Shown in pieces: positions 1 to 40,711 of a stretch of DNA of 40,711 nucleotides. This DNA comes from Chloroflexota bacterium (GTDB lineage: Bacteria > Chloroflexota > Dehalococcoidia > Lucifugimonadales > Lucifugimonadaceae). The position numbers and the translations under genes are program-made. The stretch lies in the NCBI GenBank assembly GCA_022564545.1, contig JADFLG010000011.1, forward strand, positions 1 through 40,711. The letters are read 5' to 3'. Within the stretch, counting starts at the first letter, position 1. The number at the start of each line of letters is the position of its first letter. The notes under the pieces were generated by a model. The model had not been told where the DNA came from and made no database searches. It saw nothing but the letters and a program-made list of their open reading frames with translations.

Positions 1-1
1 C

Positions 2-178
2 AATGTAGAACTAAAACTCGTTGATGGCGAGATCGTGAAATACGACAACCTGACCGTGATCCTCGACGCGCTTACGGGCCATGTCTACCGTGTCGAAGCG
101 TTCTACGGAGAATACGAATCGGAAGCCCGCGCACCTGTGTGGCTCAGCCCCCCGACGCCGACTCCGGACGCTGGCTAA
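2..178 (+). CDS. C-terminal fragment of an unknown protein
   Basis: The reading frame is open from the window edge to a TAA at 176-178, giving 58 residues. The fragment has short beta-strand-like stretches, such as VYRVEAFYGEYESE, and ends in a proline/threonine-rich tail (PPTPTPDAG) like those of secreted or surface proteins. I do not recognise the family. It is convergent with radC, and two copies of a palindromic repeat lie between them. Confidence 0.5.
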   Translation, partial: NVELKLVDGEIVKYDNLTVILDALTGHVYRVEAFYGEYESEARAPVWLSPPTPTPDAG

Positions 179-192
179 TGGGTCGAGAATTC

Positions 193-229
193 CTCCCTCC
201 CTCGCAGGGAGGGAGTTAGAGGGTGGGTT
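193..229 (-). repeat. Dispersed palindromic repeat, family 1, copy A
   Basis: A 37-bp element with the near-perfect palindrome CTCCCTCCCTCGCAGGGAGG. Its reverse complement matches the copy at 39073-39109 at most positions and resembles those at 297-333 and 6388-6422. It lies between convergent genes and could form a bidirectional terminator-like hairpin. That role is inferred. Confidence 0.6.
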
Positions 230-296
230 GGTGCCCTGTGGTGCGACAACCGGTCGGGCGAGGCGTCACCGCCGGTTGTATTCGGTCGAAACTTTG

Positions 297-333
297 ACCC
301 ACACCCTAACCCTCTCCCTGAGTGGGAAAGGGG
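297..333 (+). repeat. Dispersed palindromic repeat, family 1, copy B
   Basis: Begins ACCCACACCCTAACCCTCTC and continues into a G-rich arm. The first half is nearly the same as the copy at 6388-6422. It faces copy A in inverted orientation, about 70 bp away, downstream of radC. Confidence 0.55.
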
Positions 334-361
334 ATTAGCCCACCCGCCAGATTAAACCTTA

Positions 362-1081
362 TTAGTCGAAACCAAGCTTCTTCTCGCGCATTGAAACGTA
401 CCGGCCCTGACCGATAATCAGGTGGTCCACTATCTCGATATCGAGCAGTTTTCCGGCCGCGACCAGGGTCTTGGTGATCGCAACGTCCTCGTCGCTCGGA
501 GTCGGATCACCCGACGGGTGGTTGTGAACAATGGCAATTTGTGGCGCATTCCGCCTCACCGCAGTTGCAAACACCTCGGCCGGTCGGATCAGTGCGGCAT
601 TCACACTGCCCGAATACAGGTCCTCGATGCCCAGGACCTGGTTGCGCGTCGACAGCGTGGCGACCCGCAGGTGTTCTCGATCAAACGACGACATTTCCGC
701 CATGAACAGCGTCGCCAGGTCCGACGGTGTGGTGATGGTCACACGTTCCTCAGGAGTTAGCGAAGCCACTCTGCGACCCAGTTCAATGCCGGCCAATATC
801 TGACACGTCTTCGCATCCGATATCCCCCGTGATTCGCACATCTCGTCGAACGTGATTCGTGAAAGCCCGGACAGCCCCCCGAATTCGGCCAACACCCGAC
901 TCGCCATCGCGAGCACGTTCTCGCCTTCGAGGCCGGTGCGGAGCAAGATCGCAAGCAGTTCGGAATTCGAAAGGTGGCCCGCGCCGTATTGGGCCAGCCG
1001 CTCCCGGGGTCGTTCGCCCGAGGGAAAATCGCGAATGGCAGGGTGTGCGATAGCCGAAATGTTCACGGTAGTCAGGGTCAT
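362..1081 (-). CDS. radC: RadC-family JAB/MPN domain protein
   Basis: 239 residues, the usual RadC length. An N-terminal helix-hairpin-helix-like region (about 24-105, including SNSELLAILLRTG) is followed by the JAB/MPN domain. The metal motif H-x-H-P-S-G-D-x-x-P-S-x-x-D is intact at residues 186-199 (HNHPSGDPTPSDED), so zinc binding is expected. RadC was named for DNA repair, but its biochemical role is unsettled and many homologues sit on mobile or competence loci. The ATG at 1081 fits the family start (SGERPRERL near residue 21). It stands alone on the minus strand and is convergent with the partial gene at the window start. Confidence 0.93.
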   Translation of the reverse strand: MTLTTVNISAIAHPAIRDFPSGERPRERLAQYGAGHLSNSELLAILLRTGLEGENVLAMASRVLAEFGGLSGLSRITFDEMCESRGISDAKTCQILAGIELGRRVASLTPEERVTITTPSDLATLFMAEMSSFDREHLRVATLSTRNQVLGIEDLYSGSVNAALIRPAEVFATAVRRNAPQIAIVHNHPSGDPTPSDEDVAITKTLVAAGKLLDIEIVDHLIIGQGRYVSMREKKLGFD

Positions 1082-1171
1082 TGCCCCGGCAGTCTATGCC
1101 GGGACTGTTTCAACCCTGAACCGGGAATGTCACATCCCGCAAATCATCCGGTCACATAAAACATCTGACCG

Positions 1172-2233
1172 TTACACGTTTGGCAGATAAATCCGTGTGC
1201 CGCTCTGCCACGACTTCTGCACCGCGTCTGTAAACTCCATGTACTTCACCGAATCGGTGAAGTTCGAACGTGTTACAGGTTCGATACCGCGTATGGCATT
1301 GATGAATTCTTCTTCAACCCGCCAGCTTCCGCGCTTGTCGTCTGGAACGATCAGTTCCGGCATGGCATCGTCGCCCCTGCGAGCGCCCGTCACCCGTGGG
1401 TCTTCGCCCCCTCCGATTACCTCGACGCGTATTGTTCCTTCCGACCCGAATATCCAGATTTCTGTAGGAGGAGCGAACGGACCGAAAACCGTGCTCATCG
1501 ATATATTTACCGTTCCGCCGCCCGAGAGCGAGTAAATCACATCGACCTGGTCTGGGATGGTCATCTGGTAGCGGTCCCCGTCCGGGCCGTTCCGGTGGGG
1601 GACCACGATTTGGGCCTGTGCCATTACCGAACTGGCGGTGCCGACGAGTCGCATAAGGTTTTCGTACCAGATGCCCAGGGTCATCACGTTGTTGCCAGAT
1701 AGTTCGCGCATATGCCGCCAGTGTGCATCGGTGGAGGAATCTGGATACGAATCGCCATCGAAAACTCGAACGTTCACGTTCACCACGTCGCCAATGTAGC
1801 CATCGGATATCAGTTCGATCAGGTATCGCTCGCAGGCCATCAGGTGAGGCGGCGGCACGATCTGCGTGACGAGATCGGGGTTTGCTACCGATGCGGCCAG
1901 CATGTCACGTGCTTCGGCTGCGTTCATGGCCATTCGGGCTTCGCACAGAACATGCTTGCCGTTGTCCATCGCCGTCAGCGAAATAGTGGAGTGCATGTAA
2001 GGCCATGTGCCAATGCATACGGCGTCGATGTTGGGGTCCTCGACCAGGTCGAGCCATGTCGGGTAAGCCTCGCCAATCTCGTACTTATCGGCCGCGACTT
2101 TACTCGATTCCAGAGAACGGTTCGCAACGCCGACAAGCTCGACGCCTTCCTGCGCTCGCAAACCCGGAATGTGGCGCAGGGCCGTGTTGGCACCAGCCCC
2201 GATGAAACCGACTCTAATCGTTTCGTTTGCCAT
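1172..2233 (-). CDS. Gfo/Idh/MocA family oxidoreductase
   Basis: 353 residues from the ATG at 2233. The frame is open further upstream, but that extension lacks family character, and AGAGG lies about 12 nt before this ATG. Residues 7-14 (RVGFIGAG) form the Rossmann glycine motif for NAD(P), and the rest matches the GFO_IDH_MocA N- and C-terminal domains. Members oxidise or reduce sugars and cyclitols; the substrate cannot be told here. Oddly, the usual E-K-P motif, whose lysine is catalytic, reads EARM at residues 98-101, so classical dehydrogenase activity may be altered or lost. No operon partner is visible. Confidence 0.85.
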   Translation of the reverse strand: MANETIRVGFIGAGANTALRHIPGLRAQEGVELVGVANRSLESSKVAADKYEIGEAYPTWLDLVEDPNIDAVCIGTWPYMHSTISLTAMDNGKHVLCEARMAMNAAEARDMLAASVANPDLVTQIVPPPHLMACERYLIELISDGYIGDVVNVNVRVFDGDSYPDSSTDAHWRHMRELSGNNVMTLGIWYENLMRLVGTASSVMAQAQIVVPHRNGPDGDRYQMTIPDQVDVIYSLSGGGTVNISMSTVFGPFAPPTEIWIFGSEGTIRVEVIGGGEDPRVTGARRGDDAMPELIVPDDKRGSWRVEEEFINAIRGIEPVTRSNFTDSVKYMEFTDAVQKSWQSGTRIYLPNV

Positions 2234-2498
2234 TTGCCGATAATCCTCTACTGTAAATCCACGTAAACCGCACGTGAGTCCGGCCATCGACCCCGGCGGA
2301 GCGTCGGCAATTATCGATGCCCACCACCGGGAAGCTGAAAGTCTACGTGAACGATCAGCGGTTGCCAGTCCTGTGCGGCGGGGTTGCACCCGGAATTCTC
2401 CCCTGTCCAGAATTTGACGGCTACTTGCCAGGGACTTGAAGAGACAGCCGTTCCGTTAATCGCCTGCAGGGCTCCAGGGAAAACACAACGAGAAAGCG

Positions 2499-2816
2499 AT
2501 GACAATTCCAAGTCAAATCAATATGACCGGCGTGGGCGTGCAGATCGCCTGGGACGACGGCCAGACGTGTACCTATCCGTACCGGTATTTGCGACTGCAG
2601 TGCGCCTGCGCTGCGTGCGTCGAGGAAATGACCGGGAGGGCGTTGCTCAACGTTTCCGCGGTGCCTGAAGACGTCATCGCCGTCGAATATATCGAGGTCG
2701 GCAAATACGCCCTCCAGTTCCTGTGGACCGACGGGCACGGCACGGGGATCTACCCGTTCAAAATGCTGCTGAAACTCGCCGAAAACGACGATGCCGTGAT
2801 CTGCGAGACGAGTTAG
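2499..2816 (+). CDS. DUF971 (GBBH-like N-terminal domain) protein
   Basis: 105 residues forming one DUF971 domain, the small domain found alone, at the N-terminus of gamma-butyrobetaine hydroxylase, or fused to Mrp/ApbC Fe-S carriers. The cysteine cluster C35-x-C37-x2-C40 (QCACAACVEE) and the hallmarks YPYRYLRLQC and YPFKMLLKL are present. It may bind a metal or Fe-S cluster, which is inferred. The start is an ATG preceded by GAGAAAG. Its TAG stop overlaps by one base the GTG start of the DinB-like gene (TAGTG), so the two are probably translationally coupled. Confidence 0.85.
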   Translation: MTIPSQINMTGVGVQIAWDDGQTCTYPYRYLRLQCACAACVEEMTGRALLNVSAVPEDVIAVEYIEVGKYALQFLWTDGHGTGIYPFKMLLKLAENDDAVICETS

Positions 2817-3361
2817 TGTCTCCGCAGAATTTCGGGGACCACCGGGACCTGGCCCTTCAGTCGATCGGCGATTACGGGCGGCAGTTGACCCGCGCACTTA
2901 CCGGCCTGGAACTGGAAGAGGCCCGGTGGATGCCGACTCCCCAGTCGAACCATATCCTGTGGATACTCTGGCACATGGGCCGGATGGAAGACATGTGGGG
3001 GTCCTACCTTCGAGGTGGTATTGGCCCGAGCGCCTGGATCGAGGGCCGGTGGGCGGACCGGCTGGGGATCGACGCGGCCCGAAACGGTTCCGGTGATTCA
3101 GTCGAGCAGGTGCGAGATTTTCCCGATGTCTCGCTTCAAGAAGTCACGGCCTACTGGCAGGCGGCACGGGACCTGCTGATTCCCGCAGTCGAGAAAATCA
3201 CGCACGACATGCTGCAAGACAGGCACCCCGAGATCTGGACTCATGCGCCCGACCGCGCACCGACCCTACTGTGGGTGCTGGGCAGAATCCCGGTCGAGAA
3301 CAGCCAGCACACCGGCCAGATCGCATACATCCGCGGCCTCTACGCCGCAAAGTTCGGGTAG
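2816..3361 (+). CDS. DinB-like four-helix protein
   Basis: 181 residues from the GTG at 2816, which overlaps the upstream stop. The frame is open earlier but only as a shadow of the DUF971 gene. The sequence fits the DinB/YfiT-like metal-binding four-helix bundle: an early bundle with a central histidine (LWHMGRMEDMW, H53) and the C-terminal NSQHTGQIAYIRGLY (H165) typical of the metal site. Family members include thiol transferases and damage-induced proteins; no specific reaction can be assigned. The last 39 coding bases plus 6 following bases recur in degenerate form at 4516-4560, downstream of the nuclease gene. Confidence 0.75.
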   Translation: MSPQNFGDHRDLALQSIGDYGRQLTRALTGLELEEARWMPTPQSNHILWILWHMGRMEDMWGSYLRGGIGPSAWIEGRWADRLGIDAARNGSGDSVEQVRDFPDVSLQEVTAYWQAARDLLIPAVEKITHDMLQDRHPEIWTHAPDRAPTLLWVLGRIPVENSQHTGQIAYIRGLYAAKFG

Positions 3362-3367
3362 GGGGCG
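3323..3367 (+). repeat. 45-bp direct repeat, left copy (3' end of DinB gene)
   Basis: Matches 4516-4560 at 39 of 45 positions and covers the final codons and stop of the DinB-like gene plus the following GGGGCG. With the right copy it brackets the HsdR_N-type nuclease gene. It could be the gene-borne half of an attachment-like site or one end of an old duplication. Confidence 0.75.
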
Positions 3368-3455
3368 CTTTTTTGGGACCAAAATCTGACAGTTCGACCC
3401 CTAAATATCTGATTCGCATACAATCTCACTTGAGCACGAAACAGGAGAAGTGAAC

Positions 3456-4409
3456 GTGGATCTGAATACCCTCGAAAGCTTATTGTCACGAACAAGGCAA
3501 AAAGCGAAGGAACACTCAGTTGTATTTGAAAAGAGTGAGGCGGCAACCCGTTACAGTCTCATCGATCCCGTTCTGGATGCACTGGGTTGGGATCTTGCCG
3601 ACCCTCTGCACTCCATTGCCGAGTATGGTGTCGGAAAAAACCGCGCCGATTACGCGATGTTTGGCAAAAGTACGGCAATACCAGCGTTGTTCATCGAAGC
3701 GAAGCGACTCGGCACAAACCTCAGACAAAATCTCGATCAGGCAATCACCTATTGCAACGGCGAAGGAGTCAAATACTTCGTCATAACCGATGGTATCAAT
3801 TGGCAGGCTTATGACGTTTTCAAACCCGTCCCAAATTCAGATAAAAAGATTTTTGAGATTGATCTGAATGTCACTGGTGATAGCGAATCGGTAATTCAGT
3901 TTATTTGGTTGTGGAGACAAAACTTCACTTCTGATTCAGAGCCAATAAAAGCCAAATTACATGCTCGAAAAGCTACTACTCCAGAACAAGGTCAAGTCGT
4001 GGACCCTGGTCGAGGCATTTCGTTGTCAGCAGTCTTCGAAATGACCAAGGCTCACAAATTCCTTAAACCTCCAGAACTAGTGTTGACGCCGGACGGTGCC
4101 ACACATTCGATTATCACTTGGACGGAGATGCAAATCACCGTCGCTGAGTGGCTGGTCGAAAACAAATTTTTGACTCCGGCGATGTGCCCGGTCCGATCTA
4201 AAGGAGGTGGGCACATACTTCACACCAAACCCGTCGCAAAAAACGGGAAGACTTTCTGGAGCCCGCATGAAATCGGCGGGATGTGGATCGAAAAATCGAG
4301 AGACGCGAAAGACCACGCACGAATCTCACTTGAATTGGCGACCGCCGCTGGCTCCCAAGACATCAATATCGTTGGCCCAAATACCTGGCCGCTTCCGAAA
4401 AGCAAGTAA
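3456..4409 (+). CDS. HsdR_N-type (type I/IV restriction) endonuclease-like protein
   Basis: 317 residues from the GTG at 3456. AGGAG at 3443-3447 is 8 nt upstream, whereas the alternative GTG at 3450 is only 2 nt from it. Residues about 15-125 look like the type I restriction R-subunit N-terminal nuclease domain. The PD-(D/E)xK pattern is D65 in KNRADYAMFG and E81-A-K83 in LFIEAKRLG. Unlike HsdR there is no helicase. The C-terminal part (about 165-317) has a W/G-rich segment (GGMWIEKSR) that I do not recognise. Base composition is clearly more AT-rich than the neighbours, and the gene sits between direct repeats, both suggesting transfer. It probably cuts or restricts DNA, perhaps with the methyltransferase downstream. 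Confidence 0.75.
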   Translation: MDLNTLESLLSRTRQKAKEHSVVFEKSEAATRYSLIDPVLDALGWDLADPLHSIAEYGVGKNRADYAMFGKSTAIPALFIEAKRLGTNLRQNLDQAITYCNGEGVKYFVITDGINWQAYDVFKPVPNSDKKIFEIDLNVTGDSESVIQFIWLWRQNFTSDSEPIKAKLHARKATTPEQGQVVDPGRGISLSAVFEMTKAHKFLKPPELVLTPDGATHSIITWTEMQITVAEWLVENKFLTPAMCPVRSKGGGHILHTKPVAKNGKTFWSPHEIGGMWIEKSRDAKDHARISLELATAAGSQDINIVGPNTWPLPKSK

Positions 4410-4416
4410 AACCAAA

Positions 4417-4455
4417 ACCGGGCAGTTGACGGGCTGCCCGGTCTAATTTTCTTTT
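4417..4455 (+). terminator. Rho-independent terminator after the nuclease gene
   Basis: A perfect 9-bp stem, ACCGGGCAG (4417-4425) with CTGCCCGGT (4434-4442), and an 8-nt loop are followed by CTAATTTTCTTTT. It separates the nuclease gene from the methyltransferase gene. Confidence 0.8.
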
Positions 4456-4515
4456 CGACGCTAACCTTTGATTGTCTGGTTGTAATTCCCACGGACGTTG
4501 TTCGTTCAACTTGGG

Positions 4516-4560
4516 GCGTGCATCCGCGGCCTCTATTCCGCGAAGTTCAGGTAGGGGGCG
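4516..4560 (+). repeat. 45-bp direct repeat, right copy
   Basis: Degenerate copy (39/45) of the DinB 3' end at 3323-3367, still carrying the TAG and GGGGGCG. It codes for nothing here. Its six differences include two at codon positions 1-2, so it looks like a decaying duplicate. Confidence 0.75.
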
Positions 4561-4647
4561 AACGATTGGGAATTATCTGCCATTAACAGCCTGGCGAAAA
4601 ATCTATTTGAAGTATGATTGCGCCCGTCTAAAGACGAGGTAATTCTG

Positions 4648-6297
4648 ATGCCCGAGTTCAAGCCCAATACTCTCTACTACGGCGACAACCTGCAGGTGCT
4701 GCGCGATTTCCCGTCGGAATGTGTCGACCTGATCTACCTCGATCCGCCCTTCAACTCAAACCGCAACTACAACGTCCTGTTCAAAGAATCAGCAGGTGTC
4801 GAAGCTGAGGCGCAGATTCAGGCGTTCGAAGACACCTGGCACTGGGGCATTGAGGGAACGACGACATGGGACACCTACAACCAGATCGTCCAAAAACAGG
4901 ATGAAGTTGGGCGAATGCTGCAGGCGTTTGTTCAGGCACTTGGGCACAACGATGTAACAGCGTACCTGACAATGATGGCCCCTCGGCTGATCGAATTGCG
5001 ACGAGTGCTGAAGCCCACCGGATCGATATACCTGCACTGCGACCCTACCGCTTCGCACTATTTGAAGGTGGTTATGGACTCTGTGTTTGGAGCGACTAAC
5101 AGTCGCACTGACATTGTTTGGCGCCGAACAAATGCAAAAGGACTGGCATTTAAAGGGTTCCCCCGTGATCACGACACACTGCTGTACTACACCAAAGAAG
5201 CCAAGTTCACTTGGAATCGCCCTTTCGTCGCGTATGACCCCGCATACGTGGAGAAGTTTTATCGGTTCGTGGAAGAAGGGACAGGGCGTCGATATCGCCT
5301 CAGCGACCTCACAAATCCGAACCGAGACCGACCAAATTTGACCTACGAGTGGAAGGGACATGTGCGGGTTTGGCGTTGGACAAAACAACGAATGGAAGAA
5401 GCGGAGCAGCATGGCATCATTCAGTACTCATCAACTGGTCTAGCGGCTCAGAAAAGATACTTGGACGAAATGCAAGGCCAGCCTGTCGATTCCATTTGGG
5501 ATGATATTGAACCAGTCCAGGCACACTCGAAAGAGAGGCTTGGTTACGCTACCCAGAAACCAGAAGCACTATTGGAGCGAGTAATCAGCGCATCTTCAAA
5601 TGAAGGCGACGTGATACTCGACCCGTTCTGCGGGTGCGGGACCGCCGTCGTCGCAGCCCATCGCCTGGGACGTAAATGGATCGGCATCGATATTACTTAT
5701 CTCGCCGTGGACCTGATGCAGAATCGTCTGAAAACCACATTCCCAGGTGACTTCAAAAAAGGCGTTCAAATCGATGGCGAGCCCGCCGATGAAGCAGCCG
5801 CGCTTGCCCTGGCCGAGAAAGACAAGTACCAGTTCCAGTTCTGGTCGGTCGCCAAACTCGGCGGTACCTCCCGCGGTGGTCAAAACAAAAAAGGTGCAGA
5901 TCAGGGTGTAGACGGCGTGATCGGCTTCCCGGAAGTAGACCCGGAGAAATCAGGCAAGGCGGCACACGACTTCAAGCAGGTGATCATTTCAGTCAAGGGT
6001 GGAAATACCGGACCGTCTCACGTGCGTGATTTGATCGGAACAGTCAAGAACGAAAGCGCGGCCATCGGCGTGCTCGTCACCATCAAAGAACCGACCCGGG
6101 GAATGATCGACGCTGCAGCATCTGCAGGTGTGTACCAATCGAATTTCACCAAAAAGTCATACCCAAAGATTCAGATAATTACCGCGGGCGATATTGTTCA
6201 CGGAAAAATGGTAGAAATGCCGCCTATCGAAAGCCTGAGCCAGTATAAGGCTGCTCCGAAAGCCAAACGCGGAACCCAAAGTTCGTGGGACATCTAA
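4648..6297 (+). CDS. DNA methyltransferase fused to Mrr-like nuclease domain
   Basis: 549 residues from the ATG at 4648, with GAGG 9 nt upstream; the TTG at 4618 is less likely. Residues 1-365 are a beta-type amino-methyltransferase (N6-adenine or N4-cytosine). Catalytic motif IV DPPF is at 32-35 and the SAM motif I, LDPFCGCGT, at 324-332, the order of the beta class, with a target-recognition region between. Residues about 390-549 look like an Mrr-type restriction domain: GVDGVIGF at 420-427 supplies the aspartate and ISVKGG at 447-452 the lysine. One polypeptide may therefore modify and cut. It follows the HsdR_N gene but is separated from it by a terminator and a repeat. Possible promoter: TATGAT at 4613-4618, without a good -35 box. 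Confidence 0.85.
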   Translation: MPEFKPNTLYYGDNLQVLRDFPSECVDLIYLDPPFNSNRNYNVLFKESAGVEAEAQIQAFEDTWHWGIEGTTTWDTYNQIVQKQDEVGRMLQAFVQALGHNDVTAYLTMMAPRLIELRRVLKPTGSIYLHCDPTASHYLKVVMDSVFGATNSRTDIVWRRTNAKGLAFKGFPRDHDTLLYYTKEAKFTWNRPFVAYDPAYVEKFYRFVEEGTGRRYRLSDLTNPNRDRPNLTYEWKGHVRVWRWTKQRMEEAEQHGIIQYSSTGLAAQKRYLDEMQGQPVDSIWDDIEPVQAHSKERLGYATQKPEALLERVISASSNEGDVILDPFCGCGTAVVAAHRLGRKWIGIDITYLAVDLMQNRLKTTFPGDFKKGVQIDGEPADEAAALALAEKDKYQFQFWSVAKLGGTSRGGQNKKGADQGVDGVIGFPEVDPEKSGKAAHDFKQVIISVKGGNTGPSHVRDLIGTVKNESAAIGVLVTIKEPTRGMIDAAASAGVYQSNFTKKSYPKIQIITAGDIVHGKMVEMPPIESLSQYKAAPKAKRGTQSSWDI

Positions 6298-6387
6298 CCC
6301 GACTACTTAATTTCCCGACCGCAGCGGAGGGACCTCAGGGGGGATGCATTTAGCGGCAGCCAAGAGTATCCGCTCCAGACCGCTTTC

Positions 6388-6422
6388 ACCCACACCCTGG
6401 CCCACTCCGCAAGGGAGAGGGG
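6388..6422 (+). repeat. Dispersed palindromic repeat, family 1, copy C
   Basis: Begins ACCCACACCCTGGCCCACTC and ends AAGGGAGAGGGG, closely resembling the copy at 297-333. It lies in the 136-bp space between the convergent methyltransferase and E1-beta genes, where a two-way terminator would be expected. Confidence 0.55.
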
Positions 6423-6433
6423 ACATTCAGCCC

Positions 6434-7504
6434 CTACCCGCGTGCCAGCATGTTGCGCACCGTCCCAACGATGTCTTCGGGCTGCGGCATGAAGGCGGTT
6501 TCGAGGCCCTTGTTGTAGGGCACGGGCGAGTGCGGCGCCGTTACCCGTTTGACCGGGGCGTCGAGGTAGTCGAACGCCTTGTCGGCGATAACTGCGGCAA
6601 ACTCCGAAGCCATCGAGGCGCGCGGCGTATCCTCATCGACTATCACCACACGGTTTGTCTTCATTACCGATTCGAGCAGAATATCTTCGTCGAACGGCGA
6701 TAGCGACATCATGTCGATCACTTCGGCCTCGATGCCGTCCGCAGCAAGGATCTCGGCGGCCTGCTGACATGCGATCGACGTGTACGACATGCCCACCAGC
6801 GTAACGTCGTCGCCGCGCCTCGTGTAACGCCCCTTGCCGAGCTCGATTATGTAATCCTCGTCGGGCACGAAACCAGTGAGGTTAATGAGCTTTTTATCGT
6901 TTACAAGGAACACGGGGTCATCGTCACGAATCGCAGCGGCGAGCAGCCCCTTGACCGAGTAAGGGTCCGACGGCACCACGACCTTCAGGCCCGGAATGTG
7001 CGCCAGCATCGAGTAGAAGCTCTCTGAATGCTGGGCGGCGTGACCTGTCCCTGCTCCCGAACGCGCAAACAGCGTCAGGGGGACCCTCGTTTGCCCGCCG
7101 AACATGTAACGGCTCTTCGCTGCGTTGGAAAGCAACTGGTCGTACGCAACCGTTACGAAGTCGAAGTACATGAGGTCGACGACAGGACGAAGACCGGTAA
7201 GCGCTGCGCCGATCGCGGCCCCCACGAACCCGGCCTCGGAAATCGGCGTGTCCCGAATCCGTTCCGGGCCGAATTCCTGAACCAGCCCCTTCGTCGCCGC
7301 GAACGGCCCGCCCCAGGCGTCAAGTGGTTCTTTCGTGTCCTTGTCGAACCCACCCGAGATGTCCTCGCCCATAAGAAAGACATCGGGATCACGCTGCATC
7401 TCGGCCCGGAGCGTGTCCCTGAAAACGTCCCGGAACCGCTTTTCTTCGCCGGGTACACCGTCGTATCCGGGCCCGAGCGGACTGATTGCTTGCTGTATTG
7501 TCAT
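6434..7504 (-). CDS. 2-oxoacid dehydrogenase E1 subunit beta
   Basis: 356 residues, the usual length for E1 beta. With the alpha subunit upstream it forms the thiamine-diphosphate enzyme that decarboxylates a 2-oxoacid, pyruvate most likely, and acylates the E2 lipoyl group. Seen: the GEDI motif (residues 46-49, with the glutamate that activates ThDP), DTPISEAGFVGAAIGAA, the segment GTGHAAQHSESFY and a C-terminal transketolase domain (VDEDTPRASMASE). Acetoin dehydrogenase and branched-chain enzymes have similar subunits, so the substrate is open. An AT-rich 83-bp gap separates it from E1 alpha. No E2 or E3 gene is in the window. Confidence 0.9.
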   Translation of the reverse strand: MTIQQAISPLGPGYDGVPGEEKRFRDVFRDTLRAEMQRDPDVFLMGEDISGGFDKDTKEPLDAWGGPFAATKGLVQEFGPERIRDTPISEAGFVGAAIGAALTGLRPVVDLMYFDFVTVAYDQLLSNAAKSRYMFGGQTRVPLTLFARSGAGTGHAAQHSESFYSMLAHIPGLKVVVPSDPYSVKGLLAAAIRDDDPVFLVNDKKLINLTGFVPDEDYIIELGKGRYTRRGDDVTLVGMSYTSIACQQAAEILAADGIEAEVIDMMSLSPFDEDILLESVMKTNRVVIVDEDTPRASMASEFAAVIADKAFDYLDAPVKRVTAPHSPVPYNKGLETAFMPQPEDIVGTVRNMLARG

Positions 7505-7587
7505 TTCTCGTTCTTCTATTTTGTATTTGTGTTTTTTGTATTTGTGCTGGATGTGCGGGTTTTGGAAAGTTTTAGTTTTTCGCCTGG

Positions 7588-8586
7588 CTAACGCAGGCCC
7601 GGAATGGGGTTGGAGTAGCTGACGTACACGTCGCTGTACAGCGCCTCGGCATCGGGCATCGGGCTGTTCAGTGCGAACTCGACCGCGTCGACCATCTCTT
7701 TTTCGATCGCGTCGCGGATGCCCTTGAGCTTTTTTGCCGTCATCAGCTTCTGCTCGGTCACCCGCTTCTCGAAACTCTTTAACGGGTCCCGCTCGCGGAA
7801 ATATTCTTCCTCTTCTTCAGTGCGGTAGTTCAACGGGGTATCGGCATGAAAGTGGCCGTGGAACCGGTAGGTCTTCAGCTCGAGGAAGGTCGGCCCCTCA
7901 CCAGCCCTCGCCCTGGCGATAGCCTCACCTGCAGCGTCGTACACGGCAAACACATCCATACCGTCGACCACTACCCCCGGCATGCCGTAGCCCTCGGCCC
8001 GCGACGCGATGTCGTCGGTCGATACTGCGTACCAGGCGGGCGTGGCCTCCGCATAGCCGTTGTTCTCGCAGGCGAAGACCACCGGCAGCTTCCAGACCGA
8101 GGCCAGGTTCATCGATTCGTGCAGCACGCCCTGTGAAGATGCACCGTCGCCGAAGAAAGAAACTCCGATCGATTCGTTCTCGATTCCTTTGTACTTTGCG
8201 GTGAGCGCCGCACCGACAGCCAGGGGGATCGATGCACCGACGACGGCGTTGGCCCCGAGCATGCCCTTCGAAAAGTCGGCAATGTGCATCGAGCCGCCCT
8301 TGCCCCCGCACTGGCCCGTGGCGCGCCCCATGATTTCGGCCATCATCTTGTCGGTTTCGAGGCCTTTTGCGATGCAGTGTCCATGACCCCGGTGGGTCGA
8401 GCCAATCCAGTCTTTATCGGTGAGGTGTGCACAGATTCCGGTTGGCGGCGCTTCCTGGCCGTCCGAGGGGTGAGTGACGCCCATCGCATTGCCCTTGAAG
8501 GTCTGCTCGAGCATCGTCTCCTCGAAGCGGCGGATTCGGTACATCGTCGTGTACAACCACTCCAGCTTCTCTTTGGAGATGTCCAT
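7588..8586 (-). CDS. 2-oxoacid dehydrogenase E1 subunit alpha
   Basis: 332 residues. The ThDP-binding motif runs from GDG (146-148) to NN (175-176), with GDGASSQGVLHESMN between, and the phosphorylation-loop-like RYRTEEEEEYFRERDP-type segment lies near the C-terminus. The ATG at 8586 has GGAGG 9 nt upstream. It is the first gene of a two-gene operon with E1 beta and makes the alpha2beta2 E1 component of a pyruvate- or acetoin-type complex. The upstream space (8587-8829) has no further gene and should hold the promoter. Confidence 0.92.
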   Translation of the reverse strand: MDISKEKLEWLYTTMYRIRRFEETMLEQTFKGNAMGVTHPSDGQEAPPTGICAHLTDKDWIGSTHRGHGHCIAKGLETDKMMAEIMGRATGQCGGKGGSMHIADFSKGMLGANAVVGASIPLAVGAALTAKYKGIENESIGVSFFGDGASSQGVLHESMNLASVWKLPVVFACENNGYAEATPAWYAVSTDDIASRAEGYGMPGVVVDGMDVFAVYDAAGEAIARARAGEGPTFLELKTYRFHGHFHADTPLNYRTEEEEEYFRERDPLKSFEKRVTEQKLMTAKKLKGIRDAIEKEMVDAVEFALNSPMPDAEALYSDVYVSYSNPIPGLR

Positions 8587-8829
8587 TTTTAAAGTGCCTC
8601 CGGGTGATTTCGCCCACCGTTACGCCCGACTGAATATGCCAGATATGCCATGTCAGGACGAAACGGCCTCGAATTTGCGATCACTGCGTTCGGAACCGAT
8701 TGCCTTAGTTTTTGTGCCCGTTATCCCTCGCCCCGCCAAATCACCAATAAAAAAGGCATGGGACGATAAAACGACAGTGGAACTGTAGCATCGGAGAGCG
8801 GGGTCCGTGGGTAGTGGTCCAACCGGTAA

Positions 8830-10194
8830 TTAGTTTCGGCCGATGAATCTGCTGAGCGATTTCTTGAGCGAGGTCTCCTCGAGCTTCTCGTCGTGAAGCA
8901 GGCCATCGAGCAGCGCATCGTAGGGCGTCGATTCGGTGCTGACCGCGGGAGTGACGGTAAACAGGATTGTGTCGGCGGAGCCACTCTCCCTGCAGCGCAT
9001 AGCCTGTTCGATCACTTCCTTGACGGTGTACATGGCGTGCGGCGAAAGCACGATTCCCTCCGCCCTCGTGAAAATCAACCCGGCGCTGTACGACTCGACC
9101 TGGCCGTGTGCCACCGCCGAGATGTACTTTTCGCGGTACAGCGCCGAAACGATCGGGGCCACGCCGTGGTAGCGCATCGCGCCTGCCAGCACGCCCGGCG
9201 GCGAATATTCCCGGCCAAGCGTATACATCGGGACCTGCGGCATAAGCCCGGCGGCATCGGCAGACTCTTCCGTGTAGACACCGCGCGTCAGGCTCGGAGT
9301 CGACGCTTCTTCGACCGCTACGAACCTCGTATCCCTCCCCTGTATTCGAGCCGGAACGAACGGGGCGATCAGACCACCGAAGTGCGAGCCTGCGCCTATC
9401 GAGCCGATTACGTAGTCCGGTGCTTCGTTTACAGCGGCAAGCTGGCGCTGGGCCTCGAGTCCAACGATCGTCTGGTGGATGAGTGTGTGGCCCATCAGGG
9501 TCGGGATCGCAAACTTGACCTCGGGATTACGCGTCGCTTCTTCGTAGGCCTCGGCCAGCGCCGTGGCTATCGACCCGGAATCGGGGCCCTGCCTGTCGTG
9601 TTGAAGTTTCCCGACCCGCGTGCTCTCGGACGGGCTCGCGAGGACGTCAACTCCCCAGACACGGCCGAAAGCGTCGCCCCAGGCATGATCGGACCCGGGT
9701 TTCCGCACACTGTAGACACGGCCCTTGAGCCCGAACAGTGCGGCAGCGTGCCCGATGGCGCTGATCCAGACTCCCCCGGCGCCACCGGTCACTATTCCCT
9801 CGGCACCGGTCTGTTTCGTATAGAACGCCTGCGGGATCGCGGTGTTCGATTCGTAGGAGCCGCTCGGGCTGCCGCCCTCGACTTTGTAGTAGAGCCGGGC
9901 GGGAGTGCCCAACTCGCGTTCCAGCGTCGCTGCCCGGAACATCGGAGTCGGACGCCACTGCTGGTACGCCTCCCGGACTTCTTTCGGGATTTTAAAGGTA
10001 CGGCTTCTGGCGTTTAACTCATGCTCGATTATCTGACGCGGAAACAGTGGCTCCAGTTCACGGGCCGTGATCGGATATCCCGACGGCGACATCATCGGTG
10101 GAACCCGGAACGGCAGGTCGGCCTCAACGTTGTACCAGCGCGCCGGCATTTCCCGGGGTGTCAGCGATATTCGATTGCCCGTGATCGTCGCCAT
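8830..10194 (-). CDS. TrpB-like fold-type II PLP protein lacking the catalytic lysine
   Basis: 454 residues, aligned by eye with TrpB2-type tryptophan synthase beta chains over their length (WRPTPMFRAATLERELGTP, NTAIPQAFYTK, PTLMGHTLIHQTIVGLEAQ). In TrpB2 the PLP lysine lies in G-S-H-K-x-N-T-A. Here the same place reads GSYESNTA, with E115 encoded by GAA (9850-9852). The downstream E-T-G-A-G-Q motif reads GGAGGV, so the acid that TrpB uses is also gone, and the phosphate loop is GAGSHF rather than GGGSN. It therefore probably does not make a lysine Schiff base and may be a non-catalytic or repurposed relative. AAAGGA precedes the ATG. No trpA is nearby. Confidence 0.82.
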   Translation of the reverse strand: MATITGNRISLTPREMPARWYNVEADLPFRVPPMMSPSGYPITARELEPLFPRQIIEHELNARSRTFKIPKEVREAYQQWRPTPMFRAATLERELGTPARLYYKVEGGSPSGSYESNTAIPQAFYTKQTGAEGIVTGGAGGVWISAIGHAAALFGLKGRVYSVRKPGSDHAWGDAFGRVWGVDVLASPSESTRVGKLQHDRQGPDSGSIATALAEAYEEATRNPEVKFAIPTLMGHTLIHQTIVGLEAQRQLAAVNEAPDYVIGSIGAGSHFGGLIAPFVPARIQGRDTRFVAVEEASTPSLTRGVYTEESADAAGLMPQVPMYTLGREYSPPGVLAGAMRYHGVAPIVSALYREKYISAVAHGQVESYSAGLIFTRAEGIVLSPHAMYTVKEVIEQAMRCRESGSADTILFTVTPAVSTESTPYDALLDGLLHDEKLEETSLKKSLSRFIGRN

Positions 10195-10595
10195 TCGCCT
10201 GCTGGTCCTTTACCTGCCGGTACTGATACCGGTCCATTTACGGTGGAAAGCCGCGGGAATTGCACTACCGGAACATTCGTGGCCGGTTTGCCGGTGTCAC
10301 AGACAGGGGCCCATGTCACAGACAGCAAGTTCAGCGTATAGCGTGCCCGCTGTATGAAACAGAATCAAACTGCCTGCCTGGTATCGAACAATATTTCCCA
10401 GCTATTTGCATCATGTCAGCGCAGGTCGGCTCAGTTGACGTTGATCGCAGAAAAAAGATTCTGGGCGACAGTACAATCCGCTCGATTGGTGCAAGCCGTC
10501 CGGCTGCTGCATGCCGCACGGCCGCGGTAAGCATTAAACCCGTGAGTCTCAAACCGTCAAACTCGGCACCACAAAGCGAACCTCCCGGACAAAAG
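10195..10595. other. Divergent intergenic region with an inverted repeat
   Basis: About 400 bp separate the minus-strand TrpB-like gene from the plus-strand lipoprotein gene, so both promoters should lie here. The perfect inverted repeat CCGGTA-CTGA-TACCGG at 10216-10231 is 22 bp before the TrpB-like start and could be an operator. TTGACG at 10435-10440 is a plausible -35 box for the lipoprotein, but no good -10 box stands at the right distance. The lipoprotein frame is open through much of this stretch but lacks any signal sequence there. Confidence 0.35.
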
Positions 10596-12521
10596 ATGCG
10601 GAAATATATGAACCGCCGTGTTTTCCTCGCCCCGAAACTCGGGATCCTGGCGCTCGCTATCCTGTTGGTCGCCCTCGCAGTAAGCGGGTGCAGCGGTGGG
10701 CAGGGCGAGACCGGACCACAGGGGCCGGCCGGACCACCGGGCAAAACCGGAGAGCCGGGGTCGCCGGGCTCGACTGGTCTACAGGGATTCCCCGGTCCTG
10801 CCGGTCCGGTCGGACCAGCCGGGGCAGATGGGGCAGACGGGTTGGCGGGCAAAGATGGTGCCCGTGGTGCGGCCGGCCAGAGAGGTGCCGAAGGTAAATC
10901 GGGCCTTCTGACGCTCGGACCCGGCCTGACTACCGAGGGATCGAACGAGGGCGATGTCGCCTCTGTCGACTTTGACGGGCCCGGCGCTGCCAGCACAGTG
11001 GCCCGCAGCGACCATGACCACGATTCTGACTACTACACCAAACTGGATTTATCGTCGGGAACGGCCGACGTGGCGTGGTCGTCGTTGACGGGCGTTCCGG
11101 GCGATCTTAGTTCCGGCGGGGCAGCCGCGTCAGTCGAGTGGGAAAACATCCGGAACCGGCCTGCCGGACTTGACGATGGCGACGACGGCCTCACTTCTGT
11201 CGGATGGGCGGACATTCAGAACAAACCGAGCGAGCTAAATACGACGCTTGGTGGCCTGGTCTGCGGGTCGAGCGAAATCGCAATTTACAACGGTTCGACC
11301 TGGGTTTGTGGGGATCCCGGCCCTTCGCCCGGTGAATATGTGAGTTCCGGGCAGTCTTGCGGGCCCGGCCTGATCGCGTCGGGGTTCGATTCGACCGGAA
11401 ACCTGGAATGCGCCGCCATTGCATCCGGCGACGAAGTTCCGTTCCTGCGGGGGAAGCACCGGGTGACAACTCTGGTGACCGGGCCCGGCGATGCCGGGTT
11501 CTGGAACTCGGTAACTGTAGGTGACGATGGGCTTCCCGTTATCGCCTACGAGGCGAACGAATCTCTGTACCTGGCGCAGTGCGACGACGTGACGTGCGCT
11601 TCTGCCACCGTGTCGCTAATCGAGGCGACGGGCACGGGCGACCTCCACGCTTCAGTAATCATCGGCACCGATGGCCTGCCCCTCATAAGTTACCGGTCTT
11701 CGTCAAATGCCGACCTGAAGATCGCGCACTGCCAGACGGTCGACTGTGCGACCAGCGCGAAAGCAATTCTTGAAAGCGCGGGTAATGTCGGAGAGTTCTC
11801 GTCAATTGCGATAGGGACTGACGGTCTTGGGATAATCAGTTACTACGATCGCACCAACGGCAATTTGAAGGTTGCCCACTGCAACACCACCTCCTGTTCC
11901 TCGGCTGCCGTGACCACTGTCGATTCAACAGGCGATGTGGGCCGGCACACTTCGATCACCATCGGTAGCGACGGGTTTGCGCTCATCAGCTACTACGACA
12001 TGTCGAACGCCGATCTCAAGGTCGCTCATTGCACCAACCTGACCTGCTCCGCAAGCACCGTCGAAACCATCGATTCGGCTGGCGATGTCGGAAGGCGGAC
12101 CTCCATCGCCATCGGAATTGACGGACGCGGCCTCATCAGCTATTTCGATGCGACGAGCAACGACCTCAAGGTCGCTCATTGCACGAACATTTCGTGCAGT
12201 TCCTCGACTTTTTCCTCTGCGGTGACCAGCGGTGGAGTCGGCGATTGGAACTCTATGACGATCGGGGCCGACGGACGGGCGATCATCAGCTACTACGACT
12301 CGTTCAACGGGGCCCTCGAAATCGCACACTGCGCCGACACCTTGTGTACCTCGGCGACCGGTATCGACGTAGATGCTACTGCCAATGTCGGTCAGCACAG
12401 CTCGATCACGATCGGGGCGGATGGACTGCCACTGATCGTTTATCACGACATCATATCCAGGAACCTCAAGGTGGTTCACTGCTCGAACACCCGCTGCGTG
12501 CCAAATATGAGGAACAGGTAG
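10596..12521 (+). CDS. Collagen-like lipoprotein with seven ~50-residue repeats
   Basis: 641 residues from the ATG at 10596; the ATG at 10608 is also possible. A basic N-terminus, a hydrophobic stretch and the lipobox LAVSGC (C32) mark an exported lipoprotein. Residues 37-102 are 22 uninterrupted G-x-y triplets (GPQGPAGPPGKTGEPGSPG and onward), a collagen-like stalk. A middle region has HDHDSDYYTKLD and repeated W-x-(D/N)-I/L-x-x-(K/R)-P elements, familiar from phage-fibre and surface proteins. About 310-641 hold seven repeats on the pattern SI-I-DG-LISYYD-NLKVAHC-C, each with a cysteine pair. Seven blades suggest a beta-propeller with one disulfide per blade, which is inferred. It is likely a cell-surface fibre or adhesin. 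Confidence 0.85.
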   Translation: MRKYMNRRVFLAPKLGILALAILLVALAVSGCSGGQGETGPQGPAGPPGKTGEPGSPGSTGLQGFPGPAGPVGPAGADGADGLAGKDGARGAAGQRGAEGKSGLLTLGPGLTTEGSNEGDVASVDFDGPGAASTVARSDHDHDSDYYTKLDLSSGTADVAWSSLTGVPGDLSSGGAAASVEWENIRNRPAGLDDGDDGLTSVGWADIQNKPSELNTTLGGLVCGSSEIAIYNGSTWVCGDPGPSPGEYVSSGQSCGPGLIASGFDSTGNLECAAIASGDEVPFLRGKHRVTTLVTGPGDAGFWNSVTVGDDGLPVIAYEANESLYLAQCDDVTCASATVSLIEATGTGDLHASVIIGTDGLPLISYRSSSNADLKIAHCQTVDCATSAKAILESAGNVGEFSSIAIGTDGLGIISYYDRTNGNLKVAHCNTTSCSSAAVTTVDSTGDVGRHTSITIGSDGFALISYYDMSNADLKVAHCTNLTCSASTVETIDSAGDVGRRTSIAIGIDGRGLISYFDATSNDLKVAHCTNISCSSSTFSSAVTSGGVGDWNSMTIGADGRAIISYYDSFNGALEIAHCADTLCTSATGIDVDATANVGQHSSITIGADGLPLIVYHDIISRNLKVVHCSNTRCVPNMRNR

Positions 12522-12662
12522 ACGGCGTGCAACCGAAGCCGGAGGGTCCCCATTCTTGCTCACTCCCACGCCCCGGTCACATCGGGGCACCTGGGATTCG
12601 ACCGGGGCGTCAACGTAAAATTGTGCGCGGCTGACTACTAAGGATGAGGATGGCTGTTGGCC

Positions 12663-13034
12663 ATGGGTCAGATAATGATCGACATCGAGGACAACGACAA
12701 CAGCGGATATTTCCCCGTCCAGGTGTTCGAGACTCAGGGCGAACCCCGGAGTTCCGCGGTGATCACAGTGCCGGGCATACCGGGGAGCGACGAGCCTCAC
12801 GAAGTGGTCGGGTGGTGCTCGGGCGAGGGCGAACGCGGGGGACCGTGTGAAGCGACCGCCGTAATTGTGGGGGATTCAGGCTCGGGACAGGCATTGATGA
12901 TCCACGGTGGCGATCACGGAATAAGGCTGCGACCAGCGTCATCAGGTTCGCCGTGGAGCCTTGAAGCTGGGGAACAAAAAGGAGAGCCATACATGCTGCT
13001 TGCATCGTCGGCAAAACTCCTTTTCTCGGATTGA
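12663..13034 (+). CDS. Hypothetical small acidic protein
   Basis: About 123 residues from the ATG at 12663 (alternatives: TTG at 12657), with AGGATGAGG about 12 nt upstream. It is rich in Asp, Glu and Gly (IDIEDNDNSGYFPVQVF), has no membrane segment, and I do not recognise it. It could equally be a chance frame in the space between the lipoprotein and the Act operon. Codon choice looks acceptable, but there is no independent support. Confidence 0.3.
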   Translation: MGQIMIDIEDNDNSGYFPVQVFETQGEPRSSAVITVPGIPGSDEPHEVVGWCSGEGERGGPCEATAVIVGDSGSGQALMIHGGDHGIRLRPASSGSPWSLEAGEQKGEPYMLLASSAKLLFSD

Positions 13035-13081
13035 TTCGAATCGGTTCGCACGAGGTATCGATGAATTGAACGCCCGTACTG

Positions 13082-13109
13082 TTGACACTCAAAAAATATT
13101 CGTGATAGT
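13082..13109 (+). promoter_or_regulatory. Probable promoter of the Act operon
   Basis: A perfect TTGACA at 13082-13087 is followed 16 bp later by GATAGT (13104-13109, four of six matches to TATAAT), with an A/T-rich spacer. It lies 95 bp before the first gene of the respiratory operon, in a region with no convincing gene. Confidence 0.45.
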
Positions 13110-13203
13110 TTTCACTTGCGTCCATTTTGAGGAGCAGGCGTCGCGCGCCCGTGCCCATCAGTTTTCGCATCCTTTATTGAATCGGGAGATACGTTAGCAG
13201 GAC

Positions 13204-13494
13204 ATGGACCCGCAACCGTTATCCGAGGCCCAGTGGGCTGAAGTCGGCACTGTTATAAAATTCCTCTCGCTGGCGCTGGGCTTTGCGCTGATCGCCGGTC
13301 CAATGCTCCTCACGGCCCATGCGTTCATCCCGTCAGCAGTCAGCACTAAGACGATTGCTGAAAAGTGGAACCGGTTCCGGGCTCCCCTCTACTTTGTTGG
13401 TCTGGTCAGTACCGCGGGTATTTTTGCCTCGCTGTTTATGGCCTCGCAGAACATCCAATTTATTTTCGATATGTATCCACGGTGGTGGCAGTAA
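13204..13494 (+). CDS. Small two-helix membrane protein at the head of the Act operon
   Basis: 96 residues with two predicted transmembrane helices (about 19-42 and 62-84) and a short aromatic tail (MYPRWWQ). AGCAGGA precedes the ATG. The family is not known to me. By position it may be a small subunit of alternative complex III, comparable to the extra small subunits (such as ActG or ActH) reported in some complexes. That is inferred from context only. Confidence 0.65.
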   Translation: MDPQPLSEAQWAEVGTVIKFLSLALGFALIAGPMLLTAHAFIPSAVSTKTIAEKWNRFRAPLYFVGLVSTAGIFASLFMASQNIQFIFDMYPRWWQ

Positions 13495-13548
13495 AAACTG
13501 CAACCGCTTTTACGTTAGCGGCAGGCTGCGGCTTGCTCGGACTGGAAA

Positions 13549-14325
13549 GTGCGCTTGGCGTCGGAAAACGAGAACTCGAACACCAAATCGTCATCATTGC
13601 CAAAGCTGCTGGTGCCGGTCCTGGCCATCGGCGGACTCGGTGTAATGGCAGTCATGGGCCTTGTTGCCGCGTTCGTTATTACGGGTTGGCTCGGTCAGCC
13701 GGTCCCGGTCCTGGGGTTTGAACAGACGTTCGACCAGCCGATCGACTTCCCGCACACCATTCACGCCTCGACAAAGCAACTCGACTACGTTCCCGCCGAT
13801 GGGTTGTCAACAATGGAAGGTCTCGGGCTCGACTGCACGTTCTGCCACCGGACCGTAACCACACAGGCAAACGCAGGTATCCCGTCGGTGGCTTTCTGTG
13901 TGACCTGTCACCAGGTAATCGGTGCCGCCAACAACCCCCAGCTAACAATCCTCAGGGATGCTGCAAACCTGACCAACTCCCTGGGCCAGTCGGCAGGGCA
14001 AATCAGGGACCTGAAGGAAGCCGGGCTGTCCGTGGAGGAACTGGACGGCGCCGCCCCTGTCAACTGGAAACGAGTCCACCGTCTGCCCGATCACGTCAGG
14101 TTCGTGCACGAACCACATATTCGATATCTCACCCAGAACCCTGACGTGGTGAAAGGTTCCACGGATGGCGTAACAGTGGGCGCGGCGGGGGTCTGTTCAA
14201 CCTGCCACGGTAATGTCGCGGCCATGAAACAGGTCGAGCAGGTAGAACCGCTCAAGATGGGACAGTGCGTCGATTGCCATCGCGACAACGGGGCGCCGAC
14301 CGACTGCGTGGCGTGCCACTACTAG
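13549..14325 (+). CDS. actA: Alternative complex III subunit A, pentaheme cytochrome c
   Basis: 258 residues. One N-terminal membrane anchor (about 19-46) is followed by a periplasmic domain with five CxxCH haem motifs: CTFCH 96-100, CVTCH 117-121, CSTCH 216-220, CVDCH 240-244 and CVACH 253-257. ActA passes electrons from the quinol-oxidising core to downstream acceptors. The pattern of two motifs, a long gap, then three matches ActA and cytochrome c7/c3-like relatives. The GTG at 13549 is the chosen start; the TTG at 13555 is also possible because no ribosome site is decisive. The next gene is the MopB-like subunit. Confidence 0.88.
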   Translation: MRLASENENSNTKSSSLPKLLVPVLAIGGLGVMAVMGLVAAFVITGWLGQPVPVLGFEQTFDQPIDFPHTIHASTKQLDYVPADGLSTMEGLGLDCTFCHRTVTTQANAGIPSVAFCVTCHQVIGAANNPQLTILRDAANLTNSLGQSAGQIRDLKEAGLSVEELDGAAPVNWKRVHRLPDHVRFVHEPHIRYLTQNPDVVKGSTDGVTVGAAGVCSTCHGNVAAMKQVEQVEPLKMGQCVDCHRDNGAPTDCVACHY

Positions 14326-14397
14326 GGGACCATCTATTTCACGCAGGCCGGGCATCCCGGTCACTGAAGCAGAGAAAACGGAAACAATACCGACCAG

Positions 14398-16692
14398 ATG
14401 AAGCTGAATCGACGAGAATTCCTGACACTGACCGGCAAAACGACCGCCGGAGCTGTGATCTTCGCAGCCTGCGGCCTGCCCGAGCGCGAGTTAATCGTGC
14501 AAAGTCCGGTCGATCTTCCAGAGGACCTGGTCCGTGGCGAAGACGCCTGGTACGCAACTTCGATGGGCGATTTCACCAACGGCGATGGGGTGCTTGTTCG
14601 GGTGATGGAGGGCCGGGCGAAGAAAATCGAAGGCAATCCCGATCACCCGGTCAACCGGGGCAAGTCGACGGCGCGCTACGATTCGGTCCTTCAACTGCTG
14701 TACCACCCGGACCGGATCAGTGATCCGATGCGCCGCTTTTCGAAAGGCGGAAACCTGGTCGACATTTCATGGAGGCAAGCAGAAGCCCAATTCCAGGATG
14801 CGCTGGTCAATGCAAACGGCTCCCTGACAGTGGTCACCAACCCACTGCGAGGGCACCTCGGCAGCGTCGCCAGCAAGTTTGCCGCCAAATTCAATGGCAG
14901 GCACATGTCGTTCGATCCCATCGAGCAGGGTGTTTTGCACGGGGCAGTCAAATCGGTCCTCGGCCAGGACCAGCTCCCGACATTCGATATCGCCAACGCC
15001 AGCACTGTCCTTTCATTCGGCGCCGACTGGCTCGGCACCTGGGGATCGCCTGCGCAGTTCGGTGTGAAGTATGGCGAGTTCCGGTCGCAAGGCAACCGGG
15101 GCTACCTGATTCATGCCGACCCCCGTATGTCGCTGACCGCGGCGGCGGCCGATCTCTGGCTGGCTCCAAAACCCGGCACCGAGGGTGATCTGGCGCTCGG
15201 CATCGCGAGCGTCATCGTAAAAGAAGGGCTTGCCAGCGTCGCGAACATCGCCGCGTTCAACGCTGCCCTGCCGGGCGGTCTGTCGGGCTACTCGGTGGCT
15301 GAAGTAGCAGGCAAAACGGAAATACCCGCCGCAAGAATCGAAAAAGCGGCCCGGCACTTCGCAGGCAACACGCCCGCAGTTGCATTTGGCGGCGGTTCTG
15401 CCGGTGCGCACACCAATGGCAGTTTCAACCTCGGGGCGATCTACTCACTGAACCTGCTGGTCGGTGCGGTCGGTGCCAGAGGGGGCGTGACCGCAAACCC
15501 CGGGTCGGCGTTCGAAGATATATCAGCATCGGCTACGGGTGCGTCGTTTGAATCGTGGGAAGCTGAACTGGCACAGTGGCGCGCCGGGAACGTCGAGACA
15601 GTGATCATCCGCGGCGTCGATATCGTTTATGGCATGCCTAACTCGGTCGCGGTCCGAGAAGCGCTGGATAACGTTCCGAACGTAATAACGTTTGGTGCAG
15701 TCCTCGACGACACGATGGCTTTTGCCGATCTTGTTCTGCCCGAGTTGACTTTCCTTGAGACATGGGGGACCGACATCCCGGAGCCGGGCCCCGGATACCA
15801 GGTCGTTGGCATTCAGCAACCGGTTGTCGGACCGACTGTTACACAGGACGAGACTGGCCTGATCAGCAATGCCCGCGGCTTCGGCGACATGCTCCTTGCG
15901 ATGGCCGGGGGATCGTTCGGCTCCAGCATGGAACGGATCGTAATGGATGCCGTTTCTGAACTGCACGACACCGGCCGGGGCTCGGTATCGGCATCGTCAT
16001 CAGCGTTGTTCATGAACGGTGTCTTACAGCGTGGCGGATGGTGGGATACCGGCGAAAAGGGTGCGCAGGGCACCGCGGGCAGGATAAGCACCACTACAAA
16101 GAGCGCTGGCTACTCAGATACCAATGCCCTGGGGACTGGCGAGGACTTCCACCTTGTGCCGTTCGTCTCGAACTCGCTTTTTGACGGTCGGCTCGCCGCG
16201 ACGCCGTGGGCTCAGCAAACTCCCGACCCGATTTCATCAGCTTCGTGGTCCACCTGGGCAGAGATCAACAGCCAGCAGGCAAAAGAACTCGGCATCAGGC
16301 AGGGCGATGTCCTCCTGATCCGCTCGACCTCAGGTGAGATAGAAGCGCTCGCCTACCCGCATCCGGGTATACGCCCCGGTGTGATTGGCGTCCCCATCGG
16401 ACAGGGTCATGCGGAAGGCGGTCGGTGGGCCGAGGGCCGCGGTTCAAATGTGCTTTCCATTCTTGTCGACAAGAAAGACTCCGAGACCGGAGCACTTGCC
16501 TGGGCAGCAACCAGGGTCCGTGTGCAGCGGGCCGGTCGCAGGGTAAAGGTGCCGAAGTACGAAGGCGAAGTGGAAGCCCGGGCCGCCGAGCCAGGTGTGC
16601 CCATTCTGGTAGTCGGGCCTGGTGAAACGGCCGAACAAGCCGAAAAAGCGAACCACCACGAATACCAGGGGTCACTCTTTAAAGATGACTGA
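14398..16692 (+). CDS. actB1: Alternative complex III subunit B, molybdopterin-oxidoreductase-like part
   Basis: 764 residues. The N-terminus carries a twin-arginine signal (NRREFLTLTGKTTAGAVIFA) ending near a cysteine, so it should be exported folded. The body is MopB-like (RVMEGRAKKIEGNPDHPVN, then RYDSVLQLLYHPDRI), but the four N-terminal cysteines that hold an Fe-S cluster in true molybdoenzymes are absent, as expected for ActB, which lacks the molybdenum cofactor. In many bacteria ActB is one fusion of this part with a ferredoxin-like part. Here the two are separate genes, with an 84-bp gap. It forms the periplasmic core of the quinol:acceptor oxidoreductase. Confidence 0.9.
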   Translation: MKLNRREFLTLTGKTTAGAVIFAACGLPERELIVQSPVDLPEDLVRGEDAWYATSMGDFTNGDGVLVRVMEGRAKKIEGNPDHPVNRGKSTARYDSVLQLLYHPDRISDPMRRFSKGGNLVDISWRQAEAQFQDALVNANGSLTVVTNPLRGHLGSVASKFAAKFNGRHMSFDPIEQGVLHGAVKSVLGQDQLPTFDIANASTVLSFGADWLGTWGSPAQFGVKYGEFRSQGNRGYLIHADPRMSLTAAAADLWLAPKPGTEGDLALGIASVIVKEGLASVANIAAFNAALPGGLSGYSVAEVAGKTEIPAARIEKAARHFAGNTPAVAFGGGSAGAHTNGSFNLGAIYSLNLLVGAVGARGGVTANPGSAFEDISASATGASFESWEAELAQWRAGNVETVIIRGVDIVYGMPNSVAVREALDNVPNVITFGAVLDDTMAFADLVLPELTFLETWGTDIPEPGPGYQVVGIQQPVVGPTVTQDETGLISNARGFGDMLLAMAGGSFGSSMERIVMDAVSELHDTGRGSVSASSSALFMNGVLQRGGWWDTGEKGAQGTAGRISTTTKSAGYSDTNALGTGEDFHLVPFVSNSLFDGRLAATPWAQQTPDPISSASWSTWAEINSQQAKELGIRQGDVLLIRSTSGEIEALAYPHPGIRPGVIGVPIGQGHAEGGRWAEGRGSNVLSILVDKKDSETGALAWAATRVRVQRAGRRVKVPKYEGEVEARAAEPGVPILVVGPGETAEQAEKANHHEYQGSLFKDD

Positions 16693-16776
16693 AAAGATGA
16701 CTGAGGAAACGGCGACAGTGAGTAACATTCAGGACCAGCACCGGCCAGCACGGCCAGCATCTACAGGTGTAGCCAG

Positions 16777-17523
16777 ATGACGACAGCAAGTTTGAAGGGC
16801 CCCAACTGGGGCATGGTCGTCGATGTCGACAAGTGCATCGGCTGCATGGCATGTGTTATCGCCTGCCAGGCGGAGAACAACGTCCCGCTAAATACGCAGG
16901 ACCGTGTCGAGCGGGGTCGTGCGATCTCGTGGATTCGCGTCGAACGGTACTGGGAGGGCGACTTCCCCGACTCGAAGGCCCGGTTCATCCCGATCATGTG
17001 TCAGCACTGTGCAAACGCTCCCTGCGAACCCGTATGCCCGGTATTCGCCACCTACCACAACTCAGAAGGCCTGAACATCCAGGTGTACAACCGCTGTGTC
17101 GGTACAAGGTACTGCGCAAACGGCTGCCCTTACATCGTTCGGTTCTTCAACTACTGGGAACCGGTCTGGCCTGAATCGCTCCGCAACCACCTCAACCCAG
17201 ATGTGACAGTCCGAAGCCGTGGCATCATGGAAAAGTGCACCTTCTGCGTGCACCGAATTCGCCGTGAGTCACGCAAAGCCCGAAGTGAAGGACGCGTGTT
17301 GCTCGACGGTGAAGTTCAAACTGCCTGTTCTACGGCCTGCCCGACGAGCGCTCTCAATTTTGGTAATTTCAACGACCCGAACAGCAAGGTGTCGAAGATG
17401 AAGGACGACCAGCGCCACTACACGCTGCTCGACCAGTTCGCCACTGAGCCGAACGTCATATACCTGGCGAAGGTCGATACCGACAGGAAAGTTGGAGCAG
17501 GAGAAGCTGCATCGCATGGCTAG
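16777..17523 (+). CDS. actB2: Alternative complex III subunit B, Fe-S part
   Basis: 248 residues, a DMSO-reductase-B/NrfC-like electron-transfer subunit. Four cysteine groups are visible: CIGCMACVIAC (20-30), CQHCANAPCEPVCP, CVGTRYCANGCPY, and CTFC paired with CSTACP. These would support three [4Fe-4S] clusters and one [3Fe-4S] cluster, as in ActB. There is no signal peptide, so it probably travels with the twin-arginine-exported partner encoded just upstream. Start ATG 16777; no earlier in-frame start is available. It overlaps the next gene by 8 bp. Confidence 0.92.
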   Translation: MTTASLKGPNWGMVVDVDKCIGCMACVIACQAENNVPLNTQDRVERGRAISWIRVERYWEGDFPDSKARFIPIMCQHCANAPCEPVCPVFATYHNSEGLNIQVYNRCVGTRYCANGCPYIVRFFNYWEPVWPESLRNHLNPDVTVRSRGIMEKCTFCVHRIRRESRKARSEGRVLLDGEVQTACSTACPTSALNFGNFNDPNSKVSKMKDDQRHYTLLDQFATEPNVIYLAKVDTDRKVGAGEAASHG

Positions 17524-18925
17524 TGAAGTCGTAGCAACCGGCCAGGTGGCCGGGCACCACGCACTGCCGGCGCAGATTGACGCCGATGTCGTTGCGCGGG
17601 AGTTGGTCGCCACCACAATGGGTGCCAGCCGCCGTTTCAAGGCGATCGCATGGACTCTTGGCATTCTCTCGATCGCCGGCATCGTGGCGCTGGTGCTCAA
17701 GTGGATCGACCAGAGCGACGACAGCACCAGGTGGGGCTACGTCGCAGCCCTGGTGACGTTCCTGCTCTCTGTAACCGGCGGTGCACCGATGGTCGCCATG
17801 GCCCCTGTATTTGCGAAGGCCAACTGGGTCCGGCCCGTAACGCGTATCGCAGCTATGTTCTCGTTCGCCGGCGTCGTAACAGTCATCATGTTGATCCCGC
17901 TGGTCGCCCTGCTTCCGCCGCTTGTTACCGAGGGTGCCCGACGCCGGACCATCTGGTTCGAAGCCCCCGATTACTCGCCACACTTCTGGTCGACGCTGGG
18001 CCTTGTGCTGTTGCTTTTCACCGGCCTCGCACTGTTCTACTCGGCTGCGATTCCAGACTTCGCCTCCATGCGCGACCACTCGACTGGCTGGCGTCAGCGG
18101 TGGGGAAAGAAGCTCGCCCGGGGCTGGGTAGGCACCAACGCACAGTGGCGCACGCTCCGTATGCGTATCGGCATGTTTGGAACGTTCTACTTCCTGATCC
18201 TGGTGTTCGTGAACTTCTTGATCACCACTGACTTCGGTCAGAGCCTGGTGCCGGGATGGCGCGACGCCATCTTCCCGATGTACCACACGATCTCATCGCT
18301 CCAGGCTGGTGTGGCCGGTGTCGTCGTGGCCCTGTGGGCGGCGCGGCGTTACATGCATCTCGAAAAATACGTCCACGTCGACGCGTTCTGGTCGCTCGGT
18401 CGCCTTCTATTTGCACTGACACTGTTGTGGGTTTACTTCTTCTATTCGTCGTTCATCGTGTTCTGGTGGGGTCGGTCGGCAACCGACATTGCCACGCTCG
18501 ACCTTCTCATCAAGGGACCGATGATGTATGTGTTTATCGCAGGCATGTTGCTCATCTGGTTTGTGCCGTGGTGGATCCTGATCTGGAATAAGGTGCGGCG
18601 CAGCGTCAACGGAATGGCGATCGGCGCAGCCGTAATTCTGGTCGGTGTGCTACTCGATAGAATCCGCATCTTTGTTCCGGCGTGGTCGGTACCGTCCGAT
18701 CAAATTCACGAGCGGTGGCTGACGAAAATTCCCGGCACGGTCTACCCCGATCTCTTCGACATTCTCATCATGGCCGGAGGAATTTCTCTTGCTGTGCTGA
18801 TCATCATGCTCATGACCCGCGTGATCCCCGTCCTCTCAGTGTGGCAGGTACAGGAATTCAACCTGCTTGCCAAGCCCATCAAGTACATGCGAGGCCACGC
18901 TACGCTGATCGCGAAGCCAGACTAA
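17516..18925 (+). CDS. actF: Alternative complex III subunit F-like, NrfD/PsrC-type membrane protein
   Basis: 469 residues from the ATG at 17516, with AGGAG about 12 nt upstream and an overlap with the actB2 stop. Roughly ten hydrophobic segments are visible. The segment FPMYHTISSLQAGVAGVVVA and the following KLLF-like GRLLFALTLLWVYFFYSSFI and VFWWGR stretch resemble ActF more than ActC. ActF is one of the two NrfD-type integral subunits; its quinone site is uncertain. Here it precedes actC, whereas in the classic order it comes last. Confidence 0.8.
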   Translation: MASEVVATGQVAGHHALPAQIDADVVARELVATTMGASRRFKAIAWTLGILSIAGIVALVLKWIDQSDDSTRWGYVAALVTFLLSVTGGAPMVAMAPVFAKANWVRPVTRIAAMFSFAGVVTVIMLIPLVALLPPLVTEGARRRTIWFEAPDYSPHFWSTLGLVLLLFTGLALFYSAAIPDFASMRDHSTGWRQRWGKKLARGWVGTNAQWRTLRMRIGMFGTFYFLILVFVNFLITTDFGQSLVPGWRDAIFPMYHTISSLQAGVAGVVVALWAARRYMHLEKYVHVDAFWSLGRLLFALTLLWVYFFYSSFIVFWWGRSATDIATLDLLIKGPMMYVFIAGMLLIWFVPWWILIWNKVRRSVNGMAIGAAVILVGVLLDRIRIFVPAWSVPSDQIHERWLTKIPGTVYPDLFDILIMAGGISLAVLIIMLMTRVIPVLSVWQVQEFNLLAKPIKYMRGHATLIAKPD

Positions 18926-18972
18926 TTTCAGCCGCGAATTTGCCCTGACAACCACAGGTACCTGAGTAACAA

Positions 18973-20352
18973 ATGCAACAGCGACGACCCCTAGATCAGG
19001 TCTACACCAACCGTAAGCTTCTCAACGGTCAGCTGGACACGCCCAGGTGGTGGTTGCCGACGGTCTCCATTCTTGGAGTCCTCGTGCTCATCGGCATCGG
19101 CGTGATCGCGATCATGGTCAACAAGGGTTTGGGCGTAACCGGTCTTTCACGGCCTGTGTTCTGGGGCCTGTTCATCACGACTTTCGTTTTCTGGGTCGGC
19201 ATATCGCACGCGGGAATCATGATTTCGGCCATTCTCCGCCTGACACAGGCCGAGTGGCGACGCCCGGTCACGAGAGCGGCAGAACTGTTGACGGTGTTCT
19301 CGCTTTTGACGGCCCTTGTGTTCCCGTTGATTCACGCCGGTCGGCCGTGGCGAATTGCTTACTGGATTACGCCCTACGACCTCGGGCGGGGGATATACCC
19401 GAACATCAGGTCGCCACTGATCTGGGACCCGGTGGCTATTGGCACGTACCTGACGGGGTCGACCCTGTTCCTGTACGTCGCGCTGCTGCCCGACCTGGGA
19501 AATCTCCGTGACCGCACAACGGGCTGGCGGAACTCGCTTTACACCGTCCTTGCTCTCGGGTGGCGGGGTAACCCGCGCCAGTGGAAGTTGCAGACGGTTG
19601 GCGGAATTCTGCTTTCGGCATTGATGCTCCCGATCTTCGTATCGGTCCACTCAATCGTTTCGTGGGACTTCGCTGTTGTGCCTGCGGTCGAAGGGTGGCA
19701 CTCGACTATCTTCGCGCCTTACTTCGTTATCGGCGCCATCCATTCCGGCGTTTCGGCCGTGGTGACGATGATGGCCCTAATGCGGTGGCTGTGGAAGTGG
19801 GACGATTTCATTCGCCCCGAACACTTCGACGCCCTCGCACGCCTTCTGATCGTTGTCGCAACAGCATGGCTTGGCTTCACATTCCTTGAACTGATATTCG
19901 CCGTGTACGGGCAGGACGCTCCCGAGATCGCACTGCGGGAAATGCAGATGTTCCAGTGGCCCTGGAACATGCTCTTCATCATTTTCTTGTTGTGTGCGTA
20001 TCTGATCCCGGTGCCGATGTGGCTGTTCAAGCGAGTCCGGACCAACATCGCCCTGATGTTCTGGACTTCGATTCTTGTGAACATCGGCATGTGGCTGGAA
20101 CGGTTCCTGATTATCGTGCCGGGCCTGTCACGCAGGACCCCGTTCGTGTACGTGTGGGACTCGTACCGCCCGAGCGCTGTCGAATGGACGATACTCATCT
20201 GGTCGTTCTGCTGGGTTACGTTCCTGATGCTGTTGTTCTCAAAGTTCTTCCCGCTCGTGCCGCTGTTCGAGCAGAAGGAGAGCCAGGTATTTACAGATGA
20301 TGTAATGATTGGCCGGGCCAGGGTGCCCGCAATTATTAGGGAAGCTGACTAG
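18973..20352 (+). CDS. actC: Alternative complex III subunit C-like, NrfD/PsrC-type quinol-binding protein
   Basis: 459 residues with about ten transmembrane segments. Features typical of ActC are GLSRPVFWGLFITTFVFWVG, SHAGIMISAILRL, FPLIHAGRPW and YPNIRSPLIWDP, including conserved residues near the proposed quinol pocket (His and Arg of IHAGRPWR). It oxidises menaquinol or ubiquinol and hands electrons to the Fe-S subunit, according to knowledge of the family. It starts 47 bp after actF and is followed 11 bp later by actD. Confidence 0.88.
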   Translation: MQQRRPLDQVYTNRKLLNGQLDTPRWWLPTVSILGVLVLIGIGVIAIMVNKGLGVTGLSRPVFWGLFITTFVFWVGISHAGIMISAILRLTQAEWRRPVTRAAELLTVFSLLTALVFPLIHAGRPWRIAYWITPYDLGRGIYPNIRSPLIWDPVAIGTYLTGSTLFLYVALLPDLGNLRDRTTGWRNSLYTVLALGWRGNPRQWKLQTVGGILLSALMLPIFVSVHSIVSWDFAVVPAVEGWHSTIFAPYFVIGAIHSGVSAVVTMMALMRWLWKWDDFIRPEHFDALARLLIVVATAWLGFTFLELIFAVYGQDAPEIALREMQMFQWPWNMLFIIFLLCAYLIPVPMWLFKRVRTNIALMFWTSILVNIGMWLERFLIIVPGLSRRTPFVYVWDSYRPSAVEWTILIWSFCWVTFLMLLFSKFFPLVPLFEQKESQVFTDDVMIGRARVPAIIREAD

Positions 20353-20363
20353 AGGATTTTCTG

Positions 20364-20876
20364 ATGAGTACGCGTAGCATGCTTGGCCTGTTCCAGGAAC
20401 CTGAACCCGCCGCCGATGCGATGGACGGGCTGAAGGAAGCTGGCTTTGAACTCGGATCATTCGATGTGTTGACAGGCGTCCCATATCCAGAGGGTGCGTT
20501 CGGCGAGCATGTGCCGCAGCACCGCCTGTTCCGCTTTCCTGTGTTTGGAGCGATTATCGGTTTCACGCTGGCAATATTCCTGACCGCGGTAACCCAGCTG
20601 GCCTACCCGGTGGTGACCGGTGGCAAGCCGATCCTGTCGCTCTTTGCAATGCTGATCATCATGTATGAAATGACGATGCTCGCGGCCGTAATCTCATCGG
20701 TGGTCGGCATCATTTTCGAATCCCGGCTCCCAAACATGAAACCTGGAATATACGACCCGAGGATTACCGAGGGCTGGATCGGCGTGGTAGTCACATTCGA
20801 CGACGATTCGCGAATAGCCGACGCTGAGAGCGTGTTCAACAAAGCCGGAGCCCTGGAGATCAAGCACGCTTCATGA
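20364..20876 (+). CDS. actD: Alternative complex III subunit D (DUF3341)
   Basis: 170 residues. The DUF3341 architecture is clear: a small ferredoxin-like cytoplasmic part, two transmembrane helices (about 56-80 and 90-117), then a C-terminal return of the soluble fold ending VFNKAGALEIKHAS. AGAGG stands 9 nt before the ATG. ActD is structural, with no known cofactor. Its stop overlaps the actE start by 4 bp (ATGA). Confidence 0.9.
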   Translation: MSTRSMLGLFQEPEPAADAMDGLKEAGFELGSFDVLTGVPYPEGAFGEHVPQHRLFRFPVFGAIIGFTLAIFLTAVTQLAYPVVTGGKPILSLFAMLIIMYEMTMLAAVISSVVGIIFESRLPNMKPGIYDPRITEGWIGVVVTFDDDSRIADAESVFNKAGALEIKHAS

Positions 20877-21469
20877 TTGCGTTCCCAGCGAACTTCAAGT
20901 CATTGTTCAGGCGCCGTTTCGTCCTGACGGCCGGCCTGCTGTCGCTCGCGGCTGCATCGGTTTCGGCATGTGCCTTCCAGGAATCGAACACCTACCCGGT
21001 CGAGACGTTCTCGGAGATGCACTACTCGCAGTCGTTCAGGTCGCAGGAACCGCCGCGTCTCGCCCCCCCGGCCGAGTCGGTTGTCTTCGCATCGGCCGGT
21101 CATCCCGACACGGTGCTGAACGTTCCGGATAAACGAGAGCGGCCCTACGACCCTGTGGTCGCAGGCAACCTGTTCCGGGTCAACTGTTCGGTCTGCCACG
21201 GAGAAATTGGTCTCGGCGACGGTAAAATTGTCCGGCACCTGACTTCGACTGCCAGCTTCTATGCGACGACGAACGATGGCAAGGTCTACGGAAAACCGCC
21301 CAACCTGGTCGAATCCGCGGCTGAACGCCTGTCGGCGCGCGACACAATGGTCGCGTTCGTGACATCGGGTGGTCGAGTGATGCCCCCGTTCGGCAAACTT
21401 CTGTCGGAAGAAGATATCAGGGACATCGTGAACTACATCTTTGACGATGAGACGGGTCTCAGCCGGTAA
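20873..21469 (+). CDS. actE: Alternative complex III subunit E, monohaem lipoprotein cytochrome c
   Basis: 198 residues. The basic N-terminus, hydrophobic core and lipobox (SVSAC, C33) mark a lipid-anchored periplasmic protein. The single haem motif CSVCH is at 105-109 and the likely axial methionine is M170 in RVMPPFGKL. It carries electrons out of the complex to the terminal oxidase or a soluble carrier. It is the last Act gene; ccmH follows after about 60 bp. Confidence 0.9.
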   Translation: MIAFPANFKSLFRRRFVLTAGLLSLAAASVSACAFQESNTYPVETFSEMHYSQSFRSQEPPRLAPPAESVVFASAGHPDTVLNVPDKRERPYDPVVAGNLFRVNCSVCHGEIGLGDGKIVRHLTSTASFYATTNDGKVYGKPPNLVESAAERLSARDTMVAFVTSGGRVMPPFGKLLSEEDIRDIVNYIFDDETGLSR

Positions 21470-21530
21470 GTCGTCTTAAACGTGCGGCGCACCGCCGTGC
21501 ATGGTCCTGGCACGGGGAAAGTTAAGCTCA

Positions 21531-22139
21531 ATGGCATCCCGGCTTCCGTTCATCGTGATCGGGCCGCGTCCGTCTCTCAGCAACGCTGCTGCAATTTCGC
21601 TTTTGTTGCTGATGCTTGTGATGTTCGCCGCAGCAATCGGCTGCATCCGGGAAGACGATCTCACTCTTGAGCAACGCTCACATCAGCTTGCCGGCCAACT
21701 GATGTGCCCGGTCTGCGATGGGCAGACAATTGATGCCTCGAGCGCCCAGATAGCCCAGGATATGCGAGCGAAGGTACGAGAGCTGCTTGAATCGGGAATC
21801 ACGAACGCCGAGGTAAAGGACTATTTCGTTGTCCGGTATGGCGAAGAGATCCTCGCCGCGCCCGAGGGCGGCGGATTTAACTTGATCGCGTGGATTGTGC
21901 CGTTTTTTATTGCATTCGGGGGAATGGCGATCGCACTGTTGACCGTAAGAAACCTTAAAAGGTCTCACGCCCGGTCTGGTGGTTTGGCTTCGGCCGGCAC
22001 TGGCAGTGCCGGTCTGTCGGAATACCTGGCGCAGGTCGATCGGGACCTCGGTATTTCCGATGCGGCAACCGCCGGTGCAGCGAAAACTAAGAGCCCGAAG
22101 ACCGGAGACCCGGGACCCGGGAAAAAGGAGGCGTCCTGA
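21531..22139 (+). CDS. ccmH: Cytochrome c maturation protein CcmH
   Basis: 202 residues from the ATG at 21531, preceded by GGGAAAG at a good distance; the ATG at 21501 adds ten unlikely residues. A hydrophobic N-terminus (about 21-38) precedes the CcmH/CycL domain with the redox motif LMCPVC (C59, C62), which reduces apocytochrome cysteines before haem attachment. A second membrane helix is at about 121-145, and the tail is long, polar and low-complexity. It couples to ccmF by a one-base overlap (TGATG). Its place behind five- and one-haem cytochrome genes suggests co-expression with its substrates. Confidence 0.9.
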   Translation: MASRLPFIVIGPRPSLSNAAAISLLLLMLVMFAAAIGCIREDDLTLEQRSHQLAGQLMCPVCDGQTIDASSAQIAQDMRAKVRELLESGITNAEVKDYFVVRYGEEILAAPEGGGFNLIAWIVPFFIAFGGMAIALLTVRNLKRSHARSGGLASAGTGSAGLSEYLAQVDRDLGISDAATAGAAKTKSPKTGDPGPGKKEAS

Positions 22140-24214
22140 TGGCCGATCTCGGGGTAATGGCCCTTCTACTCGGATTGGCGCTCAGTGCCTACTCGGTGAT
22201 CGGATCAGCGATCGGCGTGAAAATCGGCATGCCAGCGCTGATCGTGAGCGCTCGCCGCGCCCTGTACATGACCACTCTCGCAGCAGCCGTGGCGTCGGCT
22301 GCGTTGATCAACGCTTTTGTTCAGAACGATTTTTCCATCAAGTATGTCGCCGATCACTCGAATTCGGTCATGGAACGTGCGTTCGTCTGGGTTGCGTTCT
22401 ATTCGGGCAACGAGGGGTCGCTGTTATATATCGTCCTCGCGCTCAGCATCATGTCGGCGCTTGCCATCCGGTTCGCACCGAAACGCATGGCGCCCAGTAT
22501 GCCGTGGACCATTGCCGTCCTTGCGGCTGTGCAGCTTTTCTACTTCTTCGTGCTGTCCTTCTTCGCGAGTCCGTTCGAACTCCTCGAAACTATCCCGGTC
22601 GATGGTCGCGGCATCAATCCGCTGCTCACCCACCCCGGGATGTTCAGCCACCCGCCAATGCTGATGGGGGGACTGATTGCCATAACCATTCCGTTTGCGT
22701 TCGCATCGGGAGCCCTGATCTCAGGCAACTATGGTGACGACTGGGTCGATGTGGCCCGAGTTTCTGCAATCCTCAGCTGGGGCGTTCTCGGGGCAGGATT
22801 GCTTTTAGGGGCCTGGTGGGCCTACACGATTCTCGGCTGGGGCGGCTACTGGGCATGGGACCCGATAGAAAACGTCGCGCTCATGCCCTGGCTGGTACTT
22901 ACCGCTTTTATCCACTCGATCATGGTCCAGAAACGCCGTGGGATGTTCCGGATGTGGAACGTGGCGCTGCTGAACATCGCATTTGTGCTGGCGCAGCTGG
23001 GGATGTTCATAAACCGTGGCGGGCCGGTAGTCAGCGTCCACTCCTTCGCTTCCTCGACCCTCGGGGTAATCTTTCTTTCGTTCATGCTGCTGAGCCTGGT
23101 ATTTGCCTTCGGCCTGTTCCTGTGGCGGATGCCCCAGTTGAAATCGGAACGTGCAATGGAATCGTTCATGTCGCGCGAGGCCTCGTTCCTGGTGAACAAC
23201 TTCCTGCTCCTCTCCGTCATGGCGGTGACCCTCTGGGGCGTCGTGTTCCCGCTGTTTTCCGACCTGGCACGAGACGTTTCGGTGAGCGTGTCGGCCCCTT
23301 ACTTTAACCGCGCAAACGGACCGATCTTGCTGGGGATCGTTTTGATGATGGGGGTCGGGCCGCTGCTGCCGTGGCGCAAGTCGTCGGCGCGATCGCTAAA
23401 GAAGTGGTTTATATGGCCGGTCGCCATAGGCGTGCTCACGATCGTCGTGCTTGTAGCCTTTGGCGTGAAGCGGCCTGTGGCAATATTCTCGTTCGGAGTC
23501 GTTGCCTTCGTGGCGACTTCGATCATGCAAGAGTGGTGGCGAGGAACTGCTGCCCGGCACCGGGGCGGTGAAAACTGGGCGCTGGCCTGGTGGCGGCTTG
23601 TGAACGGAAACCGGCCTCGCCACGGTGGCTACATAGTTCATCTTTCGATACTGATGCTTGGTCTCGGGATCATTGGCACGAATTTCTACCAGCAGCGCAC
23701 CGATGGAGCGCTTGCACTGGGCGAAAGCCTTGTGATCGACAACTACCGGATCGAGTACGTCGACAACGGCAATTCGAACCGGCCAGACCGGATCGCGCAG
23801 TGGGCCGACTTGTCGATATATCGCATCGACACCGCGGACTACGCGACCGAGATTTCATTCGCCCGGGCGCAGGGATCAGATGGATTTACCCTGAAAGACA
23901 GTACGCCGCGGCCGAACGACCGGCTGATCGGCCAGATCCAGCCGTGGCACGGTTTTTACCCCGATTTCAACATGGCGTCGGTACGTTCAGGCATCAGATC
24001 GACGATTGTCGAAGACCTGTACGTGATCCCCCGTGACTTCCTTTCCGATGGGCGAGTTTCGCTGGCCGTGAGTATTAACCCGCTGGCGTGGTGGTTGTGG
24101 GCCTCAGGGCCGTTTTTCATCCTCGGGACTATGGTGGCTCTATGGCCCCAGCCCGCGGTAGAGCGCCGGCCTGCCAGAAGCAAAGTCAGAACCATGGCGG
24201 TCGGTGAAGTCTGA
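22139..24214 (+). CDS. ccmF: Cytochrome c haem lyase subunit CcmF
   Basis: 691 residues with many transmembrane segments. The haem-handling WWD domain is intact at about 231-246 (ILGWGGYWAWDPIEN), and the conserved FSHPPMLMGG and a histidine at H171 precede it. CcmF takes haem from CcmE and, with CcmH, joins it to CxxCH cysteines. AAAAAGGAGG precedes the ATG, a strong ribosome site. The C-terminal 200 residues carry a periplasmic loop as in other CcmF proteins. CcmA, B, C, D and E are not in the window. Confidence 0.93.
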   Translation: MADLGVMALLLGLALSAYSVIGSAIGVKIGMPALIVSARRALYMTTLAAAVASAALINAFVQNDFSIKYVADHSNSVMERAFVWVAFYSGNEGSLLYIVLALSIMSALAIRFAPKRMAPSMPWTIAVLAAVQLFYFFVLSFFASPFELLETIPVDGRGINPLLTHPGMFSHPPMLMGGLIAITIPFAFASGALISGNYGDDWVDVARVSAILSWGVLGAGLLLGAWWAYTILGWGGYWAWDPIENVALMPWLVLTAFIHSIMVQKRRGMFRMWNVALLNIAFVLAQLGMFINRGGPVVSVHSFASSTLGVIFLSFMLLSLVFAFGLFLWRMPQLKSERAMESFMSREASFLVNNFLLLSVMAVTLWGVVFPLFSDLARDVSVSVSAPYFNRANGPILLGIVLMMGVGPLLPWRKSSARSLKKWFIWPVAIGVLTIVVLVAFGVKRPVAIFSFGVVAFVATSIMQEWWRGTAARHRGGENWALAWWRLVNGNRPRHGGYIVHLSILMLGLGIIGTNFYQQRTDGALALGESLVIDNYRIEYVDNGNSNRPDRIAQWADLSIYRIDTADYATEISFARAQGSDGFTLKDSTPRPNDRLIGQIQPWHGFYPDFNMASVRSGIRSTIVEDLYVIPRDFLSDGRVSLAVSINPLAWWLWASGPFFILGTMVALWPQPAVERRPARSKVRTMAVGEV

Positions 24215-24579
24215 TGGCAATTGCCCTGGGCACCCTGCTCGCCCTGATTGCCGTCGTTGTCGTCGCGTACCCGTTTCTGGGTTCGAAGCGATATCGGTTG
24301 GCACCGGAAAGGTTCGTAAACCGCGAAAAACTTCGTGCGGAGCGACTGCGGGTTTATCGCAAAATTAGTGATCTCGAAGCCGATCACTCGTCTGGCGACC
24401 TGACAGGGTCCGATTTTCAGTCGCAGCGCGATCAACTGCGAGTTACAGCAGCAAAGTTACTGCGAGAAGAATCAGGGCCGAACGGCCCGACGAACGACCG
24501 TGACGAACAGCTAGAAAAAGAGATTTCCCGCATGCGAGAACGTTCCGCACGCTCATCAGGGAGCAGGGACCAGTCATAA
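24214..24579 (+). CDS. Small membrane-anchored coiled-coil protein in the ccm operon
   Basis: 121 residues. One N-terminal transmembrane helix (about 3-22) is followed by a basic helical domain with YRKISDLEADHSSGDLTGSD, which resembles the opening of CcmI-type proteins (L-x-D-x-x-x-G-x-L/I). It is too short for full CcmI and has no TPR part. Inferred role: an accessory in delivering apocytochrome c. The start overlaps the ccmF stop (TGATG) and the stop overlaps the next gene (TAATG), so it is fully embedded in the operon. Confidence 0.75.
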   Translation: MAIALGTLLALIAVVVVAYPFLGSKRYRLAPERFVNREKLRAERLRVYRKISDLEADHSSGDLTGSDFQSQRDQLRVTAAKLLREESGPNGPTNDRDEQLEKEISRMRERSARSSGSRDQS

Positions 24580-25850
24580 TGAACGGCCACTCCTCAGTAA
24601 TCACAAAAAATATACCTCTGGCCTGGCCGGTCCGGCTGCCGGGGTTTTTCTTGATCGCCACCGTGCTCATTTCGTTTGGTTTTGTCGGTTTTGGCGGGCT
24701 GTCAACCGTCAACGCCCAGTCGTTCCAGAGCGAAATCAAGGGGGTGGTGGTCAACGGCACCGAGGGCGGCGTCGTTCCCACGGATTTCACCGTCGAATTA
24801 TTTTCGGTGGACGAAGCGGCAAACCAGATCATTGAGCAGGTATCGACAACGGTCGGTGCCGACGGGACGTTCAGCTTCGGAAATCTTATTTCAAGCCCGG
24901 GCATCACTTTCCGCGTTGTTGCCGATGCAGGCGACTACACACCTTCTGTCGACCTGTCGGGCGTCGAAAACTGGACCAACGTTCGCCTGACGATCTACGA
25001 TGAGACAACTTCTCTTGATGACATCTCGGTCACTTCATACGTGATGATGATTCCCACGATCGACGCACGGTCTCGCCAGGCAGGCATTCTCACAGTCATC
25101 AACATCAGCAACCGCGGCGACAGGGTGTGGATCCCCGACCTTGAAGATCCTGGACTGACCGGACTCGACCTGCTGCGTTTCAACCTGCCAGACGGGTTTT
25201 CCGATCTTTCCGTCGAGTCCGAACTGCCCTCAGGCAACATCCTCGAGATCAACACCGGGTTTGCGATGACCAACCCCGTTCCGCCCGGCGATGCCGCCAT
25301 CTTGATGAGTTACATCATCTCGTACGAGGGCGACGGGTTCGAATTCACGCTCAAGCTGCCTTACGGTGCAGACCAGGTCCGGTTGTTGCTGCCCGATGGC
25401 GGGGGCACGATCGCCGGCAAGGGATTCGGGTCAATCGAATCCGTCGTTGTCACTGACAGCGTGTTCAATTCCGTCGAAGGCGATGACTATCCTGCCGGCG
25501 ACGAAATCGCAATCGTTTTTTCAGGGATGCCGCAGCCAACGCCCCTGCAAACACTGTCCGATTTCTTCCAGGGCCGGACATATGTGATCGTAATCATCTG
25601 GGTGGTCGGCGTCGCGTTGCTCGGAATCCTTGGATACGCGATGTACTCTTCACGCAAGAACGCTGTCAGGAGCAGCGAACGCGACGATGAATTTTCAAGC
25701 CGCGCCGACATCGTCGCTGAGATTGCTTCCCTTGACGAGGAGTTCGAAGGCGGCGAGGTCGATGAAGACCAGTACCGCGATCGGCGTGATGAACTGAAAC
25801 GACTGGCGCTGGAATCCGAAGATGCGGCCCCGGCACAGCATCCAGAGTAG
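24579..25850 (+). CDS. Exported membrane-anchored beta-domain protein with SHOCT-like tail
   Basis: 423 residues. A signal or anchor helix (about 17-45) precedes a periplasmic beta-rich part whose beginning resembles a carboxypeptidase regulatory-like domain (IKGVVVNGTEGG, then a GADGTFSFGN turn). A second transmembrane helix lies at about 331-353, and the cytoplasmic tail has an acidic short helical module (LDEEFEGGEVDEDQYRDRRD) like SHOCT or CcmI-type coiled coils. Function is unknown. Its location between ccm genes and a TlpA-like protein suggests a part in cytochrome c assembly or its envelope scaffolding. It begins one base inside the preceding stop. Confidence 0.75.
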   Translation: MNGHSSVITKNIPLAWPVRLPGFFLIATVLISFGFVGFGGLSTVNAQSFQSEIKGVVVNGTEGGVVPTDFTVELFSVDEAANQIIEQVSTTVGADGTFSFGNLISSPGITFRVVADAGDYTPSVDLSGVENWTNVRLTIYDETTSLDDISVTSYVMMIPTIDARSRQAGILTVINISNRGDRVWIPDLEDPGLTGLDLLRFNLPDGFSDLSVESELPSGNILEINTGFAMTNPVPPGDAAILMSYIISYEGDGFEFTLKLPYGADQVRLLLPDGGGTIAGKGFGSIESVVVTDSVFNSVEGDDYPAGDEIAIVFSGMPQPTPLQTLSDFFQGRTYVIVIIWVVGVALLGILGYAMYSSRKNAVRSSERDDEFSSRADIVAEIASLDEEFEGGEVDEDQYRDRRDELKRLALESEDAAPAQHPE

Positions 25851-25883
25851 TTCGGCGTGTCCGAAGGACCGGAAAAGTAAACC

Positions 25884-26456
25884 TTGGGCCAGAGACGTTC
25901 AGTTCTGATAGGAGTCGGAGTACCGGTCCTGCTTGTACTTGCGCTGTTGGCGTGGGGCGTAGCCCAGAACGACGGTCGGGCCGGCAGACCTGGCGTGAAC
26001 GACAGCTTCGGCGAGGTCAAGCTGTCTACCGACCCGATGGCTGACTTCGAACTGACCACCCTGGCCGGTGACGTTGTTTCGATCGCAGACTACCGGGGCA
26101 AGGTCGTAATGGTCGACTTCTGGTCCTCGTGGTGTGCTCCCTGCCGGGCGGAAGGCCCGGTCCTGGCCGAAACGTACAGGACCTGGCGTGACAGGGGTGT
26201 CGAGTTCATAGGAATTGCCATCTGGGATGCAGAAGGGCCGGTCCTTGATTTCATCGAGTTGAATGGAATCGAGTATGTGAATGGAATCGATGCGTCGGGA
26301 CTGACAGCCGTAGATTTCGGTGTGACTGGCATTCCCGAAAAATTCTTCGTCAATCCCGACGGCAGGATCGTCAGGAAAGTGATCGGACCAAACACACGCG
26401 AAACGCTCGACAGCATTCTCACCGACATGACCAATGACGCACTGGGAATCCGTTAA
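25884..26456 (+). CDS. TlpA/ResA/CcmG-like thiol-disulfide oxidoreductase
   Basis: 190 residues from the TTG at 25884, with GGAAAAG 6-7 nt upstream. An N-terminal membrane anchor (about 8-27) is followed by a thioredoxin fold with the active site WCAPC (C84, C87) and a cis-proline loop, TGIPEKFF. Proteins of this type keep apocytochrome CxxCH cysteines reduced outside the membrane, matching its place at the end of the ccm run. It could be named CcmG or ResA; the sequence does not settle which. Confidence 0.88.
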   Translation: MGQRRSVLIGVGVPVLLVLALLAWGVAQNDGRAGRPGVNDSFGEVKLSTDPMADFELTTLAGDVVSIADYRGKVVMVDFWSSWCAPCRAEGPVLAETYRTWRDRGVEFIGIAIWDAEGPVLDFIELNGIEYVNGIDASGLTAVDFGVTGIPEKFFVNPDGRIVRKVIGPNTRETLDSILTDMTNDALGIR

Positions 26457-26457
26457 T

Positions 26458-26518
26458 CGCCGGGCGTAGAACCTGGGCGACATTAGCGAACTCCGCCGGG
26501 CATGCCAGGGCATGGGGT
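26458..26518 (+). repeat. Dispersed repeat, family 2, forward copy
   Basis: Reads CGCCGGGCGTAG and onward through CCGGGCATGCCAGGGCATGG, matching the 65-bp unit tandemly repeated at 28791-28979 in its two ends and centre. It starts two bases after the TlpA-like gene's stop codon. Confidence 0.6.
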
Positions 26519-26543
26519 GTGAACGATGTAAGAGGCTCTGGTC

Positions 26544-26592
26544 TGCCCCGCTGAGCTGCATACGGGACCATGCACGCCTCGTGCGCCCGGTG
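26544..26592 (-). repeat. Dispersed repeat, family 2, inverted copy
   Basis: Begins TGCCCCGCTGAGCTGC and ends CGCCTCGTGCGCCCGGTG, the reverse complement of the family 2 unit. With the forward copy at 26458 it makes an inverted pair in the space between two convergent genes and could fold into a large two-way terminator, which is inferred. Confidence 0.5.
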
Positions 26593-26607
26593 CCAAATGC
26601 AAACCCC

Positions 26608-27408
26608 TCAGTTCATTCGGATTCCGCCATCGACGTTCAGGGCCTGACCGGTAATTGACCTCGCCCTGTCTGATGCCAGAAATGCCACCGCGTTACCCAC
26701 GTCCTCAGGGGTCTGTTCACGGCCCAGTGGCACCGCGTCCGACACGGCCCGCTCAAACACCTGGCGTGGGGTCATGCCTGCGTGCTGCTCATCCATCGAA
26801 CTGCGCCACTCGCCGATGCTCTGCCACAGGGGAGTCCATATCAGGCCCGGACACACGGCATTGACGTTTATCCCGTGCGGAGCGAGCTTGAACGCCCAGG
26901 CCTGCGACACGTTTATCGCGGCGGCTTTGGAAGCTCCGTACGATGCGAACCCGGGTCGGCCAAGTCGCCCGGCAACTGAGGCAATATTGACGATCTTGCC
27001 GTAACCGCGGTCGGTCATGTATTTCTCGACCGATTGAATCCCGTTGACGATTCCGTATACGTTCACGTCGAACGTGGCCTGCCAGTCGTCGATATTCGGC
27101 GTCTTGCGAGTCGCGAAGCCCGGTGCGCCACCCACGCCGGCATTGTTCACGAGCACGTCGAGCTGGCCGTATCCTTCGAGGGCTGCCTCGACCATGTCGT
27201 CGGTCGACCATTGCTGGGTGACGTCGGTCTCGCAATAGTTGGCCCCGGTCCCGCCTGCCTGGATTTCGGCCACTACTTCACGCGCCGGCTCTTCGTCGAT
27301 GTCGGCGATAATCACGTTCGAGCCGCGGCGGGCCAGCTCGAGCGCGATTCCGCGGCCGATTCCCCTGGCTGCACCGGTGACTATTGCTGTTTTTCCCTCG
27401 AAATCCAT
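26608..27408 (-). CDS. Short-chain dehydrogenase/reductase
   Basis: 266 residues, a classical SDR. The coenzyme motif TGAARGIG is at 11-18, NNAG at 88-91 and the catalytic set S144, Y157, K161 (SYGASKAAAI). The aspartate in IIADID (D36) favours NAD over NADP. It ends in the usual LNVDGGIRMN. It is most similar to its neighbour at 27450-28250: equal length, with the motifs at identical positions, so the two are probably tandem duplicates that have diverged. Substrate unknown; the names given to such proteins (3-oxoacyl reductase and others) are not reliable. Confidence 0.9.
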   Translation of the reverse strand: MDFEGKTAIVTGAARGIGRGIALELARRGSNVIIADIDEEPAREVVAEIQAGGTGANYCETDVTQQWSTDDMVEAALEGYGQLDVLVNNAGVGGAPGFATRKTPNIDDWQATFDVNVYGIVNGIQSVEKYMTDRGYGKIVNIASVAGRLGRPGFASYGASKAAAINVSQAWAFKLAPHGINVNAVCPGLIWTPLWQSIGEWRSSMDEQHAGMTPRQVFERAVSDAVPLGREQTPEDVGNAVAFLASDRARSITGQALNVDGGIRMN

Positions 27409-27449
27409 TTCTATTCGCCAAATATAACGGCAGCAAAAATTCCAGCGCG

Positions 27450-28250
27450 CTAGCGCATGAAGAATCCGCCGTCGACATTGAGCGCCTGACCGGTAATGTT
27501 CTTCGCATCGTCCGATATGAAAAACGCCACCGTATCAGCCACGTCTTCGGGCGTCTGTTCCTTTTTCATGGGGATTCGCTCTTCGATCATCGCATCGAAA
27601 ACCTGCCTGGCTGTCATCCCTTTGTAAGCGGGGTTATCGCGTGCATACCGATCGCCGACCTGTTCCCACATGGGCGTCCAGAGCAGGCCGGGGCAAATCG
27701 CGTTCACCGTAATGTTGAACCGGGCCAGTTCGAGCGCAGTCGCCTGGGTAAGGCTTATGACCGCAGCCTTGGATGCCGAGTAGTGAGGAATCGCAGGGCG
27801 GCCCTCCCTGCCCGCGATCGAGGCGATGTTCACGATTCGCCCGGACCTGCGTTCAGTCATTTGCGGCCGAAACGCCGACGTAACGTTGGACATGCCGATT
27901 ACATTGACCTGGTAGGTCCGCTTCCAGTCCTCTTCTGTCGAAAATGAGCGTTCTTGCCAACCTGGTGCGCCAGCAATGCCGGCGTTATTAATAAGAAAAT
28001 CGGCGGGACCGAGCGTGTCGACCGTCGCCGCCGCGAGCTCCCGGCATGTCTCGACGTCGGTCACGTCAGTCGTAAACGTGGCCGACCGGCCGGATATCTC
28101 TTCGATCTCGGCGGCCGTAACTGCCGCTGCCTCTTCGTTGATATCGGCGATCATGATGGCGGCGCCCCGATCGGCCAATTTCAACGCGATCACCCGGCCG
28201 ATGCCGGTCGCGCCGCCGGTAACCACCGCCACCTTGCCCGTAAGTTTCAA
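27450..28250 (-). CDS. Short-chain dehydrogenase/reductase (paralogue)
   Basis: 266 residues from a TTG start at 28250. TGGATGIG is at 11-18 and the catalytic residues S144, Y157 and K161 (HYSASKAAVI) are all present; IMIADIN carries the NAD-selecting acidic residue. It is first of a two-gene minus-strand operon with the SDR at 26608, 41 bp apart. It ends LNVDGGFFMR. The substrate cannot be inferred. Confidence 0.9.
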   Translation of the reverse strand: MKLTGKVAVVTGGATGIGRVIALKLADRGAAIMIADINEEAAAVTAAEIEEISGRSATFTTDVTDVETCRELAAATVDTLGPADFLINNAGIAGAPGWQERSFSTEEDWKRTYQVNVIGMSNVTSAFRPQMTERRSGRIVNIASIAGREGRPAIPHYSASKAAVISLTQATALELARFNITVNAICPGLLWTPMWEQVGDRYARDNPAYKGMTARQVFDAMIEERIPMKKEQTPEDVADTVAFFISDDAKNITGQALNVDGGFFMR

Positions 28251-28401
28251 CTCGCCACCATGCTCGCTGTTGTGAAATTCCTACCGCTTTCGGGCCGGGA
28301 TTATACTTGCAATCCGTTGATTTCGGAGCATGCGCAGGTGATTTTTATGTCTGCGAAGAAAGTTCAAAGGTGCTGACTTTGCGTACAAATGGCGGCTTAT
28401 C

Positions 28402-28773
28402 TTGACCGTTTCCAGGAAACAGGCACTTGAATACGGGTACAGGCTGCTCGGTAGTCCGCGCTCTCATTTGCGGGTTGAATTGAACCAGGATAAAAGCGGA
28501 GTCAGTGTTACTCACAAGGGGCGCGTAATCACCCGGGTGTACCTTAACCGCAGCGGAATGAACGCGGCCGTCGCCATGTCGGAAGCGATGGCGATCAAAC
28601 TCCCCGCACTCGGAAAGAGCAACAGCGGTCTTGTATCGACCGGCCTGCTCTACCGCGTGCTGGCAATTTCGCAGCTGGACTTTCGCAACCCCACTGCGTA
28701 CGAGCTGGCCGGAACGCTCGTCGATGAAGCGATATCCATGCAGCGGGGCGGTGCCACCACATCCGGGGTGTGA
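28402..28773 (+). CDS. Hypothetical protein
   Basis: 123 residues from a TTG at 28402, without a good ribosome site. It appears alpha/beta and basic at its start (SRKQALEYGYRLLGSPRSHL) and has the regular composition of a real protein, but I do not recognise it. Upstream, ATG at 28347 with CAGGTGA 6 nt ahead opens a nine-codon frame ending at TGA, one frame away from this one. The true start may therefore have been lost by a frameshift. It is followed directly by the family 2 tandem array. Confidence 0.5.
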   Translation: MTVSRKQALEYGYRLLGSPRSHLRVELNQDKSGVSVTHKGRVITRVYLNRSGMNAAVAMSEAMAIKLPALGKSNSGLVSTGLLYRVLAISQLDFRNPTAYELAGTLVDEAISMQRGGATTSGV

Positions 28774-28790
28774 CCCGCCTGCGTTTTTAG

Positions 28791-28979
28791 CGCCGGGCGT
28801 GCGAGGCGCACTTGGGCGCCGCGCGAGCTCCGCGGGGCACGCCAGGGCAAGGGTTCGCCGGGCGTGCGAGGCGCACTTGGGCGCCGCGCGAGCTCCGCGG
28901 GGCACACCAGGGCAAGGGTTCGCCGGGCGTGCGAGGCGCACTTGGGCGCCGCGCCAGTTCCGCGGGGCACGCCAGGGCC
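28791..28979 (+). repeat. Tandem array of family 2 repeat, 2.9 copies of 65 bp
   Basis: Units run 28791-28855, 28856-28920 and 28921-28979, each beginning CGCCGGGCGTGCGAGGCGCA. Units 1 and 2 differ at one position and unit 3 at a few, so amplification is recent. The array is very GC-rich, non-coding and self-complementary within the unit (GCGCCGCGCGAGCTCCGCGG). Confidence 0.9.
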
Positions 28980-29111
28980 GGTCGGACAATTTATGCCGAT
29001 ATCCCCGACTGCACGCGCCGGGCAATTTTAGAATGCGTAAATTAAGCTAATATCCTTCTGGCGGGCAGTACTTCTGGCTGGCTGCCAGCATCCACTGGCT
29101 GGGAACACCCA

Positions 29112-29528
29112 TTGGCCGACCCCCTGATTTCAACCGCTGTAGCCGGGCACGAATTTGGCCCGTATGACGTTACGATTCCTGCTGAACGCGCCGACGCTTA
29201 TGCAAAAGCGGTCGGAGGCGACGAGTCACCTGACTACGGCAACCACCTGGCACCGATGATGGTGATTGCTGCGGCGCTGACCGAACTCATTGGCGACCTT
29301 GGACTTTTCACTGGCGGTCTCCAGACTGTGCATGCCGGGCAGGAAGTTAGCTGGGAGAGGGCAATCGAGATTGGTGAGAAAGTCGAGGCAAGTGGCAGGC
29401 TCGTGGCAAGCTCGGTCCGGCGCGGCAACCATTTCGCCACGATCGCGGTCTCGTACACAGACGCGGCAGGGACCGAGATCGGCACCTCTTCAACAACTAT
29501 AATCGTGACCGGGGAGCTTCCCCGATGA
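29112..29528 (+). CDS. MaoC-like dehydratase, non-catalytic (HadA-like) subunit
   Basis: 138 residues from a TTG at 29112, preceded by GGGA. It has the hot-dog fold pattern of the FAS1-type dehydratase region (FGPYDVTIPAERADAYAKAV, then VHAGQEVSWERAI). It lacks the hydratase motif G-D-x-N-P-x-H, reading GGDESPDYGNH there, so it is probably the partner subunit. It overlaps the next gene by 4 bp. The arrangement parallels HadA with HadB, the 3-hydroxyacyl-ACP dehydratase of mycobacterial FAS-II. That parallel is structural, inferred from sequence. Confidence 0.8.
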   Translation: MADPLISTAVAGHEFGPYDVTIPAERADAYAKAVGGDESPDYGNHLAPMMVIAAALTELIGDLGLFTGGLQTVHAGQEVSWERAIEIGEKVEASGRLVASSVRRGNHFATIAVSYTDAAGTEIGTSSTTIIVTGELPR

Positions 29529-29956
29529 GCCGGGGTATTTCCGATCGAGTAGTGGGCGACGCGCTCAGCGGGTTCGAGCGCCTGGTGACACAGGACCGCG
29601 TAAACGCCTACGCTGAGGCTTCGGGCGACCACAACCCTATTCATCTCGACGAAGCCTACGCATCGACATCCCAGTTCGGCACACGAATCGCACACGGCAT
29701 GCTCAGCCTCGCGCTGGTGGCCGAAATGCTCGCGATCGAATTTCCAAACACCTGGCACTCCGGGGGGAAAATCAAGGTGAGGTTCACCGCACCGATCTTT
29801 CCCGGTGAAACCGTGACCACGTATGGCGAGATAACTTCTATCGACGTAATTGGCGACGAAACAGGCGGGATCCGGATCGCAACCTGCACTGTGGGGTGTA
29901 AAAAGCCCGATGGTACGGACGCTGTCACCGGGCGAGCGACAGTGCCGTTGGAATAA
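29525..29956 (+). CDS. MaoC-like dehydratase, catalytic (HadB-like) subunit
   Basis: 143 residues. The hydratase-2 motif is intact: YAEASGDHNPIHLDEAYA, giving the catalytic pair D35 and H40. It would dehydrate a 3-hydroxyacyl thioester to the enoyl form. Start ATG 29525 overlaps the upstream stop (ATGA). Together with fabG and the enoyl-reductase-like gene downstream it supplies three of the four steps of an elongation cycle; no ketosynthase is in the window. Confidence 0.88.
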   Translation: MSRGISDRVVGDALSGFERLVTQDRVNAYAEASGDHNPIHLDEAYASTSQFGTRIAHGMLSLALVAEMLAIEFPNTWHSGGKIKVRFTAPIFPGETVTTYGEITSIDVIGDETGGIRIATCTVGCKKPDGTDAVTGRATVPLE

Positions 29957-30028
29957 GATGAACTACTGCCCTGAACAAGTTTTGGGACACAGGTCGCGTG
30001 CCGGTAAACCAGTAAGTCAGGTCAGATA

Positions 30029-31045
30029 ATGACGGGAATTCCCCAGGGCATAACTCGAATAGCTCTCGATGCCATGGGCGGCGACCACGGTCCCGCGGTT
30101 ACTGTCCCTGCCGCACTGAAAGCGATTGAAAAAGACGGGGTCGCAATCTCCCTGGTCGGCGACAGGGCGGCAATTCAAGCAGAACTCGACAAGTTCGACA
30201 GCCCGGCGAAGAAGCTGGCGCAGGTCGTGCCAGCTCAGGGCGTGGTTGAAGAAAGTGAAAGCCCCGCCCTTGCCTATCGCTCCAGGCGACGTGCATCTGT
30301 CTTTGTTTCGGCAGAGGTTGTAAAGGCGGGAAAAGCTGACGGGTTCGTCAGCATGGGGTCGACTGGCGCAACGATCACAGCGGCCACATTGGTCTTTGGA
30401 ACGCTGGACGGTATCGACCGGGGCGCACTGGGTGGCCCGATAGTTGGCTATGCGCCGAACACGGTAATCATTGACCTCGGCACCAATGTCGATACCCGCC
30501 CCGGGCTGCTGGTCGATTTTGCAGCGCTCGGCAATATCATATCGAAATTGATCTACAAAAATGAGAACCCGCGTATCGCCCTGTTGAGCGTCGGGTCTGA
30601 AGAGGGCAAAGGCAACGCCCTGGTGAAGGAAACGACCGAGTTACTGGCGTCGACCGACCTCAACTTCATCGGAAACATCGAACCAAACGACCTGCCGGCA
30701 GGCAAGGCAGAGGTTGTGCTGTGCGACGGCTTTGTCGGTAACGTGATCCTCAAGCTGACAGAGGGTCTCGGCGATGCCGTGGTAAGTCATGTGAAGGAAA
30801 TCCTCGGTGATACAGAGGAGAGCGAAAATCTCTCAAATGCAATTTTTCAGCGGATGAATATTCTTGAAGCATTCGGAGGCGGCCCGCTTCTCGGAGTGAA
30901 CGGCCTGGCCATCGTCGGCCACGGAGCATCGGGTGTAAACGCAATTGCAAACGCCATCGGAACCGCAAAGTACGTAATTGACACCGGATTGATTGGTGCA
31001 CAGCAGGCCGAACTCGACAGAATAAGAGCGGCAGTTAACGATTAG
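30029..31045 (+). CDS. plsX: Phosphate acyltransferase PlsX
   Basis: 338 residues. PlsX converts acyl-ACP and phosphate to acyl-phosphate for glycerol-3-phosphate acylation. Signature stretches are IALDAMGGDHGP (at residues 11-22), GSTGAT, the NVD loop in IIDLGTNVD, ALLSVGSEEGKGN and the C-terminal GVNGLAIVGHG. AGGTCAG stands before the ATG. It lies between the dehydratase pair and fabG, the common plsX-fab grouping. Confidence 0.95.
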   Translation: MTGIPQGITRIALDAMGGDHGPAVTVPAALKAIEKDGVAISLVGDRAAIQAELDKFDSPAKKLAQVVPAQGVVEESESPALAYRSRRRASVFVSAEVVKAGKADGFVSMGSTGATITAATLVFGTLDGIDRGALGGPIVGYAPNTVIIDLGTNVDTRPGLLVDFAALGNIISKLIYKNENPRIALLSVGSEEGKGNALVKETTELLASTDLNFIGNIEPNDLPAGKAEVVLCDGFVGNVILKLTEGLGDAVVSHVKEILGDTEESENLSNAIFQRMNILEAFGGGPLLGVNGLAIVGHGASGVNAIANAIGTAKYVIDTGLIGAQQAELDRIRAAVND

Positions 31046-31085
31046 ACGTCCTGCACAATTTGCAGGGCACCACGAGGGTTAAATA

Positions 31086-31832
31086 TTGAACGGCAATACG
31101 GCACGAAGTGCGCTCGTAACGGGGGGATCTCGCGGAATCGGTCGAGCAACCGCAATTCGACTGGCAGCAAACGGACACCGCGTCGCCGTCAACTACAACA
31201 CGCATCCCGATGAAGCCAAAATGGTCGTCGAAGAAATACGCGCAGCAGGCGGCACCGCAGTTGCTGTTGGAGGCAACATTGCCGAAAAGACCAGTGCTGT
31301 ATCGATGATCGAGGCGGCCGAGGCGGAACACGGGCCTATCGAGATTCTTATCAACAACGCCGGGGTCATCAGCGATTCCCTGTTGCTGAGGATGAAAGAC
31401 GAGCAGTTCGAACACACGATGCAAACGAACATGTTCGGAACGTACTACTGCACCCACAGGGTGTTGCCGGGGATGGTCAGGGCACGCTGGGGCCGAATCA
31501 TCAACATCTCGTCTGTGGTGGGTATGCGCGGGAATATCGGGCAGTCGAACTACTCGGCTTCCAAGGCCGCTGTCTTCGGCTTCACGCAGTCGATCGCGAA
31601 AGAAGTCGCCACACGAAATATCACCGTGAACGCCGTGTGCCCCGGCTATATAACTACGGCCACTTCTGCCGCCATCTCCGACAAACAGAAGCAGACAGTC
31701 ATGACCTGGATCCCGCAGGGGCGGTTCGGCGAACCGGACGAGGTGGCTCCCATGATCGTGTTCCTGACGACCGACGAGGCGCAGTACATCACGGGCGATA
31801 TCATCCGCGTCGACGGCGGAATGGCTATCTAG
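31086..31832 (+). CDS. fabG: 3-oxoacyl-ACP reductase FabG
   Basis: 248 residues from a TTG at 31086, with CGAGGG 8 nt upstream. SDR motifs: TGGSRGIG at 12-19, NNAG at 90-93, and the catalytic S142-S143, Y156 and K160. The FabG-type end (YITGDIIRVDGGMAI) and the plsX context support the 3-oxoacyl-ACP step over other SDR roles. It should prefer NADPH, as other FabG proteins do. Confidence 0.88.
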   Translation: MNGNTARSALVTGGSRGIGRATAIRLAANGHRVAVNYNTHPDEAKMVVEEIRAAGGTAVAVGGNIAEKTSAVSMIEAAEAEHGPIEILINNAGVISDSLLLRMKDEQFEHTMQTNMFGTYYCTHRVLPGMVRARWGRIINISSVVGMRGNIGQSNYSASKAAVFGFTQSIAKEVATRNITVNAVCPGYITTATSAAISDKQKQTVMTWIPQGRFGEPDEVAPMIVFLTTDEAQYITGDIIRVDGGMAI

Positions 31833-31908
31833 TTTCGCTGAACGCGGCAGACTGGCGGTCGTTCAGCAATTGGCGAGAGCCTAGCGTGCGATTGGACATC
31901 AAGTTAAG

Positions 31909-32685
31909 TTGAGCGATTCAAGTGCGACCGGAAAACGCCTGAAAGGCAAGATCGCGCTCGTGACGGGCGGATCGCGTGGCATCGGTCGGGCCATCGCACT
32001 GGAACTGGGCAGACGCGGCGCGACCGTCATCATCAATTACCTGAAGAATCACGCCGCTGCCAGAACGACGATAGAAGAACTGGAAGCTCTTGGTGTCGAG
32101 TGCGCGCGCATCAAAGCTCATGTGGGCGACGAGGCTGCAGTCGAAGCCCTCGTCGACAAGGTCGAAGCGCAATTCGGGCGCCTGGATATCCTGATCAACA
32201 ACGCTGCGTCCGGGGTGATGCGCACGGCGTCGGAACTCAAGGCCAAACACTGGGACTGGACCATGGACGTCAACGCACGTGGTCCGTGGCTGCTATCGGT
32301 GGCTGCGGCCCGACTCATGCCCGAAGGGGGCCGGATCATCAATCTCTCCAGTCCCGGAGCAAGCCGTGTGCTGCCCGCCTACTTCGCCGTGGGTGTTTCA
32401 AAGGCCGCGATCGAAGCCGTTACCCGATACCTTGCGGTCGAGTTGGGGGCAAAAGGGATATCGGTAAACACCGTTTCGGCCGGTTACGTGATGACCGACG
32501 CCATTGACGCGTTCCCCGACGAACTCGGAGTCAGGGAGATAGCCACACATCCGACGCCTGCCGGGCGAGTCATTACGCCAGCCGACGTTTCAAACGTCGT
32601 CGCAATGCTGTGCGGCAGCGATGCCGATATGATCCGCGGACAGGTGATCGTCGTCGATGGCGGAGAGTCGCTTCAACTCAGGTAG
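31909..32685 (+). CDS. fabL: FabL-type enoyl-ACP reductase (divergent SDR)
   Basis: 258 residues from a TTG at 31909; the ribosome site is weak. [12 protein letters not shown] is the coenzyme loop. The active site reads [20 protein letters not shown], with Y158 and K165 six residues apart. This Y-x6-K spacing marks enoyl-ACP reductases, and the VGVSKAA-x-E-A-(V/L)-TRYLAVEL block is typical of FabL (enoyl-ACP reductase III) rather than FabI. It would complete the reductive half of fatty-acid elongation after fabG. FabL-like SDRs of other function exist, so the enzyme assignment is moderate. Confidence 0.72.
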
Positions 32686-32705
32686 CAGTGGGTTATGATG
32701 GGGCC

Positions 32706-32774
32706 TGCCCTGGTGTGCCCCGCAGAGTTCCCTGCGCACGCAACTGCCCCGGTGCAATCGGGTTACGCCCGGCG
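32706..32774 (-). repeat. Dispersed repeat, family 2, reverse copy
   Basis: Begins TGCCCTGGTGTGCCCCGCAG and ends ACGCCCGGCG, the reverse complement of the 28791 unit with an altered centre. It lies just after the FabL-like gene, where GGGGC and GCCCC could pair in a terminator-like stem. Confidence 0.55.
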
Positions 32775-32892
32775 CTAGCGCAATGTCTCCAGATGGGTTG
32801 CGATTAGCAATCGGCCATGATGCCAGACTCTGCTGCGATTTGTGCAAAATTCAGATAGATCTTGGCTACGCTATTGATTTCGGAGGTGCGCT

Positions 32893-33576
32893 GTGGCCGA
32901 CGAACAGACCCTTGGCAGGGTGTATCACGCGATAATGTCGGGGTTCGTCGAGAACGGACGGGCACCGCACTATACCGAATTGGCCGTCGCGTTCGGAGTA
33001 ACAGCCGAGGCGGCGTTTGAACTTCAACGAGGCATGCTCGACGAATTTGGGGGGCCTCATTGGGCTGACCCTGGAAGTGGTCTGATCGCGTGTTTTGATC
33101 CCTTTTCCAACATCCCCACGCAGTACCGTATTTCGATCGACGGTGAACAAAAATGGTACGGCGAATGAGGTCTCGCTTCGCTGGCCGTGAGCTGGCTATT
33201 TCCAGGACAGGAGATACACATCGACGCAACTTGCCTCGATTGTCTTGAGCCGATATTCGTCCGCATGCGAGACGGCGAGGTTCTAGAAGCTGACCCGACG
33301 ACGATTGTTGGGCATCAGAACATTTCCTCTTCACAGGAAGGTGTCACATGGCCCGATAGGTGAAGCCAGATGAATCTCTTCCGGTCGGAAGAACACGCAA
33401 AAGCTTGGTCGAAGTACTCTCCAGACTCGACCGAGCGGACGATGCCAGTGGCGAAATACGCAAGGCATTTCGGTACCGATTACCAGCGTCTGAGGCTCGA
33501 TCCGGACTACTTCGTCAATCGAATGGAATTACAGAAAAAAAGAGACGCCCAGCGCGCAGCCATCGAGAACGATTAG
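32893..33576 (+). CDS. MerB-like protein with two in-frame TGA codons, putative double selenoprotein
   Basis: A single frame from GTG 32893 (GGAGG 6 nt upstream) to TAG 33574-33576 gives 227 residues if TGA at 33166 (codon 92) and 33361 (codon 157) are read through. Before codon 92: a winged-helix-like N-domain (APHYTELAVAFGVTAEAAFE), then CFDPFSNIPTQYRISIDG and WYGE. Organomercurial-lyase relatives have WYGNCAWD there, so TGA replaces the catalytic Cys (C96 in plasmid MerB). After codon 157 comes SQMNLFRSEEHAKAW, where relatives have Cys-S-T-I-N-F-F-R-S-E-E-H; this TGA replaces C159. The two are 65 codons apart, against 63 in MerB. No other stop interrupts 227 codons. A CLDC pair (about 111-114) lies between. 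The MerB Asp99 position is Ala. Reading as selenocysteine is inferred; the alternative is a pseudogene. Confidence 0.8.
33169..33198 (+). promoter_or_regulatory. SECIS-like hairpin after first TGA
   Basis: Stem TGGCC (33182-33186) with GGCTA (33194-33198), including one G-U pair, and loop GTGAGCT (33187-33193). The loop begins 18 nt after the TGA at 33166-33168, and its first base is G, fitting the bacterial rule of a G among the first loop bases 16-37 nt after the UGA. The stem is short, so this alone is weak. Confidence 0.4.
33364..33392 (+). promoter_or_regulatory. SECIS-like hairpin after second TGA
   Basis: A perfect 6-bp stem, TCTTCC (33377-33382) with GGAAGA (33387-33392), closes a GGTC loop (33383-33386). 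The loop starts 19 nt after the TGA at 33361-33363. In E. coli fdhF the GGUCU loop starts 18 nt after its UGA, so both distance and loop sequence agree well. Confidence 0.6.
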
Positions 33577-33650
33577 TCTCAACCACTTTCTGAAGAGACC
33601 CCGGCCGACCAGAATCCGATCTCAGGTTCAATCAGCTCGATCTGACCTGT

Positions 33651-34619
33651 CTAGCGGACCCTGACTGCGATTCCGCCTGAGGCGAGTACGGTTCCGGTCG
33701 CCAGGAACGCCTTTCTCACGAGTCCGAAGGCCAGGTAGACACCGTCTTCCGTCATCAATGGCGAAGCGCTCGTAATTATCCCGGCAGATTTCGAGTCGAC
33801 CGGAAGCTGAAGGGTCGTTCCAGCCTCCATTGGCTCATCACACTCCAGCACTCTTAGATTTCGCTTCACCTTGTCGTATGTGTCGAGGCGTGCGATGACT
33901 TCCTGCCCGACGTAGCAACCCTTGTCGAAGTCGATCAGGTCGAACAGACCCGACTCGATGGGGTTGGCGTGCTCGCCGTATTCACGATCTGAGCCGGGAA
34001 TCCCTCTGGTTATGCGAAACAGTTCGAAATTGTCCGGGTCTACGGCGACGGCACCGGCACTCTCGAACGCGACTGCGAGATCACGGGCCACGTCGACCGG
34101 GCAAATGGCATCGAGCCACTCTACTCCACGCGACGTGTCTGAAACGATAGTCAACGATTCACTGTCGAATTCAGCGGCTACGCTGGCGTCGCTACCGACC
34201 ACCTCGCCAAGCACCGACTCAACCACTTTAACTGCTCTGGGACCGATCAGTGAGATACGCGCGTTGGAGGCCGACAGGTCGGTAAGCTCTGCGTCTTCGA
34301 TGATCGTGTAACGGTCGATGGCCGAGATCATCCGCTCCGGATTGTCGGAATCCGAGATTAACAGCAGACGGTCCGCAAATACGTGTGCGACCAGGAATAC
34401 GTCGACCACACGGCCGCGAGCAGACGTCAGCACAGTGCGCCTGGAGCGCCCCTCAGTCACCGAAAGCAGTTCTTTCGTGGTGAGCCGGTGCAGGAGATCA
34501 AGCGCATCCGGACCCGAGTGCCGCACGATGGTCGCACTATCCCAGAACACCAGACCGCAACCGTTTTCGAGCGCGCCAAGCTGTGTCTGATCTACTTGAA
34601 TTTGCGAACTGGTCTGCAA
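33651..34619 (-). CDS. ygfZ: YgfZ/GcvT-like folate-binding Fe-S maintenance protein
   Basis: 322 residues from a TTG at 34619, with AGAGGA upstream. The YgfZ signature K-G-C-Y-x-G-Q-E is complete at 233-240 (C235), followed by VIARLDTYDKVKRNL. The remainder follows the GcvT tetrahydrofolate-binding fold (GPDALDLLHRLTTKE at the start). YgfZ/IBA57 supports repair or assembly of certain [4Fe-4S] proteins. It lies 45 bp behind the ErpA/IscA-like gene in one minus-strand operon, which supports an Fe-S role. Confidence 0.92.
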   Translation of the reverse strand: MQTSSQIQVDQTQLGALENGCGLVFWDSATIVRHSGPDALDLLHRLTTKELLSVTEGRSRRTVLTSARGRVVDVFLVAHVFADRLLLISDSDNPERMISAIDRYTIIEDAELTDLSASNARISLIGPRAVKVVESVLGEVVGSDASVAAEFDSESLTIVSDTSRGVEWLDAICPVDVARDLAVAFESAGAVAVDPDNFELFRITRGIPGSDREYGEHANPIESGLFDLIDFDKGCYVGQEVIARLDTYDKVKRNLRVLECDEPMEAGTTLQLPVDSKSAGIITSASPLMTEDGVYLAFGLVRKAFLATGTVLASGGIAVRVR

Positions 34620-34664
34620 CTCAGTCCTCTCGCCGAAGAACCACCGGAGTGTAGCCGGCTCGAG

Positions 34665-35027
34665 TTAGACAGAGAACGAGGTTCCGCAGCCACAGGTGCT
34701 TTTGGCGTTGGGGTTCGTAAACTCGAACCCCTTGCCGTTCAGGCCGTCGGAAAAATCGAGCACCGTGCCAGCCAGGAACACGAACGCTTTCTTGGGCACA
34801 TAGACCTCGACGCCGTGGTACACAATGACCTTGTCATCGGACTCAGGCCCATCGACGATTTCAAGCACGTAGGTCAGGCCCGAACAACCGCCGCCCTTCA
34901 CCGCGACTCTCAGACCGAACTTTTCCATGCCCTTGTCGATGGCGAACTGTTTAACCTTGCCCGCAGCCTTTTCGGTTATCTGAATTGTGTTGATCGGTAC
35001 CGCGCGTTCTGGCGACATTGTCGTCAT
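34665..35027 (-). CDS. erpA: A-type Fe-S carrier (ErpA/IscA/HesB family)
   Basis: 120 residues from the ATG at 35027, which AGGTGA precedes at 6-7 nt; earlier in-frame starts (35045, 35060) are less well placed. The three cluster-binding cysteines are C48 (GGGCSGLTY) and C112-G-C114 (STCGCGTSF). A-type carriers deliver [4Fe-4S] or [2Fe-2S] clusters to apoproteins. ErpA and IscA cannot be told apart with certainty. It is first in the operon with ygfZ and diverges from hisH. The respiratory Fe-S subunit at 16777 is one likely client in the same genome. Confidence 0.92.
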   Translation of the reverse strand: MTTMSPERAVPINTIQITEKAAGKVKQFAIDKGMEKFGLRVAVKGGGCSGLTYVLEIVDGPESDDKVIVYHGVEVYVPKKAFVFLAGTVLDFSDGLNGKGFEFTNPNAKSTCGCGTSFSV

Positions 35028-35063
35028 AGAGTTCACCTGCTGCATCAGTTCTATGCTCAATCG

Positions 35064-35077
35064 AGACTATACAGTCT
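35064..35077 (-). promoter_or_regulatory. Inverted repeat over the putative erpA -10 box
   Basis: Perfect dyad AGACT-ATAC-AGTCT, 37 bp upstream of the erpA ATG. On the minus strand it includes TATAGT, a good -10 box (5/6), though no convincing -35 box follows. A dyad over a -10 box suits a repressor operator; the regulator is unknown. Confidence 0.3.
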
Positions 35078-35245
35078 ATTCTCGCGCGAAACTGACTTTC
35101 GTGCAAAAAAGTACGCGTAAACCACGATTCAGCGGCGATTCACCCGTTTTCGACCTACAATTGTTAGGCGATGCCTCGTCTGAAAAAACGCAGTTAGCGC
35201 GCCACAGTGCCAGAACGCAACAAGTCCCGGTCTCTGCCACCCAGA

Positions 35246-35932
35246 ATGCCCGAAAACACCAGGAAACCACGAATCGTCATCGTCAATACGCGGGCGGCAA
35301 ATGTGCACAGCGTCGAGAAGGCACTGCGCAAAGTCGGTGCCGACCCGTTGGTGACCGGCGACCCTGCCGACCTGGCGTCGGCCGATGCGGCAGTGCTTCC
35401 CGGTGTGGGTGCCAGCGATTCCGTAATGAGGGCCCTTAATACAATGGACCTTGCGGAACCTGTCAAAGAGTTCGCCGCTTCAGGAAAACCCCTCCTGTGC
35501 GTGTGCGTCGGCCTGCAGGTGTTGTTCGATGGTTCGGAAGAGGGCGAACTGCCCGGCCTCGGCCTGGTAAAAGGCAACGTCCGGCTCATCCCAACAGGCA
35601 TGAAGGACGAACAGGGTACAAGCATGAAGGTCCCGCACATGGGTTGGAACAACGTTGTGTTCACCGGAAACGAATCCCAGCGCCATCCCGTTTTTGCGGG
35701 GATTCCCCAGGGCTCTCATTTCTACTTCGTCCACTCCTACCGGTGTGTCCCGGATAAAGAGTCAGATGTCGCTGCAACAACGAAATACGGCGTAAACATT
35801 TGTGCTGCGGTCGCACGCGGCAACGTGGTCGGGACCCAGTTTCACCCCGAAAAGAGCGGTGATGTGGGCCTCAAAATTTACGAGAATTTCCTCGAACTGG
35901 CATCGGCCTCGTTGAACGAAACAAACGAGTAA
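35246..35932 (+). CDS. hisH: Imidazole glycerol phosphate synthase glutaminase subunit HisH
   Basis: 228 residues from the ATG at 35246; the GTG at 35207 would add 13 residues beyond the family start and neither has a clear ribosome site. Class I glutamine amidotransferase: nucleophile C87 in LLCVCVGLQ, with H200 and E202 in TQFHPEKSG. It releases ammonia for HisF. The N-terminal motif, usually D-Y-G-x-G-N, reads NTRAANVHSV, which is somewhat divergent. First gene of the histidine cluster. Confidence 0.93.
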   Translation: MPENTRKPRIVIVNTRAANVHSVEKALRKVGADPLVTGDPADLASADAAVLPGVGASDSVMRALNTMDLAEPVKEFAASGKPLLCVCVGLQVLFDGSEEGELPGLGLVKGNVRLIPTGMKDEQGTSMKVPHMGWNNVVFTGNESQRHPVFAGIPQGSHFYFVHSYRCVPDKESDVAATTKYGVNICAAVARGNVVGTQFHPEKSGDVGLKIYENFLELASASLNETNE

Positions 35933-35980
35933 AACCGGACTAATTCGACACAATCGACCAAAAGAACAAAAAAACAAGAA

Positions 35981-36733
35981 ATGGAAATCCTGCCGGTAAT
36001 TGATCTGAGGGCCGGGCGCTGCGTCAGGCTGACCCAGGGCGACTACGAGCGCGAGACCGTGTTCGACGACGATCCAGCGGCGGTGGCAAGGCGGTGGGCC
36101 GGCCAGGGTGCACGACGGTTGCACGTGGTCGACCTCGACGGCGCCAGGGACGGGGTGCGCGGCAACGCGGAAGCGGTATCGGCGATAATTTGTGCCGTGG
36201 ATATCCCGATTCAACTTGGCGGTGGCATTCGAGACGCAGGCGAGGCCAGGCGACTTGTCGATACGGGCGTGGATCGGGTGATATTCGGAACGGCAGCTAT
36301 CGAGACCCCCCGCGAGGTCCGGACCGCTGTTGAAGACATCGGGCCCGAACACGTGATCGTCGGCATCGACGCAAAGGACGGCATGGTCCAGACCCACGGT
36401 TGGCTCGAACAGTCAAATGTGACCGCGATGGAGCTTGCGAACGAAATGGTCGACCTTGGAGTTCGCCGGTTTATCTATACGGACACGAGTCGCGACGGCA
36501 CATTGACCCACCCGAACTTCACCGCGGTTGCCGAGTTACAGGAAAACCTGCGATATCCTATTGTTGTGGCTGGTGGCATTGCCTCCATCGAAGATCTCGT
36601 CGAGTTGGCGAAAATGGGTGTTGAAGGTGCCATTTCAGGCATGGCCATTTACTCGGGCACGCTCGATCTGCAGCGCGCCATCGAAACGATTGACGCAATG
36701 ACGGCTGCCGACGACCGGTTGGCCAGCATCTGA
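35981..36733 (+). CDS. hisA: Phosphoribosylformimino-5-aminoimidazole carboxamide ribotide isomerase HisA
   Basis: 250 residues, a (beta/alpha)8 barrel. The catalytic aspartates are D8 (PVIDLRAG) and D130 (VGIDAKDG); phosphate-binding loops LGGGIRD and VAGGIAS are present, as is YTDTSRDGTL. It opens the ribose ring of ProFAR by an Amadori rearrangement and supplies the substrate of HisF/HisH. The start is preceded by an A-rich stretch rather than a strong ribosome site. Confidence 0.95.
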   Translation: MEILPVIDLRAGRCVRLTQGDYERETVFDDDPAAVARRWAGQGARRLHVVDLDGARDGVRGNAEAVSAIICAVDIPIQLGGGIRDAGEARRLVDTGVDRVIFGTAAIETPREVRTAVEDIGPEHVIVGIDAKDGMVQTHGWLEQSNVTAMELANEMVDLGVRRFIYTDTSRDGTLTHPNFTAVAELQENLRYPIVVAGGIASIEDLVELAKMGVEGAISGMAIYSGTLDLQRAIETIDAMTAADDRLASI

Positions 36734-36760
36734 ACACATATAGACCAGGAAAAGACGCGA

Positions 36761-37342
36761 ATGCCGACAAGAACTTCAGAAGACCGGGTGAATGCTCTGC
36801 TGCACCCGAAGCTCGAGGAAACGTTCGACCCTCAATCGATCATCGCGCTGGTGCCGATCCAATCCGACCAGAAGGTCGCAGACATCGGTTCAGGACCCGG
36901 TCGGCTGTCAATTCCGATCGCGAAGTACCTGTTCATGGGCACCTGTTATGCAATCGATGTAGAGGAAGAAATGCTGAAACACGTCAGGGAACAGGCCGAA
37001 AAGGCCCGTCTCGGCAACATCGAAACGCTGGTCTCCAAAGAAAACAAGATTCCGATGGACGACGAGTTCCTCGACGGCGTCGTGTTCGCAGATGTCCTGA
37101 ACGAAGCCAGCCGCCCAAAGACGTTAATCAAGGAGGGCGCTCGACTTTTGAAGAAGTACGGGTGGATGGCGATCATCGATTGGCTGCCACCAAAGGAAAA
37201 CGGCAAGCCCAAAGTTGGGCCCGCTGCATCAAAACGGGTAAGCCAGGAAGATATGCGCGCAGCCACCGAAGAGCTCGGCCTGCGCACACTTACGTCTCGG
37301 CAGCTCACTCATCACCGATACATCATCGTTGCTCGCAAGTAG
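36761..37342 (+). CDS. Class I SAM-dependent methyltransferase
   Basis: 193 residues. The SAM loop is VADIGSGPGRLSIPIA (39-54), followed by the acidic ribose-binding end YAIDVEEEM and a later LLKKYGWMAIIDW strand, the standard methyltransferase-11 layout. AGGAAAAG precedes the ATG. It lies 27 bp after hisA and 15 bp before hisF, so it is transcribed with the histidine genes, although no histidine step needs a methyltransferase. The substrate is unknown. Confidence 0.85.
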   Translation: MPTRTSEDRVNALLHPKLEETFDPQSIIALVPIQSDQKVADIGSGPGRLSIPIAKYLFMGTCYAIDVEEEMLKHVREQAEKARLGNIETLVSKENKIPMDDEFLDGVVFADVLNEASRPKTLIKEGARLLKKYGWMAIIDWLPPKENGKPKVGPAASKRVSQEDMRAATEELGLRTLTSRQLTHHRYIIVARK

Positions 37343-37357
37343 ACCGGAGACCGCACG

Positions 37358-38164
37358 ATGTTGACGCGCCGCGTCATCCCATGTCTCGACGTCGACGCCG
37401 GGCGCGTGGTCAAGGGTGTCAGTTTCGTCGACATCCGAGATGCCGGCGACCCGGCCGAACTCGCGGCTTTCTACAACGCAGAAGGTGCCGACGAACTTGT
37501 TTTTCTCGACATCACGGCATCTTCCGACGCCCGCGACACAATGATCGACGTGGTCGAAAAGGTGTCGTCCGAAGTATTCATCCCGCTCACCGTAGGCGGC
37601 GGGATCCGGTCGGTCGATGACATGCGCAGGATGCTTGAAGCTGGCGCCGACAAGGTTGCGGTGAACAGCGCCGCGGTCGCCAGTCCGAAGTTGATTGAGG
37701 ATTGCGCCAGGGAGTTCGGTTCGCAGTGCGTGGTCCTGGCCATGGACGTAAAGCGTGTCGAACATCCTGTCATTTCGGAAATTGAGGGCTACGGCAGCGT
37801 CCCGGCAGAGGCGCTGTGGCAGATCTACACGCACGGCGGACGTCGCCCAACTGCGCTCGATGCCGTGAAATGGGCGAGATTGGCGACTGAAAACGGTGCA
37901 GGTGAGCTACTTGTCACAAGCATGGACGCCGACGGTCAAAAAACCGGGTATGACAACGAATTGCTCTCGGTAATATCCGGCTCCGTGACGGTGCCCGTCA
38001 TTGCCAGTGGCGGTGCCGGAGCCCTCGGCCATTTCTACGATGCGCTGGTTGTTGGCAGGTCAGATGCCGTCCTCGCCGCATCGGTATTTCACTTTGGCGA
38101 ACTCCGGGTCGCCGAGGTCAAGTCGTACCTTGCCGAACGCGGCATTCCTGTGCGGGAGGTCTGA
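37358..38164 (+). CDS. hisF: Imidazole glycerol phosphate synthase cyclase subunit HisF
   Basis: 268 residues, a (beta/alpha)8 barrel with the catalytic D11 (IPCLDVDAG) and D130 (LAMDVKR) at canonical positions. GGGIRS and ASGGAG are the phosphate loops. It closes the imidazole ring using ammonia from HisH and releases AICAR. GGAGA precedes the ATG. Confidence 0.96.
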
Positions 38165-38167
38165 CCC

Positions 38168-38950
38168 GTGGCCGTGACGTTACGTTCCGGGCGTCCTGGC
38201 GGGCCTGGGGGTTCCGGGCAGCCTGCGCTGCCCGAGGCGATTGCTTTCGACTGTTACCGGACGCTTTTCGATAACTCGCACGACGACTGGAAACTCACAT
38301 TTGGAGAGATCATCGAAGCACAGGAGCTGCCACTCGATTCCGAAGAGCTGTGGAAAAGGTGGCGGAAGTACGAGGTTGAGTTCCGCAAAGTCCGTACCGA
38401 CCTCGGGCGACCTTACAACAGTCCGCCGTTCAAATCGTACCGGCAGGCCTGGACTGAGTGCTTCCAGAAGGTGTTCGATGACCTCGGCCTTGGGCCAGAG
38501 ACCAGGGCCGACGCCGCCGCGGCAGGTCATCGCGCGGCGATGCACATGACCGACCGGCCAATCTTCCCGGACACGCTTGAGGCGCTGGACCTGCTCAAGG
38601 GACGAGTGAAGCTGGGCCTGTTTTCAAATGCCGACAACGAAGGTCTCCGACCGCTCCTGGCGAACGCTGGACTGGAATTCGATTTTGTCGCCAGCTCGGA
38701 ATCGGCACAGGTCTACAAGCCCGCGCTGGCTGCGTTCGAGTATCTGTTCAAGGGGCTCGGCATCGGCCCGGAGAAGACCTGGTACGTGGGCGACCAGTTG
38801 TTCGACGACGTGCTGGGCGGCTACCGGGCGGGGGCCACCACAGTGTGGATCAACCGTAACGGTGCAGAAGTTGACCGCGAGCCTGAACCCGACATAGAGA
38901 TCACCGATCTCCGCGAACTTTCGGAGATCCTCGAACATATCGGCGGGTAA
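38168..38950 (+). CDS. HAD-superfamily hydrolase in the histidine cluster
   Basis: 260 residues from a GTG 3 bp after hisF (GGGAGG 7-8 nt upstream). A glycine/proline-rich leader of about 20 residues is followed by the HAD motifs: D28 (FDCYRTLFD, a Y in place of the usual second D), S153 (GLFSNAD), K184 (YKP) and GDQLFDD (D209, D213, D214), with a helical cap between. Because it is tightly coupled to his genes, it may be the histidinol-phosphate phosphatase of this organism. That is inference; other small phosphoesters are possible. Lack of the usual D-x-D second aspartate leaves haloacid dehalogenase-like chemistry conceivable too. Confidence 0.82.
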   Translation: MAVTLRSGRPGGPGGSGQPALPEAIAFDCYRTLFDNSHDDWKLTFGEIIEAQELPLDSEELWKRWRKYEVEFRKVRTDLGRPYNSPPFKSYRQAWTECFQKVFDDLGLGPETRADAAAAGHRAAMHMTDRPIFPDTLEALDLLKGRVKLGLFSNADNEGLRPLLANAGLEFDFVASSESAQVYKPALAAFEYLFKGLGIGPEKTWYVGDQLFDDVLGGYRAGATTVWINRNGAEVDREPEPDIEITDLRELSEILEHIGG

Positions 38951-39072
38951 CCCATGTCCCCGGTCTAAAGCGGGAACCATGTGCCCGGCTGTACAGTGTG
39001 GGTCATGCCCGCCAACCGACACAACCTGCCGCGACGCGATGTTCAACCAATACGCGCCAGGGGCCGCAGGGC

Positions 39073-39109
39073 AACCCACCCTCCAACTCCCTGCCTGGCA
39101 GGGTGGGAG
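39073..39109 (+). repeat. Dispersed palindromic repeat, family 1, copy D
   Basis: Begins AACCCACCCTCCAACTCCCT and ends GCAGGGTGGGAG. It is the reverse complement of the 193-229 copy with few differences. It lies in the 258-bp space between the HAD gene and hisIE, between genes of the same direction. Confidence 0.55.
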
Positions 39110-39208
39110 GACTTCGACACCATACCGCCGCTTCGGGCACGGGGTGTGCCGTAACATCAATTCACCTGCCAGTCGACTCCCAGATATTTACTCACGAGGA
39201 AGGTCGAA

Positions 39209-39841
39209 ATGATCCAGTTCAATGACCGCGGGCTGATCCCGGCGATCGTTCAAGATGCCGAGTCCGGTCGGGTCTTGATGCACGCGTACATGAACGAAGA
39301 GGCCCTCCGGCGGACGCTCGAAGGACCAGACGCCTGGTTCTACTCCCGCAGTCGGCAGGAGTTGTGGCACAAGGGTGAAACGTCCGGCAACTACATGAAG
39401 GTTGTCGAGGTGGAGCGCGATTGCGATAGCGATGCTGTCCTCGTGGCGGTTGTACCCGTCGGTCCGGCCTGCCACACGGGCACGGAATCCTGCTTCGACT
39501 CGGGTTCGCTGGACGCCGGGTCGCTGGACGCCAACGGCGCGACAACCAAACCTGGCCCGGGAGTGCTGGCCGACCTTCTCGAAGTGATCAAGAGGCGCGC
39601 CGAGGAAAAACCTGAAGGCTCGTATACAGCTGAACTTCTCGAAGCCGGCACGCGTCGGGTGGCACAAAAGGTCGTGGAAGAGGCGGGCGAGGTGGCCATC
39701 GCGGCGGTCAGTCAGACAGGCGAAGACCTTGTGAACGAAATGGCCGACCTGCTTTACCACTCTATGGTGTTGCTGACCTCGGCCGGGGTGTCGGCAGACA
39801 AGGTCTGGGACGTGCTGGCAAAGCGCCGTCGCCAGGGGTAG
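39209..39841 (+). CDS. hisI: Bifunctional phosphoribosyl-AMP cyclohydrolase/phosphoribosyl-ATP pyrophosphohydrolase HisIE
   Basis: 210 residues. Residues 1-110 are HisI: metal ligands in DCDSD (71-75) and cysteines C88 and C95 for zinc ([11 protein letters not shown]). Residues about 117-210 are His[13 protein letters not shown] with the E-E-A-G-E metal motif (157-161) and NEMADLLYH. It catalyses steps 2 and 3 of histidine synthesis. A small in-frame duplication in the linker (SLDAGSLDA) marks the joint. AGGAAGG precedes the ATG. Confidence 0.95.
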
Positions 39842-39842
39842 T

Positions 39843-40410
39843 TTGACGGACGTTGTTTGCAGAATTGAATCAAGCAGGGCCACACAGACGTCGCCGAGTT
39901 CGTCGTTGCAGGGCGTCCGTCCAGGTTGCAACAAGTTTTCAGAGCATGAAGACATTTCGACTCGGCCACCTGATCGCTTGTCTGCAGCACTCTCGTCCGG
40001 GCTGAAGTGGAGCACCCAAACGCCAATATTTGTTTCCCGACCCCTGCAGAAGTGGGTGCCCGTTTGCGGGCGCGTGGCACGCGCTCGTCGTTTTCGACGA
40101 ACCCGACCCCCTCCGGTTCAGTGCGGAGGATGTGGAGGACTATCTCTCCACGGCCCTCCGTTGGGCCAACCGCGTCCACGACCATGACGCCGAGGCCGTC
40201 TATCCGTTCATCTTCTGGAACGCTGCCTGGCGCGCAGGCGCGTCTCTTCGCCACGGGCACGCGCAGGTCCTTGTCGCGAAGGAGGAGCCCTACGCGCGCG
40301 TGGGGGCCCTCCGTGATGCCGCGCTGCGCTTTCAGGCTGACACGGGTCGCGATTACTTCCGTGTTCTTGTGGCCCTTCACGAAGCACTTGGCCTGGCGTA
40401 CCGGGACGGG
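39843..40410 (+). pseudogene. Broken GalT-like (HIT-superfamily) nucleotidyltransferase gene
   Basis: Fragments of one apparent protein lie in three frames. Frame 3 carries EHEDISTRPPDRL, like the GalT N-terminal H-E-D-x-T-P-P motif. Frame 2 carries RAEVEHPNANICFPTP and ends near 40075. Frame 1 carries ALVVFDEPDPLRF and RHGHAQVLVAKEEP, with the H-x-H-x-Q nucleotide-binding motif at about 40252-40266, through GLAYRDG. Two shifts, both of the same sense, and no usable start mean it is inactive, or the DNA was assembled wrongly. The frame then continues into an unrelated protein. Confidence 0.55.
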
Positions 40411-40711
40411 GTTTTCTATACCACACAGCGCAGCGAACTTACGCGGCTTCGGGACATCGACGGCGATGGTCGAGCGGACACCTACGAGACGGTTTACAGC
40501 TGGCCGCTCGAGGGCAATTATCACGAGTATTCTTACGGTCCGTTGATCCGCGAAGACGGCACCATGATTGTGACACTCAACCTGGCGTGGGTCGGTTATG
40601 GAGCCAGCCTCTCAAAATGGCGGGGGTGGATGCTGGAGATCACACCCGATGGTGAAATGACTCCGATGGCCACCGGCAGGCGCTCACCGGCCGGTTGTGG
40701 TTTTAATGTGG
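40411..40711 (+). CDS. Fragment of PVC-type/sorbosone-dehydrogenase-like beta-propeller protein
   Basis: The frame from the GalT-like remnant continues without a stop to the window edge, but the residues change family. FYTTQRSELTRLRDIDGDG, GNYHEYSYGPLIREDG, SKWRGWMLEITPDGEM and RRSPAGCGFN are typical of the sugar-dehydrogenase-like propeller domain of PVC-type haem-binding proteins. Its own N-terminus is missing and the C-terminus lies beyond the window. It is either a rearrangement product or an assembly artefact. Confidence 0.55.

Follow-up and report, generated by a model that had tools for sequence, protein, structure and literature searches.

In the lyase MerB, the organomercurial is held by Cys96 and Cys159, and proton handling falls to Asp99 (PMC4525700, PMC8261052); MerB2-type variants with serine at position 99 bind Cu(II) (PMC8261052). 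A selenoprotein relative, SaoL (NF040728), has been described as a MerB-like organometallic lyase carrying one selenocysteine (Sec) in a CU motif (PMC13188914; Haft & Gwadz 2023), and a 2026 review of prokaryotic selenoproteins lists SaoL, with its one Sec, as the single MerB-like family (PMC13188914). A MerB family with two Sec residues is absent from the reviews, and may have been mentioned earlier in the original SAO papers (PMC9879109, PMC12013261). The initial annotation of the DNA studied here proposed exactly such a protein and knew of no double-Sec relative of the lyase; this agrees with the single-Sec forms given in the reviews, but overlooks that a single-Sec MerB-like protein, SaoL, was already described.

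The gene lies on the forward strand of the window, by which we mean the whole 40,711-nucleotide stretch that was analysed. On re-reading 32893–33576, the frame was found to start with GTG and to be open over 32893–33573 save for two TGA codons, at 33166–33168 and 33361–33363, which are its sole stops before the terminal TAG (33574–33576). With both TGA read as residues (92 and 157, a spacing of 65 residues), the product is 227 amino acids long. The open 227-codon frame, the spacing and the strong ribosome site of the initial annotation, a GGAGGT five nucleotides before the GTG, were thus all recovered. We read the product as a MerB-fold selenoprotein with Sec92 and Sec157 at the ligand positions, decoded by SelB and with a presumed diselenolate organometal chemistry, and give this explanation as a whole a probability of roughly 0.7. 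The features of the locus are as follows.

32882–32887, forward strand: ribosome-binding site GGAGGT, 5 nt 5' of the GTG start, read from the sequence.
32893–33576, forward strand: double-Sec MerB-like gene, 227 aa, two in-frame UGA codons, stop TAG (reading frame, Pfam match, homologues).
33103–33474, forward strand: MerB domain PF03243, residues 71–194 (Pfam match).
33166–33168, forward strand: UGA-1, putative Sec92 at the position of MerB Cys96; the codon is TGA in at least 31 members of the family and encodes Cys in 2.
33180–33196, forward strand: candidate SECIS-1 hairpin, apical-loop GU at 33187–33188.
33232–33243, forward strand: CxxC motif, Cys114/Cys117, with Cys114 aligned to MerB Cys117; CxxC in 33/33 family members.
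33361–33363, forward strand: UGA-2, putative Sec157 at the position of MerB Cys159; TGA in every complete family member.
33377–33392, forward strand: candidate SECIS-2 hairpin UCUUCC-GGUC-GGAAGA, apical-loop GU at 33384–33385.

A search of 395 related genomes returned a homologue in 37 of them, and 33 family members, including the window copy and excluding a decayed copy in genome G004, could be read through both sites. TGA occupies precisely both columns in 31 of these 33 sequences; these double-TGA homologues are 38–63% identical and are spread over many genera and families. In the two others, L026 and L032, site 1 is TGC (Cys) and only site 2 is TGA. In a separate scan of a contig collection, the only relatives returned were proteobacterial or unassigned.

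By sequence match and predicted model, the fold of the window protein is that of MerB. The Pfam MerB family PF03243 matches residues 71–194 with 74.8 bits against a gathering threshold of 27 (E 8e-21), and the gene, with its two internal TGA, is the only MerB match in the genome. Among solved structures, the best match by sequence is MerB2 (5c17, E 1.1e-6), in which both mercury-ligand cysteines align with Sec92 and Sec157, in agreement with the initial placement of the two TGA at MerB Cys96 and Cys159. An AlphaFold2 model (pLDDT 69), built from the window protein and seven relatives from the contig collection only, superposes on MerB (3f0o) with Z 18.4 and an rmsd of 2.2 over 127 residues; all non-MerB folds score below Z 8, and the N-terminal residues 1–66 are predicted as a separate winged-helix-like domain. 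Pfam, the MerB2 alignment and the fold model together support the MerB-type identity first proposed.

The window protein is nevertheless neither a canonical MerB nor SaoL. It shares with MerB (R831b; 3f0o, 1s6l) the fold, both ligand positions and MerB Cys117, but differs in having Sec for Cys96 and Cys159 and Ala for Asp99, at 15% identity; of the MerB signature Cys96/Asp99/Cys159/Cys117 (PMC8261052), it shows U, A, U and C. Both NCBIfam MerB models score under their cut-offs (NF009710, 29.3 of 193 bits; NF033555, 25.5 of 200 bits), and on these scores we rejected a canonical MerB identity. MerB2, the closest solved sequence, likewise lacks the aspartate, having Ser at position 99, but its ligands are Cys and it contains no Sec. 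SaoL resembles the window protein as a MerB-related selenoprotein with a presumed organometal substrate, but has one Sec where the window protein has two; with 37.6 bits against the NF040728 cut-off of 140, SaoL identity was rejected. The family may also differ from SaoL and its SAO operon in its surroundings, as no conserved neighbours were seen over 28 contexts.

A wider survey, in which 400 genomes from the phylum were searched with PF03243, the matches read at residue level and a tree built by a quick method, showed that the phylum holds classical Cys/Cys MerB, a Cys/Sec clade and two double-Sec groups. The Cys/Sec clade has the motif WxANCAWD...TUxTMLLFRSEEH, corresponding to Cys96/Sec159 with the canonical Asp99; members with Cys96/Sec159 are L119, L123, L125, L128–L130, L133–L139, L141 and L064, spread over many of the phylum's genomes, and almost every one shares the SECIS-2 hairpin. 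The second double-Sec clade consists of L143, L147 and L148 (genomes G404, G748 and G299), with the motif YAAUAIDA...FURxSxFFWSEEHA and Asp99 kept (UAIDA or UAVDA); its SECIS stem, UCUUCU-GGUC-AGAAGA, differs by a C-G to U-A change. Like the window protein, both this clade and the Cys/Sec clade (e.g. L129) have Sec at the second site and the same type of SECIS; unlike the window copy, both keep Asp99, and both are separate from its clade. In the tree, which should be read with its quick method in mind, the two double-Sec groups stand apart, the window's clade has 99% support, and the losses to Cys at site 1 fall inside that clade. Representatives of the other Sec kinds likewise score below the SaoL and MerB cut-offs.

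Several isolated variants were also noticed. L048, from a deltaproteobacterial-type metagenome-assembled genome labelled Proteobacteria, is a Cys/Sec form with TGA at site 2 (3529–3531) and a 7-bp SECIS, and its near-identical twin L049 has TGC (Cys) there; going by the sequences, the pair possibly records a recent Cys/Sec switch. A very divergent double-TGA MerB relative, L068 (G249:C230:8508-8774), has the motif FGIRUAIDYL and preserves SECIS-2 nearly letter for letter. In L140 (G357:C14:13676-14041), TGA directly precedes a Cys (GLUCKIYYF) and site 1 is Cys; no GGUC hairpin of the usual kind was seen in this sequence.

The residue at the Asp99 position is Glu in 27, Asp in 5 and Ala in one of the 33 family members, the last being the window copy (Ala95); the initial annotation's alignment to W-Y-G-N-C-A-W-D, which implied the aspartate, fails at this residue. 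Ala recurs at this position in the decayed copy of G004, and in both copies Sec is preceded by Glu (Glu91 in the window protein) instead of Gln, so that Glu91 may be a moved carboxylate replacing Asp99.

By analogy with MerB, an organometal lyase is our best guess for the function. In the mechanism we propose, each UGA is decoded by SelB and tRNA-Sec through its own downstream hairpin, a step shown by the comparative evidence below; two selenolates would then grip an organometal cation, a nearby carboxylate (in most relatives the Glu or Asp at +3; in the window protein perhaps Glu91) would protonate the carbon, and the freed metal would be handed to cell thiols or selenols. Selenium binds mercury more tightly than sulphur does, and methylmercury is for this reason the obvious candidate substrate. 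The more specific proposal, a diselenol organometal lyase that arose at least twice (in the window's clade and in L143/L147/L148) and whose Asp99 carboxylate was replaced in the window's genus, perhaps by Glu91, seems to us evenly balanced.

The main rival to a lyase is a double-Sec protein that binds or scavenges mercury or copper, or selenium or organometal compounds, on the MerB fold and cleaves no carbon–metal bond. Such a role gains weight above all for the window copy with its Ala95, and would be in keeping with the Cu(II) binding of the 99Ser MerB2-type variants (PMC8261052) and with a weak fold kinship between the model and the copper chaperone NosL (Z 6.1). The surroundings of the gene point the same way: mer genes are absent nearby, the 28 contexts contain no mer operon or shared neighbours, and the best MerA-like match in the host genome falls below its curated cut-off, so that a mercury operon context was rejected. 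Against scavenging, however, the acidic group is generally kept in the family, and Asp is retained both in the Cys/Sec clade and in L143/L147/L148. We regard scavenging without cleavage as unlikely, and organometal cleavage as the better reading. Elsewhere in the host genome, a short stretch resembling the C-terminus of MerA (G000:C45:5776-5964) adjoins a MerA-like oxidoreductase; it is interrupted by a single in-frame TGA and is possibly another selenoprotein.

Evidence that the two TGA encode Sec comes in part from the RNA. The bacterial SECIS model describes a hairpin 16–37 nt after the UGA with a G in the apical loop (PMC13188914), and both UGA sites conform to it, with hairpins about 17–19 nt downstream. 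Within SECIS-2, synonymous sites are near-fixed compared with the rest of the same genes: Ser is TCG in 32/33 sequences (0.14 elsewhere), Arg CGG in 25/30 (0.28), Leu CTC in 25/25 (0.22) and Glu GAA in 30/33 (0.44). In SECIS-1, the base pair that closes the GU loop (21–24) is formed by the wobble positions of an Ala codon and a Val codon; it covaries, occurring as C-G in 8, A-U in 6 and G-C in 6 sequences (paired in 20/21). Slid versions of the hairpins pair in 14–66%, against 95–97% for the proposed structures. A strict SECIS pattern occurs after these two TGA only, of 1203 TGA on both strands of the window, a result that is supportive and not independent, the pattern having been tightened after inspection of the alignment. 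The two members with Cys at site 1 differ: in L026 the GU loop is gone there (GTG to ATG), providing a natural control, and in L032 the site-1 hairpin is retained. The folding z-scores of both hairpins as single sequences are unremarkable, and the hairpin evidence is comparative.

At the protein level, dN/dS is about 0.05–0.15 before UGA-1, between the two UGA and after UGA-2 (NG86, close pairs with unsaturated dS), so that all three segments are under protein-level selection. No TAA or TAG was found inside the coding part in any of the 33 family members (0/33), and a frameshift was seen only in the decayed G004 copy. In this copy (L071, G004:C10, about 140676-141357), from a sister species of the same genus, the frameshift is accompanied by a TAG and by loss of the SECIS-1 pair 18–28; the gene is decaying in G004 and is hence dispensable in that species. 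These data bear on whether the window copy could itself be a decaying merB pseudogene whose stops fell on Cys codons by chance. TGC or TGT becomes TGA in one step, and the sister copy shows that decay occurs, but at least 31 members share TGA at both columns without internal TAA or TAG, the sequence downstream of both TGA has low dN/dS and the hairpins covary; as the initial annotation had argued, such a coincidence is most improbable, and we rejected it on the shared TGA columns and low dN/dS.

The host genome also has the means to insert Sec. The four genes selA, selB, selC and selD, proposed earlier as a check, are all present: a tRNA-Sec (anticodon TCA, 66 bits), SelA (E 1e-124), SelB (318 bits, its gene interrupted by a contig end) and SelD (G000:C77:5104-6033), which is itself a selenoprotein, an in-frame TGA falling within its motif CAGUAGK. 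Among the 31 genomes with this family, SelB was detected at E ≤1e-84 in 29; the other two are fragmented drafts. Reading UGA as some other amino acid, through general recoding or suppression, has the open frame and no more in its favour and was rejected as negligible, as it was initially, since UGA is a normal stop in the window (8 of 31 genes, picked by hand, end in TGA), both sites have Cys where they lack Sec (as in MerB2 and the proteobacterial relatives), and the SECIS and complete Sec machinery are present. With paired SECIS, full Sec machinery and homologues that keep the TGA, the selenocysteine reading of both codons, which the initial annotation had considered the natural explanation, is strongly supported by the genomic data.

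The affinity of selenium for mercury lies at the heart of methylmercury toxicology, and to our knowledge no characterised demethylating enzyme has Sec as both ligands. The locus presents a gene of 227 codons in which constraint at the RNA level is visible on two SECIS elements. Standard annotation would truncate these MerB genes at the first UGA, and surveys of merB would therefore miss this group. With Sec/Sec, Cys/Sec and Cys/Cys forms, a single phylum offers a natural series for the contribution of Sec to organometal cleavage.

Follow-up and report, generated by a model that had tools for sequence, protein, structure and literature searches.

The window, a 40,711-nucleotide contig of a Chloroflexota bacterium, very probably encodes a MerB-fold protein whose two catalytic positions are selenocysteine (Sec), namely Sec92 and Sec157 (Table 1). 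Comparison of related sequences further indicates that each UGA of this gene is followed by its own conserved SECIS hairpin and that both hairpins are real SECIS elements. The initial annotation had already read both TGA codons as Sec, and this reading is strengthened by their match to the catalytic Cys residues of MerB, the Sec/Cys exchange found at the first of them, the conserved hairpins and a complete host Sec pathway. A GGAGG or similar motif lies at the same place upstream of the start codon in most relatives, and an Rfam search of the window gave no match.

Table 1. Coordinates of the features described (positions in the window, except for the last row)
Feature	Position	Strand	Remarks
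Shine-Dalgarno GGAGG	32882..32886	+	6 nt upstream of GTG; from sequence
MerB-family gene, 227 residues	32893..33576	+	Starts with GTG; codons 92 and 157 are TGA, read as Sec; frame opens with TGA as U
First TGA (Sec92)	33166..33168	+	Place of MerB Cys96; aligned to MerB2 and MerB; Cys in 22 relatives
Codon 95 (Ala)	33175..33177	+	Place of MerB catalytic acid Asp99
SECIS 1	33180..33196	+	GCTGGC 33180-33185; C33186-GT-G33189; A33190 unpaired; GCTGGC 33191-33196
Cys114-x-x-Cys117 motif	33232..33243	+	Cys114 at place of MerB Cys117
Second TGA (Sec157)	33361..33363	+	Place of MerB Cys159; TGA in 86/86 Sec-containing genes; also Sec in SaoL
SECIS 2	33377..33392	+	TCTTCC 33377-33382; GGTC 33383-33386; GGAAGA 33387-33392
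TAG stop of MerB-like gene	33574-33576	+	Coding part 32893-33573
SAR202/Chloroflexi Sec-MerB neighbourhood	L110 3776-8615	–	Also L072, L099, L115, L116

The predicted protein matches the Pfam MerB family PF03243 (E 8e-21, 74.8 bits versus a gathering value of 27) and scores far under the cut-offs of the NCBIfam MerB models. MerB2 from the PDB aligns to its residues 71-198, and the family profile also retrieves MerB, placing the two TGA positions on Cys96 and Cys159, and Cys114 on Cys117. The AlphaFold2 model (pLDDT 89.3, pTM 0.86) matches MerB2 (5c17, Z 17.3) and MerB (3f2f, Z 16.4), the next unrelated fold reaching a Z of 8.5. Canonical MerB signatures comprise Cys96, Cys117, Cys159 and Asp99, the latter being Ser in MerB2-type proteins (PMC8261052); the window protein retains the equivalent of Cys117, carries Sec in place of Cys96 and Cys159, and has Ala95 in place of Asp99. 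Fold, Pfam family and positions 96, 117 and 159 are shared with R831b MerB and B. megaterium MerB2, whereas both catalytic sites are Cys in these enzymes, position 99 is Glu in the window family (Ala in the window protein), the added CxxC of this family is absent from MerB, and the window gene has no mer operon. Among the 86 Sec-containing genes compared, residue 95 is Glu in 73, Asp in 12 and Ala only in the window, while Cys114 is present in 84/86 and Cys117 in 81/86.

Relatives were collected by a class-wide search of 393 genomes, 23 of which held them, the majority carrying one or two TGAs in frame, and by a scan of named genomes, where 247 were found and 80 kept. The 93 distinct genes counted, which are the best-scoring relatives and not a random sample, carry at sites 1 and 2 Sec/Sec in 64 cases, Cys/Sec in 22 and Cys/Cys in 7, with no Sec/Cys combination. 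Over its length, the window protein shares 54% identity with relatives that have the same two TGAs. Record titles assign the relatives to Chloroflexota, Deltaproteobacteria, Desulfobacterota groups, Actinomycetota, Rokubacteria, Nitrospirae, Gammaproteobacteria, Poribacteria and others, many being metagenome-assembled genomes whose single taxonomic placements are not firm; none was found on viral contigs. At site 1, TGA and TGC/TGT codons replace each other among relatives. In the tree the main clade of 76 rows groups together (99*), and its supported branches show no fewer than 9 switches between Sec and Cys at site 1.

The hairpin proposed after the second TGA, TCTTCC-GGTC-GGAAGA with its loop starting 19 nt downstream, is present in the sequence exactly as described. 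Nearly all 64 Sec/Sec genes use the codons CTC TTC CGG TCG GAA at this place, which yield UCUUCC-GGUC-GGAAGA; 97.7% of cells are paired, with too little variation for much covariation, and the hairpin occurs in 0/7 of the Cys/Cys relatives. Regarding the first hairpin, the letters given by the initial annotation (TGGCC 33182-33186, GTGAGCT 33187-33193 and GGCTA 33194-33198) and the 18-nt distance stand, but the pairing does not, as the relatives keep another register, in which C33186 pairs with G33189 around GT 33187-33188. The pairing with a GTGAGCT loop was set aside because three observations fit this other register: the constraint on codons, the covariation of 33186 with 33189, and the constrained C in codon 102. 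Neither is the first site the weaker one, as had been supposed, since in the right register it displays the stronger covariation.

In the relatives, SECIS 1 follows the consensus G-CUGGC-N1-GU-N4-x-GCUGG-C, with GU invariant and with N1 and N4 free with respect to the protein, because each is a third codon position, one of Ala and the other of Val. These two bases pair in 57/64 Sec/Sec genes (G-C 25, C-G 20, A-U 10 and G-U 2), and the covariation sought in homologues is thus found in a loop-closing pair that changes synonymously among C-G, G-C and A-U. Shuffling gave a mean of 28 and a maximum of 41 for this pairing, 0/20000 shuffles reaching 57, and over the whole element 98.3% of cells are paired, with 27 double-change cells versus 6.9 in shuffles (0/500), although the relatedness of the genes weakens both tests. 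When independent supported pairs on the tree are considered, the loop covariation agrees in 5/5 (p 0.06). The strongest control is a natural one: SECIS 1 is complete in 56/64 Sec genes versus 4/12 members of the clade whose site 1 is Cys (Fisher p 2e-4), 11/12 of the latter retaining the site-2 hairpin. Replacement of Sec by Cys at site 1 thus often costs the SECIS 1 hairpin. In L100 and L131, the outer pair of SECIS 1 is swapped from G-C to C-G alongside a Leu-to-Val change at residue 102.

Codon usage among the 64 Sec/Sec genes is strongly constrained only shortly 3' of the two TGAs. Deviations amount to 2.0, 1.1 and 0.57 bits at residues 96, 97 and 102, and to 1.7, 0.56, 1.7, 1.9 and 1.0 bits at residues 162-166; residue 98, which carries a covarying loop base, shows 0.29 bits, and all other conserved residues stay at or below 0.35 bits. 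A conserved apical loop containing G, 16-37 nt after the UGA, is found at both codons. Folding energies are ordinary, since 38% (site 1) and 11% (site 2) of synonymous recodings fold as well; the consensus stems themselves arise in 2.1% and 3.1%, respectively, of recodings with local codon usage. Being just mildly unusual in these respects, the window sequence by itself is weak evidence for the hairpins; their case rests on the relatives, and the comparison across 64 of them is decisive.

The host genome contains tRNA-Sec, SelA, SelB and SelD, that is, a complete Sec pathway, and selA is present in 16/19 genomes of the class with a Sec-type gene, the other three being drafts 72-92% complete. 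Host SelD (L148, contig C77) also has a single in-frame TGA and is a selenoprotein in its own right; no clear SECIS was identified for it. Reassignment of TGA to Trp or Cys in the host, with no SECIS involved, would also leave the frame open, but it has a negligible probability: the hisA gene of the window is terminated by TGA, which is therefore an ordinary stop elsewhere, the two positions match Cys and not Trp, the Sec machinery is present, and the hairpins are kept at synonymous sites. It is also very improbable that the protein contains a single Sec, like SaoL, with only the second TGA read as Sec and the first being a real stop or read otherwise. Sec at site 2 only is indeed the state of SaoL and of 22 relatives, and site 2 is always Sec in the clade; nonetheless, TGA occupies the place of the catalytic Cys of site 1 in 64 genes, followed by a hairpin with covarying bases that decays in genes with Cys there, and a stop at site 1 would preclude making Sec157.

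That the two TGAs are stops breaking the frame of a pseudogene is just as hard to sustain, even though the catalytic acid is missing from the window copy and the copy found in another genome of the genus (G366, L054; contig of 147483 bases, about 5001-5685) is broken by an in-frame TAG at codon 126 and by indels after about codon 138. The same two TGAs occur in 63 other genes from many phyla, the window copy is free of TAA, TAG and frameshifts, and amino-acid change on both sides of each TGA shows strong constraint relative to the same-genus copy (dN 0.13-0.20, dS about 1.5-2 or saturated), both hairpins being kept in the window. The same-genus copy itself conserves both TGAs and the second hairpin, and also has Ala at residue 95; no copy was seen in four other genomes of the genus. 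Given Ala in place of the proton donor in the window and the damage to the same-genus copy, it is uncertain whether the enzyme is active in this genus: the gene in the window may be altered or impaired in function, and the genus may have changed the enzyme or be losing it.

For the family as a two-Sec protein, SelB and Sec-tRNA-Sec would recode each UGA, directed by its own short hairpin, a step strongly supported by sequence. By analogy with MerB, the product would then cleave a carbon-metal bond, most likely in methylmercury or another organomercurial. Once the metal is bound by the two selenolates, the acidic residue 95, which is Glu in most relatives, would protonate the leaving carbon, and the metal would be handed on, possibly aided by the conserved CxxC. 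The chances that organomercury is the substrate appear slightly better than even, a mercury role that rests on homology because the host genome yielded no MerA above the cut-off and no mer operon surrounds the window gene. Alternatively, though with a lower probability that still deserves weight, a protein with the same two Sec residues may act on a different organometal, in line with proposals for SAO genes, or bind metal or selenium without lyase action; this alternative concerns function only. It would account for the lack of MerA, for the absence of recognised mer genes near the relatives, for the molybdate-type ABC transporter adjoining the gene in one SAR202 group, and for Ala95 in the window copy and the extra CxxC. 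On the contrary, the presence of an acidic residue (Glu or Asp) at the proton-donor position of 85/86 genes suggests that lyase chemistry is kept in the family. No neighbouring gene is common to most relatives. In the SAR202/Chloroflexi group mentioned, the Sec-MerB gene lies between the transporter, of ModA-ModB-ModC type, and an HTH regulator with a molybdopterin-protein-like C-terminal domain.

Among known systems, the closest described protein is SaoL (NCBIfam NF040728), a MerB-like organometallic lyase listed as a selenoprotein with one Sec in a review that tabulates the families of Haft and colleagues (PMC13188914). The window protein scores 37.6 bits against this model, whose cut-off is 140. 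Both are MerB-like, with Sec at site 2 in a UxxMN(F/L)F context, but in SaoL site 1 is Cys and the Sec is immediately preceded by another Cys (SCUN), while the window protein has Sec at site 1 and RUS at site 2. The SaoL of the Desulfatitalea genome that also holds relative L122 (L159) reads MCAID at site 1 and places Sec in SCUNVMNFF; its UGA is followed by a hairpin with a U-GU-A loop and a single unpaired C, arranged like SECIS 1 of the window. Two Sec residues and a SECIS 1 of its own set the window gene apart, and its neighbourhood showed no Sao genes. SaoL thus already provides an example of Sec at site 2; the present sequences would add the combination of both sites, with a separate SECIS for site 1. 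No description of a double-Sec MerB was found in the literature examined or in NCBIfam models, with a mention in Haft and Gwadz 2023 or Haft and Tolstoy 2025 being possible; the main texts of GOS 2008 and Peng 2016 do not name MerB.

In E. coli fdhF, the GU loop dinucleotide lies 20-21 nt after the UGA, compared with 19-20 nt at site 1 and 21-22 nt at site 2 of the window gene. The fdhF element has a GGUC loop at nearly the same distance as that of site 2, but the stem here lacks its bulged U, and the loop of site 1 is N-GU-N plus an unpaired base.

Mercury is bound far more tightly by selenium than by sulfur, and an enzyme with Sec at both metal-binding positions of MerB hence bears directly on biological mercury-selenium chemistry. 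It is possible, if somewhat short of an even chance, that these genes represent a widespread di-selenol organomercurial lyase family of selenium-using, largely uncultured bacteria, encoded outside the usual mer operon. If so, it would have been overlooked because annotation halts at the first TGA, and with it a route of methylmercury breakdown. Counts of mercury demethylation genes would miss Sec-MerB, including the genes of SAR202 and other Dehalococcoidia, because gene callers stop at the first TGA and a MerB survey screens for Cys96 and Cys159 (PMC8261052). Two SECIS elements in one frame, together with natural Sec/Cys exchange at one of the sites, would also make a good test set for the requirements of SelB, suggested here to be a GU that never changes, closed by a pair that can be swapped.

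One genome of the same phylum (G514) contains three separate Sec/Sec copies (L135, L145 and L147). A second, distant MerB-like clade (L025, L028, L030, L031, L033, L137, L140, L141, L143 and L144) combines Cys at site 1 with Sec at site 2, and most of its genes have the TCTTCC-GGTC-GGAAGA hairpin.
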